A model generated the notes under the pieces. It made no database searches and had not been told where the DNA came from. It saw nothing but the letters and a program-made list of their open reading frames with translations. From contig CANLTE010000004.1 in the NCBI GenBank assembly GCA_947493885.1, positions 1 through 64,000 on the forward strand: 64,000 bases of DNA, written 5' to 3'. The DNA comes from an uncultured Maribacter sp. Lineage in GTDB: Bacteria > Bacteroidota > Bacteroidia > Flavobacteriales > Flavobacteriaceae. Positions 1 through 64,000 of the stretch are shown one piece after another. A program made the position numbers and the translations under genes. Positions within the stretch are counted from its first letter, which is position 1. Each line of letters starts with the position of its first letter.

Positions 1-72
1 TAGATGTTAGATCTACCACTGGCGAAGAAGCAAATGTAGATGTTAGATCTACCACTGGCGAAGAAGCAAATG
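1..72. repeat. 36-bp perfect tandem repeat inside the partial CDS
   Basis: Bases 1-36 and 37-72 are identical (unit beginning TAGATGTTAGATCTACCACT). The period is a multiple of three and preserves the reading frame. More copies may lie upstream of the window. Confidence 0.85.
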
Positions 73-89
73 TAGATAATAGAAATTAA
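1..89 (+). CDS. C-terminal end of a repeat-containing protein (partial)
   Basis: Only the last 29 codons are in the window, in the frame starting at base 3 and ending in TAA at 87-89. They encode two nearly complete copies of a 12-residue unit, VDVRSTTGEEAN, followed by VDNRN. The two copies are identical at the DNA level (36-bp period), so the repeat is young or kept homogeneous. No family can be named from this fragment. A strong hairpin with a T-tract follows 23 bases downstream, consistent with this being the real gene end. The protein itself lies upstream of the window. Confidence 0.6.
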   Translation, partial: DVRSTTGEEANVDVRSTTGEEANVDNRN

Positions 90-112
90 TAATAAAATAT
101 TATTAGAATCTC

Positions 113-148
113 AAAAAAGCTTTAAATAAATGTTTAAAGCTTTTTTTT
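113..148 (+). terminator. Hairpin with T-tract before the first kinase gene
   Basis: A 14-bp perfect stem (AAAAAAGCTTTAAA at 113-126 against TTTAAAGCTTTTTT at 133-146) with a 6-base loop runs into a T-tract. It can terminate the upstream repeat-protein gene. Because a related hairpin also precedes kinase 2, it may be part of the duplicated kinase leader. Confidence 0.7.
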
Positions 149-156
149 ATACCTTG
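148..156 (+). promoter_or_regulatory. TATACCTTG box, kinase 1 leader
   Basis: The sequence TTTTTTATACCTTG lies directly after the hairpin T-tract and 28 bases before the ATG at 185. The same 14-mer precedes all three kinase genes. It resembles, but does not exactly match, the Bacteroidetes -7 element TAnnTTTG, so a promoter role is an inference. Confidence 0.4.
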
Positions 157-184
157 TAGGTATTAGTTTGCGTTATACTTATAT

Positions 185-2290
185 ATGTCTTACAAAAAAA
201 TACTGATTTTCAGCCTTATAAACGTATTTCTATTTGGTTGCTCAACCAAAATAGAAGAAAAAACTACTCCTCAAAAAAAATCAAAAGAGTTGGATAGTAT
301 TGCTTTATGGCTAGAAAAAGGTAGAAATAAAAAAAATAATGAGGATGAAAGATTTCATTATCTAAAAAAGGCACAAACAACCATAAAAAACATCAATGAT
401 GACTCTTTGAGAGCAAGACAATTGTCTAAACTATCACTTGCTTACCTAAAATTAGAAAAAAATGAAACTTTTAGAAAAGTAAACCATGAAACCATACAAT
501 TAGCAAAAAAAATAGGAGATTCTGTAACTCAAGCAGAATCTTATTGGGATTTAGCTGGGTTTTATAAAAATATAGTTATGGCTCCTGATAGCTCTTATTT
601 TTATTATTCTGAAGCTCAAAAGTTGTATAGAGGGTTGGGTAACCAGAAACTTGCTGGTAACATGTTATATAATATGGCTGTTGTTCAAGCAGACACCAGA
701 GATTATACTGGTAGTGAAATTAATACTATTAAGGCTTTAGAAATATTAAAACCCTTAGGAGACAACCTTCGCATATATAGATGTTACAATATGTTAGGCA
801 TCAACTCTAAATACCTTAAGGCATATGACCGTGGTATTGAATTTTATAACAAAGCTTTAGAATATGCAATCAAATTAGAAAATAGCGAGGAACAAAAAAT
901 TGGATTATTAAATAATATAGGTTCCTTATATTTAGGCAAAAATAATTACACTAAAGCTGCCGAGTATTTTGACAAAGTTGTTAGTAACAATAATTATAGA
1001 AAAAAGAAGCCCGATACTTATTCAAAATCACTGAACCAATTGGGATATTGTAAACTAAAACTAGGGCAACATGACAATCTACCTTGGTTATTTTTGGAAG
1101 CAGAAAGAATCTTAGACAGCGTTCAAGAACTTCATGGATTATCTGGTACACTAAAAAATTTGGGAGAATTTTATTTTACGGTAGAAAACGATACTTCAAA
1201 ATCAATAGCATATGGCAAAAAAGCTTTCAATCTCGCCAGAGTAAGCAAAAATAATGAAGGCTTATTAGATGGTTTAGAATTTCTAACTCGTGTAGACACA
1301 AAAAATGCTGCCAAACACGCAGAAGCTTACATTCAATTAAACGACAGTTTAGTAGATGCAGAACGCGCTGCTCGTGATAAATTTGCTCGTATCCGTTTTG
1401 AAACGGATGAATTTATTGCAGAAAACGAAACTTTAGAAAAACAAAAACAACTGTGGACAGGCATTGCTATTGGACTATTACTTTTAGCAGGAGCTTTATT
1501 TATAATTATTGACCAGAGGGTTAAAAATCAGCGTCTTAAATTTCAACAAGAACAACAAGCTAGTAACCAAGAAATATTTAATCTCATGCTTTCTCAAAAA
1601 CAAAAAGTGCAAGAAGGAAAGCAAATGGAACAAAAACGAATTTCGGAAGAGTTACATGATGGTGTTCTTGGTAAAATGCTTGGTGCCCGAATGGTACTTA
1701 CTGGTTTAAATAAACGCAGTGGCGACGAGGTTATTCAAGAAAGAGCTCATGCAATAGCTACTCTAAAAGATATCGAAGGTGAAGTACGCTCTATTTCCCA
1801 TGAACTGAGTCACAATGCGTACCAAAAAATTCACAACTTTATCAATTCCATTGAAGATTTGCTAAATGGTATTCAAAAAAGTTCGGGTATTAATTACGAT
1901 TTTAGTTACGACCATGATATTGAGTGGGATGAACTTAGCGGTGATATTAAAATTAACACCTATAGAATGATTCAGGAATGTATGCAAAACTCCCGGAAGC
2001 ATGCAGAGTGTACTGAGGTTTTTGTAAATTTTGATATTTACGATAGTAATTTTGTAATTGCCATGGGTGATAACGGCAAAGGCTTTAAACAAGATAAAGA
2101 AAGAAAAGGTATTGGAATGCGTAACCTCCAATCAAGAATCAAAAAGCTAGATGGTCAATTGGATATTGAATCTACTCTAGGTAAAGGAACAAAAATAACA
2201 TTGACTGTTCCAATCCCTGAGAAAGAAGAGTCAGAAGAAGAAAATCAACCAATTGCGGAGCATAGTGAAATTAATCAACCGCAAACATAA
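185..2290 (+). CDS. TPR-domain sensor histidine kinase (paralogue 1 of 3)
   Basis: This is a 701-residue sensor kinase. A lipoprotein-like signal ends at Cys19 (LFGC). A helical, TPR-rich sensor region follows (about 60-390), then one membrane span near 422-443 (TGIAIGLLLLAGALF), a short coiled coil, a HisKA_3 dimerisation domain with the phospho-acceptor His491 (EELHDGVLGKML), and an HATPase_c domain with NSRKHAE, GDNGKGF and GIGMRNLQ motifs. The TPR part would face the periplasm and the kinase part the cytoplasm. HisKA_3 kinases normally pair with LuxR/NarL-type regulators, and one is encoded at the end of this cluster. If Cys19 is lipidated, the protein would be anchored at both ends. The C-terminal tail is acidic and variable. 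The ligand is unknown. Confidence 0.9.
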   Translation: MSYKKILIFSLINVFLFGCSTKIEEKTTPQKKSKELDSIALWLEKGRNKKNNEDERFHYLKKAQTTIKNINDDSLRARQLSKLSLAYLKLEKNETFRKVNHETIQLAKKIGDSVTQAESYWDLAGFYKNIVMAPDSSYFYYSEAQKLYRGLGNQKLAGNMLYNMAVVQADTRDYTGSEINTIKALEILKPLGDNLRIYRCYNMLGINSKYLKAYDRGIEFYNKALEYAIKLENSEEQKIGLLNNIGSLYLGKNNYTKAAEYFDKVVSNNNYRKKKPDTYSKSLNQLGYCKLKLGQHDNLPWLFLEAERILDSVQELHGLSGTLKNLGEFYFTVENDTSKSIAYGKKAFNLARVSKNNEGLLDGLEFLTRVDTKNAAKHAEAYIQLNDSLVDAERAARDKFARIRFETDEFIAENETLEKQKQLWTGIAIGLLLLAGALFIIIDQRVKNQRLKFQQEQQASNQEIFNLMLSQKQKVQEGKQMEQKRISEELHDGVLGKMLGARMVLTGLNKRSGDEVIQERAHAIATLKDIEGEVRSISHELSHNAYQKIHNFINSIEDLLNGIQKSSGINYDFSYDHDIEWDELSGDIKINTYRMIQECMQNSRKHAECTEVFVNFDIYDSNFVIAMGDNGKGFKQDKERKGIGMRNLQSRIKKLDGQLDIESTLGKGTKITLTVPIPEKEESEEENQPIAEHSEINQPQT

Positions 2291-2324
2291 TCTTCATATT
2301 CTTTTGAAGTTCAAAAAAATATAG

Positions 2325-2359
2325 AAAAGCTTTACTCTAAATTGTTTAAGGCTTTTTTT
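2325..2359 (+). terminator. Hairpin with T-tract between kinases 1 and 2
   Basis: A 10-bp stem (AAAAGCTTTA / TTTAAGGCTTTT, one G-U pair) is followed by seven T. It has the same AAAAGCTTTA core and T-tract as the hairpin at 113-148, so it is both a likely terminator for kinase 1 and a repeated leader element of kinase 2. Confidence 0.6.
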
Positions 2360-2367
2360 ATACCTTG
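2359..2367 (+). promoter_or_regulatory. TATACCTTG box, kinase 2 leader
   Basis: Second copy of the TTTTTTATACCTTG element, 18 bases before the ATG at 2386. Its conservation between paralogues whose flanking bases have diverged argues for function. A promoter (-7-like) role is inferred. Confidence 0.4.
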
Positions 2368-2385
2368 TCGGGCACTAAGTTTTAG

Positions 2386-4473
2386 ATGTACCACAAAAAA
2401 CCACTGATAACCACATTTATAATATTACTTCTATTTAGCTGTTCCACTAAATCTGAAGTAAAAACAAGTACCTCAGAATCTACCGAAACCGACAGTATAA
2501 GGAAATGGATTAAAAATGGTAGAAACAAAGAAAATACCAACCAAAAAAGGTTGTTTTATATTAAAAAAGCGCAAACAACTATTCGCAATATTGACAATGA
2601 CTCTCTAAAAGCCAGACTACTATCTAAACTCTCATTGGCTTATCTAAGACTAAAAAAAAACAATAGGTTTCAAGAAGTAAACAAAGCAACTATTTTGCTT
2701 TCCAAAAAACTAGGAGATTCCCTAACTTTAGCGGAATCTTATTGGGATTTAGGAGAATTCCATACCAGGGCAGATAGTGCTTACTATTACTATTCGAAGG
2801 CTCATAAATTGTATCATAATCTTGATAAAAAAATTACAGCTGCTCGCATGCTTTACAATATGGCTGTGGTTCAAGGAAATATGAAAGACTATACAGGTAG
2901 TGAAATTAACACTATACAAGCGCTGGAGTTGCTAAAAAACTCTGACAATTATAAACGTCTTTATAATTGTTATAACCAATTAGGAATAACATCCAACAAT
3001 CTTAATGCTTACGACAAAGCGATATCTAATTACAACAAAGCCTTAGGGTATGCCATGAAGTTAGATAACCATAAAACCTTAAAACTAAGTCTTATTAATA
3101 ATATTGGTTTTGTTTATTTAAGTAGAAAAGATTACGTCAACGCTGCTATTAATTTCAGGCAAGTTGTAAAGAATGACAGTGTTAAATTCAAAGACCCCAA
3201 GCTTTATGGAAAAGCTCTTAACAACTTAGCTTATTGCTATCTTAAACTAAACAAACAAGATGACATTCCTGAACTATTCTTTAAGGCCGAAAAAATATTG
3301 GATACAGTTAATGATTTTCAAGGTTTAGCGCTAACTATAAGGAATATTGCAGAATATTATGCCACAAAAAAAGATACTTTAAAATCTATATTATATATAG
3401 ATAAAAGTTATATCATTTCTAAAGCAAGTGCTGATAATGAAGGTCAATTAAATGCTTTAAAGTTATTAGCCAATGTGGATACTAAAAACTCCGCACGATA
3501 CGCTAAAAGTTACATAAAACTGAAAGATAGTTTGATACAAGAAGAACGTTCAGCTCGTGATAAATTTGCACGTATTCGTTTTGAAACCAATGAATTTATT
3601 GCTGAAAACGAAACTTTGGCAAAACAAAAACAGTTATGGACAGGTATTGCCATTGGACTATTACTTTTAGCTATTGCTATATTTGTTATTGTCAACCAAA
3701 GAGCCAAAAACCAGCGCCTTATATTTCAACAAAAACAACAGACTAACAACCAGGAAATATTTAACCTGATGCTTTCTCAGAAACAGAAAATGCAAGAAGG
3801 AAAGCAAATAGAACAAAAACGAATTTCAGAAGAATTACATGATGGTGTTCTTGGTAAAATGCTTGGCATAAGAATGTTACTTACAGGTTTAAATAAAAGA
3901 ACAGGTGACGATGTCATAAAAGAAAGAACAAAAGCCATCTCTGCACTTAGAGATATTGAAATTGAGGTGCGTTCCATTTCTCACGAGCTTAATGATAATG
4001 CATATCAGAAAATAAACGACTTTATTAATGCCATTGAATACTTGCTTATGGGCTTTCAAAAAAGTTCGGGCATCAATTACAACTTTAGCTACGACCAAGA
4101 TATTGAGTGGGATGAACTTAGCGGTGATATTAAAATTAACACCTATAGAATGATTCAGGAATGTATGCAAAACTCCTGGAAGCATGCAGAGTGCACTGAA
4201 GTTTTTGCAAATTTTGATATTTATGATAGTAATTTTGTAATTGCCATAGGAGATAACGGTAAAGGCTTTAAACAAGATAAAGAAAGAAAAGGTATTGGAA
4301 TGCGTAACCTCCAATCTAGAATCAAAAAGCTAGATGGACAATTAGATATTATATCTGCTCTAGGTAAAGGAACAAAAATAACCCTGACTATTCCACTTTC
4401 TATTTTGAACAAACAAAAAATAGAACATAACCCACACTTAAAAATCAGGAAAAACTATCCAATACAAACATAA
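2386..4473 (+). CDS. TPR-domain sensor histidine kinase (paralogue 2 of 3)
   Basis: This 695-residue paralogue of the 185-2290 kinase has the same layout: lipoprotein-like signal with Cys19 (LLFSC), TPR-type sensor region, one membrane span (TGIAIGLLLLAIAIF), HisKA_3 domain with His485, and HATPase_c domain. The sensor half is only moderately similar to paralogue 1. The part from RDKFARIRFET onward is nearly the same, with long DNA-identical stretches around 4097-4175 and 4270-4310. One distinctive change is NSWKHAE where both paralogues have NSRKHAE, from a single C-to-T change in the ATP-lid region. The catalytic motifs GDNGKGF and GIGMRNL are intact, so it should be active. It is separated from kinase 1 by a terminator-like hairpin, so it probably has its own transcript. 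Confidence 0.9.
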   Translation: MYHKKPLITTFIILLLFSCSTKSEVKTSTSESTETDSIRKWIKNGRNKENTNQKRLFYIKKAQTTIRNIDNDSLKARLLSKLSLAYLRLKKNNRFQEVNKATILLSKKLGDSLTLAESYWDLGEFHTRADSAYYYYSKAHKLYHNLDKKITAARMLYNMAVVQGNMKDYTGSEINTIQALELLKNSDNYKRLYNCYNQLGITSNNLNAYDKAISNYNKALGYAMKLDNHKTLKLSLINNIGFVYLSRKDYVNAAINFRQVVKNDSVKFKDPKLYGKALNNLAYCYLKLNKQDDIPELFFKAEKILDTVNDFQGLALTIRNIAEYYATKKDTLKSILYIDKSYIISKASADNEGQLNALKLLANVDTKNSARYAKSYIKLKDSLIQEERSARDKFARIRFETNEFIAENETLAKQKQLWTGIAIGLLLLAIAIFVIVNQRAKNQRLIFQQKQQTNNQEIFNLMLSQKQKMQEGKQIEQKRISEELHDGVLGKMLGIRMLLTGLNKRTGDDVIKERTKAISALRDIEIEVRSISHELNDNAYQKINDFINAIEYLLMGFQKSSGINYNFSYDQDIEWDELSGDIKINTYRMIQECMQNSWKHAECTEVFANFDIYDSNFVIAIGDNGKGFKQDKERKGIGMRNLQSRIKKLDGQLDIISALGKGTKITLTIPLSILNKQKIEHNPHLKIRKNYPIQT

Positions 4474-4588
4474 AAATAATAGCTCCTGTAAACACAAAGT
4501 AAATATTAATCTTATAAGCTCAACAATGTCCTTGTACGAAGTAAATGGGTCAATAGTAAGAATTTAAATACCGAAAAGCATTTAAAAG

Positions 4589-4607
4589 GTTTAAATAGAC
4601 TTTAAAC
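4589..4607 (+). promoter_or_regulatory. Hairpin in the kinase 3 leader
   Basis: GTTTAAA (4589-4595) and TTTAAAC (4601-4607) form a 7-bp stem upstream of the third TATACCTTG box. It sits where kinases 1 and 2 have their hairpins, though the sequence has drifted and the T-tract is separated from it. The rest of the 181-base gap shows no gene. Confidence 0.4.
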
Positions 4608-4628
4608 AATTTTGTTTATATCATTTTT

Positions 4629-4637
4629 TATACCTTG
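4629..4637 (+). promoter_or_regulatory. TATACCTTG box, kinase 3 leader
   Basis: Third copy of TTTTTTATACCTTG, 17 bases before the ATG at 4655, matching the spacing in front of kinase 2. Confidence 0.4.
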
Positions 4638-4654
4638 CTCTGTACTACTTTCAT

Positions 4655-6754
4655 ATGCTTAATAAAAAAATATTATTAATAAGCTTCATAAGTTTAACAT
4701 TATGTAGCTACACAACAACGTTAAGAGGGCAAGACCTTCAAAAAACTCCTAGGATAAGTGACAGTATAACGAGTTGGATTTCTGAAGGAAGAAATGTAAA
4801 CCATAGTCTCGAAAACAGAGATTTGTTTCTAAAAAAAACCTCCGATGCTATAAAAAAAGTAAAAAACGACTCTTTAAAAACGAAATACTTATCCAAACTT
4901 TCTTTAGCATATTTTAAACTAAAAAACTACAAGAATTTTAAGAAGATAAATAAGGAAACCCTTCTCCTATCAATAAAAATTGGAGATTCAGTAGCCCAAG
5001 CAGAATCTTATTGGGATATGGCATCCTATTATGAAAAGGTTAATCGTACTCCAGATAGTGCTTACTATTACTATTCTGAAGCTCATAAATTGTATGACAA
5101 CCTAAAGAAAATAAGCTTTTCTGCTCGAATGATCTATAATATGGCTAATGTTCAGGCAGATACCCGAGACTATACCGGAAGCGAAATAAATGCCATTAAA
5201 GCTCTTGAGATACAAAAAACACTTAAAGACGACAAACGTATTTATATGTGTTACAATCTTCTAGGAATTAACGCTAGGAGACTTAAAGCATATGACAGGG
5301 CCATTGAGTATTACAATATTGCCCTTAAATATGCCGAAAAACTTGATGATTTTGAAATTGAAAAAAACATCATTTTAAACAACATAGGCTATGCTTATTT
5401 TGCTAAGAAAGATTATGTAACAGCAAGCAGATATTTTAAATTAATTTCTGAAAATAAAAATCTAATAAATATTGACCCAGTAGGCTATTCAAGAGCCTTA
5501 AACAACTTAGGAGAAACGTTTTTAAAGCAAAAAAAAATGGATAGTTTGCCTAAGTTATTTTTTAATGCAAAGAACATCTTAATTAATGCACAAGCGGATT
5601 ATGAGTTGGGTATTGTTTTCCCCAATATTGCTGAGTATTATTTAACTCAAAAAGATACTATTAAAGCCTTGCATTATGCTCAAAAAACATACAATTTATC
5701 CAAAATAAATGGTGAAATCGATGGCATTTTAACCGCATTAAAAATTCTGACGCATATTGATTCAAAAAATGCAACCCAACATGTCGCAAACTACATTCGT
5801 TTAAGTGATAGTCTACAATTGGCAGAAAGAAAATCCAGAAACAAATTTGCTCGTATTAGATTTGAGACTGATGAATTTATTGCAGAAAACCAGACGTTAG
5901 AAAAACAAAAACAATTGTGGATAGGTATTGCCGTTAGTCTTTTACTATTAGCTATAGCTTTATTCATTATTATATACCAAAGAGTAAAAAACCAAAAACT
6001 TAAATTTCTTCAAAAACAACAAGTCAGTAATCAGGAAATATTTAATCTCATGCTTTCCCAGAGGAAAAAAATTCAAGAAGGTAGGCAAATTGCACAAAAA
6101 AGAATTTCAGAAGAATTACATGACGGAGTTCTAGGTAAAATGCTTGGCGCTAGAATGTTACTTACTGGGTTAAATAAAAGAAATGGTGAAACCGTTATTA
6201 AAGAGCGTGCTAAAGCAATTTCGGCACTTAGAGACATAGAAAGCGAAGTACGATTAATATCACATGAACTTAATTATAACTCGTATCAAAAGATTAACAA
6301 CTTCGTTGTTTCCATAGAGGAGTTATTAATAGGACTCAAAAAAAACTCAGGAATTGATTATTATTTTAGTTATAATCAAGACATTGAATGGGATGAATTG
6401 AGCGGAGATATCAAAATTAATACCTATAGAATGATTCAAGAGGGTATACAAAACTCACGAAAACATGCAGAATGCACTGAGGTTTTTGTAAACTTTAACA
6501 TATATAATAAAAAATTTGTAATTGCCATGGGAGATAATGGTAAAGGTTTTAAATTTGATAAAGAAAGAAAAGGTATTGGAATGCGAAACCTCCAATCTCG
6601 AATTAAAAAACTTAATGGTCTTCTTGAAATTGAATCTGAGTTGGGCAAGGGAACAGTGATAACACTAACAATTCCTATTCCCGATAATAAAGAAAAGTCA
6701 AGAAAAAGCCATTTGGTTTCTGAACAAAACAAAATTTATCAAACACAAGCTTAA
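4655..6754 (+). CDS. TPR-domain sensor histidine kinase (paralogue 3 of 3)
   Basis: This 699-residue third paralogue has a hydrophobic N-terminus, TPR-type sensor region, one membrane span (GIAVSLLLLAIALF), HisKA_3 with His489 (EELHDGVLGKML) and HATPase_c with GDNGKGF and GIGMRNL. Unlike the other two it lacks a convincing lipobox: Cys17 is preceded by Leu (LTLC). The N-terminus is therefore more likely cleaved by signal peptidase I or left as an anchor. It is the most divergent copy, including MIQEGIQNS where the others have MIQECMQNS. It ends 14 bases before the response regulator gene, with no hairpin between, so these two are very likely co-transcribed and this is the most probable cognate kinase. 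Confidence 0.9.
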   Translation: MLNKKILLISFISLTLCSYTTTLRGQDLQKTPRISDSITSWISEGRNVNHSLENRDLFLKKTSDAIKKVKNDSLKTKYLSKLSLAYFKLKNYKNFKKINKETLLLSIKIGDSVAQAESYWDMASYYEKVNRTPDSAYYYYSEAHKLYDNLKKISFSARMIYNMANVQADTRDYTGSEINAIKALEIQKTLKDDKRIYMCYNLLGINARRLKAYDRAIEYYNIALKYAEKLDDFEIEKNIILNNIGYAYFAKKDYVTASRYFKLISENKNLINIDPVGYSRALNNLGETFLKQKKMDSLPKLFFNAKNILINAQADYELGIVFPNIAEYYLTQKDTIKALHYAQKTYNLSKINGEIDGILTALKILTHIDSKNATQHVANYIRLSDSLQLAERKSRNKFARIRFETDEFIAENQTLEKQKQLWIGIAVSLLLLAIALFIIIYQRVKNQKLKFLQKQQVSNQEIFNLMLSQRKKIQEGRQIAQKRISEELHDGVLGKMLGARMLLTGLNKRNGETVIKERAKAISALRDIESEVRLISHELNYNSYQKINNFVVSIEELLIGLKKNSGIDYYFSYNQDIEWDELSGDIKINTYRMIQEGIQNSRKHAECTEVFVNFNIYNKKFVIAMGDNGKGFKFDKERKGIGMRNLQSRIKKLNGLLEIESELGKGTVITLTIPIPDNKEKSRKSHLVSEQNKIYQTQA

Positions 6755-6768
6755 AAACAATCACACTA

Positions 6769-7437
6769 ATGGATGTAATACGTATACTAGCCGTTGATGA
6801 CCATGAAATGACAACTATGGGATATAAATATATTCTAGAGGGGTCAGAATTTGAAGATTTTGAAGTCACCGTAGATATTGGAAAAGGGTTTGAACATGGT
6901 AAAGAAAAAATTGAATTTTCTGCACGCTCTTTAAAATACGATATTATATTGTTAGACATACAAATGTTTCCAGTAGATTCAGGAGACCCAAGAAGTGGTG
7001 AAGATTTGGGTAAACTAGCAAGGGAAATTGTTCCGGAATCTAAAGTTGTATTCATGTCTTCTTTTAATGATCAATATAGAATTAATAGCATATATAAGTC
7101 AGTTGACCCCGATGGTTATATGGTTAAAGCTGAAATTGATGAACAATCATTAAAAGCAATGGTAAAAACGGTGATTAAAAAGCCTCCATATTATACCGCT
7201 GGTGCCTTAGCAGCCATAAGGAAAAGAGTAGCTAATGATTTAATTATCGATGAGCAAGATAAAAAAATACTATATCACCTATCCAGAGGCACAAGAACTA
7301 AAGATATTGCTCCTCTAATTGCTTCTGCAAACACAACGGTGGAAACTAGAAAAAGGCATTTAAAAGTACTTTTTGGTATCGAAAACGGTAATGATTTTGC
7401 TTTAATCGAAGAAGCTAAAAAACGAGGATTTATTTAA
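6769..7437 (+). CDS. LuxR/NarL-type response regulator
   Basis: This is a 222-residue regulator. The receiver domain (1 to about 135) has the acidic pair Asp10/Asp11, the phospho-acceptor Asp63 (ILLDIQM), a Ser at the switch position (FMSSFND) and the conserved Lys (YMVKAE). A GerE-type helix-turn-helix follows (about 160-215: DKKILYHLSRGTRTKDIA ... VETRKRHLKVLF). The loop after Asp63 (FPVDSGDPRSGEDLG) is longer than the usual DxxMPxMDG loop, so the receiver is slightly atypical. It is the only regulator gene beside three HisKA_3 kinases, which suggests that all three inputs may converge on it. That is inference from gene context. Confidence 0.9.
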   Translation: MDVIRILAVDDHEMTTMGYKYILEGSEFEDFEVTVDIGKGFEHGKEKIEFSARSLKYDIILLDIQMFPVDSGDPRSGEDLGKLAREIVPESKVVFMSSFNDQYRINSIYKSVDPDGYMVKAEIDEQSLKAMVKTVIKKPPYYTAGALAAIRKRVANDLIIDEQDKKILYHLSRGTRTKDIAPLIASANTTVETRKRHLKVLFGIENGNDFALIEEAKKRGFI

Positions 7438-7520
7438 CAGCCCTTACGATATTCTTAATTTTCACAACAAAAAAGAAGGGTTTTTATTACGTTTTAACCA
7501 AAAAAAGTGAAAAAAAAGCA

Positions 7521-7548
7521 AAAACCTCCGAATTTCGGAGGTTTTTTT
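7521..7548 (+). terminator. Rho-independent terminator after the response regulator
   Basis: Perfect stem AAAACCTCCG / CGGAGGTTTT with a 4-base loop (AATT) followed by a T-run. The A-run on the other side means it could work in both directions. Confidence 0.85.
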
Positions 7549-7573
7549 CTGTATCATCAATATCCATTAAAAT

Positions 7574-7581
7574 TATATTTG
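7574..7581 (+). promoter_or_regulatory. -7 promoter element (TATATTTG)
   Basis: Exact match to the Bacteroidetes -7 consensus TAnnTTTG, placed just after the terminator and 32 bases before the ATG at 7614. No clear -33 TTG at standard spacing. Confidence 0.5.
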
Positions 7582-7613
7582 TTACATATTGTTAATGAAT
7601 TGCTCCGATATTT

Positions 7614-8273
7614 ATGTTTACAGATTTCAATAGTTTTAATAACAAAAAAGGAAAAGTATCCGAAAAAAATTACACCGTTTATGGCTTAGATATTCTTACC
7701 AAAAATTTGGAGAAAAATTTCTTTGCTAATGTAACAGTTCAAAGTTCTCCTGTCAGTAGTTCTTCTATTGATTTGGTTATAAACTTAGACTGTAATTTTA
7801 CTTTGGAAGAAACCATAGCTAACCTAAATAATAATATTTGGGGAAATTTTGTGCAAAGGAAAAGCTCTTTATGTAATAGCTTTAATTTAATTCTTGAAAA
7901 TAATGCTATTGATATAGACATTGAGGAGTTTTCTATATTCCTGAAAGACACCTCAATTATTATTAAAAAAATATACGATAAAAGTATTCCAGAACAATTA
8001 GAAGACATTTTAAATACACTAAGCAGACATCATTTGTTTTTCACAAAAGGAGGTACAGAAGCTCCATACGAGATATACATTCCTGTTTTTGAAGAAGAAA
8101 TTTTTGTGGAGAACCAATTAATAGAGCAAAAAGAAACCCAAAATTTCGATGCAAAAAATTACAACGAATTTTGGGGTATTTATTTTGAATCTGAAGAAGA
8201 CGCCTTAATATATGATTTAAAACATGCTAACTGTATTCCTGCAGATTTAAATCTTCAAATGATAAATCAATAG
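7614..8273 (+). CDS. Conserved hypothetical protein, no family recognised
   Basis: This is a 219-residue soluble protein without signal peptide or membrane segment. It is acidic overall, with a Glu-rich central part (FEEEIFVENQLIEQ). I do not recognise a domain or catalytic motif. It has its own terminator-isolated promoter and converges on glyA through a shared 14-bp hairpin, so it looks like a single-gene transcript. The reading frame is long and clean and starts at a normal distance behind a TAnnTTTG box, so it is a real gene. The 60-residue track ORF at 7507-7689 overlapping its start spans a terminator and is not real. Confidence 0.75.
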   Translation: MFTDFNSFNNKKGKVSEKNYTVYGLDILTKNLEKNFFANVTVQSSPVSSSSIDLVINLDCNFTLEETIANLNNNIWGNFVQRKSSLCNSFNLILENNAIDIDIEEFSIFLKDTSIIIKKIYDKSIPEQLEDILNTLSRHHLFFTKGGTEAPYEIYIPVFEEEIFVENQLIEQKETQNFDAKNYNEFWGIYFESEEDALIYDLKHANCIPADLNLQMINQ

Positions 8274-8274
8274 A

Positions 8275-8306
8275 AATTGTTTAACGCTACTAAGCGTTAA
8301 ACAATT
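8275..8306. terminator. Perfect hairpin shared by two convergent genes
   Basis: AATTGTTTAACGCT (8275-8288) and AGCGTTAAACAATT (8293-8306) form a 14-bp perfect stem with a 4-base loop. It covers the stop codon and last codons of glyA and abuts the stop of the plus-strand gene. There is no long T-tract on either strand, so it may act as a 3'-end stabiliser or a weak bidirectional terminator. Confidence 0.55.
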
Positions 8307-9564
8307 CTCTACCTTCCATTAATTTATTTACTTTAATCTTTACCTCAGATAACGCTGCTTCGTCCTCTGCGTTAGTAAGTACTTGGTCTACCAAATCAAC
8401 AATAGTAGCCATATCATCTTCTTTTAATCCACGAGTTGTAATTGCAGCTGTTCCAAATCTAATTCCTGATGTAATAAATGGTGATTTATCATCAAAAGGA
8501 ACCATATTTTTATTTGCGGTAATATCTGCCAGTACTAATGCTTTTTCAGCATCTTTACCCGAAATATCTTTATTTCTTAAATCAATCAACATCATGTGAT
8601 TATCTGTTCCTCCAGATATAATATTATAACCTTTTGCAACAAATGCTTTAGCCATAGCATCCGCATTCTTTTTTACCTGAAGCATATACGTTAAAAACTC
8701 ATCTGTTAATGCTTCGCCAAATGCAATAGCCTTAGCCGCAATAATATGCTCTAACGGTCCTCCTTGATTTCCTGGAAAAACAGCTAAATTTAACAATGCA
8801 GACATTTTTCTTAAATTCCCATTTTTAAGTTTAATTCCAAACGGGTTATCAAAATCTTTACCCATTAATATTAAACCTCCTCTTGGCCCTCGTAACGTTT
8901 TATGTGTTGTAGTTGTTACTATATGGCAGTGCGGTATTGGATCATTTAGTATTCCCTTAGCTATTAAACCAGCAGGATGCGATATATCCGCTAACAAAAT
9001 GGCATTAACAGAATCTGCAATCTCACGAAATCTCTTAAAGTCAATATCTCTAGAATACGCTGAAGCACCAGCTATAATTAACTTTGGTTGCTCTTTAGTT
9101 GCAATTTCCTGAATTTTATCATAATCCAACATTCCAGTTTTCTCATCTACACCGTAAAAAACTGGGTTATATAGTTTTCCAGAAAAATTTACTGGAGAAC
9201 CATGCGTTAAATGTCCTCCATGAGACAGGTCAAAACCTAAAATAGTATCCCCAGCCTGTAAACAAGCATGATATACTGATGCGTTTGCTTGAGAACCCGA
9301 ATGGGGTTGAACATTAGCATATTCCGCTCCAAACAAAGCTTTCGCCCTATCAATTGCAAGTTGTTCAATTTCATCTACAACCTCACAGCCTCCATAATAA
9401 CGTTTTCCTGGATATCCTTCAGCATATTTATTAGTAAGTACTGACCCCGCAGCTTCCATAACCTGTGGGCTAACAAAATTTTCAGAAGCTATAAGCTCAA
9501 TTCCATGTAATTGACGTTCCTTTTCTGCTTCAATTAATTCAAAAATCTGATTGTCGCGTTGCAT
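8290..9564 (-). CDS. glyA: Serine hydroxymethyltransferase
   Basis: This 424-residue PLP enzyme interconverts serine and glycine with tetrahydrofolate, giving 5,10-methylene-THF in the cytosol. It starts with the typical N-terminal part ([20 protein letters not shown]) and has [17 protein letters not shown]. The PLP-lysine motif reads [15 protein letters not shown], so the Schiff-base lysine is present. Length matches the family. It is monocistronic, converging on the unknown gene at 7614. A -7 box lies 28 bases upstream. Confidence 0.97.
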
Positions 9565-9591
9565 AATGATGTTTTCGATTTAAATAAGGTG

Positions 9592-9599
9592 CAAAAATA
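9592..9599 (-). promoter_or_regulatory. -7 promoter element of glyA (TATTTTTG)
   Basis: CAAAAATA on the plus strand reads TATTTTTG on the minus strand, an exact TAnnTTTG match 27 bases before the glyA ATG. Confidence 0.5.
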
Positions 9600-9769
9600 C
9601 AAATTGCCAATGGTTATACATTGCAAAAAAATACATTTGATGATAAATTTATTAAACATAAGTTAACAACCTATGTACCTACAACTAAGCGTGTTTCTTA
9701 TTCTTCTAAAGGTTTTTTTATCGATATAATACGATAGTTTAACGTTTTTCGTTAATATCTAGAATTGTT

Positions 9770-9786
9770 TTGGCACGGCTGTTGAA
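9770..9786 (+). promoter_or_regulatory. Possible sigma-54 (-24/-12) promoter
   Basis: TTGGCACGGCTGTTGAA matches the RpoN pattern YTGGCACG-N4-TTGCW except for GA instead of GC in the -12 element. It lies 31 bases before the ATG at 9818, giving a plausible start site near 9796. It overlaps the artificial TTG start of the ORF track. Confidence 0.4.
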
Positions 9787-9817
9787 ACTACGAGTACAAA
9801 TGTTAAATTTTTACATT

Positions 9818-11005
9818 ATGAAGAAATCTATATTTTATGTTGCGATAACAGCATTATTTATTGCATGTGGAGGAGTAAAAAATACTCAAAAAGCCATTAA
9901 TAGTGGAAACTATTCTAATGCTATTAATAGGTCCATTGAAAACTTAGTGGACAACAAAACCAAAAAATCTAATCAGCCATATGTGATTCTTCTTGAGGAA
10001 GCATTCAAAAAAAATGAAGAACGCGAACTTCAGCGCATAAACTATTTACAGAAAGATGGAAACGCTGCTAACCTAGAAGCTATTTACAACTGCTACAGAA
10101 AACTTAAAGGCATTCAAAATAGAATTCAACCTTTACTTCCTTTGGAAATATATGATGAAGGTAGACCTGCTGAATTCCATTTTAAAAATTATGACGATAA
10201 AATTATAGCAACAAAAGAAAACTTATCCAAACATTTATATGACAATGCTATTGGTTTAATTAATACCGCAAGTCATAAAATTGATTATCGCAAAGCTTAT
10301 GACGACCTAATATATCTGCAAAAAATAAATCCAGATTATGCAGATAGCAAAGCAAAAATTGAAGAAGCTCATGCAAAAGGAATAGATTATGTAAAAGTGG
10401 GTATGAAAAATAACACTGACCAAATTATTCCTGTGAAATTAGAAGAAGAGCTATTAAACTTTAATACCTATGGGATTAATGACTTATGGACGGAGTATCA
10501 CAACAATCCATTACCTAATATAACCTATGATTACAAAATGGATGTTGCGCTAAAACAAATTGATATTTCTCCAGAACAGGTTAACGAAAAACAAATTATT
10601 AAGGAAAAACAAATTAAAGACGGAGAGCAATTCGTTTTAGACAAAAACGGAAACGTAGTAAAAGATAGTCTTGGAAATAAAATTAAGATAGATAAATTTA
10701 AAACGGTTCGTTGTAATTTTTATCAGTTTACCCAGTTTAAATCTGCACAGGTAACGGGAGTAGTTACTTATACCGATTTAAAAACAAAACAGCAATTGGA
10801 CAACTATCCATTAACCAGTGAATTTGTTTTTGAACATATTTACGCTAACTATAATGGCGATAAACGTGCTTTAGAAAGTAATCTTATTTCGCTACTGCAA
10901 CGAGCGGCTGTACCTTTTCCTACAAACGAACAAATGGTTTATGATGCTGGTGAAGATTTAAAAGGACGTCTTAAAAGTATAATCACAAAACAGCAGTTTA
11001 ATTAA
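9818..11005 (+). CDS. Hypothetical lipoprotein, TPR-like
   Basis: This is a 395-residue protein with a lipoprotein signal ending in FIAC (Cys17). The ORF track starts at a TTG at 9770, but the ATG at 9818 directly precedes the signal peptide (MKKSIFYVAITALFIAC) and is preferred. The region after the signal (VKNTQKAINSGNYSNAINRSIENL) looks like a helical repeat of the TPR type. The middle part has a DKNGNVVKDSLGNKIKID stretch that looks beta-rich. I do not recognise the family. The protein is probably anchored in the outer or inner membrane facing the periplasm. A sigma-54-like promoter upstream would set it apart from its neighbours. Confidence 0.8.
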   Translation: MKKSIFYVAITALFIACGGVKNTQKAINSGNYSNAINRSIENLVDNKTKKSNQPYVILLEEAFKKNEERELQRINYLQKDGNAANLEAIYNCYRKLKGIQNRIQPLLPLEIYDEGRPAEFHFKNYDDKIIATKENLSKHLYDNAIGLINTASHKIDYRKAYDDLIYLQKINPDYADSKAKIEEAHAKGIDYVKVGMKNNTDQIIPVKLEEELLNFNTYGINDLWTEYHNNPLPNITYDYKMDVALKQIDISPEQVNEKQIIKEKQIKDGEQFVLDKNGNVVKDSLGNKIKIDKFKTVRCNFYQFTQFKSAQVTGVVTYTDLKTKQQLDNYPLTSEFVFEHIYANYNGDKRALESNLISLLQRAAVPFPTNEQMVYDAGEDLKGRLKSIITKQQFN

Positions 11006-11018
11006 ACTGCTGTTTTTT
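10987..11018. terminator. Bidirectional terminator between convergent genes
   Basis: AAAACAGCAGTTTAAT / ATTAAACTGCTGTTTT is a near-perfect palindrome ending in T-runs on both strands. It covers the stop codons of the lipoprotein gene and of the ytxJ-like gene. Confidence 0.85.
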
Positions 11019-11412
11019 ATATCCATTTTGTTAAGTCAGCATCTGCTATTGCTCCATGCGATGCATGAAAAACAGCTTCTTCATTTTTAATAATTAGTAA
11101 TTGCGGAGATTGGTGTAATACCTGAAATTTATACCCTGCTTCATTAGATACATTTCTATTAGCATGTAAATCTATAAAATACAAATCTGCCTGCCCTTTT
11201 TCCAAAGAATAGCTACCTGTAAACATATTTAACACCATTCTACTAATTCCACATGTAGTGGAATGTTTAAATATAATTTGAGTTTTTTCTTTTGATTTTT
11301 TTGATATAGTCTCTAACTGAGACAAATTAGTAAGTGAAATCCAAGGAAGACCTTTTTCTTCTTTTTTATCTCCATCATTTTGCCCTCCAAATAAACTATT
11401 AAATATACCCAT
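11017..11412 (-). CDS. ytxJ: YtxJ-like bacillithiol-system redox protein
   Basis: This 131-residue cytosolic protein has a thioredoxin-like fold. The active-site region reads FKHSTTCGISRMVL, where a single Cys in an STTCGIS context is typical of the YtxJ/DUF2847 family. The conserved ending includes SPQLLIIKNEEAVFHASHGAI. YtxJ is a monothiol-type protein proposed to act on bacillithiol-mixed disulfides, and bacillithiol genes are common in Flavobacteriia. The first 25 residues (MGIFNSLFGG...) are a family-typical leader. It is a single gene between ClpB and the lipoprotein gene. Confidence 0.85.
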   Translation of the reverse strand: MGIFNSLFGGQNDGDKKEEKGLPWISLTNLSQLETISKKSKEKTQIIFKHSTTCGISRMVLNMFTGSYSLEKGQADLYFIDLHANRNVSNEAGYKFQVLHQSPQLLIIKNEEAVFHASHGAIADADLTKWI

Positions 11413-11567
11413 AAACTACATTCTTCTTTTATAAACCTTAAACTAAAAACTGCCTAAATGTCTTTATTTACGGAGACTTAGACGTCATCTTGTCAGCTAC
11501 AACACATTGGTCGGATATTTGACATTTAACTTTCAAAAATACGCTATAACATTAAAAGACATCAAAA

Positions 11568-14168
11568 ATGAACTTTAATAATTTTACCATAAAAGCACAA
11601 GAAGCTTTGCAGCAAGCTCAAATTATTGCGCAAAGTCATGAGCATCAACAAATAGAAAACGAACATTTATTTAAGGCAATTTCAGAAATTGATAAAAACG
11701 TTTTACCCTTTATTCTAAAAAAAATAAACGTAAATAATGCTTTAATAAAACAAATTTTAGATAAAGAACTTGAAAGCCTTTCTAAAGTTTCCGGTGGAGA
11801 CATTATGCTCTCTAGAGAAGCAGGAAAAACACTTGGAGAAGCTAATGTAGTTGCAAAAAAAATGGAAGATGAGTATGTTTCTATAGAACATCTTTTAATT
11901 GCCATTTTTAAATCTAAAAGTAAAATATCGCATATTCTTAAAGATCAAGGGGTTACCGAAAAGGGACTACAAACCGCTATCAAAGAACTTCGTAAAGGAG
12001 ATAAAGTAACTTCGCAAACCGCTGAGGACACGTATAATGCTCTGGATAAATATGCCAAAAACCTCAACAAACTTGCAGATGACGGAAAACTAGATCCTGT
12101 AATAGGCAGAGATGAAGAAATACGACGAATTCTTCAAATACTTTCAAGAAGAACAAAAAACAATCCAATGTTGGTTGGTGAACCTGGTGTAGGGAAAACA
12201 GCAATTGCCGAAGGTTTAGCCCACAGAATTGTTCAAGGTGATGTGCCCGAAAATTTAAAAGAAAAAATTGTGTATTCTTTGGATATGGGCGCTTTAATTG
12301 CTGGAGCAAAATATAAGGGCGAATTTGAAGAACGACTAAAATCTGTTATTAAAGAAGTAACTATCTCTGATGGTGATATCGTATTATTTATAGATGAAAT
12401 TCACACTCTGGTTGGTGCCGGAGGTGGTGAAGGCGCTATGGATGCCGCAAACATTTTAAAACCAGCATTGGCTCGTGGTGAGTTAAGAGCAATAGGTGCC
12501 ACAACGCTAGATGAATATCAGAAATATTTTGAAAAAGACAAAGCATTAGAAAGGCGTTTTCAAAAGGTTGTGGTTAATGAACCCGATACCGAAAGTGCAA
12601 TTTCTATTTTACGTGGTATAAAAGAAAAATATGAGACACATCATAAAGTTCGTATTAAAGACGAAGCCGTAATTGCAGCCGTAGAGTTATCACAACGTTA
12701 CATCACGAACCGTTTTCTTCCAGATAAGGCAATAGATTTAATTGATGAAGCTGCCTCCAAATTGCGCTTAGAAATTAATTCAAAACCTGAAGAACTAGAT
12801 GTTTTGGATAGAAAAATAATGCAGTTAGAAATTGAAGTAGAAGCCATAAAACGTGAAAATGACAAAGCAAAACTAAAAGCATTAAATGCCGATTTAGCGA
12901 ACTTAAAGGAAGAGCGAAAAGATATTTTTGCAAAATGGGAAAGTGAAAAATCCGTTGCAGACAATATTCAAAATACAAAACAAAATATTGAAAACTATAA
13001 GTTAGAAGCCGAACGAGCGGAACGCAATGGGGACTATGGCAAGGTAGCTGAACTGAGGTATGGGAAAATTAAAGAAGCTCAAGAAAAGCTAGAGGTTTAT
13101 CAAAAAGAACTAGATAAACAGCAAAATGCTGAAACTTTAATAAAGGAGGAAGTAACTAATGAAGATATTGCGGAAATAGTTGCAAAATGGACAGGTATTC
13201 CTGTGAAAAAAATGATTCAGAGTGAGCGCGAAAAACTTTTAAAACTTGAGGAAGTACTCCATAAAAGGGTGGTTGGACAAGAAGAGGCCATAGAAGCTGT
13301 TTCAGATGCCATAAGACGAAGTCGTTCTGGATTACAAGATGCAAAACGCCCAATTGGTTCCTTTTTATTTCTCGGCACAACTGGTGTTGGTAAAACGGAG
13401 CTTGCTAAAACGCTGGCCGATTACTTGTTTGATAATGAAAACGCAATTACCAGAATTGATATGAGCGAATATCAGGAACGTCACTCCGTTAGCAGACTTG
13501 TTGGTGCGCCTCCAGGATATGTTGGGTATGAAGAAGGTGGACAATTAACCGAAGCCGTTCGTCGGCAGCCTTATTCGGTTGTTTTATTAGATGAAATTGA
13601 AAAAGCACACCCAGATACTTTTAATATTTTACTGCAAGTTTTAGATGAAGGAAGATTAACCGATAATAAAGGTAGAGTTGCAGATTTTAAAAACTGTATC
13701 ATAATTATGACGAGTAATTTAGGCGGACATATTATTCAGGATAAATTTGAAGCTACTGAAAACATTGATGCCGCAACGGAATCTGCTAAAAGTGAAGTAT
13801 TAGGGTTATTGCGCAAAACTATTCGTCCAGAATTTTTAAATAGAATAGATGATATTGTAATGTTTACTCCTTTAAGCAAAAAGGATATTACAAAAATTGT
13901 AGAATTACAAATATCTCAACTCAAAAAAATGCTTATTCAGCAACACATAACTATTGATGCCACACAAGAAGCTGTAAATTTCTTAGCTGACAAAGGTTAC
14001 GATATTCAATATGGAGCTAGACCTATAAAACGAATTATCCAAAAAGAGGTGCTAAATAAACTCTCCAAAGAACTGCTAAAAGGTAGTATAACAGCTGAGA
14101 GCATTGTACTAATTGATGCCTTTGACGAATCTTTAGTTTTCAGAAATCAAAACGAAATTACCGTATAA
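11568..14168 (+). CDS. clpB: ATP-dependent disaggregase ClpB
   Basis: This 866-residue Hsp100 chaperone rescues aggregated proteins together with DnaK. It has the N-terminal Clp-N repeats ([12 protein letters not shown]), a first AAA+ domain with Walker A GEPGVGKT (204-211) and [13 protein letters not shown], the coiled-coil middle domain (about 410-520) that separates ClpB from ClpA, a second AAA+ domain with GTTGVGKT (603-610) and [10 protein letters not shown], and the C-terminal D2-small domain ([13 protein letters not shown]). No ClpP-binding loop is apparent. The 155-base upstream gap holds the promoter. GATATTTG at about 11513-11520 is a near match to the -7 consensus. A long hairpin terminator follows. 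Confidence 0.97.
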
Positions 14169-14192
14169 GTAGTTGCATTATATAATTTTAAG

Positions 14193-14236
14193 AAAAAGAG
14201 AAAAAATATGGTTTAGTTCATATTTTTTCTCTTTTT
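14193..14236 (+). terminator. Terminator of clpB
   Basis: An 18-bp perfect stem (AAAAAGAGAAAAAATATG / CATATTTTTTCTCTTTTT) with an 8-base loop, ending in T's, 25 bases after the clpB stop. Confidence 0.8.
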
Positions 14237-14287
14237 AACTACTATACAGCGGACAGATTTTCTATATTCGTGTTAAAATATATTCGA

Positions 14288-14884
14288 ATGTCCACGAAGG
14301 CTGAAAGAACTACAGCATATATCATTGAAACTGTTGCACCTGTTTTTAATAAACATGGTTACATTGGAACTAGTATGAGCGCACTTACGGATGCCACTGG
14401 ACTAACTAAAGGTGCTCTTTATGGTAATTTTGAAAATAAAGAAGCGCTTGCCTTATCTGCGTTTCAATACAACAGTAAACGTTTACTCTCTGCAATTGAT
14501 ACTCAGTTAAACATTGAGGGAACATCGTTGGATAAAATAAATCAATATATATTATTTTACAGAAATTATGATGTTCATACTGCAGATATTGGAGGTTGCC
14601 CAATTTTAAATATTGGCGTAGATGCGCAGCACAACAATAAATTACTTGCAGCCGCAACCAAAGAAACTATTCAAGAAATAGAAGGGAAAATTGCTTTAGT
14701 TCTAGAAAACGGGGTTAATTCAGGTCAACTAAAATTACCTGTAACTCCATTACAATTTGCAAAGCAATTGTACACCATGATTACAGGTGCTGTTGCAATG
14801 GCGACAATGACCAAAGACAAAAAGTATTTAATGAATACGGTAGCCTACCTTAGCGTATTAATCCGTAAAGAAATTCAGAAATAA
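14288..14884 (+). CDS. TetR/AcrR-family transcriptional regulator
   Basis: This is a 198-residue regulator. Residues 1-60 form the TetR DNA-binding domain with helix-turn-helix SMSALTDATGLTKGALYGNFENKEAL. The rest is an all-helical ligand-binding and dimerisation domain. The ORF track starts at a GTG at 14270. The ATG at 14288 (MSTKAERTTAYIIET) places the first helix as in the family and is preferred. It has no divergent drug-efflux or lipid gene beside it, so its target cannot be inferred. TATATTCG at 14263-14270 is a near match to the -7 consensus. Confidence 0.9.
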   Translation: MSTKAERTTAYIIETVAPVFNKHGYIGTSMSALTDATGLTKGALYGNFENKEALALSAFQYNSKRLLSAIDTQLNIEGTSLDKINQYILFYRNYDVHTADIGGCPILNIGVDAQHNNKLLAAATKETIQEIEGKIALVLENGVNSGQLKLPVTPLQFAKQLYTMITGAVAMATMTKDKKYLMNTVAYLSVLIRKEIQK

Positions 14885-14909
14885 TTCTTTCCCGTTATCT
14901 TATTAATTC

Positions 14910-16478
14910 TTATTCCTGTACAGCCCTAAATATCCAAGTCATATCAGTATAACGACCATTATACTTACTATCTCTAGCTTTACGAGCTTCATCCATAGTA
15001 TCAAATCGTTCTAAATAAACATAGTTATAATTATTAGAACCATATCTAAACGAACCAGGGTTTAGTCCTTTGTTTTTTAATGCTATCATAAATGCATTAT
15101 AATACTTTTGAGTACCGTAGATATTTGCAATTAAATAAAAGCCTGGTTCTATGCTAGTACTAACAACTTCTTTATAGCGCTCCCCTTTCCTAGGTTTAAC
15201 CTCCTCTTTGGTTGCTGCTATTTTTTCCATCTCAGCCTTCTTTTTAGCTTCCTCAAGAACTGCTAATTTTTCTTCGTTTTCCTTTGCTAGTACCACAGCA
15301 TTTAAAGAATCTTTCTTGCGCTGTTGTATAGCCGCTAACTTGGCCTTTTCTTGCTCTTTTAACAATGCTTCCTGAGTTTCTTTTTCTCTTTTAATCCTTT
15401 GAACTTCTACTAATTCAGTTTGTTTTTTAGCTAAATTCAATGAGTCCTCTATACTCTCTAATCGCTCTTTTTCTTGTTTTGCTAAAGCTCTTCTTTCCTT
15501 CCTACTAAGCTTTAATTCTTCTTCAACATTTTCTTCTAACTCCTCCAGCTCATCATTTTCCTCATCGTCAGGTTCCTCAATAGAAGCCTTTTTACCAAAA
15601 TTAAACGCTGTAACAATTTCAAATGTGGGGTCTAAGTCTTTTAGAGTTTCATCTAACCCGTATTCAACCACAATACCTAATGACCATTTTTTAAAAAATA
15701 CACCTCCTAAACCTCCAGATACTCCGTAATAGCTATTATACCCAGCCTGAGCCCAAAACTTACTAGCCACAACCAAAGCGTTTAAGCCATATTGAGTATC
15801 CATATTGGGAATGGACTTTACATACACCATAGGGCTTAACACAGTGTTTGAGCCTCCTAAAGCGAAATCATAAGAAGCCAAGCCTAAATAAACTCTGTCA
15901 TCAGGGGTTCCGCTTTCTTCATCACTAAAATTACGCGTATATAGATTTTCAGAAGTAAGACCTAAACTAAATCTATCTATTTTTAAATTTATTCCAGGAG
16001 CCACTTGTACTACAAAATCATTTGCTATTTGTGCTTGAGGTATATCAATATCCGGATTAGTTACAAAACGATCATCTGCCAATTCTTCTATGTAGCCAAA
16101 AACATTTAACCCAACCCCTAGACTTACTTTAGGACTAAAAACAATATTATAAGCATAATTAAGCGCTCCACCTTGTTGCAAGAAAACACCTGTGTTATGT
16201 TGTATAAAGCCAACTCCAAAGCCCGAAGATTTTCCTAATTTTCCATTATAGTTTACAAATAATGAGGTTGGATCTCCATCTATAGTTTGAAATTGCCATC
16301 TAGACCATAAACCTATGGAGTTCTTATAGTCTCCATTTAGTACATTCGATGGATTTAGTAAACTACTGTTTAAATTAATAGCATTATGCTGCCTGAAATC
16401 CATAGGAAGACTCTCAATCTGAGCATTGGAAGTCACTACAGCAATAAACATAAGAAAAAATACTATTTTTTTAACCAT
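14910..16478 (-). CDS. PorP/SprF-family membrane protein with SPOR-like C-terminus
   Basis: This 522-residue outer-membrane protein starts with a signal peptide cleaved after NAQ. The ATG at 16478 (MVKKIVFF) is preferred over the TTG at 16484. Residues to about 290 resemble PorP/SprF: NLNSSLLNPSNV, NYNGKLGKSSGFGVGF and repeated beta-strands of a barrel. About 300-430 is a charged, Glu/Lys-rich coiled coil (LSRKERRALAKQEKERLE). The last 95 residues (PGFYLIANIYGTQKYYNAFM ... FDTMDEARKARD) look like a SPOR-type fold as in peptidoglycan-binding proteins. Ordinary PorP/SprF proteins are about 300 residues, so this one could bridge the outer membrane and cell wall. PorP/SprF proteins are linked to type IX secretion and gliding. 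Confidence 0.85.
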   Translation of the reverse strand: MVKKIVFFLMFIAVVTSNAQIESLPMDFRQHNAINLNSSLLNPSNVLNGDYKNSIGLWSRWQFQTIDGDPTSLFVNYNGKLGKSSGFGVGFIQHNTGVFLQQGGALNYAYNIVFSPKVSLGVGLNVFGYIEELADDRFVTNPDIDIPQAQIANDFVVQVAPGINLKIDRFSLGLTSENLYTRNFSDEESGTPDDRVYLGLASYDFALGGSNTVLSPMVYVKSIPNMDTQYGLNALVVASKFWAQAGYNSYYGVSGGLGGVFFKKWSLGIVVEYGLDETLKDLDPTFEIVTAFNFGKKASIEEPDDEENDELEELEENVEEELKLSRKERRALAKQEKERLESIEDSLNLAKKQTELVEVQRIKREKETQEALLKEQEKAKLAAIQQRKKDSLNAVVLAKENEEKLAVLEEAKKKAEMEKIAATKEEVKPRKGERYKEVVSTSIEPGFYLIANIYGTQKYYNAFMIALKNKGLNPGSFRYGSNNYNYVYLERFDTMDEARKARDSKYNGRYTDMTWIFRAVQE

Positions 16479-16574
16479 AAGCAAAAAAACAAAAAATAGC
16501 GGTTTTTTATACTATTTTTATATAATAAAAGTTAGAGTAAAAGACTTTGTTATTAAAAGTTAAATACGAAAGTA

Positions 16575-17123
16575 ATGAAATCAATTGTTCGAATTCTATT
16601 TTTTTGTCTCACAGTTACTTTAATTTCTTGTAAAGAAGATAAAGTTGAAGGTGCTGATGTTATTGAGGAAACAAATATAACCACCCTATACCTTATTCGG
16701 CATTCCGAAAAAGACCGTTCTAATCCAGAAAATGTAGACCCAGAACTTACCCAAGATGGTTTAGGTAGAGCAATGCATTGGGCGGAAATTTTAGAAGAAG
16801 TGGAACTAGATGCTATATATTCTACAGATTACAATCGTACATCAATGACCGCTGCTCCTATTTCGGTTAAACAAAATATTGATGTTACCTATTATAATGT
16901 TGAAGACATTACGAGTGAACAATTTTTAGCGGATAACATCAACAAAAATGTATTAGTTGTTGGACACAGTAACTCTACTCCTGAGCTGGTAAACAAACTA
17001 ATTGGACATGACAAATACAGTAGTATTGATGATCACGAAAACGGGGTGCTATTCATAGTTAAAATTATAAACGGTATTGCTTCTGAAAGTAAATTGGAAT
17101 TTAATTGTAACTGCCCGGACTAA
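16575..17123 (+). CDS. Histidine phosphatase family lipoprotein
   Basis: This is a 182-residue lipoprotein (signal ending LISC, Cys19). The catalytic motif is LIRHSEK, with the RH of the phosphoglycerate mutase/SixA superfamily. The second catalytic His lies in VVGHSNSTPELV. The YSTDYNRTSMTAAPI segment supplies another phosphate-binding Arg. The short length places it with SixA/Ais-like phosphohistidine or sugar-phosphate phosphatases, not glycolytic mutases. The substrate is unknown, and the location is periplasmic or at the outer membrane. Its 3' end overlaps the converging gene by 23 bases. Confidence 0.88.
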   Translation: MKSIVRILFFCLTVTLISCKEDKVEGADVIEETNITTLYLIRHSEKDRSNPENVDPELTQDGLGRAMHWAEILEEVELDAIYSTDYNRTSMTAAPISVKQNIDVTYYNVEDITSEQFLADNINKNVLVVGHSNSTPELVNKLIGHDKYSSIDDHENGVLFIVKIINGIASESKLEFNCNCPD

Positions 17124-17862
17124 CTGTTATATCGCTTATCTCAATTTTAGAAAGTAGTTCTAACGATTTCTCTCTATAAAGCGAATCAATTTTATCAATA
17201 GGGACTTTTAAATCTAAGGCTTTATAATTTTCATAATCTACAAATCGGATTCCATTGATGTACCTTTCGTTATAAGCAACTCTAAACCGCTGCCCTCCGC
17301 CGTTTACATGAAATGAATATGCAAGATAATCTGGCTTAAAAGTTTTTGTATTAAACCAATATATGTAGGTGTCATCAAAATCGTCTCCTCCCCCATTTTC
17401 ACTAAAAGTAACTTCTATTTTATAATATTCCTGCTCTCCAATTTTTGAAGTCCCCAATAATTTTTTGCGTACTGCTGTATCATTTAACCCATAGGGAAGT
17501 TTAACAAAATAATGAACGGAATTAATTGAGTTCATATATTTTTTGGCAGTAGTATCAACAACCTTCACCAAAGAATCATTTATATAACGATTAAGAATAT
17601 TACCAATCTTTATGTCTTTTATGAAAAAGGAATCATTTTTGGTAACTCTTTCTAGTATTTTTTGTCCGTTTGCATACTTTGAAGTGTAATACTTTTTACG
17701 AAACCTAAATGACACCTCATTTTGGGTAAACAATTCTCCTCCACTAACCTGTATACCCTTATCAATCAAAAATTGCGCTGTGATTTCTTTTTTTACATCA
17801 TTTTTACATGAAACAAAACCAAATAAGACCACCGCCAACAAAAAATTACATAATCTATGCAT
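17101..17862 (-). CDS. Lipoprotein, DUF6503-like
   Basis: This 253-residue lipoprotein has a signal ending FVSC (Cys19). The rest is beta-rich, with LDxKVPIDKIDSLY near the end and a D/G-rich central part (GGGDDFDDTYIYWFN). It resembles a Flavobacteriia family (DUF6503) that is sometimes mislabelled deoxyribose-phosphate aldolase. There is no aldolase motif here, so that name should not be used. The fold is suggestive of outer-membrane lipoprotein-sorting-type beta sheets that bind hydrophobic ligands, but this is inference. It converges on and overlaps the histidine phosphatase gene. Confidence 0.7.
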   Translation of the reverse strand: MHRLCNFLLAVVLFGFVSCKNDVKKEITAQFLIDKGIQVSGGELFTQNEVSFRFRKKYYTSKYANGQKILERVTKNDSFFIKDIKIGNILNRYINDSLVKVVDTTAKKYMNSINSVHYFVKLPYGLNDTAVRKKLLGTSKIGEQEYYKIEVTFSENGGGDDFDDTYIYWFNTKTFKPDYLAYSFHVNGGGQRFRVAYNERYINGIRFVDYENYKALDLKVPIDKIDSLYREKSLELLSKIEISDITVSPGSYN

Positions 17863-17957
17863 AAAATCATTTTATTAACTGTTCGTAAAAAGGAGACTAG
17901 ATTACAAAATATTTTGAATATTATTAAAGTCACCCAATCTTACTAAATTATTGTTCC

Positions 17958-17965
17958 TATTTTTG
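17958..17965 (+). promoter_or_regulatory. -7 element of smpB, next to the start codon
   Basis: TATTTTTG, an exact TAnnTTTG match, ends only six bases before the smpB ATG at 17972. If it is used, the mRNA would have almost no 5' untranslated region. Confidence 0.5.
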
Positions 17966-17971
17966 CTCTCA

Positions 17972-18433
17972 ATGCAGAAAAACATCAACATAAAAAATAA
18001 AAGGGCTCGTTTTGAATTTGAGTTATTAGACAAATACTTGGCTGGTATTGTATTATCTGGAACAGAAATAAAATCTATTCGCTATGGAAGAGCTTCAATT
18101 ACTGAAAGCTTTTGCGAATTTAATGACCGAGGCGAGTTGTTTATTGTTAATATGCAAGTGGATGAATATTCACACGGTTCTCATTACAATCATAAACCTA
18201 AAGCTGAGCGAAAACTTTTATTAAATAAAAAAGAACTTAAAAAATTGGAACGAGAGGTAAAAACCTCGGGACTCACTATTGTTCCATTAAACCTATTCAT
18301 AAATGATAATGGTCTTGCTAAAATAAATATTGCCTTAGCGAAAGGTAAAAAGCTTTATGATAAAAGAGAAAATATAAAAGACCGCGACAACAAACGAAAC
18401 CTTGATCGTATAAAAAAGAATTTTAATAATTAA
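17972..18433 (+). CDS. smpB: SsrA-binding protein SmpB
   Basis: This 153-residue protein binds tmRNA and delivers it to stalled ribosomes in trans-translation. The motifs are clear: [33 protein letters not shown] at the N-terminus, [21 protein letters not shown] in the middle, and a basic C-terminal tail ([21 protein letters not shown]) that enters the mRNA channel. The track starts at a TTG at 17951. The ATG at 17972 is preferred because the upstream codons coincide with the promoter box. The tmRNA gene itself is not in the window. Confidence 0.95.
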
Positions 18434-18597
18434 GGTTTTTTTATGTTATAACGGTCCTTTCACTGACCGGTACTATTTAGCTAACAAGCAACTTATTTTT
18501 TTGTGGTTAATTGCAAAACACTACCTAAAACAAATAACACTTTTCATCAGTTCTTTATATCTAAATGTGGCATTTAAATGTCTTGAATTTTTGTTAT

Positions 18598-18620
18598 AAA
18601 AAAGTTGAACAAGTTCAACA
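18598..18620 (-). terminator. Terminator of the Crp/Fnr-like gene
   Basis: GTTGAAC-AA-GTTCAAC (18604-18619) is a perfect inverted repeat. On the minus strand it is followed by six T (AAAAAA at 18598-18603). It lies about 12 bases after the stop of the regulator gene. The rest of 18434-18630 shows only a weak CGGTC/GACCG hairpin after smpB. Confidence 0.75.
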
Positions 18621-18630
18621 AATGGAGCAT

Positions 18631-19206
18631 TTATTTTTTTAAACGCTTAATTTTACTTAAAAACTCGTGTGTTATTCCTAAGTAACTAGACGTTTGTCTA
18701 TCCGTAAGTTTAGCTGCAATTTCAGGATAATTTGATATAAAATAAAAATAACGTTCTTGAGCTGTAAGGCTATGATTTCTGATTAGTCTACGCTGCCAAG
18801 CAACTAATGCTTTTTGGCTCATAATCCTAAATAATTTTTCCACAACTGGAAATTCTTTGTACAAGGCTTCCTTATCAGACTTATTTATCATTACCACTTT
18901 ACTATCCTCTAAAGCCTGAATATTTAACAAAGATGGCGTTTGATTCATAAAACTATCCACATCCATTAACCACCAATCTTTTGAAGCAAAATGAAGCACA
19001 TTTTCATTCCCTTTATTGTCAATGGTAAAAATTCTAAAACAGCCTTCTAACACAAAACCTTCATACTTATAAACACTTCCTTGTCTAAGAACAAAATCCT
19101 TTTTCTTTATACTATTGGGCTCAAAATATCTGCAAATAGTATCTAAATCATTGTCAGATATTTCAACATTTTTTTTAATATTTTGTTTTAGTAAATCGTA
19201 TACCAT
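18631..19206 (-). CDS. Crp/Fnr-type regulator with cyclic nucleotide-binding fold
   Basis: This 191-residue protein has an N-terminal cupin-like cNMP-binding domain (KKKDFVLRQGSVYKYEGFVLEGCFRI) and a short C-terminal helix-turn-helix (LTDRQTSSYLGITHEFLSKIKRL). The phosphate-binding cassette for cAMP is not well conserved, as usual in Flavobacteriia, so the ligand is unknown. The track begins at TTG 19227. The ATG at 19206 (MVYDLLKQNI) fits the family better and avoids overlapping pcm. It lies 17 bases after pcm on the same strand and is probably co-transcribed with it. Confidence 0.88.
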   Translation of the reverse strand: MVYDLLKQNIKKNVEISDNDLDTICRYFEPNSIKKKDFVLRQGSVYKYEGFVLEGCFRIFTIDNKGNENVLHFASKDWWLMDVDSFMNQTPSLLNIQALEDSKVVMINKSDKEALYKEFPVVEKLFRIMSQKALVAWQRRLIRNHSLTAQERYFYFISNYPEIAAKLTDRQTSSYLGITHEFLSKIKRLKK

Positions 19207-19223
19207 GGTGTTTTGACCCTGAA

Positions 19224-19865
19224 TCAATTTTTATTCTCTAATAAAGGCACAAAACGAAAAGAGCCTAATTCTTTTTTCTCAAACTCTGTAGCAGATTTTC
19301 GAACAAAGAGGGTCATTATTTGTTCATCTACACCAACCGGTATTACCAGCCTGCCTCCTATTTTTAATTGTGCTAATAAAGGCTTGGGGACCTCTGGAGC
19401 CCCCGCAGTAACTATAATTCCATCGAAAGGAGCTTCTTCTGGTAATCCTTTATAACCATCACCAAAAATAGCCTTTTTAGGTCTATAGCCCATTTTCTTA
19501 AAAAAAAGACTCGTTTTTTTAAACAATTCCAACTGGCGCTCAATGGTAAAAACTTTTGCTCTAAGTTGTAATAAAACAGCGGTTTGATAACCGCTACCAG
19601 TACCTATTTCAAGTATTTTTTGTCCTGGGTTAATTTCAAGTAATTCAGTTTGAAAAGCAACTGTATAAGGTTGCGAAATGGTTTGGTCCGCTGCAATAGG
19701 AAAAGCTTTGTCTTGATAGGCATGTCCTTCAAAACTACTATCCATAAACAAATGCCTTGGAATTTTACGTACAGCATTTAAAACGTTTTCATTTTTTATT
19801 CCTTTGGCGATAAGTATCTCAGCCAATTTATTACGCATTCCTCTATGCTTTAATGTATCTTTCAA
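19224..19865 (-). CDS. pcm: Protein-L-isoaspartate O-methyltransferase
   Basis: This 213-residue cytosolic enzyme repairs isoaspartyl residues using S-adenosylmethionine. Motifs are IPRHLFMD, the substrate-side stretch ADQTISQPYTVAFQTELL, and the SAM-binding motif I VLEIGTGSGYQTAVL (here ILEIGTGSGYQ), followed by FDGIIVTAGAPEVPKPLLAQL and GGRLVIPVG. Length is normal for bacterial PCMT. A TAACTTTG box lies 20 bases upstream. Confidence 0.96.
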   Translation of the reverse strand: MKDTLKHRGMRNKLAEILIAKGIKNENVLNAVRKIPRHLFMDSSFEGHAYQDKAFPIAADQTISQPYTVAFQTELLEINPGQKILEIGTGSGYQTAVLLQLRAKVFTIERQLELFKKTSLFFKKMGYRPKKAIFGDGYKGLPEEAPFDGIIVTAGAPEVPKPLLAQLKIGGRLVIPVGVDEQIMTLFVRKSATEFEKKELGSFRFVPLLENKN

Positions 19866-19885
19866 GAGTTTGGTGTTTGGTTTTC

Positions 19886-19893
19886 CAAAGTTA
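19886..19893 (-). promoter_or_regulatory. -7 element of pcm (TAACTTTG)
   Basis: Exact TAnnTTTG match on the minus strand (CAAAGTTA on plus), 20 bases before the pcm start. Confidence 0.5.
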
Positions 19894-20021
19894 GCAAGTT
19901 ATCTGAAAACTTTCGTGTAAATAAAACACATCATTTCTAAAAAAAGTAACTGGCTCTGAATATACCTTAAAAAACAGTGAAATTTTATCTTACCAAAGCA
20001 TGCAAACTTATAAACTATGCT

Positions 20022-20029
20022 TATTTTTG
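20022..20029 (+). promoter_or_regulatory. -7 element of the 20044-26969 operon (TATTTTTG)
   Basis: Exact TAnnTTTG match 14 bases before the ATG at 20044. It is the only good promoter candidate in front of the seven-gene operon. Confidence 0.5.
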
Positions 20030-20043
20030 AGAAAACTATATCT

Positions 20044-21003
20044 ATGTTAAAAGTTGGTGTTTTAGGAGCCGGCCATCTCGGAAAAATTCATCTCAGATTA
20101 CTTAACGAATCTTCAAAATATACTTTAATTGGTTTTTACGACCCAGATGCTATAAATGGTAAAAAAGTAGCTGATGAATTTGGGTACACCTATTTTGACA
20201 ACATAAACACTCTCATTGATGTGGTCGATGTTGTTGACATTGTTACCCCCACACTTTCCCATTTTGAATGTGCAAAAAAAGCTATGCAAAAAGGAAAGCA
20301 TGTTTTTATTGAAAAACCAATAACAAATACTTTAGCAGAAGCAAAAGAATTACTTGTTTTAGAAAAAGAAAACAACGTAAAAGGGCAAGTGGGTCACGTA
20401 GAACGTTTTAACCCTGCTTTTAGTGCTGTTAAAAACAGTATTAACCAACCTATGTTTATTGAAACACATAGGCTCGCCGAATTTAACCCCAGAGGTACTG
20501 ATGTTCCTGTGGTGCTGGACTTAATGATACATGATATTGATGCTATTTTAAGTGTAGTTAATTCTGAAATAAAAACGATAAACGCAAGCGGTGTATCCGT
20601 AATTAGTCAATCTCCAGATATTGCAAACGCAAGGCTTGAGTTTGAAAATGGTTGTGTAGCGAATTTAACAGCGAGTAGAATATCTTTAAAAAATATGCGG
20701 AAATCTCGTTTCTTTCAGCAAGATGCCTATATCTCTGTAGATTTTTTAACAAAAAAAGTTGAGGTTGTAAAAATGAAAGATGCACCAGAACAGCCCGGTG
20801 ACTTTGATATGGTTTTGCAAAACGCTGAGGGCATTAAAAAACAAATCTATTTTGAAAACCCTAGTATTGAACCAAACAATGCTATTTTGGATGAATTGGA
20901 AACTTTTGCCGATGCTATAAACAATAACACTACTCCTATAGTAACACTTAAACAAGGTACTGAAGCTCTAAAAGTGGCTTTACAAATAATAGAATCTTTT
21001 TAA
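20044..21003 (+). CDS. Gfo/Idh/MocA-family NAD(P) oxidoreductase
   Basis: This 319-residue protein has an N-terminal Rossmann domain (LKVGVLGAGHLGKIHLRLL), the family EKP motif (VFIEKPITNTLAEAKELL) with the catalytic Lys, and a C-terminal alpha/beta substrate domain (GHVERFNPAF; LMIHDIDAIL with the active-site DxxxH-like pattern). It would oxidise or reduce a sugar-type substrate that cannot be named from the sequence. The track starts at 20017. The ATG at 20044 begins right at the Rossmann strand and follows the promoter box, so it is preferred. It is first in a plus-strand operon, 10 bases before the next gene. Confidence 0.9.
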   Translation: MLKVGVLGAGHLGKIHLRLLNESSKYTLIGFYDPDAINGKKVADEFGYTYFDNINTLIDVVDVVDIVTPTLSHFECAKKAMQKGKHVFIEKPITNTLAEAKELLVLEKENNVKGQVGHVERFNPAFSAVKNSINQPMFIETHRLAEFNPRGTDVPVVLDLMIHDIDAILSVVNSEIKTINASGVSVISQSPDIANARLEFENGCVANLTASRISLKNMRKSRFFQQDAYISVDFLTKKVEVVKMKDAPEQPGDFDMVLQNAEGIKKQIYFENPSIEPNNAILDELETFADAINNNTTPIVTLKQGTEALKVALQIIESF

Positions 21004-21013
21004 AATTAATAAT

Positions 21014-21901
21014 ATGAAAAACGTATCTGTAATTGGCGCGGGAACAATGGGGAATGGTATTGCACACGTTTTTGCTCAAAATGGCTTTAAGGTAAATCTA
21101 ATTGATGTTTCTGAAAAAGCCCTTGAAAACGGTATAAGCACAATAACTAAAAACTTAGACCGCTTAATTGCTAAAGAAAAAATCAACGAAACCACAAAAC
21201 TAATTACATTAGAAAACATTACTCCTTTCACTTCTATAAAAGAAGGTGTTAAAAATATTGATTTAGTGGTTGAGGCAGCAACGGAGAGAACAGAATTAAA
21301 ACTTGCCATTTTTAAAGAGTTAGATAAATGTGCTCCTCCTGAAGCTATTTTGGCAACAAATACATCTTCTATATCAATAACTCAAATTGCATCGGCAACC
21401 AACAGACCCGATAAAATTATTGGAATGCATTTTATGAACCCAGTTCCAATTATGAAGCTGGTTGAAATTATTAGAGGCTACAATACATCAAACAAAACCA
21501 ATGATAGTATTGTTGCTATTAGTAAAAAACTTGGAAAAGTTCCTACAGAGGCTAACGATTATCCTGGTTTTGTTGCTAACCGTATTTTAATGCCTATGAT
21601 TAATGAAGCTATTGAGACTCTTTATAATGGCGTAGCAGGAGTAAATGAAATAGATACTGTTATGAAATTAGGTATGGCCCATCCTATGGGTCCTCTACAA
21701 CTAGCAGACTTTATTGGACTGGATGTGTGTTTATCTATACTAAACGTACTGTATCATGGATTTAAAAATCCAAAATACGCTCCATGCCCTTTACTGGTTA
21801 ACATGGTAATGGCAGGCAAACTAGGTATAAAATCAGGAGAAGGCTTTTATGATTATGCTTCATCTAAAAAAGCAGAAATAGTAGCTTCTCAATTTAGTTA
21901 A
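21014..21901 (+). CDS. 3-hydroxybutyryl-CoA (3-hydroxyacyl-CoA) dehydrogenase
   Basis: This 295-residue enzyme oxidises L-3-hydroxyacyl-CoA with NAD+. It has the N-terminal NAD-binding fold (VSVIGAGTMGNGIAHVFAQNG), the Ser-rich ATNTSSISITQIA, the catalytic His in GMHFMNPVPIMKLVEII, and the C-terminal helical dimerisation domain (GFVANRILMPMINEAI; MGPLQLADFIGLD). It is a single-domain Hbd-type protein and not the fused FadB. It supplies the butanoate/beta-oxidation step. Nine bases separate it from the DUF1015 gene downstream. Confidence 0.94.
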   Translation: MKNVSVIGAGTMGNGIAHVFAQNGFKVNLIDVSEKALENGISTITKNLDRLIAKEKINETTKLITLENITPFTSIKEGVKNIDLVVEAATERTELKLAIFKELDKCAPPEAILATNTSSISITQIASATNRPDKIIGMHFMNPVPIMKLVEIIRGYNTSNKTNDSIVAISKKLGKVPTEANDYPGFVANRILMPMINEAIETLYNGVAGVNEIDTVMKLGMAHPMGPLQLADFIGLDVCLSILNVLYHGFKNPKYAPCPLLVNMVMAGKLGIKSGEGFYDYASSKKAEIVASQFS

Positions 21902-21910
21902 TAGTATTCT

Positions 21911-23146
21911 ATGGCGTTTATAAAACCTTTTAAAGCTATTAGACCTGCAAAGGATAAGGTTTCTTATGTTACCTCGCGCTCATATCAAGAATACGCTAGA
22001 GATGAATTGGATGCCATATTGCATTATAATCCTTTTTCTTTTTTACATATTATAAACCCTGGATACAAATTTGATAAAAAAGTTACGGGTTCTGAGCGTT
22101 TTCATTTAGTCCGTAATAGATATTTAGAGTTTTTGGAAGATAATACTCTGATGAAAGACGCGCAGGACTGTTTCTATCTTTATCAAATTAAAAAAAACAA
22201 CTATAGCTGTTGTGGCTTTTTTTGTGCTACTAGTGTTGCCGACTATAAAAACAATGTTATAAAAATTCATGAAAACACTTTAGATAATCGTGAAAAAATG
22301 TTCGCTAATTATTTAGAGACGGTTGAATTTAATGCGGAACCTGTATTAATAACTTACGAGAACAATAAGGTTATATCAGACATCATTGCTAAGGAAAAGG
22401 ATAAGAATCCAGATTACCTGTTTACTACAACTGACAGAGTTTCACATAAACTTTGGGCAGTTTCAGATAAAACAACCATACAAAATCTCCAAAAAGCATT
22501 TGATAAAATTAATACCCTCTATATAGCAGATGGTCATCACAGAAGCGCATCGTCTAAATTACTTGCTGAAAATTTAACAAAAAGCAATCCTAATCATTCT
22601 GGAAAAGAACCCTATAATTTTTTTATGAGTTATTTGATTCCTGAATCCGAAATAAAAATTTTTGAATTCAATAGAATGGTTAAAGATTTGAACGGACTTT
22701 CAAAAAAAGAATTCTTAATTAAATTAGATACCTACTTTAGAATAGAAAACAAGGGAAGTACATTATACAAGCCTACCAAAAAACATCACTTTAGCATGTA
22801 TATGGACGGAGAGTTTTATTCCCTGTATCTCAGAAAAAAAGTGTATCCTTTTTTTGATGCCTTAAGTGAGCTAGACACCCAAATACTTTTTAAAACAGTT
22901 TTAGAGCCTATTTTAGGGATTAAAGACCTACGCAATGACCAGCGCATTGAATATGGATATGGGAAACATAACATAATCAGCATGAAAGATGATATTGACA
23001 ATGATAAGTTTGCTGTTGGTTTTAGCCTTGTTCCTGTAACCATTAACGAAATTAAAGCAATTGCAGATGCTGGTCTAGTGATGCCTCCTAAAAGCACTTA
23101 TATAGAACCCAAATTACGAAGTGGTTTAGCTATCTACGAATTATAA
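21911..23146 (+). CDS. DUF1015-family protein
   Basis: This 411-residue cytosolic protein starts with the family opening FIKPFKAIRPAKDKVSYVTSRSYQEYARDEL. It carries the hallmark YIADGHHRSASS motif at about residues 205-215 and LSELDTQILFKTVLEPILGIKD near the C-terminus. The reaction is not established in what I can recall; the DGHHR motif suggests a metal or phosphate site. It lies between the hydroxyacyl-CoA dehydrogenase and the YggS gene in a tight operon (10-base gaps). Confidence 0.85.
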   Translation: MAFIKPFKAIRPAKDKVSYVTSRSYQEYARDELDAILHYNPFSFLHIINPGYKFDKKVTGSERFHLVRNRYLEFLEDNTLMKDAQDCFYLYQIKKNNYSCCGFFCATSVADYKNNVIKIHENTLDNREKMFANYLETVEFNAEPVLITYENNKVISDIIAKEKDKNPDYLFTTTDRVSHKLWAVSDKTTIQNLQKAFDKINTLYIADGHHRSASSKLLAENLTKSNPNHSGKEPYNFFMSYLIPESEIKIFEFNRMVKDLNGLSKKEFLIKLDTYFRIENKGSTLYKPTKKHHFSMYMDGEFYSLYLRKKVYPFFDALSELDTQILFKTVLEPILGIKDLRNDQRIEYGYGKHNIISMKDDIDNDKFAVGFSLVPVTINEIKAIADAGLVMPPKSTYIEPKLRSGLAIYEL

Positions 23147-23156
23147 TATTACAATA

Positions 23157-23816
23157 ATGTCCATTAAAAATAACTTAGCACAAGTTTTACGTTCGCTTCC
23201 TAATAGTGTTACCCTAGTTGCTGTATCTAAAACTAAACCTATCAGTGATATTGAAGAAGCATATAAAACTGGACAACGCGTTTTTGGTGAAAACAAAATT
23301 CAGGAAATGGCCCAAAAATGGGAGCAACTACCTAAAAATATTCAATGGCATATGATTGGTCATGTACAGCGTAATAAAGTAAAGTACATGGCAGAATTTG
23401 TTTCCTTAATCCATGGTGTGGATAGCCTTAAGCTTCTTAAGGAAATTGATAAGCAAGCAAAAAAACACGATAGAATAATTGATTGTCTACTTCAAATACA
23501 CATTGCAGAAGAACAAACTAAATTTGGACTTGATAGTAAAGAACTAGATAAACTTATTTCTTCACCTGAATTTCAACAATTAAAAAATATTAAGGTAACT
23601 GGCTTAATGGGCATGGCAACATTTACAAATGACAATGCTCAAATTCAAAAAGAATTTAAACACCTTAAAGCACTTTTTGAAAAAACTAAAGCAACCATTC
23701 CAGAAATCTGCATTTTGTCCATGGGCATGAGCGCAGACTACAAATTAGCTATTGAAGAAGGAAGCACAATGGTGAGAATTGGAAGTAGCATATTTGGAGC
23801 TAGAAACTATGGATAA
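23157..23816 (+). CDS. YggS-family PLP homeostasis protein
   Basis: This is a 219-residue single-domain alanine-racemase-like barrel. The PLP lysine is Lys25 in VAVSKTKP. Other family motifs are FGENKIQEMAQKW, WHMIGHVQRNKVKYM, and LSMGMSADYKLAIEEGSTMVRIGSSIFG at the C-terminus for phosphate binding. YggS/PROSC proteins bind pyridoxal 5'-phosphate and keep its level balanced, and they show no racemase activity. It is 10 bases after the DUF1015 gene. Confidence 0.95.
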   Translation: MSIKNNLAQVLRSLPNSVTLVAVSKTKPISDIEEAYKTGQRVFGENKIQEMAQKWEQLPKNIQWHMIGHVQRNKVKYMAEFVSLIHGVDSLKLLKEIDKQAKKHDRIIDCLLQIHIAEEQTKFGLDSKELDKLISSPEFQQLKNIKVTGLMGMATFTNDNAQIQKEFKHLKALFEKTKATIPEICILSMGMSADYKLAIEEGSTMVRIGSSIFGARNYG

Positions 23817-23842
23817 AAAGTAAAAAACTAAGTAGGGATTTT

Positions 23843-25213
23843 ATGATGTATGCAGTATTAGACATAGAAACAACAGGTGGTAAATTTAATGAAGAAGGAA
23901 TTACAGAAATTGCTATTCATAAATTTGACGGCGAAAAAGTTGTTGATCAATTTATAAGTCTAATAAATCCCGAAAAAGAAATTCAACCGTTTGTGGTTAA
24001 ACTCACTGGTATTAATAGCAAAATGCTCAGAACGGCTCCAAAATTTCATGAAGTAGCAAAACGTATCGTTGAAATAACCGAAGATAGTGTACTCATAGCT
24101 CATAATGCTCAATTTGATTACCGAATCTTAAGAACCGAATTTAGACGATTAGGCTACAACTTTGAGCGCAAAACGTTATGCACTGTCGACTTGGCCAAAA
24201 CATTGTTGCCTGATGCGGAATCATATAGTCTAGGAAAGCTTGTTCGCTCGCTAGGTATCCCCTTAAGCGATAGACATCGTGCGAACGGAGATGCCCTTGC
24301 TACTTTAAAACTTTTTGAATTATTACTGGCGAAAGACCTAGATAAAGAAATAGTTTCCAAAGTAATAAGAGAAAAAACGCATGGTGAACTTTCTGAAAGA
24401 CAGCTAGATATTGTTCAGCAAATGCCTTCTGAAACAGGGTTGTATTTTATGCATAATAAAGATGGCGAAATTCTTTTTTTAGGCAAGAGTTCAAACATCA
24501 AAAAAAGAGTAAATCAACATTTTACAAAAAAAGGAAACAAAGCTCGATTACTACAAAAAGAAACCAAAAAAATTACATTTGAAAGAACAGGCAACGAACT
24601 TGTTGCTCTTTTAAAAGAAAATGAAGCCCTGCTAAGAAAAACACCTAAATTCAATAATAAAACACGTAAAAAGGCTTTTTCTCATGGAGTTTATCAAACA
24701 TTAAATAGCGATGGATTTTTAATGTTTAGCTCACAAGTAGTAGATTACACCTCCAAAATAATTACAACCTTCAATAGCATTCATGCTGCTAAAAATTTCA
24801 TCTACAAAATCACTGAGGAATATAATTTATGTGAAAAAATAAATAAGATTTCTGAAGCAAAAAAAAGTTGCTCCAAACACGAAGAAGGTATCTGTAAAGG
24901 AGCTTGTATACATAAAGAAGAACCCAGCACCTATAATGAAAGGGCCTTAGAAGTAATTAAAAAATATAGTATAAAGGATAAAAACATTATTATAGCAGAT
25001 AAAGGCAGAAATATAGGTGAATATAGTGCTATATTAATTCAGGACGGTGTTTTTAAAGGAATAGGTTACTATAATCTTAACCATCAAATAAATAATATTC
25101 ATATCTTAGAATCCATAATTACTCCAATGAAAAATTCTGAAAATGTTATTCATATCATTGAATCCTACCTCAGAAAAAGAAGGGTTTTTAAAATTATCGA
25201 ACTAAACATCTAA
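23843..25213 (+). CDS. DnaQ-type exonuclease fused to a GIY-YIG (UvrC/Cho-like) nuclease
   Basis: This 456-residue protein has two nuclease parts. The N-terminal 170 residues are a DEDDh 3'-5' exonuclease (LDIETTGG with Asp7 and Glu9; AHNAQFDYRIL; HRANGDALAT with the His-Asp pair). From about 195 a GIY-YIG domain follows (GLYFMHNKDGEILFLGKSSNIKKRVNQHF). A UvrC-like segment with clustered cysteines (SCSKHEEGICKGACIHKE, then YNERALEVI) completes it. This architecture is known in bacteria and resembles a Cho-type repair endonuclease joined to a proofreading exonuclease. Its exact role in DNA repair is not settled. The first codon is ATG 23843, with a second ATG next to it. Confidence 0.9.
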   Translation: MMYAVLDIETTGGKFNEEGITEIAIHKFDGEKVVDQFISLINPEKEIQPFVVKLTGINSKMLRTAPKFHEVAKRIVEITEDSVLIAHNAQFDYRILRTEFRRLGYNFERKTLCTVDLAKTLLPDAESYSLGKLVRSLGIPLSDRHRANGDALATLKLFELLLAKDLDKEIVSKVIREKTHGELSERQLDIVQQMPSETGLYFMHNKDGEILFLGKSSNIKKRVNQHFTKKGNKARLLQKETKKITFERTGNELVALLKENEALLRKTPKFNNKTRKKAFSHGVYQTLNSDGFLMFSSQVVDYTSKIITTFNSIHAAKNFIYKITEEYNLCEKINKISEAKKSCSKHEEGICKGACIHKEEPSTYNERALEVIKKYSIKDKNIIIADKGRNIGEYSAILIQDGVFKGIGYYNLNHQINNIHILESIITPMKNSENVIHIIESYLRKRRVFKIIELNI

Positions 25214-25216
25214 TTC

Positions 25217-26044
25217 TTGAAAAAAAAAGAAGCTCCATCTAACTGGAAAAGCAAACTTCATGAAATAATTTATGAAGCAGATACTCCATTAGGTAAATGG
25301 TTTGACATTTTATTATTTCTTCTAATTATTATAAGTGTTATTCTTGTAATGCTTGAAAGCGTTAAAGAAATTGATGAAAAATACCATGCAATACTACTAT
25401 CTCTAGAATGGGTAATTACCATATTGTTTACCATAGAATATATTGCAAGAGTTATTAGTATTAAAAAGCCTTTTAAGTATATTTTTAGCTTTTACGGTAT
25501 TATTGATTTTGTTTCAACCATTCCACTTTATATTTCATATATTATTGCTGGATCCCAGGTTCTTCTGGCCATAAGAGCTTTTAGATTACTACGAATATTT
25601 AGAATATTAAAACTGGTTAAGTTTTTAGGAGAGGCTTCTCAATTAAACAGAGCTTTAAAAGCCAGTAGAGCCAAGATAGCAGTATTTATATATGCTGTGC
25701 TTATTTTATGCGTTATTATGGGGACTTTCATGTATTTAATTGAAGATGATGAGGCAGGTTTCACTAGTATTCCACGAAGTATATATTGGGCAGTAGTTAC
25801 TTTAACAACTGTTGGATATGGAGATATTGCTCCACAAACCACCCTAGGGCAGCTAATTGCTACAATAGTAATGATCTTAGGTTATGGTATTATTGCAGTA
25901 CCTACGGGTATTGTTACTGTAGAGTTTTCTAAAAAAGGGGAAAAAAGCAAGGTTCACGTAAACACTCAATCCTGTCCGAGTTGTGCTAAAGAAGGTCATA
26001 GGGATGACGCTACTCATTGTTTTAATTGTGGAAGTGAAATATAA
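25217..26044 (+). CDS. Voltage-gated-type potassium/ion channel with C-terminal zinc ribbon
   Basis: This is a 275-residue membrane protein. It has an S1-S4-like region (ILLFLLIIISVILVML; the arginine-rich RAFRLLRIFRILKLVKFL is the S4-like helix), S5, and a pore loop with the selectivity filter TVGYGDIAP, then S6. The C-terminus carries a small zinc-ribbon-like tail, CPSC ... CFNC, about 25 residues. The only plausible start is TTG at 25217: there is no ATG before the first membrane helix. It starts 3 bases after the nuclease gene and ends one base before miaA, so it is translationally linked to both. Confidence 0.9.
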   Translation: MKKKEAPSNWKSKLHEIIYEADTPLGKWFDILLFLLIIISVILVMLESVKEIDEKYHAILLSLEWVITILFTIEYIARVISIKKPFKYIFSFYGIIDFVSTIPLYISYIIAGSQVLLAIRAFRLLRIFRILKLVKFLGEASQLNRALKASRAKIAVFIYAVLILCVIMGTFMYLIEDDEAGFTSIPRSIYWAVVTLTTVGYGDIAPQTTLGQLIATIVMILGYGIIAVPTGIVTVEFSKKGEKSKVHVNTQSCPSCAKEGHRDDATHCFNCGSEI

Positions 26045-26045
26045 A

Positions 26046-26969
26046 ATGAAACACATTTTAATATCTGTCGTTGGTCCAACTGCGATTGGAAAAACAGCTT
26101 TAGCCATAAAACTTGCAAACTATTTTAAAACCGAAATAATTTCTGCAGATTCCAGACAGTTTTATAAAGAAATGTATATTGGGACTGCTGTACCTTCAGA
26201 AGAAGAACTCAATAGTGCTAAACACCACTTTATTCAGCACAAAAGTATTTTTGACCACTATTCGGTTGGTGATTTTGAAAAAGAAGCCTTAGAGAAGCTT
26301 AAACACCTTTTTGCTAATCATAAAATTATAGTTATGGTTGGCGGTAGCGGACTTTATGTTAATGCAGTTACCAAGGGGTTAGATACATTTCCTAAAATTA
26401 ACACTGAAATAAGAGAAAGCTTAAACAAGGATTTTCAAGAAAAAGGAATTGAAAATTTACAGCTACAATTAAAACAGCTTGATCCTGATTATTTTTCTAA
26501 AGTAGACACTCTTAATCCTCATAGATTAATTCGTGCTTTAGAAATTTGTATTGGAACAAACAAACCCTACTCCTCTTTTCTTAAAAAGGATAAAAAAAAG
26601 AGACCTTTTTATACCATTACGGTTGGAATTGACGCTGAGCGTGAAATTATTTATGACCGAATTAATAAAAGAGTGGATATTATGATGAATCAGGGGTTGT
26701 TAACCGAAGCCAAAGATTTATACAAACATAAAGCACTCAATGCGCTACAAACTGTAGGATATAGAGAGCTTTTTTCTCATTTTGATGAAGAATGCACCTT
26801 GGAGTTTGCCATTTCTGAAATCAAAAAGAATACTAGAAGATTTGCCAAAAGACAACTTACATGGTTTAAAAAAAATGAAGAAACTCTTTGGGTTGATTAC
26901 AACTACAACGAAATAGAATTATTTGATTTGATAAATGAACAAATAAAAAAAGCATCTAATATAAATTAA
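26046..26969 (+). CDS. miaA: tRNA dimethylallyltransferase MiaA
   Basis: This 307-residue enzyme transfers a dimethylallyl group to A37 of tRNAs reading UNN codons. It has the P-loop GPTAIGKTALAIKL, the dimethylallyl-binding EIISADSRQFYKEMYIGTAVPS, VGGSGLYVNAV, and a C-terminal basic region with TRRFAKRQLTWFKK. The track ORF begins at 25983 inside the channel gene; the ATG at 26046 is the real start. Last gene of the operon. Confidence 0.96.
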   Translation: MKHILISVVGPTAIGKTALAIKLANYFKTEIISADSRQFYKEMYIGTAVPSEEELNSAKHHFIQHKSIFDHYSVGDFEKEALEKLKHLFANHKIIVMVGGSGLYVNAVTKGLDTFPKINTEIRESLNKDFQEKGIENLQLQLKQLDPDYFSKVDTLNPHRLIRALEICIGTNKPYSSFLKKDKKKRPFYTITVGIDAEREIIYDRINKRVDIMMNQGLLTEAKDLYKHKALNALQTVGYRELFSHFDEECTLEFAISEIKKNTRRFAKRQLTWFKKNEETLWVDYNYNEIELFDLINEQIKKASNIN

Positions 26970-26974
26970 ATGCT
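26944..26974 (-). terminator. Terminator of the rprY-like gene, inside the miaA 3' end
   Basis: AGCAT-c-TAAT ... ATTA-a-ATGCT forms an imperfect hairpin. On the minus strand it is followed by seven T. It overlaps the last miaA codons. Confidence 0.5.
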
Positions 26975-26998
26975 CTTCTAATAATTTTGGAAACACTA

Positions 26999-27706
26999 TT
27001 ATTCTGTTTTTATCACTAGTCTAAATCCTTCTCCATGAATGTTAAGAATTTCAACAGTTTCATCGCGCTTTAAGTATTTACGCAACTTAGCTATATATAC
27101 ATCCATACTTCTGGAAGTAAAGTAATTATCATCTCTCCATATTTTTGTTAATGCAAGTTCTCTGGGCATTAAATCATTTTCATGAAGTGCTAACAAACGC
27201 AATAATTCATTTTCTTTAGGAGATAACTTAATAGCCTCGTCTTCTTTATATTTTAAAAATCTAAGTTTAGAGTTTAAACTAAAACCTCCAATGGTAAACT
27301 CAAATTTTTTGCTATCAGCAAGAGAGTTAGAGGACTTTCTTTGAAGTATTGCTTTAAGCTTCATTAAAAGCACTTCAGAATCAAAAGGTTTGTTCAAATA
27401 GTCATCAGCACCAGCTTTATATCCTTTTAAAACATCTTCCTTCATGGTTTTGGCAGTAAGAAATACTATAGGCACATTTTCGTTTTTCTCACGAATTTCT
27501 TTAGCCAAAGTAAATCCATCTTTATAAGGCATCATTACATCAAGAATACAAATATCATAATTGTCTTTCTTAAACTTTTCAAATCCTTCCATTCCATTTT
27601 TAGCCAAAGTCACATCAAAATCATTCATAGATAAATAATCTTTTAAGACTATTCCAAAATTTGGGTCATCTTCAACTAAAAGTATTTTCTTATTTATTGT
27701 TTCCAT
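26999..27706 (-). CDS. rprY: OmpR-family response regulator, RprY-like
   Basis: This 235-residue regulator has a receiver domain with acidic pocket Glu12/Asp13/Asp14 and the phospho-acceptor Asp56 (ICILDVMMPYKDG). The conserved Thr and Lys sit in FLTAKT and LNKPFDSE. A winged-helix DNA-binding domain follows (LSPKENELLRLLALHENDLMPRELAL; SRSMDVYIAKLRKYLK). Gene order and sequence match the Bacteroidetes RprX/RprY pair. It begins 5 bases after the kinase gene, so both form one transcript. The symbol is given by similarity of type. Confidence 0.9.
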   Translation of the reverse strand: METINKKILLVEDDPNFGIVLKDYLSMNDFDVTLAKNGMEGFEKFKKDNYDICILDVMMPYKDGFTLAKEIREKNENVPIVFLTAKTMKEDVLKGYKAGADDYLNKPFDSEVLLMKLKAILQRKSSNSLADSKKFEFTIGGFSLNSKLRFLKYKEDEAIKLSPKENELLRLLALHENDLMPRELALTKIWRDDNYFTSRSMDVYIAKLRKYLKRDETVEILNIHGEGFRLVIKTE

Positions 27707-27711
27707 AATTA

Positions 27712-29295
27712 TTAAATTAAAGGTAGTTTAATATGAAAAATGCTGCCTTTTCCTTTTTCACTTTCCATATAAACTTCTCCTTGATGATCTTCTATTATTT
27801 TTTTCACATAGGCCAGTCCTAAACCGTGACCTTTTACATTATGTATATCTCCTGTATGCTCTCTATAAAATTTCTCAAAAACTCTTTTTAAAACCTGTTT
27901 ACTCATTCCTAACCCCTGATCTTTTACCTTAATAACAATAAAGTTTTTGTTAACCTCAGTAAATACATCAACTCTAGGTTGGTCTTCTGAATATTTAATG
28001 GCATTATCTAAAACGTTTACTAATACATTCGTAAAATGTGTTTCATTTGCCAAAACCTCACTACTAGTGGCATCTAAATGTGTTTTCACATATCCACCTC
28101 TATCTTCAACAATTAACTCAACATGCGCAATAGCATCTTGTATTATGTCATGAACATCCACTCTAAACTTTGGAATATCTAATTGTTTTTTCTCCAACTT
28201 AGATATTCTTAAAACATTCTCTACTTGAGCGTGCATACGCTTATTTTCATCGCGAATCATTTGCAAGTAACGAAGTACTTTTTCTTGGTCGTTAATGGTT
28301 TTTGGATTGCGGATAGCTTCTACCGCCAAATTAATTGTGGCTATTGGCGTTTTAAACTCATGAGTCATGTTATTTATAAAATCAGACTTAATTTCTGAAA
28401 TTTGCTTTTGCTTTAAAAGCTGATAAATTGCCCCATAGTATGCTACGATAATGATTAACGTAAATAGTAGTGAAATAATTGCCATTCCTACTATAGATTT
28501 TAACAAAAATCGTTTCTCTTTCGGAAAAGAAATATATAATCTAAAATTTGATTGTCCTTCTCCATCAACAAAAATCGGAGAACTATATATACTTTTAGCT
28601 GTTTTCTTAAATTTTCTAGACTTTACTTTAGTTGGCAACCCATTACTAAAAATTCCATACTCAAAATCTATATTTATACCTCTGTTAGACAACTCTCGTT
28701 CTAACCTAAGTTCTATTTCTTGTGTTGAAACCCTGTCGTGAATAGGTTCTCTTTTTGCAAAATTGCTAAAAACATCTTCAAATTGTGCTTTTTCAATGGC
28801 AGATAATCCTCCTATTTTTTCAAACTTCTGAATAGGAGTTAGTTTGTATTGTTTGCCATCAATACCAAAATTTTCTTCAAAAACAATACTTGTTCGCTTG
28901 CTTGTATAATTTTTAATCGTTGTAGTGTCTGTTCCACTACCATTGTCAAAGAACGTAGACGGTATATTATAATCTTCTTCTAAAATTCCATGCGAATAAG
29001 CATGTATTTCATTAGAGTTTATATCTCTGTTTATATAGAAAAAATTCCCATAACTAGATTCAGTTGCTTTACCTCCTATACTATCTTTTAAATTATAATA
29101 CCTATCAAAATAGTTTCGCATCTCGCGATCAGCTATTTGATCCGTAACCTTATTTAAAACAACAGCTACTGCATTGGAAAACTGATCTTCTTTATCTTTA
29201 ACCGACTTTCTAATCCAAAAAACTTGTACAAAAATGATTCCGATTAATGAAAGACTCATCAAAACCACTAAAGCAACAAACAACCTCTTATTCAT
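27712..29295 (-). CDS. rprX: Sensor histidine kinase, RprX-like
   Basis: This 527-residue kinase has an N-terminal membrane segment (LFVALVVLMSLSLIGIIFVQVFW), a large periplasmic sensor region (about 30-265), a second membrane span (SIVGMAIISLLFTLIIIVAYYGAIY), a HisKA domain with H-box FINNMTHEFKTPIATI, and an HATPase_c domain with NVLDNAIKYSED, DQGLGM and GHGLGLAYVKKII. It should phosphorylate the adjacent RprY-like regulator. The signal is unknown. Upstream there are period-7 TTAACAT repeats that could be an operator for autoregulation. Confidence 0.92.
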   Translation of the reverse strand: MNKRLFVALVVLMSLSLIGIIFVQVFWIRKSVKDKEDQFSNAVAVVLNKVTDQIADREMRNYFDRYYNLKDSIGGKATESSYGNFFYINRDINSNEIHAYSHGILEEDYNIPSTFFDNGSGTDTTTIKNYTSKRTSIVFEENFGIDGKQYKLTPIQKFEKIGGLSAIEKAQFEDVFSNFAKREPIHDRVSTQEIELRLERELSNRGINIDFEYGIFSNGLPTKVKSRKFKKTAKSIYSSPIFVDGEGQSNFRLYISFPKEKRFLLKSIVGMAIISLLFTLIIIVAYYGAIYQLLKQKQISEIKSDFINNMTHEFKTPIATINLAVEAIRNPKTINDQEKVLRYLQMIRDENKRMHAQVENVLRISKLEKKQLDIPKFRVDVHDIIQDAIAHVELIVEDRGGYVKTHLDATSSEVLANETHFTNVLVNVLDNAIKYSEDQPRVDVFTEVNKNFIVIKVKDQGLGMSKQVLKRVFEKFYREHTGDIHNVKGHGLGLAYVKKIIEDHQGEVYMESEKGKGSIFHIKLPLI

Positions 29296-29307
29296 CTTCG
29301 AGTAAAA

Positions 29308-29364
29308 TTAACATTTAACATTTATAAAATTGTAGCTTTAACCTAACCTTAACAAAAATGTTAA
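29308..29364 (-). promoter_or_regulatory. Period-7 TTAACAT repeats and inverted repeat upstream of rprX
   Basis: TTAACATTTAACATTTA (29308-29324) contains two identical 7-mers in direct repeat. AAATGTTAA (29356-29364) is the reverse complement of the first nine bases. Between them lies TTTAACCTAACCTTAAC, also with repeated TAAC. Direct repeats at about 7-11 bp spacing are typical of OmpR-family sites, so this may be the RprY binding site. Confidence 0.4.
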
Positions 29365-29377
29365 ATTTCTGGAATCG

Positions 29378-29962
29378 CTATATATATTCAAGCAGAGCCT
29401 TATTTACTTCCAGTACTTTTTTACTCGTTTTTTCGAGGTCTATATTTTCTATTACAAAATTAGAATATGAAATTTTTTCTGAATCACCGAGTTGATTTGC
29501 AATTCTTGAAATTATCTCCTTTTTACTTGAATTATCTCTGCTTACCACTCTTTGAATTCGGATTTCTTCAGGAGCGGTAACCAAAATAATAGCATCGTAA
29601 TTATTTTGATTTTTGTTTTCAAATATTAAAGCGGTTTCCTGTATTACATAAGAATGATCTTGCTGATCTACCCATTTTAAAAAATGTTCTCGTACCGCTG
29701 GATGTACAATACTATTCAACGCTTTTAGCAATTTATCATCATTAAACACCTTATTTGCAATATATGCTCGGTTTAATTTGCCTTTTTTATATGCAGTCTC
29801 CCCTAAAAGCTCTAGAATACCTTCTCTAACAACTTTTGAATTATGCATTAACGCCTTTGCCTCAATATCTGAATTATAAACTGGCACCCCCAAATCCTTA
29901 AACATTTGAGCAACTGTGGTTTTCCCACTTCCAATACCTCCTGTTAATCCAACAATTTTCAT
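29378..29962 (-). CDS. coaE: Dephospho-CoA kinase
   Basis: This 194-residue enzyme phosphorylates dephospho-CoA at the ribose 3'-OH, the last step of coenzyme A synthesis. It has the P-loop GLTGGIGSGKTTVAQMF, VPVYNSDIEAKALM, and IVHPAVREHFLKW, and a lid segment RIQRVVSRDNSSKKEI. Length is typical. It overlaps the upstream YbbR gene by 4 bases. CoaBC is encoded about 6 kb further up on the same strand, so two CoA steps lie in this window. Confidence 0.95.
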   Translation of the reverse strand: MKIVGLTGGIGSGKTTVAQMFKDLGVPVYNSDIEAKALMHNSKVVREGILELLGETAYKKGKLNRAYIANKVFNDDKLLKALNSIVHPAVREHFLKWVDQQDHSYVIQETALIFENKNQNNYDAIILVTAPEEIRIQRVVSRDNSSKKEIISRIANQLGDSEKISYSNFVIENIDLEKTSKKVLEVNKALLEYI

Positions 29963-30909
29963 TGCCTAGTAAGAATATAAGTTACTTCTTTTTCTTTTGT
30001 GGTAGCACTATATATATGATTTGGAGTCTTTTTAATTTCAATAGGAAGTGTATTTGTATTTAGCATGCCATTACAATCAACAACCACCTGAAAATCCGAT
30101 TCTTTAATATCCTTTAAAACACCAATATTTGCTTTACATAAAACCCCAACGATATCTGGGAAAATTTCAATTTTAACATCTAAAGATAAGTTGATTACCT
30201 CTACTGGAATAGCAAAAAGTTTTTCAGAAAATCGAGATACCACACCACTAACTTTTACTTCAGCATTTGAGAATGAGGCGTTTTTCATTTTTTTTGGTCG
30301 AATAACTTTCACACTTTTAGAAAAACTTTCTTTTAAATCAACTAACTTTATTTTAGTAGTATTTACCGATGATATATTACCAATCTCATTTGACGGTCCA
30401 GTTATTATAATAGAATCTGGCATAACCTTTATTTCGCCCTCCAAAACATGATTTTTTGCATATTCCAATTCCAAATCGTGTAGCACAGCAACTTTTTTCC
30501 GTATTAACTCAGTGAAATTAAAAAATAAAGTATCTCTATCTATATCTTTAATTGTAATGGTATTAGATAATTGTTTTTCTATTTGTTTTTTATAAATACT
30601 TTGAGGTATGTAAAATTTATTACTGTTTTTTTCAACATTATTTAAATCTATAAAAACCGTTTTAGTTTTAATTCCAAATGATAAAAACTGAAACCCAACA
30701 GCTTCTAATTTTACATCTACAGTTTTTTTAGAAACGTCTATAAGCAATAAGCTATCTGGTTTATTAACAAACTCAAGATTAAAAGTAGCTCTACTAATTA
30801 CTTCTCCAGACAAAGTCTTGATAAGCCAAGCCAAACTAGATAATACCAAAAAGATTAAGAAAACCTTTACTTTTCTTTTCTTTAAATGTTTTTGAACCTT
30901 TTTTATCAC
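29959..30909 (-). CDS. YbbR-like domain protein
   Basis: This is a membrane-anchored protein with one N-terminal span (VKVFLIFLVLSSLAWLIKTL) and an extracytoplasmic region of YbbR-type beta repeats (VDVKLEAVGFQF; PDSIIITGPSNEIGNISSVNT; ISRFSEKLFAIPVEV-like segments). The track ORF starts at ATG 30954, which would overlap the glycosyltransferase gene by 41 bases. The GTG at 30909 gives VIKKVQKHLKKRK before the membrane span and is 4 bases after that gene, so it is preferred with moderate certainty. YbbR proteins are linked to cyclic-di-AMP synthase CdaA in Firmicutes. No such gene is next to it here. Confidence 0.8.
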   Translation of the reverse strand: MIKKVQKHLKKRKVKVFLIFLVLSSLAWLIKTLSGEVISRATFNLEFVNKPDSLLLIDVSKKTVDVKLEAVGFQFLSFGIKTKTVFIDLNNVEKNSNKFYIPQSIYKKQIEKQLSNTITIKDIDRDTLFFNFTELIRKKVAVLHDLELEYAKNHVLEGEIKVMPDSIIITGPSNEIGNISSVNTTKIKLVDLKESFSKSVKVIRPKKMKNASFSNAEVKVSGVVSRFSEKLFAIPVEVINLSLDVKIEIFPDIVGVLCKANIGVLKDIKESDFQVVVDCNGMLNTNTLPIEIKKTPNHIYSATTKEKEVTYILTRQ

Positions 30910-30913
30910 GGTA

Positions 30914-31918
30914 TTACTTTTTAAAAAAAAGCGCTGGAAACAATATTTCCGCATCTTTGTTACTAAAGATAATCTTTACGGTTGACTTTATAAAACCGTA
31001 GCCGTAGCCTACAAATTGTATGCAAACTGCCCAAATAGACAAAAATGCTATATACATACTTTTGTTTTTTAATAATGCATCTATAAACAATATTCCAAAG
31101 TAAAAGCCTAAAAACAGCACTGGTAACTTATAGCCCAAAAACAGCATAGACACCGAAGCTAAAAAAAACACACAAAAAAGTGTTGGAAACCAATACGTTA
31201 TTTTTTTGGTCTCTGGGTGCCATTTATTTAAAATAGGTCTCACCAAGCCAAACTTATTAACTTGAGTATAAAATTTGTGCCAGTCTATTCTTCTTTTATG
31301 AAATACAAAGGCCTCAAGTATAAGTTTAGTTTCATAGCCTGCATTCCAAATTCTAATGGTTAAATCTGGATCTTCACCAGGATGAATATTCCCATAGCCT
31401 CCAACTTTTTGGAATACTTCTTTGGAAATCCCCATATTAAAACTTCGGGGCTGAAACTTATCAACGGCTTTTTTCCCTCCTCTAATGCCACCTGTCGTTA
31501 AGAAAGACGTCATAGCATAATTTATTGCCTTCTGAACATTTGTAAAGGATTCATGAGCAGCATCAGGGCCTCCAAAACAATGTACAAAGTTTTTCTCCAA
31601 AGCATTTTCTGCCTCATCCAGATATTGTGGAGGCAAAATACAATCAGAATCTAGTATAATATAATAGTTTCCCTTTGCCCGTCGCATTCCATAGTTTCGA
31701 GAATCACCTGGACCAGAATTATCTTTTTGGTAGTAGGATATAGAAAGTTTTTCTTGAAAAGCTTCTGCAACTTTTTCTGAAGATAATGTTGAACCATCTT
31801 CGATAATAACAACTTCAAAAAGTTTGGAATATGTCTGGCTACTTAAACTTTCTAATAACTCATGAATCTCATTTGGCCTATTATAAACGGGTATAATAAA
31901 AGAAAAATAAAGATTCAT
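30914..31918 (-). CDS. Family 2 glycosyltransferase, membrane-associated
   Basis: This 334-residue protein has a GT-A domain (FSFIIPVYNRPNEIHELLESL; VVIIEDGST; NYYIILDSDCILPPQYL, where DSD is the metal-binding DxD) and a later PGEDPDLTIRIWNAGYETKLI motif, followed by hydrophobic helices near the C-terminus (FPTLFCVFFLASVSMLFLGY). It would add a sugar from a nucleotide donor to a lipid or cell-surface glycan. The acceptor is unknown. It is next to the YbbR-coaE pair on the same strand. Confidence 0.88.
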   Translation of the reverse strand: MNLYFSFIIPVYNRPNEIHELLESLSSQTYSKLFEVVIIEDGSTLSSEKVAEAFQEKLSISYYQKDNSGPGDSRNYGMRRAKGNYYIILDSDCILPPQYLDEAENALEKNFVHCFGGPDAAHESFTNVQKAINYAMTSFLTTGGIRGGKKAVDKFQPRSFNMGISKEVFQKVGGYGNIHPGEDPDLTIRIWNAGYETKLILEAFVFHKRRIDWHKFYTQVNKFGLVRPILNKWHPETKKITYWFPTLFCVFFLASVSMLFLGYKLPVLFLGFYFGILFIDALLKNKSMYIAFLSIWAVCIQFVGYGYGFIKSTVKIIFSNKDAEILFPALFFKK

Positions 31919-31975
31919 GAGTTTGTATTTTATAAACGAATCTGGAAATTAAATTCCACAGTATGATAACGTGAT

Positions 31976-32788
31976 TTAGTTATCAAATTCGTCAATAACT
32001 TCTTGACTCACACCAGTATTAGAGAAACCTCCATCATGGAATAAGTTTTGCATAGTTACTTTTCTTGTTAAATCTGAAAATAATGTAATAGTATAATCTG
32101 CACAATCTTGGGCAGTTGCATTTCCTAACGGAGACATTTTTTCAGCGTAATTAATAAAACCCGTAAATCCTTTTATCCCTTGACCTGCAGTAGTAGCTGT
32201 TGGAGATTGTGAAATTGTGTTTACACGTACTTTTTTCTCTTTTCCAAAGAAATAACCAAAACTACGTGCTACAGATTCTAAATACGCTTTATTATCTGCC
32301 ATATCATTATAATCAGGAAACGTACGTTGTGCGGCCATATAAGTCAAGGCAACAATACTACCCCACTCATTCATAGCATCCATTTTATATAAGCTTTGCA
32401 TTACTTTATGAAAAGAAAGTGCAGATACATCCCATCCTTTTTGGGTGAATTTATAATCTTCATCCATGTAAGATCTACCCTTACGAACATTTATGGACAT
32501 TCCGATAGAGTGTAAAACAAAGTCGATTTTACCTCCTAAGATTTCCATTGATTTTTCAACTAAATCTTTTAATTCTTCCTCGTTAGTGGCATCAGCTGGA
32601 ATAATTTCAGAGCCTGTTTCCTCCGCTAAGGTTTTTAACTGCCCCATACGCAAAGCAATCGGCGCATTTGTTAAAACAAATTTTCCACCTTCAGCATGTA
32701 CACTTAAAGCAGTTTTCCATGCAATAGAATTTTCATCTAAAGCTCCAAAAATAATTCCTCTTTTTCCTTTTAATAAATTATATGCCAT
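31976..32788 (-). CDS. fabI: Enoyl-[acyl-carrier-protein] reductase (NADH) FabI
   Basis: This 270-residue short-chain dehydrogenase-type enzyme performs the last reduction in the fatty-acid elongation cycle. It has the FabI-specific N-terminus (LKGKRGIIFGALDENSIAWKTA), VLHSIGMS, and the catalytic Tyr-x6-Lys in YNDMADNKAYLES, then RVNTISQSPTATTAGQGI. It is the target of triclosan-type inhibitors in other bacteria. A TATCTTTG promoter element lies 30 bases upstream. Confidence 0.96.
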   Translation of the reverse strand: MAYNLLKGKRGIIFGALDENSIAWKTALSVHAEGGKFVLTNAPIALRMGQLKTLAEETGSEIIPADATNEEELKDLVEKSMEILGGKIDFVLHSIGMSINVRKGRSYMDEDYKFTQKGWDVSALSFHKVMQSLYKMDAMNEWGSIVALTYMAAQRTFPDYNDMADNKAYLESVARSFGYFFGKEKKVRVNTISQSPTATTAGQGIKGFTGFINYAEKMSPLGNATAQDCADYTITLFSDLTRKVTMQNLFHDGGFSNTGVSQEVIDEFDN

Positions 32789-32817
32789 TTTGCTTTTTTC
32801 TATTTTTCAACAAGGTT

Positions 32818-32825
32818 CAAAGATA
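32818..32825 (-). promoter_or_regulatory. -7 element of fabI (TATCTTTG)
   Basis: Exact TAnnTTTG match on the minus strand (CAAAGATA on plus), 29 bases before the fabI start. Confidence 0.5.
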
Positions 32826-32872
32826 TTTAAAATATGTTAAATAAAAACCTCTAAAATTCATGTAATTTCAAG

Positions 32873-34525
32873 CTAAGCTAACAGTTGTTTTGCGTGCGCC
32901 AAGGCTGATTCTGAAATCTCCTTGCCGCCTAACATTTGAGCTAATTCGGTTACTCTTTCCTCATTTGACAAAAGTTTCATACTTGAGCGGGTAACTCCTT
33001 CTTCTTCAGTTTTATAAACTTTATAATGATAATCACCCTTTGATGCTACCTGAGGAAGATGTGTTATTGAAAAAACTTGCATACCTGAACTCATTTGTTT
33101 CATAATTTCCCCCATGCGATTTGATATTTCCCCGGAAACACCAGTATCTATTTCATCAAACATCATGGTAGGCAGGTTTTCATATTTCGCCAAAATAGAT
33201 TTTATGGTTAACATAATTCTAGACAACTCTCCACCTGAAGCTACTTTTTTCAACAAACCATAGTCCATACCTTTGTTTGCAGAAAACAAAAACGTTAAAT
33301 CATCACGACCATTTTCTTTAAAATCTTCTGATGGATTAATTTCAATTTTAAAAGTTGCACTGGGCATTCCCAATGAAATTAAACTTTCTTCCAATTGTTT
33401 TTTCAATATTGGAATGGATTTCTGTCTAGCCTTACTGATATTTTCAGCTGTTTTAGCGAGCAAATGCTTTTGTTTCTCTAAAGCTTCTTGTTTTGCCGAA
33501 ATACTATCTTCAATATTTTCGGTAATCGATACTTTTTTTGATAAAGATTCTCTTATAGCAATCAACTCCGCAACATCAGCTACATTATGTTTTTTAAGTA
33601 AGTCATGTAACAACTGTAACTTTTCGTTTACTTCTTGGAGCAATTGTGGATTGGCTTCAGTATTTTCCTGAATAGTATATAATTCCGAAGAAATATCATC
33701 CAACTCTATAAAAACAGATTGAATACGTTCATTCAAAGAAGTGAATTGATTTCCAAAACTAGAAAGTCTATTAGCTACTTGTTTTAACTCAGCCATTAAA
33801 CTAATAACCCCGACCTGCTCATCATTAAACAATTGCCCTCCTTTTGACAATTGCTCCATAATAATTTCTACATTGTTAAGCTGTTCATATTGCTCTTCCA
33901 AGTCTTCCAAAATCCCCTCTTTTAAAGGCGCATCTTCTAACTCTTTAAGTAGAAAACTATTATAATCATGCTCCTTTGAAGCATTACTTTGAAAATCTAA
34001 TAACTCTTTTAGCTCTTTATTGATTTGTTGGAAGAGTTCTAATTGTTTCTTGTACTTTAATAATAACGGTGAGTTATCAGCTAGGGCATCAATAACTTTT
34101 AACTGAAAGTCGTTTTCAGTAAGGCGCAATGTTTGGTGTTGAGAATGAACATCAATCAACCTATTACCTAATTGTGAGAGGATATCAAGAGTAACAGGAG
34201 AATCATTTATAAATGCTCTTGATTTTCCACTTGGTTGAATTTCCCGTCGAATTATGGTTGCATCTTCATAATCTAAATCTTCGTCATCAAAAAAAGATTT
34301 TAAATCATATTTTTCAACTTGAAATTCAGCTTCAATAATGCATTTTTTTTCTTTATCACGAAGCGATGATAAATCTGCACGTTTACCTAAAACCAGTGAT
34401 AAGCCTCCTAATAAAATAGATTTTCCTGCACCAGTTTCTCCGGTAATAACATTAAAACCACTTGTAAAATCAACATTTAATTGATCTATTAATGCGTAAT
34501 TTTTAATAGAAAGATTTGCCAGCAA
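32873..34525 (-). CDS. recN: DNA repair protein RecN
   Basis: This is a 550-residue SMC-like ATPase of double-strand-break repair. The N-terminal Walker A is ITGETGAGKSILLGGL. A long coiled-coil centre (about 160-360, with LEEQYEQLNNVEI) follows. The C-terminal part carries the ABC signature-like SGGELSRIMLTIKSIL and the Walker B MMFDEIDTGVSGEI, then HLPQVASKGDYHYKV. Length is typical. It is the last gene of the bamD-rpoZ-coaBC-porD-recN run, with a 59-base gap to porD. Confidence 0.96.
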   Translation of the reverse strand: MLANLSIKNYALIDQLNVDFTSGFNVITGETGAGKSILLGGLSLVLGKRADLSSLRDKEKKCIIEAEFQVEKYDLKSFFDDEDLDYEDATIIRREIQPSGKSRAFINDSPVTLDILSQLGNRLIDVHSQHQTLRLTENDFQLKVIDALADNSPLLLKYKKQLELFQQINKELKELLDFQSNASKEHDYNSFLLKELEDAPLKEGILEDLEEQYEQLNNVEIIMEQLSKGGQLFNDEQVGVISLMAELKQVANRLSSFGNQFTSLNERIQSVFIELDDISSELYTIQENTEANPQLLQEVNEKLQLLHDLLKKHNVADVAELIAIRESLSKKVSITENIEDSISAKQEALEKQKHLLAKTAENISKARQKSIPILKKQLEESLISLGMPSATFKIEINPSEDFKENGRDDLTFLFSANKGMDYGLLKKVASGGELSRIMLTIKSILAKYENLPTMMFDEIDTGVSGEISNRMGEIMKQMSSGMQVFSITHLPQVASKGDYHYKVYKTEEEGVTRSSMKLLSNEERVTELAQMLGGKEISESALAHAKQLLA

Positions 34526-34584
34526 TTTTTGTAGAATTTAATTACCGTAAAGATACTCTAATATTCTAATGCAGAAAATTAAGA

Positions 34585-35472
34585 TTAATACTTAATATCA
34601 TTCCAAGTACTGGAATATAAAGGAGCTACTCTATTAAGCCGTTCTTTTAACTGAACAATATCCACTTTTGGGCCATCAGAAAAGATGTTTAAAATCTCTT
34701 CAGATTTGGCATCAAAAAAAGTTTGAATTAAAAACGCATTTGGCCTACGTTTTATCATAGTTTCAAACAACTTCATTGTACCTGCAATTACTTGTTTTCC
34801 CGTACTATTGTTATCTCCTAAAATATCCAAACCTTTTCTATGATAATTATACATTGCTATACGATACTCTCTATACGTGTTAGACATTAAATTATCAACC
34901 AGTTCAAAACGGCTACGATCAGTGGTTGGATTCCAATCTGCCGAACCACTACCTTGTGCCTGAGTAACAATATTTTGTGCTTTTCTAAAAAAATCGCTTC
35001 CTCCCTCAAGTGCAAAAGTATCTGCATCTAAACCTAAAATAACATAAACGTAATACGCAACAACACTCACCAGGTTAGATTCAAAAACATTTTCATTGTA
35101 CACTAAAGGCTGAAACTCTATATACTCAAAACTTAATTTATCGTCTTTATAATTAAATATTGGGCTACTGTAAGAAGTATTGAAAACAGGCCTTGAAGAT
35201 TGAATTTGAATATTTCCTTTAAACCTATTTGATTCGTATGATGTTATCGTAATAAACATTTGAGCATTAACCCGTTCGTTTTCTTTATAAACACGATTTG
35301 TCCACTTGGTTTTGTTTACAAAATCATTTAACGAACGCTCTAAAGTTTTAAAAACTTGTTGATTTGTTTGACCTACCTGATCTGAGTTTAAGATAATAGA
35401 ACAATTAAGCTCTTGTCCACAAACAATACTTGAAAAAGCTATTAAAAATACCGCGATAATAAGGTTACGCAT
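34585..35472 (-). CDS. porD: Type IX secretion protein PorD (DUF4835)
   Basis: This 295-residue exported protein has a signal peptide ending near SIVCGQ. Family features are LNCSIILNSDQVGQTNQQVFKTLERSLNDFVNKTKWT at the start, SSRPVFNTSYSSPIFN, and SDFFRKAQNIVTQAQ. PorD is needed for type IX secretion in Porphyromonas. The gene position next to coaBC and recN is characteristic in Bacteroidetes. The start overlaps the coaBC end by 8 bases, so translation is probably coupled. Confidence 0.9.
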   Translation of the reverse strand: MRNLIIAVFLIAFSSIVCGQELNCSIILNSDQVGQTNQQVFKTLERSLNDFVNKTKWTNRVYKENERVNAQMFITITSYESNRFKGNIQIQSSRPVFNTSYSSPIFNYKDDKLSFEYIEFQPLVYNENVFESNLVSVVAYYVYVILGLDADTFALEGGSDFFRKAQNIVTQAQGSGSADWNPTTDRSRFELVDNLMSNTYREYRIAMYNYHRKGLDILGDNNSTGKQVIAGTMKLFETMIKRRPNAFLIQTFFDAKSEEILNIFSDGPKVDIVQLKERLNRVAPLYSSTWNDIKY

Positions 35473-36670
35473 GGATTCTACTAATAATTTCGTTTAAAAT
35501 ATCTAAGGCAACAGCTGCTTTAGTTTTTAGTTCAAACGTTTTTATCGATGAATTCTTATCTATAAAGGTGATTTTGTTTGTTGCCTTGCCAAAACCTGCA
35601 CCTTTATCATTAAGTGAATTTAAAACTATTGCATCCAAATGCTTTCGTTTGAGCTTTCCTTTGGCATTTTCCACCTCATTCTCAGTTTCCAAAGCAAAAC
35701 CAACCAAAAACTGATTTTTCTTTTGCGCTCCTAGTGATAAGAGGATGTCTTTATTTTTTACCAACTCAATGGTAAGCTCTGCATCAGATTTTTTAATTTT
35801 CTGATCTGCTTTTGTTTTGGGTTTATAATCCGCTACCGCAGCTGCACAGATAACAATATCTACATCCTTATAAAAACTATGGACAGCATTATACATCTCA
35901 TCTGCTGAAACTACTTTTTTTACTTGAATTTGGTGATTAGAAACCGACAAGTTAGTTGGTCCAGAAACCAAAACCACCTCAGCACCTAAATTTTCTGCCG
36001 CCTTAGCTAACTCAAAACCCATTAACCCTGAAGAATGGTTTCCAATAAAACGAACTGGATCTATAGCTTCATAGGTAGGTCCTGCGGTTATTAAAACCTT
36101 TTTGTTTGCCAACGGCAAACCTGTACGAATATGGTTTATAACAAATTCAACTATATCCTCTGGTTCTGCCATTCGCCCTTCGCCATGCAATCCGCTAGCT
36201 AACTCACCAGAGGAAGCGGGTATTATTACATTACCAAATGATTTAAGCTTGTCAAAAGATATTTTTGTAGATGGATGTTTATACATGTCCAAATCCATAG
36301 CAGGTGCAAAAAACACCTTGCATTTGGCTGATAAATATGTTGCCAACAACAAATTATCACAAGCACCTGAAGCCATTTTAGATAACGTATTGGCAGTTGC
36401 AGGAGCTACAATCATATAATCTGCCCACAAACCTAATTCTACATGATTATTCCAATCCACGCTATCCTTATCCGCATCCACAAAAGAGGATAACACTGGA
36501 TTTTTAGACAATGTTGCCAACGTAAGAGGGCTAACAAAAGAGCTGGCGCTATCTGTTAAAACAACTTTAACATTAGCGCCAGCTTTTATAAGTAATCGTA
36601 CCAGAAATGTTGTCTTATAGGCAGCAATTCCTCCAGTAATACCTAAAAGAATGTTTTTACAGCCTAACAT
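35465..36670 (-). CDS. coaBC: Bifunctional phosphopantothenoylcysteine decarboxylase/synthetase CoaBC
   Basis: This 401-residue enzyme catalyses two consecutive steps of coenzyme A synthesis. The N-terminal flavoprotein half (LGITGGIAAYKTTFLVRLL) contains the active-site His in WNNHVELGLWADYMIVAPATANTLSKMASG, and FFAPAMDLDMY. The C-terminal CoaB half begins at KKVLITAGPTYEAIDPVRFIGNHSSGLMG and ends with LVGFALETENEVENAKGKLKRK. It lies 5 bases after rpoZ. Confidence 0.97.
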   Translation of the reverse strand: MLGCKNILLGITGGIAAYKTTFLVRLLIKAGANVKVVLTDSASSFVSPLTLATLSKNPVLSSFVDADKDSVDWNNHVELGLWADYMIVAPATANTLSKMASGACDNLLLATYLSAKCKVFFAPAMDLDMYKHPSTKISFDKLKSFGNVIIPASSGELASGLHGEGRMAEPEDIVEFVINHIRTGLPLANKKVLITAGPTYEAIDPVRFIGNHSSGLMGFELAKAAENLGAEVVLVSGPTNLSVSNHQIQVKKVVSADEMYNAVHSFYKDVDIVICAAAVADYKPKTKADQKIKKSDAELTIELVKNKDILLSLGAQKKNQFLVGFALETENEVENAKGKLKRKHLDAIVLNSLNDKGAGFGKATNKITFIDKNSSIKTFELKTKAAVALDILNEIISRIHA

Positions 36671-36675
36671 AATTT

Positions 36676-37008
36676 CTACGCGTCTTTTTCCGTATTTCTA
36701 TGGTATATTTTATCCATTAACCACTCTTCTACAGCTAAAGCATGTGGCTTAGGAAGTTTTTCGTAAAATTTAGAAACTTCTATTTGCTCTTTGTTTTCGA
36801 AAACCTCTTCAAGGCTATCGCTATACGTAGCAAATTCTTCTAATTTCTCTAAAAGTTCTTTTTTGATTTCAGAATTAATCTGAACCGCCCTTTTAGCAGT
36901 TATAGAAATAGCTTCATAAATATTGTCTGTTTTCTTATCAAACTCATTTTTGTTAATGGTTGTTGTAGAAACAGCAGCTTGCGAATTTTTCAAGTCGTTC
37001 ATGTTCAT
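36676..37008 (-). CDS. rpoZ: RNA polymerase omega subunit (Bacteroidetes type)
   Basis: This 110-residue protein matches the Bacteroidetes omega form. The core is NIYEAISITAKRAVQINSEIKKELLEKLEEFAT, followed by EQIEVSKFYEKLPKPHALAVEEWLMDKIYHR. It stabilises the RNA polymerase assembly. ATG 37008 or ATG 37002 could be used; they differ by two residues. It is in operon with bamD (12 bases) and coaBC (5 bases). Confidence 0.9.
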   Translation of the reverse strand: MNMNDLKNSQAAVSTTTINKNEFDKKTDNIYEAISITAKRAVQINSEIKKELLEKLEEFATYSDSLEEVFENKEQIEVSKFYEKLPKPHALAVEEWLMDKIYHRNTEKDA

Positions 37009-37020
37009 GCTAACAGGTAT

Positions 37021-37839
37021 TTATTTTGATTCTTTAGAATATTTTTTAAGTCCTTCTTCTATTTTTTCCAAAAGCTCATTTGCTTCTTCTGTATACTTAG
37101 TTTCTGGATATTGTTTTTTTAATGCATTATATGCGTCCTTAGCATTTTTCAAACGCTCTTCTTCAAAACGTTCAAAACTATTAATTGCCATATATGTACT
37201 GGCATGAGTTCTTAAAAATAAAGCTTCTTCACGGTAAACCGACCCTGGAAAATCTGAAATAAAATTATCAAAGGACGCTACTGCCGACTTTAAAAACTCG
37301 TAATTGAATTCTCCAAGTTTATTATATTGCTTCGCAATTTCAAAAGCCTTAAGCTCTTTCTTTGTTGTTAATTCTTGAGCCATTTCATTTGCCTCCTTAA
37401 AAAACTCAGAATCTGGATAAGCATTAATTACATTTTGTAATTTCAACAAAGCTTTATCCGTATCTGTTTGATCAAGAGAATGAATTGGAGAAAGCATATA
37501 ATAACTTTTAGCTCCATAAAACGATGCTTCAGCCACTTTTTCACTCTTTGGGTAAGACTTTACAAAACGCTCAAACTGATATCCAGCAGTATTAAAATCT
37601 TTTAATTGGAAGTATGTGTTTGCAAAAAAGAACAATAATCTTTCTCCTTGAGGTTTACCTATATATTTAGGTGCTATTTGCTCATACAAGCGATTAGACC
37701 TTTTATAGTTTTCTTCTTTATAGTACTTTTGAGCTAAGTCATATTTATCTTTTATATTATCCTTCTTAAGTACCTTTTGATACTGACTACAAGAATTAAA
37801 TAAAAAAGCTAGAATTACTAAAGAAAAAAGTTGCCTCAT
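37021..37839 (-). CDS. bamD: Outer-membrane assembly lipoprotein BamD
   Basis: This is a 272-residue lipoprotein of the BAM complex that inserts beta-barrel proteins. The signal ends LFNSC (Cys17 from the chosen start), followed by SQYQKVLKKDNIKDKYDLAQKYYKE and five TPR-like repeats (GYQFERFVKSYPKSEKVAEASFYGAKSYY; LKKQYPETKYTEEANELLEKIE). The track uses ATG 37851. The ATG 37839 (MRQLFSLVIL) is preferred because the promoter box would put the RNA start at about 37850. First gene of the rpoZ-coaBC-porD-recN transcript. Confidence 0.92.
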   Translation of the reverse strand: MRQLFSLVILAFLFNSCSQYQKVLKKDNIKDKYDLAQKYYKEENYKRSNRLYEQIAPKYIGKPQGERLLFFFANTYFQLKDFNTAGYQFERFVKSYPKSEKVAEASFYGAKSYYMLSPIHSLDQTDTDKALLKLQNVINAYPDSEFFKEANEMAQELTTKKELKAFEIAKQYNKLGEFNYEFLKSAVASFDNFISDFPGSVYREEALFLRTHASTYMAINSFERFEEERLKNAKDAYNALKKQYPETKYTEEANELLEKIEEGLKKYSKESK

Positions 37840-37855
37840 TTTTAAAAACATTTTG

Positions 37856-37863
37856 CAAAATTA
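37856..37863 (-). promoter_or_regulatory. -7 element of the bamD operon (TAATTTTG)
   Basis: Exact TAnnTTTG match on the minus strand (CAAAATTA on plus), 16 bases before ATG 37839 and only 4 before ATG 37851. This helps decide the bamD start. Confidence 0.5.
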
Positions 37864-37955
37864 GGAATTATCCGTGGATATAAAAAACATTTTACAATGC
37901 TAATGTAAATGCATAATTACATATTACGCATGCTTTTAAAGAACTTTTAACGTAT

Positions 37956-38846
37956 TTAAGCAGAAACCTGAAATAAAGGCTTGATAAAATGACTAAGTTT
38001 TTCTTTGAGAATATCCGTTGCTTCCACCAACGGTAATCTTACATTGGCTCCCGACAAACCTAAAAGTTCAAATATGGCTTTTATACCTGCTGGGTTGCCT
38101 TCTTCAAAAATAAGACTCATTCCATCCTGTAATTGATAGTGTAATGCAAAGGCTTCATCAACTTGACGGTTTAATCCCAAAGAAATCATTTTAGAAAACT
38201 CCACTGGAATACCCTGCCCTAACACAGAGATTATACCCGATCCTCCAGCTAAAACCGTTGGCAATGCCGTAATATCATCACCAGAAATCACATCAAAATC
38301 TGCAGGTTTATTTTTTATAATTTCCATGATTTGAACCAAATCACCAGATGCCTCTTTTATCGCTACGATATTTTTAAAATCATTTGCTAACCTTAAAGTA
38401 GTATCAGATAATATATTGCTACCTGTTCTACCAGGAACATTATAAATTATGATAGGTTTATCTGAAGCAACAGAAACTGCCTTAAAATGCTGATAAATGC
38501 CTTCTTGAGTAGGTTTTACATAGTAAGGTGAAACAGATAATACAGCAACAAAATCAGACAAATCTGTTTGTTGAAGCTCCTCAACAACAGCCGCCGTATT
38601 GTTTCCTCCAATACCTAGAACCAATGGCAGCCTCCCATTATTAACAGCTGAAATTGTTTTAACAACCAGTTGTTTCTCTTTTTTGGACAAAGTGGCTGCT
38701 TCACCTGTTGTTCCCAAAACAACAAGATAATCTACCCCACCTTCTATATTGTGCTCCACAATTTTTTGCAATGAGCCAATATCAACCGCACCATCTTTTC
38801 TAAATGGAGTAACTAAAGCAACACCCGTACCTTGTAATTCTTTCAT
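37956..38846 (-). CDS. dapA: 4-hydroxy-tetrahydrodipicolinate synthase
   Basis: This 296-residue aldolase-type TIM barrel condenses pyruvate with aspartate semialdehyde in lysine and diaminopimelate synthesis. Motifs are [34 protein letters not shown], the Tyr in [12 protein letters not shown] and the Schiff-base Lys in [11 protein letters not shown], then GIISVLGQG. DapF of the same pathway is encoded at 57284-58060. It begins 2 bases after the DUF6913 gene. Confidence 0.96.
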
Positions 38847-38848
38847 TA

Positions 38849-39382
38849 TTATATTTCATTTAATACTCCCAAATACTTTTTAAGTTCTTTTTTAAAAACA
38901 TTAAAATCTTTCATTGGTGTATTTAATATTAAATCGTTATAAGCTTGGTCTATTTCAACAAAACCTACTTTTACCCTAGCCCTAGTTTTAATGGTCATTA
39001 ATTGTAACAAAAGATTTTCTTTATTATAATAATTTACCAATAAATCATACTCTCTACTCAAAAATTCAAGAGCGTAGCTATTTTCTACATTTCCATTCCA
39101 GCCCAAATCTTTGTCAGAGAACACTGGTGTTGCATATGGTGAGTTTTTATCATAGTAACTTTTATACCCAATTATTTTTACAGAATTAGGTCGCAAAGAA
39201 AACTCTTCAACAAACTCATAAAACAAATTGGCATTATCAAAACTGTCTAAATCTACCAAACACCCTATTGAAGTTATACCTTTACTCCTAGCAATGGGAG
39301 GCTGTGCTTCGGTCAACGCTTGGTTTAAAAATTTCAACCCAGATTTCTGCTTAAATTTGTCTTTTATTCCTTTTAAAAACAT
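38849..39382 (-). CDS. DUF6913-like conserved protein
   Basis: This 177-residue cytosolic protein is typical of Flavobacteriia, where I recall it as DUF6913 next to dapA. Recognisable stretches are [61 protein letters not shown]. No catalytic motif is visible and the function is unknown. Two bases before dapA, so co-transcribed with it. The start overlaps a perfect 8-bp inverted repeat and TACATTTG promoter box upstream. Confidence 0.75.
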
Positions 39383-39388
39383 GTATTT

Positions 39389-39408
39389 TTACATTTATAC
39401 AAATGTAA
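39389..39408 (-). promoter_or_regulatory. Perfect inverted repeat over the -7 box of the DUF6913-dapA operon
   Basis: TTACATTT-ATAC-AAATGTAA has perfect 8-bp arms. Its right arm contains CAAATGTA (39400-39407), which reads TACATTTG, an exact -7 element on the minus strand 17 bases before the start codon. A repressor bound here would block the promoter. Confidence 0.5.
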
Positions 39409-39450
39409 AAAATATACATTCACATTTCGACTGCTAAGATAAAAAGGATT

Positions 39451-40215
39451 ATGGTTTTAAAAATAAAACATTATGTTATATTTATAACTTTCGCTCTTTT
39501 AACTTCTTGTTCTCCTGAACCAAAAACACTCACCAAAATTCACGGAAAACTTATCCCTGTATCTTCTGAAATTGTTGAAAATGATTCCATTAGAGCTTTT
39601 ATTTCTCCTTACAGAGATAAAATTAAATCAGAGTTAAACAAAATACTTGCATACGCTCCACGAAACATTACTAAAACAGATGGGAAATACAATACCTCGT
39701 TAGGAAATTTAATGGCTAAAATTGTTTATGAAGAGTCCAACCCTGTTTACAAATTCAGGACTAACAACGAAATAGATTTTGTTTTACTAAACCACGGCGG
39801 AATTAGAGCTAATATTTCAAAAGGTAATATCACGGTAAACACGGCATATGAAATAATGCCTTTTGAGAACTCTATCACTATTGTTAAATTAAAAGGTTCT
39901 ACAGTTAACAAACTGATTAAATTTCTTGTTGAGGCGAAAAAACCTCATCCTATTTATGGTATTCAAATTACTTTGGACAAAAAAAATAACCAGAGCACAG
40001 TTTTAATTCAAAACATGCCTATTGATGAAAACAAAACTTATAACATTGCGACATCTAATTATTTAGTTAATGGGGGTGATAATATGTCTTTTTTTGATGA
40101 AAGAATAGCTGCCATTGATATTGAGTATAAAATACGAAACGCTATAATTTATCATTTTAAAAAACAGGACACTATAATTTCCGAAACTGATGATAGGTTT
40201 TATATTTTAAAGTAG
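39451..40215 (+). CDS. 5'-nucleotidase C-terminal domain lipoprotein (split UshA, C half)
   Basis: This 254-residue lipoprotein has a signal ending LLTSC (Cys20). The body is the substrate-binding 5_nucleotid_C domain of UshA/CD73-like nucleotidases: SLGNLMAKIVY, LLNHGGIRANISKGNITVNTAYEIMPFENSITIVKLKG and YNIATSNYLVNGGDNMSFF. It has no metal-binding catalytic domain. That half is encoded by the next gene, one base downstream. In usual UshA proteins the catalytic domain comes first in one chain, so here the domains are separate and in reversed gene order. Confidence 0.9.
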   Translation: MVLKIKHYVIFITFALLTSCSPEPKTLTKIHGKLIPVSSEIVENDSIRAFISPYRDKIKSELNKILAYAPRNITKTDGKYNTSLGNLMAKIVYEESNPVYKFRTNNEIDFVLLNHGGIRANISKGNITVNTAYEIMPFENSITIVKLKGSTVNKLIKFLVEAKKPHPIYGIQITLDKKNNQSTVLIQNMPIDENKTYNIATSNYLVNGGDNMSFFDERIAAIDIEYKIRNAIIYHFKKQDTIISETDDRFYILK

Positions 40216-40216
40216 C

Positions 40217-41125
40217 ATGAATCGAAGAAAATTTTTATCCAATAGCTCTGCATCGGCTGCATACTTAGGATTGAGTGGGTTAACCCTTAACTCCTGTTTT
40301 AAAGATTCTCAAAAACACATTACCATTTTACACACAAATGATGTACACAGCCATATTGATGCTTTTCCAAAAAACCATGAGAGCTATCCCAATTTGGGAG
40401 GTCTAAGTAGGCGCGCCACTTTAGTTGAAAATATTCGAAAAGAAAATCCGAACACTCTATTACTTGATGCTGGTGATATTTTTCAAGGCACCCCTTACTT
40501 TAATTTTTTTGGAGGGGAAATGGAGTTTAAACTAATGAGCATGTTAAAGTATGACGCAGCAACATTAGGTAATCATGATTTTGATAATGGAGTTGGAGGA
40601 TTACTTGCTCAAATACCTAATGCAAAGTTCGATTTACTTTCTGCCAATTACGACTTTACAAATACTGTTCTTGACGGATATACAAAACCATATAATATTT
40701 ATACACTTAATGGACTTAAAATAGGTATATACGGTATTGGAATTGAATTAAAAGGTCTTGTAACTAAAAAACTTTATAAGGAAACCAAATATCTTAATCC
40801 GTATGAAATAGCTTCGGATGCAGAAAGAAAACTTAAGCTTGAGAAAAAATGCGATTTAGTTATTTGTTTATCGCACTTAGGTTACCATTACGAAACCAAC
40901 AAACCAAGTGATTTACTATTAGCACCCAAAACGGAATATACAGACCTTATTATCGGAGGACACACTCATACTTTTTTAGACAAACCAGCCATTGTAAAAA
41001 ACAAAAACAGTAAAGAAATTTTAGTAAATCAAGTTGGTTGCTATGGCTTAAATTTGGGTAGAATTGATTTTTATTTTGACGACAACCATAACATTAGTTC
41101 CAAAGGTATTTCCATTTCAGTATAA
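40217..41125 (+). CDS. 5'-nucleotidase catalytic-domain protein (split UshA, N half)
   Basis: This 302-residue metallophosphatase starts with a Tat-type signal (MNRRKFLSN) that ends in LTLNSC, so it may be a Tat-exported lipoprotein. All catalytic motifs of the calcineurin-like domain are present: ILHTNDVHSHID, LLLDAGDIFQGTP, TLGNHDFDNG, CLSHLGYHYE and IIGGHTHTFLD. It would need the 39451 product to bind nucleotides like UshA. The stop of the C-half gene is one base away. A GNAT gene follows after 2 bases. Confidence 0.92.
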   Translation: MNRRKFLSNSSASAAYLGLSGLTLNSCFKDSQKHITILHTNDVHSHIDAFPKNHESYPNLGGLSRRATLVENIRKENPNTLLLDAGDIFQGTPYFNFFGGEMEFKLMSMLKYDAATLGNHDFDNGVGGLLAQIPNAKFDLLSANYDFTNTVLDGYTKPYNIYTLNGLKIGIYGIGIELKGLVTKKLYKETKYLNPYEIASDAERKLKLEKKCDLVICLSHLGYHYETNKPSDLLLAPKTEYTDLIIGGHTHTFLDKPAIVKNKNSKEILVNQVGCYGLNLGRIDFYFDDNHNISSKGISISV

Positions 41126-41127
41126 AT

Positions 41128-41577
41128 ATGAAAATAATTAAAACAGATTCTCAAAATCCAGATTTTGTAAAACTAGTAAAACAACTTGATGCCTATTTAG
41201 CGGTAACAGATGGAGATGAACATGAGTTTTACGACCAGTTTAATTCCATTCAAAATTTAAAATATGTAATTGTTGTTTATAACAATAATGAACCCATAGG
41301 CTGTGGTGCTATAAAACCTTTTAACGATAGTACTATGGAAATAAAACGCATGTACGTTTCTCCAACGGAAAGAGGCAAAGGTGTTGCTTCTAAAATTATT
41401 AATTCGTTAGAAGCATGGGCCAAAGAACTAAAATATAGCTATACTATTTTAGAAACTGGCAATAGACAGTTTGAAGCTGTAGCCTTCTACAAAAAAAGCA
41501 ACTATACCATCATAGAAAACTACGGACAATACAAAGGCGTAAAAAACAGTGTTTGTTTTAAAAAACAACTTCAATAA
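41128..41577 (+). CDS. GNAT-family N-acetyltransferase
   Basis: This 149-residue acetyltransferase has the acetyl-CoA-binding motif A in IKRMYVSPTERGKGVASKIINSLE (the RGKGVA loop) and the beta-bulge ILETGNRQFEAVAFYKKSNYTIIENYG. The acceptor substrate is unknown. It starts 2 bases after the nucleotidase half, so it is in that transcript. Confidence 0.88.
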   Translation: MKIIKTDSQNPDFVKLVKQLDAYLAVTDGDEHEFYDQFNSIQNLKYVIVVYNNNEPIGCGAIKPFNDSTMEIKRMYVSPTERGKGVASKIINSLEAWAKELKYSYTILETGNRQFEAVAFYKKSNYTIIENYGQYKGVKNSVCFKKQLQ

Positions 41578-41578
41578 T

Positions 41579-41622
41579 AAAAAAACTCTAGAAAAAACAC
41601 CTAAATATCATCTTTTCTAGAG
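41579..41622 (-). terminator. Terminator of the beta-helix/FN3 lipoprotein operon
   Basis: CTCTAGAAAA (41586-41595) pairs with TTTTCTAGAG (41613-41622). On the minus strand the hairpin is followed by seven T (A-run at 41579-41585). It lies between the convergent GNAT and lipoprotein genes. Confidence 0.7.
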
Positions 41623-41643
41623 CTAAAAATGACTGCTTTTTAT

Positions 41644-42348
41644 TTACTGAGTTCTAAATTCAAATATTTGAGACCGTGTTGCGTTACCATGTACATCTTT
41701 GGTGTCAACTCGCCAGTAATAAACGGTATCAGGTGTTAATCCTGAAGTTTCGTATTCCATACTTGTTGTATTTCCTAATAATGTAATCGGAGGGTTTGCT
41801 GTATCTAAATACACATCGTATGACTCAATATTATTATCCGCATCTGAGCCATTCCAGTCTAATTCGGTATTTATTGATGCTAAACCACCCATTGGAGGAC
41901 TTACCAATTCAGCAGGAAACGGCACAAAACTGATAACCCCAGGACCAGAATTATACAATTTCCATGTTTCGCTTGTTGCGGTTTTGTCGGTTTTATCGGA
42001 CTTTGAAATCACATGCCAAGCATAAGGAACTCCCCTTTTTAAAGTAATATCAGCTGTCGTACCTGTTACTGAAGTCTTTTTTTCTTCATCCGTATCCAAA
42101 TCCTTATAAACTACATCATAAGAAGTTGCAAACTCTGCAGATTCCCATTCAAAAGTTACAGTGCTTTCCTCATCGGAAATAACAACACCTTCATTACATT
42201 CCACGTCCTTTAATGGAAACTTTAAAATAGCGGCTTTTGGAGCGTCTGCTTCTACGGGAGGCGGTGGCGAAGAATCATCACCTCCGCCCCCGCAGCTTAT
42301 AAAAACCGATAGAAATATTATTACAGTATGTCTTACTATATTTTTCAT
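41644..42348 (-). CDS. Lipoprotein with two fibronectin type III-like domains
   Basis: This 234-residue lipoprotein has a signal ending FISC (Cys19), then a flexible GGGGDDSSPPPP linker. Two FN3-like modules follow, each ending in a Tyr-x-Trp type strand: about 45-130 (VTFEWESAEFATSYDVVYKDLD ... PYAWHVISKSD) and about 145-234 (TELDWNGSDADNNIESYDVYLDT ... TVYYWRVDTKDVHGN). Such surface lipoproteins often bind glycans or partner enzymes. Its start overlaps the stop of the upstream beta-helix gene by 4 bases, so the two are translated together and probably work together. Confidence 0.85.
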   Translation of the reverse strand: MKNIVRHTVIIFLSVFISCGGGGDDSSPPPPVEADAPKAAILKFPLKDVECNEGVVISDEESTVTFEWESAEFATSYDVVYKDLDTDEEKKTSVTGTTADITLKRGVPYAWHVISKSDKTDKTATSETWKLYNSGPGVISFVPFPAELVSPPMGGLASINTELDWNGSDADNNIESYDVYLDTANPPITLLGNTTSMEYETSGLTPDTVYYWRVDTKDVHGNATRSQIFEFRTQ

Positions 42349-45062
42349 TTTTTTATAATTTTTGATTCAAGGGTAAAGTTTGGTGACTTAAGAGATACTA
42401 TGTAAACTCCAGGTACAACACCAGATAAATCTGTAGTAGCTATTTTATCATCTACGTTAAGAATTCCTGATTTTATCAATTTCCCTTCAAGTGTGTGCAA
42501 CTGGTATTTAATTTCAGTATTTTTTCCTTGAGGAGGTACTATAGACAATAGGTTTTCTACAGGGTTTGGATAAAGCAAAGGCTCACCTCCTACGTATATT
42601 ATCTCCTCATAAATTCCTTGACAGTCTTTATCTGTTTTTACAAACAAAGTATTTTCCCCTTCGTTTAAGTTTAATTCTACATTCGCATTCTCCGTAACAA
42701 TTAAAGCGCCATTTAATTCTACTTCATATAAATTGCTTCCCACCAAATCCAGTGTTAATTTTTTTCCTGATAAATTAACTTTGGAACTCACCGATAAATC
42801 TTCTGGCTCATCTACTACAACTTCAAAACATTGTTCGTAATCAGCATTAACTGCTGTAGTAATACATACCGTGTAATTTCCAGCAGGAACATTCTCCAAT
42901 AGAGCGATTTTAGTAAAATCTGCATCAAAATTTATTTCATCAATCTTAATGGTATAATCCAGTTCTATTTCCGCACCAATTAATATGCTTCCATTATCAC
43001 TATTTCTACATGTTACTCCAGTTGCAACAATATTAAAATTATTAGATGGTAACGCAAAAACTGCACAACCGCTGGTATTTACAGTTGTTCCTTGCGGAGT
43101 ACCTGGACACAAATCATACGCGTCATCAACACCGTCCTTATCTTCGTCATCCTTAGGGAGAGTTATACAATCTTCACCTGGAAGACCGTAACAGCCCAAA
43201 CCCGCGGCACCATATTTTGGATTCCAACTTATACCTGCCAACCAATCTGAAGCTCCAAACTCATAAGCTCCAATATCCGGACTTACTCCAACAAAACCAT
43301 CAGTAATACCTGGTATTTCTTTTCCCTCATCAATCCCAGGGGATCCAGCCTTTAACCTAAAATCTCCATTACTTTCACTTACAAAAGCATCTGCGGTAAC
43401 TACTAAATTGTTTTGTTTATCTGATTCGGGCTCCCAATTATCATCTCCTCCTAAATTATTCCAAACGTTAACGTTACTAAATGAAGTTCCAGCTAGATGC
43501 CATGCCCCCATTACAGCTTCATTATTAAAAAAAGTATTGTTGTAAACATTAATATCGGTACCATTCCAATTAATTTGTACCGCAGTCCACTCTGTATTCC
43601 AAACAACGTTATGATGCACATCAAAACTTGCAGCATCGTTATCCAAATAAATTCCTGCTGCTTTCTTTTTTGTTCCACTTGAATACGCATCATGAAACCA
43701 ATTGTGATGAATTTCAGTATTAGGCTGTAACCCAACTGTGTAAAACAAAGCACAATCATCTGCTATTAAATTACTTCGAGAAACATCGTTGTACGCAATT
43801 TCATTATCATTACCAAAATATTGCAAACCATCTCTACCTCCATTACTAACAGTATTATTTTTCACAAGAGTATTTACAATACCTCTTACCATTACAGGAG
43901 CATCATATGAGCCTAAATAATTAAAGTCATGAATATAATTGTCTATGATTTCTTGATTATTTCCCTTAGCGTTAATTCCAGATGAAGCTCCAAAGGCAAT
44001 TTCACATTTTTCTATTCTATTATTTGACCCCTCTAGTTTTATACTTGCTAAGCCTGAACTAAAACTATCAACAGCGCCTTGTGTATGCCCACCATAAAAG
44101 GATGAAATTCCGTAAAGTATATTGTTTGTGGTATTAGAATTAGTTGTCCAGCGTGTATCGTCTTCTATATTAATGATACCACCAAAAACTGCTAAGTTTC
44201 TAATTTCAATATATTTTTTGTTTTGAAGATTGATGGTTTCTCGTCGTCTTCTCATTTTCACATCACCATCATTTGGTGCTCCACCTCCAGGTATCTGAAT
44301 AAACAATTCATCCGTATCTTCATCGTAATACCATTCGTTTTGATAATCTAAAGCTTCTTTTACACCTTCCAAGTAAAAATCTCCTAAATCAGATGGAGGG
44401 TGTGCTGTTCGTATCCAATCTTGACTAGCGGTTAAATTAAAATTAACTCTCCCAGATGAACTACTAGTAATTATTCTTTTCCAAGCCAACCAACCAGAAC
44501 CTGGTCTATCTCCATAAAACCAAATCGCCCCACCTGTCCAATCAATATTGGGTATAGAATTTTCTGTCAAGTAAGCCCCGTTAATAACATTCTCTCCACT
44601 ACCTCCAGTATTACGAAGCGTTCCCAACTCAAAAGGATTATCTGAAGTTTTGTTTGGCCACCTTGCCAAATCGCACGCAGTTTCAACATGCATAACAAAA
44701 TTTTCTTGACCTAAACTGGAAAAAGGTATTGAAGTTTTATAAACCGAACCTGCTTCTTGCGTCCATCCAGAAAGTGCCTCCATAGCACTTATTACAACGC
44801 GTTCACCGGGGTATGACTGAAATATTATAGGCATTCCGGCTGCACCAGAGTTCAATGGTGTCAAGGTTTCTTCATAAACCCCCTCTCGAATATATACGAT
44901 ATCTCCTGCGACAGCCTCTGTTGCTGCTTTCGTAATTGTTAAATACGGATTTGCTTCGGTTCCGTCATTAGCATCATCCCCTCCTTTTGCTACATAAATA
45001 TCTCTAGCAAAAATTTGGAGACTAAACGCACAAAATAAGCATAATAGTAATTTTGTCTTCAT
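42345..45062 (-). CDS. Secreted right-handed beta-helix protein with T9SS sorting domain
   Basis: This is a 905-residue secreted protein. It has a signal peptide (LLLCLFCAFSLQIFA), a DUF1565-like opening (DIYVAKGGDDANDGTEANPYLTITKAA), and a right-handed beta-helix (about 280-560) with repeated NNIxxN/HHN motifs such as IEKCEIAFGASSGI and NNTVSNGGRDGLQYFGNDNEIAYNDVS, of the kind found in polysaccharide lyases and glycosidases. A TSP3-like calcium segment (DKDGVDDAYDLCPGTPQG) follows, then a cysteine-containing region, and a C-terminal type A sorting domain (LLYPNPVENLLSIVPP ... GVYIVSLKSPNFTLESKIIKK). Substrate is not evident. It is probably cell-surface attached and paired with the FN3 lipoprotein. 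Confidence 0.9.
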   Translation of the reverse strand: MKTKLLLCLFCAFSLQIFARDIYVAKGGDDANDGTEANPYLTITKAATEAVAGDIVYIREGVYEETLTPLNSGAAGMPIIFQSYPGERVVISAMEALSGWTQEAGSVYKTSIPFSSLGQENFVMHVETACDLARWPNKTSDNPFELGTLRNTGGSGENVINGAYLTENSIPNIDWTGGAIWFYGDRPGSGWLAWKRIITSSSSGRVNFNLTASQDWIRTAHPPSDLGDFYLEGVKEALDYQNEWYYDEDTDELFIQIPGGGAPNDGDVKMRRRRETINLQNKKYIEIRNLAVFGGIINIEDDTRWTTNSNTTNNILYGISSFYGGHTQGAVDSFSSGLASIKLEGSNNRIEKCEIAFGASSGINAKGNNQEIIDNYIHDFNYLGSYDAPVMVRGIVNTLVKNNTVSNGGRDGLQYFGNDNEIAYNDVSRSNLIADDCALFYTVGLQPNTEIHHNWFHDAYSSGTKKKAAGIYLDNDAASFDVHHNVVWNTEWTAVQINWNGTDINVYNNTFFNNEAVMGAWHLAGTSFSNVNVWNNLGGDDNWEPESDKQNNLVVTADAFVSESNGDFRLKAGSPGIDEGKEIPGITDGFVGVSPDIGAYEFGASDWLAGISWNPKYGAAGLGCYGLPGEDCITLPKDDEDKDGVDDAYDLCPGTPQGTTVNTSGCAVFALPSNNFNIVATGVTCRNSDNGSILIGAEIELDYTIKIDEINFDADFTKIALLENVPAGNYTVCITTAVNADYEQCFEVVVDEPEDLSVSSKVNLSGKKLTLDLVGSNLYEVELNGALIVTENANVELNLNEGENTLFVKTDKDCQGIYEEIIYVGGEPLLYPNPVENLLSIVPPQGKNTEIKYQLHTLEGKLIKSGILNVDDKIATTDLSGVVPGVYIVSLKSPNFTLESKIIKK

Positions 45063-45174
45063 AGAAAATTATTTTGTCTAAAAATATGTCTATTAAAAAC
45101 TAACTACCCCCTCATATGTCTAAAAAAGTGGAACAAATGTTGAAACTTAAATATAAACACAAACCAATTAACAA

Positions 45175-48028
<2,854 letters not shown>

Positions 48029-48514
48029 TTATAAACTTTTAAGCATCCAAACCGGACATGAAAAATGCCCTGTATCCCCCATAGGCTCATCTATGTATTC
48101 AAATCCACTTTTCATATACAGTTTTTGCGCAGCTTTCATATAAGGCATGGTTTCTAAATAGCATTTTTCAAAACCATATTCTTTTGCTTTGTTTATACAA
48201 ATTTTCATCATTTTACTCCCCAAACCCCTACCCCTTGCCTCTTCTAAGAAATACATTTTTTGCAACTCACATACATTGCCCTCAAAGTTATCTAGTTGTG
48301 CTACTCCTGCACATCCAATAATTTCCCCTTGATCTTCAACCACAAAATACGTAGCCTTAGGAACATCATAATTTTCATACATAAAATCCAAAGCCTTATC
48401 AGCATATGCAGTTCCCACTTTTGGAACACCAATATCAATTAAAACCTGACGAATAACCATAGCAACATTACTGTTATCCTCTGGCCTAATTTCTCTTATA
48501 ATTGCAGTTTCCAT
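48029..48514 (-). CDS. GNAT-family N-acetyltransferase
   Basis: This 161-residue protein has the GNAT motif A: VCELQKMYFLEEARGRGLGSKMMKICINKAKEYGF, where RGRGLG is the acetyl-CoA pyrophosphate loop, followed by CYLETMPYMKAAQKLYMKSGFEYI. The substrate is unknown. It is the first gene of the prmC-ligA transcript. Its TAGATTTG promoter box ends only 7 bases before the ATG. Confidence 0.88.
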   Translation of the reverse strand: METAIIREIRPEDNSNVAMVIRQVLIDIGVPKVGTAYADKALDFMYENYDVPKATYFVVEDQGEIIGCAGVAQLDNFEGNVCELQKMYFLEEARGRGLGSKMMKICINKAKEYGFEKCYLETMPYMKAAQKLYMKSGFEYIDEPMGDTGHFSCPVWMLKSL

Positions 48515-48521
48515 AAAATTG

Positions 48522-48529
48522 CAAATCTA
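48522..48529 (-). promoter_or_regulatory. -7 element of the GNAT-prmC-ligA operon (TAGATTTG)
   Basis: CAAATCTA on plus reads TAGATTTG on minus, an exact match, 7 bases before ATG 48514. Confidence 0.5.
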
Positions 48530-48544
48530 TATGTTTTATTGTTC

Positions 48545-48552
48545 TATTTTTG
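48545..48552 (+). promoter_or_regulatory. -7 element of the ribD operon (TATTTTTG)
   Basis: Exact TAnnTTTG match ending 4 bases before the GTG start of ribD at 48557. A TTG at 48519-48521 lies 23 bases upstream. The mRNA could start at or very near the start codon. Confidence 0.5.
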
Positions 48553-48556
48553 TGAA

Positions 48557-49603
48557 GTGAAGATACACGAAAAATATATTTCCCGATGTATTCAATTAGG
48601 TAAAAATGGCCTTGGAACTACTGCTCCAAATCCTATGGTAGGGAGTGTAATTGTTCATAATAAAAAAATTATTGGAGAAGGTTTCACAAGTCCTTATGGC
48701 GGCTCGCATGCAGAGATAAATGCTATTAGAAGTGTACAAAACAAATTGCTTTTAGCGAAATCCACATTATATGTAACCTTAGAACCCTGTTCTCATTTTG
48801 GCAATACTCCACCATGTGCTAATTTAATTGTACAACATAAAATACCTAAAGTTATAATTGGTATTACAGACCCTAACCCATTGGTTTCAGGTAAAGGAAT
48901 ACAAATATTAAAAGATGCTGGATGTGAAGTTATTTTTGGTGTTTTAGAAAATGAGTGCCGTGAGCACCATAAGCGTTTTCTTTGTTCTCAAGAAAATAAA
49001 AGACCGTTCGTTATTTTAAAATGGGCAGAAACTTCAGACGGATTCATTGCTCCAAATCAGAAACTAAGAAACAACAACCCTCAACCTCATTGGATTACCA
49101 ACAAACACTCAAGACAATTGGTTCATAAATGGCGTAGTGAAGAGCAAGCTATTCTAGCTGGAACCAACACCATTATTGAAGACAACCCAAAACTTAATAC
49201 TCGAAGTTGGAAAGGAAAAAGCCCCATACGGATTGTAATTGACCGTCAATTAAAAACACCAGGTGATTTTAATGTTTTTGACAATAGTTGTAAAACTATC
49301 GTAATAAATGAAAAAGCTACAAAAAACGTTGAAAACACATATTTCGAAAAAATAGATTTTTCTAAAAATCTTCCAATAGAAATATGTAAAATAGCGTATA
49401 AGCATAATATTTCAAGCATATTAGTTGAAGGAGGAGGCAAAACACTTCAATCCTTTATTGAAGGAAATTTATGGGATGAAGCATACATTTTTAAAAGTGA
49501 AAATGTATTTAAAAAAGGAGTTAAATCTCCTACTATACAAGGGAAAATGATAACAGCGTTCCAAATACGAACCGACCAATTACTTATTTTGAAAAATGAT
49601 TAA
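48557..49603 (+). CDS. ribD: Riboflavin biosynthesis deaminase/reductase RibD
   Basis: This 348-residue bifunctional enzyme carries out the deaminase and reductase steps of riboflavin synthesis. The N-terminal cytidine-deaminase-like domain has the zinc site SHAEINAI and EPCSHFGNTPPCANLI. The C-terminal reductase domain begins near KRPFVILKWAETSDGFIAP, with WRSEEQAILAGTNTIIEDNPKLNTR and SILVEGGGKTLQSFI. The track starts at TTG 48539. GTG 48557 (read as MKIHEKYISRCIQLGKNGLG) fits the family start and the promoter position, so it is preferred. It overlaps the HAD gene by 8 bases. Confidence 0.93.
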   Translation: MKIHEKYISRCIQLGKNGLGTTAPNPMVGSVIVHNKKIIGEGFTSPYGGSHAEINAIRSVQNKLLLAKSTLYVTLEPCSHFGNTPPCANLIVQHKIPKVIIGITDPNPLVSGKGIQILKDAGCEVIFGVLENECREHHKRFLCSQENKRPFVILKWAETSDGFIAPNQKLRNNNPQPHWITNKHSRQLVHKWRSEEQAILAGTNTIIEDNPKLNTRSWKGKSPIRIVIDRQLKTPGDFNVFDNSCKTIVINEKATKNVENTYFEKIDFSKNLPIEICKIAYKHNISSILVEGGGKTLQSFIEGNLWDEAYIFKSENVFKKGVKSPTIQGKMITAFQIRTDQLLILKND

Positions 49604-50198
49604 AAATATAATTTTTGATTTTGGAGACATCTTCATAAATCTTGACAAAAAAGCTGTTTTTCAAGAAATGGCAAAGTTTGGTTTTACAGAGCTTACCCCT
49701 GAAATAAATACAATCACCAATGCATACGAAAAAGGATTAATAAGTTCAACGGAATTTATATGCAAACTAAATATAATCTTCCCTCAGGCAACTACCGAAA
49801 AAATAAGTAATGCATGGAATTCTATTATCTTAGATTTTCCAGAGTATCGTTTAGACTTCATTAAAGATTTAGCTAAAGAAAAATCACACAAGCTGTTTCT
49901 TTTAAGTAACACAAACGCTTTACATATCGAAAAAGTAATAGAAAATATGGGACTAGATAGGTATCATGCTTTTAAAGCTTGTTTTCACAAGTTTTACCTC
50001 TCGCATGAAATTAACTTAAGAAAACCCAATGAAGATATTTACACATTTGTTTTAAAGGAAAATAACTTAATAGCAGAAGAGACCTTTTTTATTGATGACA
50101 CTAAAGAAAATACAAATACTGCTGAAAAAATAGGTATCAAAAGCTGGAATCTTTTAGTAGGAAAAGAAGATGTTATTAATCTAAAAAAACACTTATAA
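49596..50198 (+). CDS. HAD-superfamily hydrolase
   Basis: This 200-residue phosphatase-like protein has motif I IIFDFGDIFINLD (nucleophile Asp8), motif II FLLSNTNALH, and motif III/IV LRKPNEDIYTFV and ETFFIDDTKENTNTAEKIGIKSW. It belongs to the HAD-IA group with sugar- or nucleotide-phosphate substrates. Its position directly after ribD is notable because the riboflavin pathway needs a phosphatase of this class to dephosphorylate the RibD product. That link is inference. It abuts the transporter gene with no gap. Confidence 0.88.
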   Translation: MIKNIIFDFGDIFINLDKKAVFQEMAKFGFTELTPEINTITNAYEKGLISSTEFICKLNIIFPQATTEKISNAWNSIILDFPEYRLDFIKDLAKEKSHKLFLLSNTNALHIEKVIENMGLDRYHAFKACFHKFYLSHEINLRKPNEDIYTFVLKENNLIAEETFFIDDTKENTNTAEKIGIKSWNLLVGKEDVINLKKHL

Positions 50199-51062
50199 AT
50201 GCTAGATCTTGTTTTTAGTGTCCTATTCACGGGCTTAATATTTGTAATATTTAAACTTTTTGGAGTTTATAAAGTTCAAACATTTTATGCTATTATCACC
50301 AACTATGTTGTAGCATGTATTGTTGGTTTATTTTTGTATGATGGCAACGTGAAACTTACGGAAATTCCTAACAAAAATTGGTTTCTTGGAACGTTAGCCC
50401 TTGGTTTGTTATTCATTATAGTTTTCAACCTAATGGCGGCCACAGCACAAAAAGTAGGTGTTTCTGTGGCTTCGGTGGCCACAAAAATGTCATTTGTTAT
50501 TCCTGTAATTTTTGGAGTTTTTTTATACAAAGAAGTAATTGATGTTTATAAGATAATTGGTATTTTACTTGCTATTAGTGCAATTTACTTTGCTTCTGCA
50601 AAAGAAACTAAATCAGAAATCAAAAAAATTTCATACCTACTACCAATTCTTGTTTTTTTAGGTTCTGGATTTATTGATGTTGCACTCAAATATTTTCAAG
50701 AAAAAAAAGTGTCTCAGAGTGAATTTTCTTTGTTTTCAGCTGCAGTCTTTGGTTCTGCAGCTACCATAGGATTAATCATTATACTAATACAATCAAGTAA
50801 AAAACCTTTAAAAATTAATTTAAAAAATATACTGGGAGGTATTGCTCTTGGGGTTCCCAATTTTTTCTCCATATTCTTTTTACTAAAAGCGTTAAATAAC
50901 AAAAACCTAACAAGCGTATCAATATTTACGATAAACAATGTCGCAATTGTAATGTTCTCTACTTTTCTAGGTATTCTTTTGTTTAAAGAACGTATGAGCG
51001 TCAAAAATTGGGGAGGCATTGTTTTAGCGGTAGCAAGTATTTTAGTTGTAGCTTTATCATAA
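50199..51062 (+). CDS. EamA/DMT-family transporter
   Basis: This 287-residue membrane protein has about ten hydrophobic helices in two halves, each with an EamA-like repeat (VGVSVASVATKMSFVIPVIFGVFLYKEVI; LTSVSIFTINNVAIVMFSTFLGILLFKERM). Members export metabolites. The substrate is unknown. It starts directly after the HAD gene and ends with TAATG, where the stop of this gene overlaps the ATG of yigZ. Confidence 0.88.
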   Translation: MLDLVFSVLFTGLIFVIFKLFGVYKVQTFYAIITNYVVACIVGLFLYDGNVKLTEIPNKNWFLGTLALGLLFIIVFNLMAATAQKVGVSVASVATKMSFVIPVIFGVFLYKEVIDVYKIIGILLAISAIYFASAKETKSEIKKISYLLPILVFLGSGFIDVALKYFQEKKVSQSEFSLFSAAVFGSAATIGLIIILIQSSKKPLKINLKNILGGIALGVPNFFSIFFLLKALNNKNLTSVSIFTINNVAIVMFSTFLGILLFKERMSVKNWGGIVLAVASILVVALS

Positions 51063-51673
51063 TGAAATCTACTTCTGACGTATTCAAAACCATTGCTATG
51101 CCTATTGAAGAAGTACTCCACAAAGAAAAGAAAAGCAAGTTTTATGGCTATGCTTTCCCTGTGCAAAACGAGGATGAGATAAAATCAATATTAGAGAAAC
51201 TGCATAAAAAACATCATACCGCGAACCATGTGTGTTATGCCTGGCAGCTTGGTATTTTTAACCCAAGATATAGAGCAAATGATGATGGAGAACCAAATAA
51301 CTCAGCTGGTTTACCCATTTACGGTCAAATACAATCATATGATGTTACCAACATTCTGGTTGCTGTAGCCAGAATATTTGGTGGTACAAAGCTAGGTATT
51401 GGAGGCTTGATAAACGCATACAAAACTACCGCTCAATTAACTTTAGAAGGTGCTTCTATCATTGAATTAACGGTTAAAGAAAATTTTATGCTCATTTTTG
51501 ACTACCATATTATGGATAAGGTAATGCGTATAATAAAGCAACATCAACTAGAAGTAATTTCTCAAAAAATGGAAATACATTGCGAGGTAATAGTTTCGGT
51601 ACGAAAAAATGATGCCGATAAACTCGAAAATATACTTTCCGGTATTTATGAAATGGACTTCAAAAAAATATAA
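51062..51673 (+). CDS. YigZ/IMPACT-family protein
   Basis: This 203-residue protein has the UPF0029/Impact N-terminal domain (SKFYGYAFPVQNEDEIKSILEKLHKKHHTANHVCYAW; RANDDGEPNNSAGLPI; ARIFGGTKLGIGGLINAYKTTAQL) and a small C-terminal ferredoxin-like domain. The family is linked to translation control but its bacterial role is unsettled. The track ORF starts at TTG 51008; ATG 51062 is preferred because it overlaps the previous stop and begins the family sequence. Last gene of the ribD transcript. Confidence 0.92.
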   Translation: MKSTSDVFKTIAMPIEEVLHKEKKSKFYGYAFPVQNEDEIKSILEKLHKKHHTANHVCYAWQLGIFNPRYRANDDGEPNNSAGLPIYGQIQSYDVTNILVAVARIFGGTKLGIGGLINAYKTTAQLTLEGASIIELTVKENFMLIFDYHIMDKVMRIIKQHQLEVISQKMEIHCEVIVSVRKNDADKLENILSGIYEMDFKKI

Positions 51674-51677
51674 CCGC

Positions 51678-52070
51678 TTACAATTTATCTAAAATATATT
51701 CCGGACAGCGAATTGGTCTTTTCGTTTTTGCATCCATAAATGCTAAAATTGTATTTGCCTCAACCAAAAGTTCGTGGTTTTGATTATAAATTTCATAATC
51801 AAATTCTATCTTCACTGTAGGTGTTTTTTTCAATGTAGTTTTAAGCGTCAACACATCATCGTAGAAAGCAGACCTTTTATAGTTTAGTTGAATACTAACA
51901 ACAGGAAGCATAATTCCGTTTTTTTCCATTTTTTTATATGAAATACCAAAATCTCTCAACCACTCAATTCTCCCCATTTCCAAGTACTGCGGGTAGTTTC
52001 CGTGGTACACAACCCCCATTTGATCTGTTTCTCCATACCTTACCCTAAAAGAAATTTTGTTAAAGTTCAT
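51678..52070 (-). CDS. Acyl-CoA thioesterase, YbgC/FadM type
   Basis: This 130-residue hotdog-fold protein has the catalytic-region motif RYGETDQMGVVYHGNYPQYLEMGRIEWLRDFG, where the Asp in ETDQMGVVYHGNY is the general base in 4-hydroxybenzoyl-CoA thioesterases. It ends with AFMDAKTKRPIRCPEYI. It hydrolyses acyl-CoA esters. The exact acyl chain is unknown. It converges on yigZ with a 4-base gap. Confidence 0.92.
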   Translation of the reverse strand: MNFNKISFRVRYGETDQMGVVYHGNYPQYLEMGRIEWLRDFGISYKKMEKNGIMLPVVSIQLNYKRSAFYDDVLTLKTTLKKTPTVKIEFDYEIYNQNHELLVEANTILAFMDAKTKRPIRCPEYILDKL

Positions 52071-52277
52071 AATTATTCAAGTAAAAATTATATCTTTTGT
52101 TCGTTAATATTTTAAGCGTATGAACATGCAAAAAAAAAAGGTTAAATTCAACCCTTTTAGATTTTTTTTTTAGATTATTTGTTCACATATTTGCCCTGCA
52201 CTAATGAATGACCTAGTCATTTAACGATAGGCCTAAAAAGCTTAACCACTAACCAACAAAACACGACTTAATCAATA
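52071..52277. other. Intergenic region upstream of dnaA
   Basis: 207 bases between the divergent thioesterase and dnaA genes. It contains a hairpin (AAAAGGTT ... AACCCTTTT, 52130-52160) followed by a T-run, an inverted repeat AATGAC-CTA-GTCATT (52207-52221), and CATATTTG (52186-52193), one base off the -7 consensus. I see no DnaA-box cluster, so I do not call an origin. Confidence 0.4.
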
Positions 52278-53702
52278 ATGAATGTAACTGCTAATTCCGT
52301 ATGGGACAATTGTTTGGCATTTATCAAAGATAATATCCAACCGCAGGCATTTAAAACATGGTTTGAACCAATTAAACCTGTTAAACTTTCTGATAGCGCA
52401 TTAAGCGTACAAGTACCAAGTAAATTTTTCTACGAATGGCTTGAAGAGCATTACGTTAAACTGTTGAAGGTTGCACTTACAAAGGAGCTAGGTGAAACCG
52501 CTAAGCTAGTTTATGTAATTCGTATGGAAAACACCTATGGAAACAAAGAGCCTTTTACTGAAAAAATTCCGAGTTCAAATAGAGGAGCAATGGGAGCACA
52601 AGAAGTTGATGTTCCTATTAAATCCAAAAATCCAGAACTTAGAAACCCTTTTGTAATTCCTGGTATACGTAATATAAAAATTGAATCTCAATTAAATCCT
52701 AATTATAATTTTGATAATTTTCTTGAAGGAGATTCTAACCGTTTAGCACGTTCAGCGGGTATGGCTGTAGCCAATAAACCGGGCGGAACTTCTTTTAACC
52801 CACTACTTGTTTTTGGAGGAGTCGGCTTAGGTAAAACTCACCTTGCGCATGCTATAGGTGTTGAAATAAAAGATAAATACCCAGAACGCACAGTTCTTTA
52901 CATTTCTGCAGAAAAGTTTACACAGCAGTATATTGAATCTGTTAAGAAAAATACTAGGAATGATTTTATACACTTTTATCAATTAATAGATGTATTAATC
53001 ATTGACGACGTACAATTCCTTTCTGGAAAGTCTGGTACTCAAGATGTATTTTTTCACATATTTAATCATTTACATCAGAACGGCAAGCAAGTAATCCTAA
53101 CATCAGATAAGGCCCCTGTTGACATGCAAGATATTGAGCAACGCTTACTATCTAGATTCAAATGGGGATTATCAGCAGAATTACAAAATCCGGATTACGA
53201 GACACGTATCTCTATACTAAAGAATAAATTATACAGAGACGGTGTTGAAATGCCTGATGACATTATTGACTATGTTGCTAAACATATCAAGTCAAACATT
53301 AGAGAACTGGAAGGTGCCATTATTTCGTTAATTGCACAGTCGTCATTCAATAAAAAAGAAGTAACATTAGAGCTTGCACAGCAGGTGGTTGAGAAGTTTG
53401 TTAAAAACACTAAGCGTGAAGTTTCTATAGATTACATTCAAAAAGTAGTTTCCGATTACTTTGAAATGGATGTTGCGACACTGCAATCTAAGACCAGAAA
53501 AAGACATATTGTTCAAGCACGTCAATTGGCAATGTTTTTTGCAAAAAAGTTTACAAAAGCTTCATTGGCCAGTATTGGTTCACAAATTGGAAAAAGAGAC
53601 CACGCCACTGTATTACATGCATGCAAAACGGTTGACAATTTAGCTGAGACAGACAAGCAGTTTCGTAAATACATAGACGATCTTACTAAAAAACTTTCCT
53701 AA
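52278..53702 (+). CDS. dnaA: Chromosomal replication initiator DnaA
   Basis: This 474-residue AAA+ protein initiates replication. Domain I is near residues 1-90 (VWDNCLAFIKDNIQPQAFKTWFEPIKP). The AAA+ domain has Walker A FGGVGLGKTHLAHAIG (Gly180-Thr187), Walker B LLIIDDVQFLSGK-type (VLIIDDVQFLSGK) and arginine finger EQRLLSRFKWGL. The C-terminal DNA-binding domain has the signature RKRHIVQARQLAMFFAKKFT and IGSQIGKRDHATVLHACK. Length is normal. The phosphatase gene begins 9 bases downstream. Confidence 0.98.
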   Translation: MNVTANSVWDNCLAFIKDNIQPQAFKTWFEPIKPVKLSDSALSVQVPSKFFYEWLEEHYVKLLKVALTKELGETAKLVYVIRMENTYGNKEPFTEKIPSSNRGAMGAQEVDVPIKSKNPELRNPFVIPGIRNIKIESQLNPNYNFDNFLEGDSNRLARSAGMAVANKPGGTSFNPLLVFGGVGLGKTHLAHAIGVEIKDKYPERTVLYISAEKFTQQYIESVKKNTRNDFIHFYQLIDVLIIDDVQFLSGKSGTQDVFFHIFNHLHQNGKQVILTSDKAPVDMQDIEQRLLSRFKWGLSAELQNPDYETRISILKNKLYRDGVEMPDDIIDYVAKHIKSNIRELEGAIISLIAQSSFNKKEVTLELAQQVVEKFVKNTKREVSIDYIQKVVSDYFEMDVATLQSKTRKRHIVQARQLAMFFAKKFTKASLASIGSQIGKRDHATVLHACKTVDNLAETDKQFRKYIDDLTKKLS

Positions 53703-53711
53703 TTTGATTAT

Positions 53712-54164
53712 ATGAAAACCAAAGTATTAATGGTTTGTTTAGGAAACATATGTAGATCTCCATTAGCACAAGGTATTTTACAAAGTAAAGTTGATTCAGA
53801 TAAAGTAGGTGTAGACTCTTGCGGAACAGCGGGCTATCATGTTGGTAAAAGACCTGATTCAAGGTCTATTGATGTTGCTCAAAAACATGGGTTAGATATC
53901 TCAGAACAACGGTGCCGCCAATTATCTGTCAACGATTTTGATGAGTATGATTTAATTTTTGCAATGGATAAAAGCAACTATGCAGACATTTTAGCAAAAA
54001 CTAGGAATGCAGAGCATGCAGCAAAAGTAAAACTACTTTTAAATGAAATTAGTTTAGAAACTGATGAAGTACCTGACCCTTACTATGGTGGAGAGGGAGG
54101 CTTTGAATATGTTTTCCAACTCATAGACAAAGCTTGCGAGGTGATTTCTAAAAAGTTACAATGA
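53712..54164 (+). CDS. Low-molecular-weight protein-tyrosine phosphatase
   Basis: This 150-residue phosphatase has the P-loop VCLGNICRSPLAQGIL with the nucleophilic Cys and Arg, and the catalytic Asp in DEVPDPYYGGEGGFE. It dephosphorylates tyrosine or acts as an arsenate-reductase-like enzyme in some members. The DPYYGG form is typical of phosphotyrosine phosphatases. Its stop overlaps the next gene start by 4 bases. Confidence 0.95.
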   Translation: MKTKVLMVCLGNICRSPLAQGILQSKVDSDKVGVDSCGTAGYHVGKRPDSRSIDVAQKHGLDISEQRCRQLSVNDFDEYDLIFAMDKSNYADILAKTRNAEHAAKVKLLLNEISLETDEVPDPYYGGEGGFEYVFQLIDKACEVISKKLQ

Positions 54165-54883
54165 CAACAAAAACAAATTCATGGGGGAGTCTTTTTTTAA
54201 TACCCACAACCCTGGGTGATAATGCTCCATTAGAAGTCTTACCAATTTCTATCAAAAGAACTATTGAAAGCACCAACTTTTATATTGTTGAGAACGAAAA
54301 AACGGCGCGAAGGTTTATCAAAAAAATAAGCCCTAGAAAGTCTCAATCTAGCCTTAAAATAAGTGTTTTAAACAAGTTTACTGAACCTGAGGAGATTCCA
54401 GATTTTTTAACGGCATGCTTAGAAGGGCATGATGTTGGTATTTTATCTGAAGCTGGCTGCCCTGGCATTGCGGATCCTGGAGCGGATGTTGTTAAAATTG
54501 CACACGAGAAAAGAATAAAGGTAATTCCACTAGTTGGTCCTTCTTCTATTTTATTAGCCTTGATGGCTAGTGGTTTTAATGGTCAAAATTTCGCTTTTAA
54601 CGGTTATCTTCCTATCGATAATGCCGAACGCAAAAAAGTGTTAAAAAAATTAGAACGAAAATCTAAGGAAGAAAATCAATCTCAAATATTTATTGAAACT
54701 CCATATAGAAACGATAAATTTTTAGCAGAAATGCTAAAAACTCTAGCAGGTAATACACTTCTTTGCATTGCTTGCGAAATTACACTTCCAACGGAATATA
54801 TTGAAACAAAAACCGTAAATGCTTGGAAAACGGAAAAACTAGATTTACATAAAAAACCTGCAATTTTTATTTTACAAGCATAA
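54161..54883 (+). CDS. SAM-dependent tetrapyrrole-methylase-type methyltransferase, RsmI-like
   Basis: This 240-residue protein has the tetrapyrrole-methylase fold: LFLIPTTLGD at the start, ILSEAGCPGIADPGADVVKIAHEK, and VIPLVGPSSILLALMASGFNGQNFAFNGYLP, followed by QIFIETPYRNDKFLAEML. This resembles RsmI, which 2'-O-methylates 16S rRNA C1402, but the N-terminus is shorter and differs (PTTLGDNAPLEVLP), as in a Bacteroidetes subgroup. RNA target is inferred. It overlaps the phosphatase gene by 4 bases. Confidence 0.85.
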   Translation: MTTKTNSWGSLFLIPTTLGDNAPLEVLPISIKRTIESTNFYIVENEKTARRFIKKISPRKSQSSLKISVLNKFTEPEEIPDFLTACLEGHDVGILSEAGCPGIADPGADVVKIAHEKRIKVIPLVGPSSILLALMASGFNGQNFAFNGYLPIDNAERKKVLKKLERKSKEENQSQIFIETPYRNDKFLAEMLKTLAGNTLLCIACEITLPTEYIETKTVNAWKTEKLDLHKKPAIFILQA

Positions 54884-54913
54884 AAAAGCCTTGACTTCTC
54901 ACAATCAAGGCTT
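54882..54913 (-). terminator. Terminator between convergent genes
   Basis: AAGCCTTGA (54886-54894) pairs with TCAAGGCTT (54905-54913). On the minus strand it runs into a T-tract and lies 28 bases after the stop of the lysozyme-like gene. It could also serve the plus-strand methyltransferase gene weakly. Confidence 0.7.
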
Positions 54914-54940
54914 CACATTTTCATATTTACTACATTTTCT

Positions 54941-55570
54941 TCAAATTCTAGGGTTTCTTTTCGGCAATACATTAGAAACATCATACCCTGAAAATTTCCG
55001 AATATACTCCCCAACACTAGTACCATAGCTATCCTTTAAATCAACAGCTCCATAGGACCTTAAGTATTTTTTTACATTTCCAGCACCCGCCAAATGAGCA
55101 GCTGCTAACATTCCAGATTCAGTAATTTCTATTCCTGCTATACGCTTGCCTACATACCTTTTGATATCTCTTCTGAGAATCCATTTGTTTCTAGCAATGT
55201 TAGTCAGGAATACTTTTTCCTGTAATTTAGGATCATTTAAAAACGCGGTAGCATTATATACTCCCATGAGTTGCAATGTTCCTATACCAAATTGATATTT
55301 TCCTAAATACCCTAAGGTATTAATAATAAAGTAGTCTCCTTGAGACTCTTTAAAAGCCAATGCCTCCTTAAAACCGATATAAGAGCTCCCTATAAAAGGC
55401 GGAGCAATCATTACAGTATTAAAGTAAGTTTTGTTTTTGGGGAACAAAACTTCAGTAGGTTTATTTACTTTAAGAGCTTCTGGAACTTTAACCTTTGAAG
55501 GTCTAAAGCCAAAACTCACTAAAATAAAGGTCATGATAAGAGGACAGAAAATCGCCATCCCTCTTCTCAT
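54941..55570 (-). CDS. Lysozyme/transglycosylase-like exported protein
   Basis: This 209-residue protein has a signal-anchor (IFCPLIMTFILVSFGF) and a lysozyme-like domain: FKEALAFKESQGDYFIINTLGYLGKYQFGIGTLQLMG with the catalytic Glu in the AFKESQG context, typical of transglycosylase-type folds, then GMLAAAHLAGAGNVKKYLRSYG. It probably acts on peptidoglycan in the periplasm. It is next to mltG on the same strand, with its own TACCTTTG promoter box 57 bases upstream. Confidence 0.85.
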   Translation of the reverse strand: MRRGMAIFCPLIMTFILVSFGFRPSKVKVPEALKVNKPTEVLFPKNKTYFNTVMIAPPFIGSSYIGFKEALAFKESQGDYFIINTLGYLGKYQFGIGTLQLMGVYNATAFLNDPKLQEKVFLTNIARNKWILRRDIKRYVGKRIAGIEITESGMLAAAHLAGAGNVKKYLRSYGAVDLKDSYGTSVGEYIRKFSGYDVSNVLPKRNPRI

Positions 55571-55627
55571 ATAATTGTTTTCTTAAGACTTACAACAAAA
55601 AAATAGTTTGCTTAAATTTCACAAGTG

Positions 55628-55635
55628 CAAAGGTA
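55628..55635 (-). promoter_or_regulatory. -7 element of the lysozyme-like gene (TACCTTTG)
   Basis: Exact TAnnTTTG match on the minus strand (CAAAGGTA on plus) between mltG and the lysozyme-like gene. A TTG (CAA at 55660-55662) lies 24 bases upstream. Confidence 0.45.
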
Positions 55636-55719
55636 AAATGGTTTTCCTATACTTTTTTACAAGGGTTTGTTAAAAATATACACTTTTAGTTAACATGAAC
55701 TAAAATCAAGACAAGTGAC

Positions 55720-56763
55720 CTATCTTTTTACTTTTTGCTCATTAATCCAACGGATATATTGTGCCTTATTTCGGTTATGTTGAGCTAATGTTTTTGCAAA
55801 CATATGGTATCCGAACTTCTTTACATTTGCCACAAAAAATAAATAATCATGCTTCTCATAATTCAACACAGCATCAATCGCAGAAATGTCCGGCATTGCA
55901 ATAGGGCCAGGTGGCAACCCTGCGTATTTATACGTGTTGTATGGAGAATCCAACTCTAAATCTTTATACAAAACACGCTTAATGACTAAATCAAAATCGT
56001 CTTTGCTTTTCTTTATTGCATAAATTACTGTTGGATCTGCTTGTAACTTAATTCCCTTTTTTAAACGGTTTAAATACACCCCAGCTACTCTTGGTCGCTC
56101 TTCCACTTTTGCCGTCTCTTTATGCACAATTGAAGCTAAGGAAGATACTTCTTGAGGTGACAATCTAATTTTTTTAGCCTTATTCAGTCTTTTTTCATTC
56201 CAAAAACGCTTGTACTCTTTTAGCATTTTCTTACGAAACCCTTCAGCCGAGGTATTCCAAAAAAACTCATAACTATTTGGAATGTACATTGCCAATTTAG
56301 AATCTTCGTTAAAATCGTTTTCATTTAAAAACTTAGCATCTTTAAAAGCCTCGAGAAGCGATATGCTATCAGCTTCAATTTGCGTTGCTATCCTTCCTGC
56401 TAAGTCTTCAAGAGTTTCTTGATTATTAAATGCAACCTTAACGGGAATATTTTTACTTCGTAATGAACCAACAATATCATTATTATTCATTCCTTTAGTA
56501 ATACTATATTTACCTCCTTTTATATTATTACTATACCCTTTTCTATCCGCTGCAGATTCAAAGCCATCTATATCCTTAAGCAAAGGTGTCAGCATTTCTT
56601 TTACATCATTAAAGTTCGCTTCAGACGGTATAAAAACTATTGCTTCGTCATTATTAAAGTTAGTATTCGGTGTTAAAAACGCATTATACACCTTATAAGC
56701 AAAAAAACCACCAGCTATTACACCTAATAAAACTATGGTAAGTAGTATTTTTTTTATGTACAT
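55720..56763 (-). CDS. mltG: Endolytic murein transglycosylase MltG
   Basis: This is a 347-residue inner-membrane protein with one N-terminal span (ILLTIVLLGVIAGGFFAYKVY) and an extracytoplasmic YceG domain. The catalytic region is LSPQEVSSLASIVHKETAKVEERPRVAGVYLNRLKKGIKLQADPTVIYA, where the Glu in HKETAK is the active-site residue. It ends with YTFLFFVANVKKFGYHMFAKTLAQHNRN-type sequence. It cuts nascent glycan strands. Its start overlaps the GNAT gene end by one base. Confidence 0.95.
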   Translation of the reverse strand: MYIKKILLTIVLLGVIAGGFFAYKVYNAFLTPNTNFNNDEAIVFIPSEANFNDVKEMLTPLLKDIDGFESAADRKGYSNNIKGGKYSITKGMNNNDIVGSLRSKNIPVKVAFNNQETLEDLAGRIATQIEADSISLLEAFKDAKFLNENDFNEDSKLAMYIPNSYEFFWNTSAEGFRKKMLKEYKRFWNEKRLNKAKKIRLSPQEVSSLASIVHKETAKVEERPRVAGVYLNRLKKGIKLQADPTVIYAIKKSKDDFDLVIKRVLYKDLELDSPYNTYKYAGLPPGPIAMPDISAIDAVLNYEKHDYLFFVANVKKFGYHMFAKTLAQHNRNKAQYIRWINEQKVKR

Positions 56764-57290
56764 TATGTATTTATTTTCTGAAACAAAATTTCATTTTTAT
56801 AAGCACCATTGGAGTAAATCCAATCTTTTTTTACCCCTACCCTTTCAAATCCAAGTTTTTTAAATAAATGTATACTTGCAGTATTATTCTCTAATACATT
56901 AGCATACAATTGCTTTAAACCTAGAACGTTTTTAGTATAATTACAAAGGAGTTCCAACGATTCAAAACCTATTCCTTTATTCTTATCAACATCTTTTAAG
57001 ACAACAATACCTACTCCTGCTCGGTTATTTTTTGGGTCAAAATCAAACAAATCTATCAACCCTAATACTTTGTCTGTTTTAATATTACATATACAGAGTC
57101 TCAACTGCTTTACGTCATAAATATCGCGATGTGCATTATCTAAATACAAACTTAAAACTTGCCTGGAATACGGGGCAACAGTGCCACTAATTTCCCATAA
57201 ATTTGTATCGTTCTCAAGTTCATACAAAAAATCAAGGTCTTTTGACTCAATTGCTCTAAGGTATATGTTATCTCCCTTTAAGCTTAACAT
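56763..57290 (-). CDS. GNAT-family N-acetyltransferase, RimJ/SpeG-like
   Basis: This 175-residue protein has the RimJ/RimL-type opening IYLRAIESKDLDFLYELEND, motif A VGIVVLKDVDKNKGIGFESLELLCNYT, and LYANVLENNTASIHLFKKLGFERVGVKKDWIY. The acceptor is unknown. It lies between dapF and mltG, overlapping both (7 and 1 bases), so all three are translated from one message. Confidence 0.9.
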   Translation of the reverse strand: MLSLKGDNIYLRAIESKDLDFLYELENDTNLWEISGTVAPYSRQVLSLYLDNAHRDIYDVKQLRLCICNIKTDKVLGLIDLFDFDPKNNRAGVGIVVLKDVDKNKGIGFESLELLCNYTKNVLGLKQLYANVLENNTASIHLFKKLGFERVGVKKDWIYSNGAYKNEILFQKINT

Positions 57291-58060
57291 TCAATCTCCC
57301 CTTTGTAAACTCCTTTCGCAGCTCCAATTAAGTGAACATTTTTATATATACCGTTTTCTACCTTGAAAGTAACTTCAAGGTTACCACCCTCTGCCTCTAT
57401 TTTAATTTGTTCCTTTTGAGTTTTACCTAGCTTATGCATTGCTAAAGCAACGGCCGTAACTCCTGTACCACACGAAAGCGTTTCATCTTCAACACCTCGT
57501 TCATAAGTTCGTACAGCAAAAACATCACCTGGTTTTTCTTCAACAAAGTTTATGTTACTTCCTGATTTTCCATAAATTCCATATCGTAACCTTGCACCTT
57601 CTTTTACAACATCATAGTTTGTTAAACCATGTATTAGTTGCACATGATGTGGAGAACCTGTATCTAAAAACAAAGCATTAGATTTTTCCTTTATTTCTGA
57701 AACATCCAACATTTGTAAACTTACTATTCCATCATTTATGGTAGCATTATGCAAACCATCAACAGCTGAAAACGATGTTTTTTCTCCAATGATTCCTAAA
57801 AAATTAGCAAACGCTACTGAGCATCTTCCGCCATTACCACACATACTTCCTTCTTTACCATCTGCATTATAGTAAACCATTTTGAAATCCTCAGCTTCAT
57901 CATTCTCAATTAAAATCAATCCATCAGCCCCTACACCAAATCTTCTGTCACAGAATTGCGCTATTAATTCTTGATTCTCTTTTGGAAAAAAATTTTGTCG
58001 ATTATCAATCATTACAAAATCATTTCCTGTACCTTGATATTTATAAAAAGTAACTTTCAT
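57284..58060 (-). CDS. dapF: Diaminopimelate epimerase
   Basis: This 258-residue enzyme converts LL- to meso-diaminopimelate for lysine and peptidoglycan. Both catalytic cysteines are present: GSMCGNGGRCSVAFANFLG and DETLSCGTGVTAVALAMHKLG. The opening FYKYQGTGNDFVMIDNR is typical. It is the first gene of the dapF-GNAT-mltG transcript. Upstream is a TATATTTG promoter element. Confidence 0.96.
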   Translation of the reverse strand: MKVTFYKYQGTGNDFVMIDNRQNFFPKENQELIAQFCDRRFGVGADGLILIENDEAEDFKMVYYNADGKEGSMCGNGGRCSVAFANFLGIIGEKTSFSAVDGLHNATINDGIVSLQMLDVSEIKEKSNALFLDTGSPHHVQLIHGLTNYDVVKEGARLRYGIYGKSGSNINFVEEKPGDVFAVRTYERGVEDETLSCGTGVTAVALAMHKLGKTQKEQIKIEAEGGNLEVTFKVENGIYKNVHLIGAAKGVYKGEIEC

Positions 58061-58076
58061 ATCGTAATTAAAACAA

Positions 58077-58084
58077 CAAATATA
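58077..58084 (-). promoter_or_regulatory. -7 element of dapF operon (TATATTTG)
   Basis: Exact TAnnTTTG match on the minus strand (CAAATATA on plus), 16 bases before the dapF ATG. Confidence 0.55.
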
Positions 58085-58187
58085 ATTTTTATTAAGGGTT
58101 TTTTGGCAGTTAAAAAGTCGTTAAACTCCAAAACATGAACTAAAAAATCATTTAATTTTACAATTGTTAAATTAATACTTTAAAAAA

Positions 58188-59576
58188 ATGAAAAAACTAG
58201 GAAGTTCTCTTCTTGTTGCAATAATAGCAGGAACAATTACTTTAGGTGCTTACAAACTTTTTTTTGAAAGTCCAAAATATGCTGTAATTAAAGATGACAG
58301 CTCCTCATTCAATACAAGTTACACCCCCACTTCTCCAAAAGGAGCCGGAATTAACGAACTAGACTTTACCTCTGCTGCTGAAACAACTGTTAATGCTGTA
58401 GTGCATGTTAAAAATGTAACATTAAACCAAGGACCTACCAATATTATGGAGTTCTTTTATGGTTCGCAACGAAGTCAACAACCACAAGTTGGTACGGGGT
58501 CTGGTGTAATTATCTCTCAGGATGGACACATTGTTACAAACAACCATGTTATTGAAAATGCAACGCAACTACAGGTTACTCTTAATAATAACAAAACATA
58601 TGACGCAGAGTTAATTGGTACTGATCCAAATTCAGATATTGCATTAATAAAAATTGAAGCCGAAAAAAAACTACCCTATTTAGCCTTTGCAGATTCTGAC
58701 AATATTAAAGTTGGAGAATGGGTACTTGCTGTTGGAAATCCTTTTAGCCTAACATCTACTGTTACCGCAGGAATTGTAAGTGCAAAAGCAAGAGCGCTAG
58801 GAAGAATAGACCAATCATTTATTCAGACAGACGCTGCTGTAAACCCAGGAAATAGCGGAGGAGCATTAGTTAACACTAATGGGGACCTAGTTGGTATCAA
58901 TACTGCCATAACATCACAAACGGGTTCTTATGTGGGATATTCTTTTGCCGTACCTAGCAATATTGCAAGAAAAGTTGTTGAAGACATTATGGAATATGGC
59001 AATGTTCAAAAAGGTATTCTTGGAATCACCACTCCTTCATTAAACACTCCATATGCTGTTGAAAATGGTTTTAACGAAATAGATGGTATTTATGTTGATA
59101 GTGTTGAAGAAGATTCTGGAGCCGAAGATGCTGGTCTAAAAAATGGCGATGTTATTAAAAAAATAGACAATATTAAAGTTAGAAAATTTGCAGATTTAAC
59201 TGGCTATTTATCTACTAAAAGACCTAAAGATACTGTTTCTGTTACCGTAGACCGAGATGGTGGCATTGAAATCATACCTGTAATCTTAAAACAACGACAA
59301 GTAATTATTTTGCCAGAATTGGGTATTGAAGTAAAAAACCTCACAGAAGAAGATAGGAAAATTTTTAACACAGAAAATGGTGTTAAAATCACTGGTGTTC
59401 CAGAAAGATTTAGAGGATATGGTTTAAAAAACAAGGTAATAATTGGATTGGATGGTAAAGAAATTGATGATATTCAAAAAGCTAAAACACTTTTTGGAGC
59501 AATTTCTAGATATGGAAAAACAAGTATCACCATGCTTAACAAGGATGGTGAAAAAGAAAGATTGATTCTTCAATAA
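58188..59576 (+). CDS. Deg/HtrA-type periplasmic serine protease
   Basis: This 462-residue protease has a signal anchor (SSLLVAIIAGTITLGAYKLFF) and the trypsin-like triad: His in HIVTNNHVIENA, Asp in DPNSDIALIKIE, Ser in NPGNSGGALVNTNGDLVGINTAI. Two PDZ domains follow (about 270-360: GILGITTPSLNTPYAV; about 370-460: LPELGIEVKNLTEEDRKIF). It degrades or refolds damaged envelope proteins. It is a single gene with a strong terminator. Confidence 0.95.
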   Translation: MKKLGSSLLVAIIAGTITLGAYKLFFESPKYAVIKDDSSSFNTSYTPTSPKGAGINELDFTSAAETTVNAVVHVKNVTLNQGPTNIMEFFYGSQRSQQPQVGTGSGVIISQDGHIVTNNHVIENATQLQVTLNNNKTYDAELIGTDPNSDIALIKIEAEKKLPYLAFADSDNIKVGEWVLAVGNPFSLTSTVTAGIVSAKARALGRIDQSFIQTDAAVNPGNSGGALVNTNGDLVGINTAITSQTGSYVGYSFAVPSNIARKVVEDIMEYGNVQKGILGITTPSLNTPYAVENGFNEIDGIYVDSVEEDSGAEDAGLKNGDVIKKIDNIKVRKFADLTGYLSTKRPKDTVSVTVDRDGGIEIIPVILKQRQVIILPELGIEVKNLTEEDRKIFNTENGVKITGVPERFRGYGLKNKVIIGLDGKEIDDIQKAKTLFGAISRYGKTSITMLNKDGEKERLILQ

Positions 59577-59599
59577 TTTATAGCTACCTCAAAATATTC

Positions 59600-59624
59600 G
59601 CCCTCATACTCTGAGGGCTTTTTT
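59600..59624 (+). terminator. Terminator of the Deg protease gene
   Basis: GCCCTCA-TACTC-TGAGGGC hairpin followed by six T, 23 bases after the stop. Confidence 0.9.
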
Positions 59625-59692
59625 ATTACCAAATAATCACTTTAGAGGTATTAAATTTATAATTTAGCAAAAAAACTAATTAAAATATAAGA

Positions 59693-61141
59693 ATGTCTCC
59701 AACTAAATCGTACGAAAAAGAACTTGCTTTCCAAGCAGATCGGCGAAAAGCAACAACTGAATTTATTAAACTTACCAGTGATTTATGGTATGATAAGTCT
59801 ATTGAAATTGTATTATTTAAAAATCAGGTAAATGATAAAAATGTAGGCGAAATAATTCATCTACATGAATATGCTGGTGAATTTGTTCAAAAACCAATAT
59901 CCATTTTTGATTCTGTTGAAATTTTACGAGCAATTAATGATATTCCGCTACCTCCAGCTAAACTAGACATTGGCAAATTGACCTATGAATTTCATTCCGA
60001 AGAAAACAGCTTTAACAACATAAAAGCTTTTGTGATTGAAAAATTAAAGGATGCAAGCAAGTTTAAAAACCCGAAACCTAAAGATGTTGTTTTATATGGA
60101 TTTGGAAGAATTGGAAGGCTACTAGCTCGCGAACTAATGGCCAAAACAGGAAAAGGTAATCAAATGCGATTACGTGCTATTGTTGTTAGAGGTGATTTAA
60201 ACGAAGAAGTTTTAGAAAAGAGAGCCAGTTTATTACGTATAGACTCTGTACATGGAGAATTTGGAGGAACCGTAAATGTTGATGCCGCAAACAATGCTTT
60301 AATCATTAATGGAACCACCGTTAACTTAATAAGTGCGGGTAATCCAGAAGATATAGATTATACTAAATACGGTATAAAAGATGCACTAATTATAGATAAT
60401 ACTGGTGCTTTTAGAAATAAGGAAACTTTAGGAAAACACCTGAAATCTAAAGGAGCAGCGAAAGTTTTACTAACAGCTCCAGGTGTAGAACTACCTAATA
60501 TTGTACATGGGGTAAATCACTTAGATTATAACCCCGATAAAGTTGATATTTTTTCAGCTGCATCATGTACTACAAACGCTATCACCCCTATTTTAAAGGT
60601 AATTGAGGATTCTCTTGGCGTAAAAAAGGGACATTTAGAAACCATTCATGCATATACTAATGACCAAAATCTTGTAGACAATATGCATGGAAAATATCGC
60701 AGAGGAAGATCCGCTGCCTTGAATATGGTTATAACGGAAACTGGTGCGGGAAAAGCTGTAGCGAAAGCCCTCCCTGCATTAGAAGGTAAACTTACATCAA
60801 ATGCAATTAGAGTTCCCGTTCCAAACGGTTCGCTGGCTATATTAAATCTTGAAATTGAGCAAGAAACTTCCTTAGATGGTATTAATACAATATTAAAAAA
60901 ATATGCTCTTGAGGGTGATTTAGTTGAACAAATAAAATATTCCTTAAGTAAGGAAATGGTTTCTACCGATGTTGTAGGAACCTCGGCACCGGCAATATAT
61001 GATAGTAGAGCAACTATTGTTGATGCTGAAGGCAAAAATGTAGTATTGTATATATGGTATGATAATGAGTACGGATACTCACATCAAGTAATACGTTTAG
61101 CTAAATATATTTCAAAAGTAAGAAGGTATACCTACTACTAA
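59693..61141 (+). CDS. Glyceraldehyde-3-phosphate dehydrogenase, long form
   Basis: This 482-residue enzyme has an extra N-terminal part of about 125 residues before the usual GAPDH Rossmann domain (VVLYGFGRIGRLLARELMA). Catalytic Cys292 lies in SAASCTTNAITPI and the His in HAYTNDQNLVDN. The C-terminal part has YDNEYGYSHQVIRLAKYI. Such extended GAPDHs are found in Bacteroidetes and some gammaproteobacteria beside a normal-length paralogue, and the role of the extension is not clear. No other glycolytic gene is near it. Confidence 0.94.
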   Translation: MSPTKSYEKELAFQADRRKATTEFIKLTSDLWYDKSIEIVLFKNQVNDKNVGEIIHLHEYAGEFVQKPISIFDSVEILRAINDIPLPPAKLDIGKLTYEFHSEENSFNNIKAFVIEKLKDASKFKNPKPKDVVLYGFGRIGRLLARELMAKTGKGNQMRLRAIVVRGDLNEEVLEKRASLLRIDSVHGEFGGTVNVDAANNALIINGTTVNLISAGNPEDIDYTKYGIKDALIIDNTGAFRNKETLGKHLKSKGAAKVLLTAPGVELPNIVHGVNHLDYNPDKVDIFSAASCTTNAITPILKVIEDSLGVKKGHLETIHAYTNDQNLVDNMHGKYRRGRSAALNMVITETGAGKAVAKALPALEGKLTSNAIRVPVPNGSLAILNLEIEQETSLDGINTILKKYALEGDLVEQIKYSLSKEMVSTDVVGTSAPAIYDSRATIVDAEGKNVVLYIWYDNEYGYSHQVIRLAKYISKVRRYTYY

Positions 61142-61145
61142 CATA

Positions 61146-61178
61146 TAATTGATAACATGTAATTGATAACATGTAATT
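61146..61178. repeat. 14-bp direct repeat after the GAPDH gene
   Basis: TAATTGATAACATG occurs twice in tandem (61146-61159, 61160-61173), with a further partial copy TAATT. It lies just after the GAPDH stop in a gap of 140 bases. Its role is unknown. Confidence 0.7.
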
Positions 61179-61281
61179 TAACAAAGATGTAAAAGCTTGT
61201 TGTCAATTTTTTTTCTTAATTGATTTTATTAAAGTAATTTAGTTCCCTCTAAATCATTTTTTAACGTTAACCATTTCATTA

Positions 61282-61896
61282 ATGAAATTTTTGAAAACAC
61301 TTTTGTTATTTACCTTCTTGTTTGCGTATCAGACACAAAACGCACAAGAACAAGACACTAAAATGTCTTTAGACGATGGGACTATAAGTAGTCAATTTGA
61401 CTTTATTTCTAAAAAATCAGGAAATTATAGAGCTGCTGGAGTAAGATATGAAGTTGTAAAGGAAGCGCATCTTTATAAACTAAGAAAAAATGTCATAGAT
61501 TCTATAAATCTTATCAATAGTAAAACTGCGGGTTTAAATGCAACTATATCGGGGCATGAAACCACAATATCATCTTTAAATAAAAAATTAGAAGAAACTA
61601 CAAATAACTTAAGTAAAGTTACTGAAGAAAAAGACAGTATGGCTTTTCTAGGCATTTTAGTTTCAAAAGCAACCTATAGAGTAATTCTTTGGACAATTGT
61701 AATTGTACTTTTAATACTTTTATTTGTTTTTATATATAGATTCAGAAGAAGTAATATTTTAACGCAAGAAGCTAAAGTTGCTCTTTCTGAGGTTGAAAAA
61801 GAATATGAAGACCATAGAAGACGTGCCCTAGAAAGGGAACAAAAAATTAGTAGACAACTGCAAGACGAAATTAACAAGCAGAAAAAAATAAAGTAA
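61282..61896 (+). CDS. Coiled-coil membrane protein of unknown function
   Basis: This is a 204-residue protein: signal peptide (LLLFTFLFAYQTQNA), a short periplasmic coiled coil (ISGHETTISSLNKKLEETTNNLSKVTEEK), one membrane span (VILWTIVIVLLILLFVFIYRF) and a cytoplasmic basic coiled coil (VALSEVEKEYEDHRRRALEREQKI). Homologues are sometimes mislabelled as tRNA (guanine-N1)-methyltransferase because trmD follows; there is no methyltransferase motif. It is transcribed separately from trmD, because a terminator lies between them. Possible roles in envelope organisation are speculation. Confidence 0.8.
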   Translation: MKFLKTLLLFTFLFAYQTQNAQEQDTKMSLDDGTISSQFDFISKKSGNYRAAGVRYEVVKEAHLYKLRKNVIDSINLINSKTAGLNATISGHETTISSLNKKLEETTNNLSKVTEEKDSMAFLGILVSKATYRVILWTIVIVLLILLFVFIYRFRRSNILTQEAKVALSEVEKEYEDHRRRALEREQKISRQLQDEINKQKKIK

Positions 61897-61926
61897 AAAA
61901 AGGCTCCACTATTAGGAGCCTTTTTT
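61895..61926 (+). terminator. Terminator after the coiled-coil gene
   Basis: AAAAAAGGCTCC-ACTATTA-GGAGCCTTTTTT, a 12-bp stem with T-tract, overlapping the stop codon. Confidence 0.9.
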
Positions 61927-62001
61927 ATTAGGATAAAATTTTACTACTGAATGGTCTTATTTATAATTTCTCAACAAAAGATAGTTTTATAACGTTTTCA
62001 T

Positions 62002-62009
62002 TACTTTTG
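62002..62009 (+). promoter_or_regulatory. -7 element of trmD (TACTTTTG)
   Basis: Exact TAnnTTTG match 29 bases before the trmD ATG. Confidence 0.55.
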
Positions 62010-62038
62010 AGCCGCTAAAACTTACTAAAGTAATTTTA

Positions 62039-62713
62039 ATGAGAATTGATGTCATCACGGTATTACCGGAACTGTTAAAAAGTCCTTTTGAAGCCTCAAT
62101 ATTAAAAAGAGCAATTGAAAAGGGATTAGTTGAAGTTCATTTTCATAATATTAGAGACTACACAGATAAAAGTTATAACCAAGTAGATGATTATCAATTT
62201 GGAGGAGGTGCAGGAATGGTTCTAATGATTGAACCAATAGACAAATGCATTAGTAAACTTAGGTCGGAGCGTGATTACGACGAAGTTATATATATGACCC
62301 CCGATGGTGAAACGCTAAACCAAAAAACAGCGAATAAACTTTCATTATATAAAAACATAATTGTTTTATGTGGTCATTATAAAGGTGTAGATCAAAGAGT
62401 ACGGGATGCTTTTATTACCAAAGAAATTTCCATTGGAGATTATGTTTTATCTGGTGGCGAACTAGGTGCAGCGGTATTATGTGATACAATAATACGATTA
62501 ATACCAGGAGTTTTAAGTAATGAAACCTCTGCCCTAACCGACTCTTTTCAGGACGATTTGCTCGCCCCACCAGTATATACTAGACCAGCAGAGTATAAAG
62601 GAATGAAAGTTCCTGATATACTTTTAAGCGGTAACTTTCCCAAAATAGAAGCATGGCGAGAAGAAGAAGCCTTAAAAAGAACCGAAAAATTACGCCCAGA
62701 TTTATTAAAGTAA
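62039..62713 (+). CDS. trmD: tRNA (guanosine(37)-N1)-methyltransferase TrmD
   Basis: This 224-residue SPOUT enzyme adds the m1G37 that prevents frameshifting. Motifs are [68 protein letters not shown] and the knot [30 protein letters not shown]. It lies 141 bases before rplS, the usual TrmD-L19 order, but rplS has its own strong promoter. Confidence 0.97.
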
Positions 62714-62756
62714 CTCAAACCGAACATACCAATTATCAAAAAACTATTAAAATTAC

Positions 62757-62786
62757 TTGTAGTTATTAATTTATAAACTATTTTTG
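62757..62786 (+). promoter_or_regulatory. Complete promoter of rplS (TTG-N19-TATTTTTG)
   Basis: TTG at 62757-62759 and TATTTTTG at 62779-62786 are separated by 19 bases, a full match to the Bacteroidetes -33/-7 promoter. The 5' leader would be about 63 bases, long enough for regulation of L19 synthesis, though I see no strong hairpin in it. Confidence 0.7.
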
Positions 62787-62854
62787 CACACTGTTAAAAT
62801 AACCTCTGGCGAAAATCGTGTATGTTGTTCTGATGTAACATTGAAAAAAATATT

Positions 62855-63205
62855 ATGGAATCATTAATTAAGTTCGTAGAAGAGGAGTTTGTAGCTAAAA
62901 AAGAATTTCCAAAGTTTTCTGCAGGTGACACTATCACAGTTTACTACGAAATTAAAGAGGGAGAAAAAACACGTACACAGTTCTTTAAAGGTGTAGTAAT
63001 TCAAAGAAGAGGTAGTGGTTCTACTGAAACTTTTACTATTCGTAAAATGTCTGGAACAGTAGGTGTTGAGCGTATTTTCCCCTTAAATATGCCAGCATTA
63101 CAAAAAATTGAAGTTAACAAAAAAGGTAAAGTACGTAGAGCACGTATATTCTACTTTAGAGGTTTAACTGGTAAAAAAGCGAGAATTAAAGAGATTAGAG
63201 GTTAA
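62855..63205 (+). CDS. rplS: 50S ribosomal protein L19
   Basis: This 116-residue ribosomal protein lies at the interface of the subunits. The family sequence is evident: FPKFSAGDTITVYYEIKEGEKTRTQFFKGVVIQRRGSGSTETFTIRKMSGTVGVERIFPLNMPALQKIEVNKKGKVRRARIFYFRGLTGKKARIKE. Length is normal. Confidence 0.98.
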   Translation: MESLIKFVEEEFVAKKEFPKFSAGDTITVYYEIKEGEKTRTQFFKGVVIQRRGSGSTETFTIRKMSGTVGVERIFPLNMPALQKIEVNKKGKVRRARIFYFRGLTGKKARIKEIRG

Positions 63206-63232
63206 CGCTACAATCTTAAAGAAATACTTATT

Positions 63233-63266
63233 AAAGCATCGATTTTGAAAAATCGATGCTTTTTTT
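63233..63266 (+). terminator. Terminator of rplS
   Basis: AAAGCATCGATTT-TGAA-AAATCGATGCTTT, a 13-bp perfect stem followed by a T-tract. Confidence 0.92.
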
Positions 63267-63338
63267 ATGAACAATTGTTAATAACTATTGTTAATACGTT
63301 GTTTATTCGTTTTTCTCAAATTTCTTTGTGCCAAAATA

Positions 63339-63498
63339 TAAATTTGCTAAATTTAAAGTAAGATTTTGAGGAAATGTCAAGCATGATATAAATCAAAGTC
63401 CTTATAAAGTTAGCGTTCTTTATATTGTTGTTTAATCTATCGTTGCTTTAAAAAGCAATCATGAGATGAGTACGTATTTAAAAAGCTGTCGCTTTTTT
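63339..63498 (+). ncRNA. Candidate small RNA, first unit
   Basis: A TAAATTTG box at 63339-63346, an exact -7 match, would start a transcript near 63352. It would end at the hairpin with T-tract at 63480-63498, giving about 147 bases. It includes the TTGCTTT/AAAGCAA stem. Sequence conservation is not tested here, so this is a candidate only. Confidence 0.3.
63480..63498 (+). terminator. Terminator-like hairpin in the non-coding gap
   Basis: AAAAAGC-TGTC-GCTTTTT followed by T. It is a short stem but has the proper T-tract. Confidence 0.5.
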
Positions 63499-63702
63499 CT
63501 GATATGTATGAGTGTTGTTATAGTGTTTATTCGTAAACAATAACTAGAACAACGCCAAAGTAACAAAAAGGGAAAAGAGCATTTATTTGACTAAAAACCA
63601 AGTAATTACGAAAAAATTCCAAACGTAAGAATAGTATACAAAGGCAATCAAGGGTTGCGGTTTTGTTGTAAATACAAAATGTTAATTTGTACACTTTCTA
63701 AG

Positions 63703-63745
63703 AAAGCCATATCAATTGTACTTAGTACTGTGATATGGCTTTTAT
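63703..63745 (+). terminator. Strong hairpin upstream of icd
   Basis: AAAGCCATATCA (63703-63714) pairs with TGATATGGCTTT (63731-63742), a 12-bp perfect stem with a 16-base loop and a short T-run. No protein gene ends nearby on the plus strand, so it must terminate a non-coding transcript or read-through. Confidence 0.65.
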
Positions 63746-63803
63746 CGTTTAATTTATCACCCTTGTATTTCCCTTGATATTCGTCACCTATATCTTAAAA
63801 TCG

Positions 63804-63811
63804 TATATTTG
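63804..63811 (+). promoter_or_regulatory. -7 element of icd (TATATTTG)
   Basis: Exact TAnnTTTG match 26 bases before the ATG of the isocitrate dehydrogenase gene. Confidence 0.55.
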
Positions 63812-63822
63812 CTCCGCTTTAA

Positions 63823-64000
<178 letters not shown>

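Follow-up and report, generated by a model that had tools for sequence, protein, structure and literature searches.

What do three tandem sensor kinases sense when they stand in front of a single response regulator, and why are there three of them? The question is raised by a stretch of 64,000 nucleotides (hereafter the window) which forms the start of contig C4 in the genome of an uncultured Maribacter sp. (G000). The original prediction described here three TPR-HisKA_3 kinases (K1, K2 and K3), arranged head to tail and followed by one response regulator (RR), and all four ORFs are indeed open and intact (Table 1). In Pfam searches, each kinase matches TPR_12, HisKA_3 and HATPase_c and the RR matches the receiver family; for HisKA_3 the scores are low, at 21.6-26.1 bits where the cut-off is 24 bits. 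All three kinases retain intact H, N and G boxes, the receiver Asp of the RR is conserved in 80 of 80 cases, and 15 bp separate K3 from the RR gene. The locus thus has the parts of a HisKA_3/NarL-type two-component system: a HisKA_3 DHp domain with H-D/E box, HATPase_c, and an RR that joins a receiver to an HTH output. A three-kinase array is also present in a sister genome (G001, uncultured Maribacter 515-3Z, locus L059), where it is located inside a contig. The sister K1 is 86% identical to that of the window, the other three products 96-100% (Table 1). Since the same three kinases occur there within a contig, the array is evidently real and complete.

Table 1. Positions of features in the first part of the window
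Feature	Position	Strand	Basis or remark
3' end of exported peptide precursor gene, ending in ...DVRSTTGEEANVDVRSTTGEEANVDNRN and stop, 12-aa (36-bp) tandem repeats	3..89	+	sister orthologue complete
Terminator-like hairpin and T-run between peptide gene and K1	113..146	+	z = -5.5; conserved across loci
TTTTTTATACCTTG, promoter-like element of K1, TANNTTTG-type -7 box suspected	143..156	+	exact match
K1, TPR-HisKA_3 sensor kinase, lipoprotein-like signal, copy adjoining peptide gene	185..2290	+	701 aa
K1 sensor cassette, aa 45-395, ~9 TPR units, replaced relative to sister species	317..1369	+	pS, AF2
K1 side of K1-K2 gene-conversion tract, ATPase domain aa ~565-640	1877..2104	+	pS
TTTTTTATACCTTG element of K2, hairpin before it at 2323-2358	2354..2367	+	exact match
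K2, TPR-HisKA_3 sensor kinase, 96% identity to sister K2	2386..4473	+	695 aa
K2 side of K1-K2 gene-conversion tract	4060..4287	+	pS
TTTTTTATACCTTG element of K3	4624..4637	+	exact match
K3, TPR-HisKA_3 sensor kinase, 97% identity to sister K3	4655..6754	+	699 aa
Single RR, receiver and NarL/LuxR-like output, 100% identity in sister species	6769..7437	+	
Intrinsic terminator after RR gene	7520..7546	+	
P7614, conserved neighbour ORF between RR and glyA	7614..8273	+	in every complete locus

The prediction suggested that the three sensors converge on the one RR. No separate cognate regulators for K1 and K2 were found elsewhere in the genome, where the next best RR is 22% identical; the DHp H-box region is almost identical across K1-K3; and in 76 of 79 related contigs the RR partners a single kinase of ancestral type. 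For these reasons, convergence on the single RR is, judged from the sequences, the most likely wiring. Other kinases of the HisKA_3 family lie only on contigs C5 and C6.

The array itself does not constitute a conserved system. The 79 related loci come from named genomes of Maribacter, Zobellia, Arenibacter, Pricia and others, some of them cut by contig ends, and all represent one syntenic locus with the usual order 502-aa ORF, LytTR ORF, kinase, RR, P7614, glyA. The cluster recurs in related genomes, but usually with one kinase for its regulator; two kinases occur in L064 and L081 and three in L059, so that a three-kinase system is confined to G000 and G001. In trees of the sensor and of the kinase the duplications fall into three different lineages, indicating that the triplication is a local event and that a locus with one kinase underwent tandem duplication three times independently. 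In the second kinase of L081 (L081:12115-14193, genome G002), the H-box reads HY instead of HD and the G3 box is altered; it is probably a decaying or modulatory copy. Having lost the acid adjoining the phospho-His, it illustrates that extra copies can decay, which K1-K3 have not done.

Comparison of the three copies bears on another part of the prediction, according to which the sensor halves have diverged and the kinase halves are nearly the same. Divergence of the sensors (47-53% identity) was borne out; the similarity of the kinase halves was overstated, DHp domains being 75-81% and ATPase domains 76-86% identical. Near-identity is confined to a K1-K2 ATPase segment (aa ~565-640), whose pS is 0.17 here and 0.05 in the sister, against 0.6-0.9 outside the tract, a pattern that we attribute to gene conversion.

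The K1 sensor behaves differently. Relative to the sister species its synonymous sites are saturated (pS 0.7-0.9), compared with ~0.2 in the K1 signal peptide, ~0.1 in the kinase half and ~0.08 in the sensors of K2 and K3. In two further comparisons, L132/L133 and L123/L137, the edge of the sensor cassette is sharp near aa 420 in the TM helix; in L132/L133 pS drops there from 0.5 to 0.05. The raised pS implies that sensor alleles have been imported by recombination, and the K1 sensor change is such a replacement and not fast substitution only. K2 and K3 were considered as donors and rejected, no low-pS tract being present between the K1 sensor and theirs.

A clue to what is sensed lies in a gene that the earlier reading missed because the window begins at a contig end. 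The window opens with the last 28 codons of an exported peptide precursor gene, the 5' part of which lies where contig C3 ends (L051); the sister orthologue is complete (L059:9610-9912). The assembly break (window 1-91 and the C3 end) coincides with the 36-bp coding repeat of this gene and is caused by it, and synteny suggests that C3 and C4 adjoin. The repeat in this genome is TTGEEANVDVRS; core peptides are exemplified by STTGEEANVDVR here and ATGGDKGSVADRD in the sister.

Wherever the LytTR-kinase interval is intact (76 of 76 loci), it holds a small exported peptide ORF of 45-230 aa immediately 5' of the kinase gene, separated from LytTR by ~144 nt and from the kinase by ~78 nt. Its product begins with a conserved signal sequence (MKKVASI.AV..) and ends in a hypervariable core with a near-invariant Arg. 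The core is a tandem repeat, such as SSTDGDDVQIDRRG, CDDCSHDKDEREAVA or DNAVATDGDSVPKERRDPPKATNDFQY, in about 19 loci including this one, L137 among them being unreliable as it contains masked sequence. A lipobox-like site is present in ~33 of 77 precursors; such a site would suit a protein held in the membrane no less than a free signal. Of 61 kinase gaps in the same loci, 60 hold a comparable small exported ORF; none of the 231 other intergenic gaps does when 15 mis-started kinases are treated as kinases. When a profile of the peptide was run over 61 genomes, one strong match (E<=3e-13) was obtained in each of the 12 that hold a close kinase and in no other, always adjoining the kinase. The locus thus contains an exported signal-like precursor next to its kinase, as peptide quorum sensing of the ComQXPA kind would require. 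The precursor has no fitting Pfam or NCBIfam family; the PG1828 lipoprotein model weakly matches the signal part only, and assignment to the NVEALA family, lacking Pfam or NCBIfam support and any supporting paper that we could find, was dismissed. The locus contains no dedicated exporter or protease.

We then compared how the parts of the locus vary together, using partial Mantel tests over 74 loci of marine flavobacteria (2000 permutations; RR, LytTR, glyA and kinase half controlled for). Peptide core and kinase sensor co-vary with r=0.28 and p=0.0005, the lowest value that so many permutations can give; the correlation is to be read with the caution that such tests are liberal and that linkage could inflate it, the two genes being 150-300 bp apart. 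The signal part of the peptide shows no significant relation to the sensor (r=0.02), nor does the core to the fast-evolving neighbour P7614 (r=-0.02); a weaker residual link joins the core to the RR (r=0.13). The segment physically in between core and sensor, the kinase signal peptide, reaches only r=0.06, evidence against a single shared tract. Among 33 close pairs that do not overlap, sensor and core distances are strongly correlated (Spearman 0.86), and the partial correlation within the same pairs remains high (r=0.79, p=2.6e-7) after controlling for neutral distance, kinase and P7614; the controls are not significant. Co-variation of signal and sensor, the mark of pherotypes in two-component systems for peptide quorum sensing, is accordingly present.

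The same is visible in DNA identity between the sister species. LytTR and the 5' half of the peptide gene are 95-100% identical, the peptide core ~70%; promoter and K1 signal (93%) form an island between the core and the K1 sensor (66-79%); from after the K1 sensor to the end of the RR, K2 and K3 included, identity is 90-100%, and in P7614 it is 87-94%. Peptide core and K1 sensor have been replaced between the two species, and K2, K3 and the RR are nearly unchanged.

Structure prediction gives the sensor a matching character. The AF2 model of K1 has ~9 TPR units at pLDDT >90, and the TPR domain is flanked by an N-terminal signal on one side and a single TM helix on the other. Top Foldseek matches are LGN TPR-peptide complexes, followed by Rap-phi3T pheromone receptors (E ~1e-8), so the modelled sensor looks like a peptide-binding TPR solenoid of LGN and Rap type. 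The fold of the kinase part matches VraS and DesK.

The joint change of peptide and kinase points to an unrecognised peptide signal with its receptor, and not just to a sensor array. We therefore favour, with a probability of about 0.6, a pherotype-like system of peptide signal, TPR kinase and NarL/LuxR-type regulator, in which K2 and K3 serve as extra receptors on the same RR. The small exported precursor, with its variable and often tandemly repeated C-terminal core, would be processed and released from the cell or the cell surface. The kinase encoded next door would recognise the peptide through its periplasmic TPR sensor and then phosphorylate the single NarL/LuxR-type regulator. Core and sensor cassette would evolve together, as pherotypes of Bacillus ComQXPA do. 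K1, which adjoins the peptide gene, would keep pace with the self peptide, and K2 and K3 may be additional, more constant receptors feeding the same regulator.

The co-variation could also arise if the small protein never left its own cell. As an accessory lipoprotein comparable to CpxP, it would stay in the envelope and modulate the kinase in cis, and the interface would co-evolve with no intercellular signalling. The lipobox-like sites, the position of the small precursor next to the kinase and the co-variation itself, which fits any direct contact, are all compatible with this. However, core repeat arrays with -AVA/-AIA/-KIA-like junctions arose many times and resemble a multi-copy peptide precursor, and such hypervariability is typical of recognition signals; we consider the cis-acting role unlikely.

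Two further explanations dispense with the contact between peptide and sensor and appear to us still less probable. One builds on the sensor array of the original prediction: each of K1-K3 would respond to a different, unrelated environmental cue, all three signalling to a single RR, and the peptide gene would be incidental. Three diverged sensors, near-identical H-box regions, one RR and no other related RR agree with it, but it accounts neither for peptide-sensor co-variation nor for a peptide gene in every one of the 76 loci with one kinase. The other is linked hypervariability: a recombination hotspot, or pressure from phages or predators, would diversify core and sensor alike. Sensor pS is indeed raised by imported alleles, and there is another divergent island upstream of LytTR. 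Yet the conserved stretch in between (promoter and kinase signal peptide) co-varies less than the core does (r=0.06 vs 0.28), and the peptide's own 5' half does not co-vary.

Peptide pheromones are well known in Gram-positives. The closest working model for the favoured peptide-receptor system is given by the pherotypes of Bacillus ComQXPA (PMC4408185), composed of the HisKA_3 kinase ComP, the NarL-type regulator ComA and the polymorphic pheromone ComX (PMC4408185, PMC4008528). In both cases a peptide gene adjoins a HisKA_3 kinase and a NarL/LuxR-type RR, and signal and sensor are hypervariable while the kinase half is conserved. In contrast to the polytopic membrane domain of ComP, the sensor here is a periplasmic TPR domain, the precursor is exported and often multi-copy, and the host is a Gram-negative member of Bacteroidota. 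Neither a ComQ isoprenyl transferase nor a ComP polytopic sensor is encoded in the locus, which is thus not ComQXPA proper.

RRNPP receptors (Rap, NprR, PlcR, Rgg, PrgX; PMC10075063) share with the locus a TPR solenoid, matched in the K1 model by Rap-phi3T, and an exported propeptide encoded next door. They differ in being cytoplasmic receptors of 250-500 aa that act directly on DNA or phosphatase targets, whereas K1-K3 are membrane histidine kinases of 695-701 aa with the TPR domain outside the cytoplasm. RRNPP surveys covered Firmicutes and viruses (PMC10075063). Within Bacteroidota, FimS-FimR of Porphyromonas gingivalis likewise combines a periplasmic TPR sensor kinase with a LuxR-type RR; according to PMC11053733, the input of FimS is unknown and its TPRs may bind peptides. 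The NCBIfam FimS model (NF053520) matches the sensor regions of K1-K3 at 28-50 bits, far from the family cut-off of 600.

Many-to-one networks, for example NarX/NarQ or KinA-E, also let several kinases serve one regulator. Unlike those, the kinases described here are tandem paralogues with homogenised ATPase segments beside a shared peptide gene. In the open-access papers searched we found no description of a peptide-TPR kinase system or another peptide-kinase signalling system in Bacteroidota. We see an even chance that the locus represents a widespread, undescribed form of Bacteroidota peptide signalling, in which exported, often multi-copy precursors are read by TPR histidine kinases that parallel RRNPP recognition outside the cytoplasm, sensors are swapped in a pherotype-like manner and, in this lineage, an array of three kinases on one regulator may read self and non-self peptides. 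If so, many TPR kinases with orphan inputs, perhaps FimS-like ones among them, would have an input that can be tested, and pherotypes would exist in flavobacteria associated with marine algae (Maribacter, Zobellia, Arenibacter). The triplicated array would exemplify in nature how a single regulator can listen through several receptors.

A simple sensor operon is ruled out as the whole story, since an identical TTTTTTATACCTTG promoter-like element precedes each kinase; exact matches in the 64 kb are found nowhere else. The element follows a hairpin whose strength falls from strong at K1 through moderate at K2 to weak at K3. The peptide gene is preceded by a conserved direct repeat with a 21-bp period (lag-21 z=5.3), a period typical of LytTR sites, and LytTR may control the peptide gene. 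The LytTR ORF (L059:8719-9462 and orthologues) encodes a pseudo-receiver: in all 75 of 75 loci its phospho-acceptor Asp has given way to Asn, His or Ser. The lipoprotein-like 502-aa ORF before it (L059:7056-8564; in G000 at the C3 end, L051) matches no Pfam family and is a further divergent island between the sister species (71-95% DNA identity). P7614, which evolves fast, has no known family and no significant fold match. A defence system was also considered and discarded, PADLOC giving no match except a generic TPR model.

Beyond this clade, distant TPR kinases (32-41% identical) of other Flavobacteriaceae mostly have an exported ORF of ~50-60 aa in the same place (for example L018, L019, L021, L024-L030, L161, L165, L166), as has the canonical kinase-RR pair of G090 (L169). 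Six or more show no detectable peptide ORF, and as the ORFs were scanned by simple rules, this wider spread is suggestive only. G090, another Flavobacteriaceae genome, also holds five tandem TPR kinases without an RR (L168:6561-16752), apart from which its kinase-RR pair is located; tandem arrays of TPR kinases thus recur.
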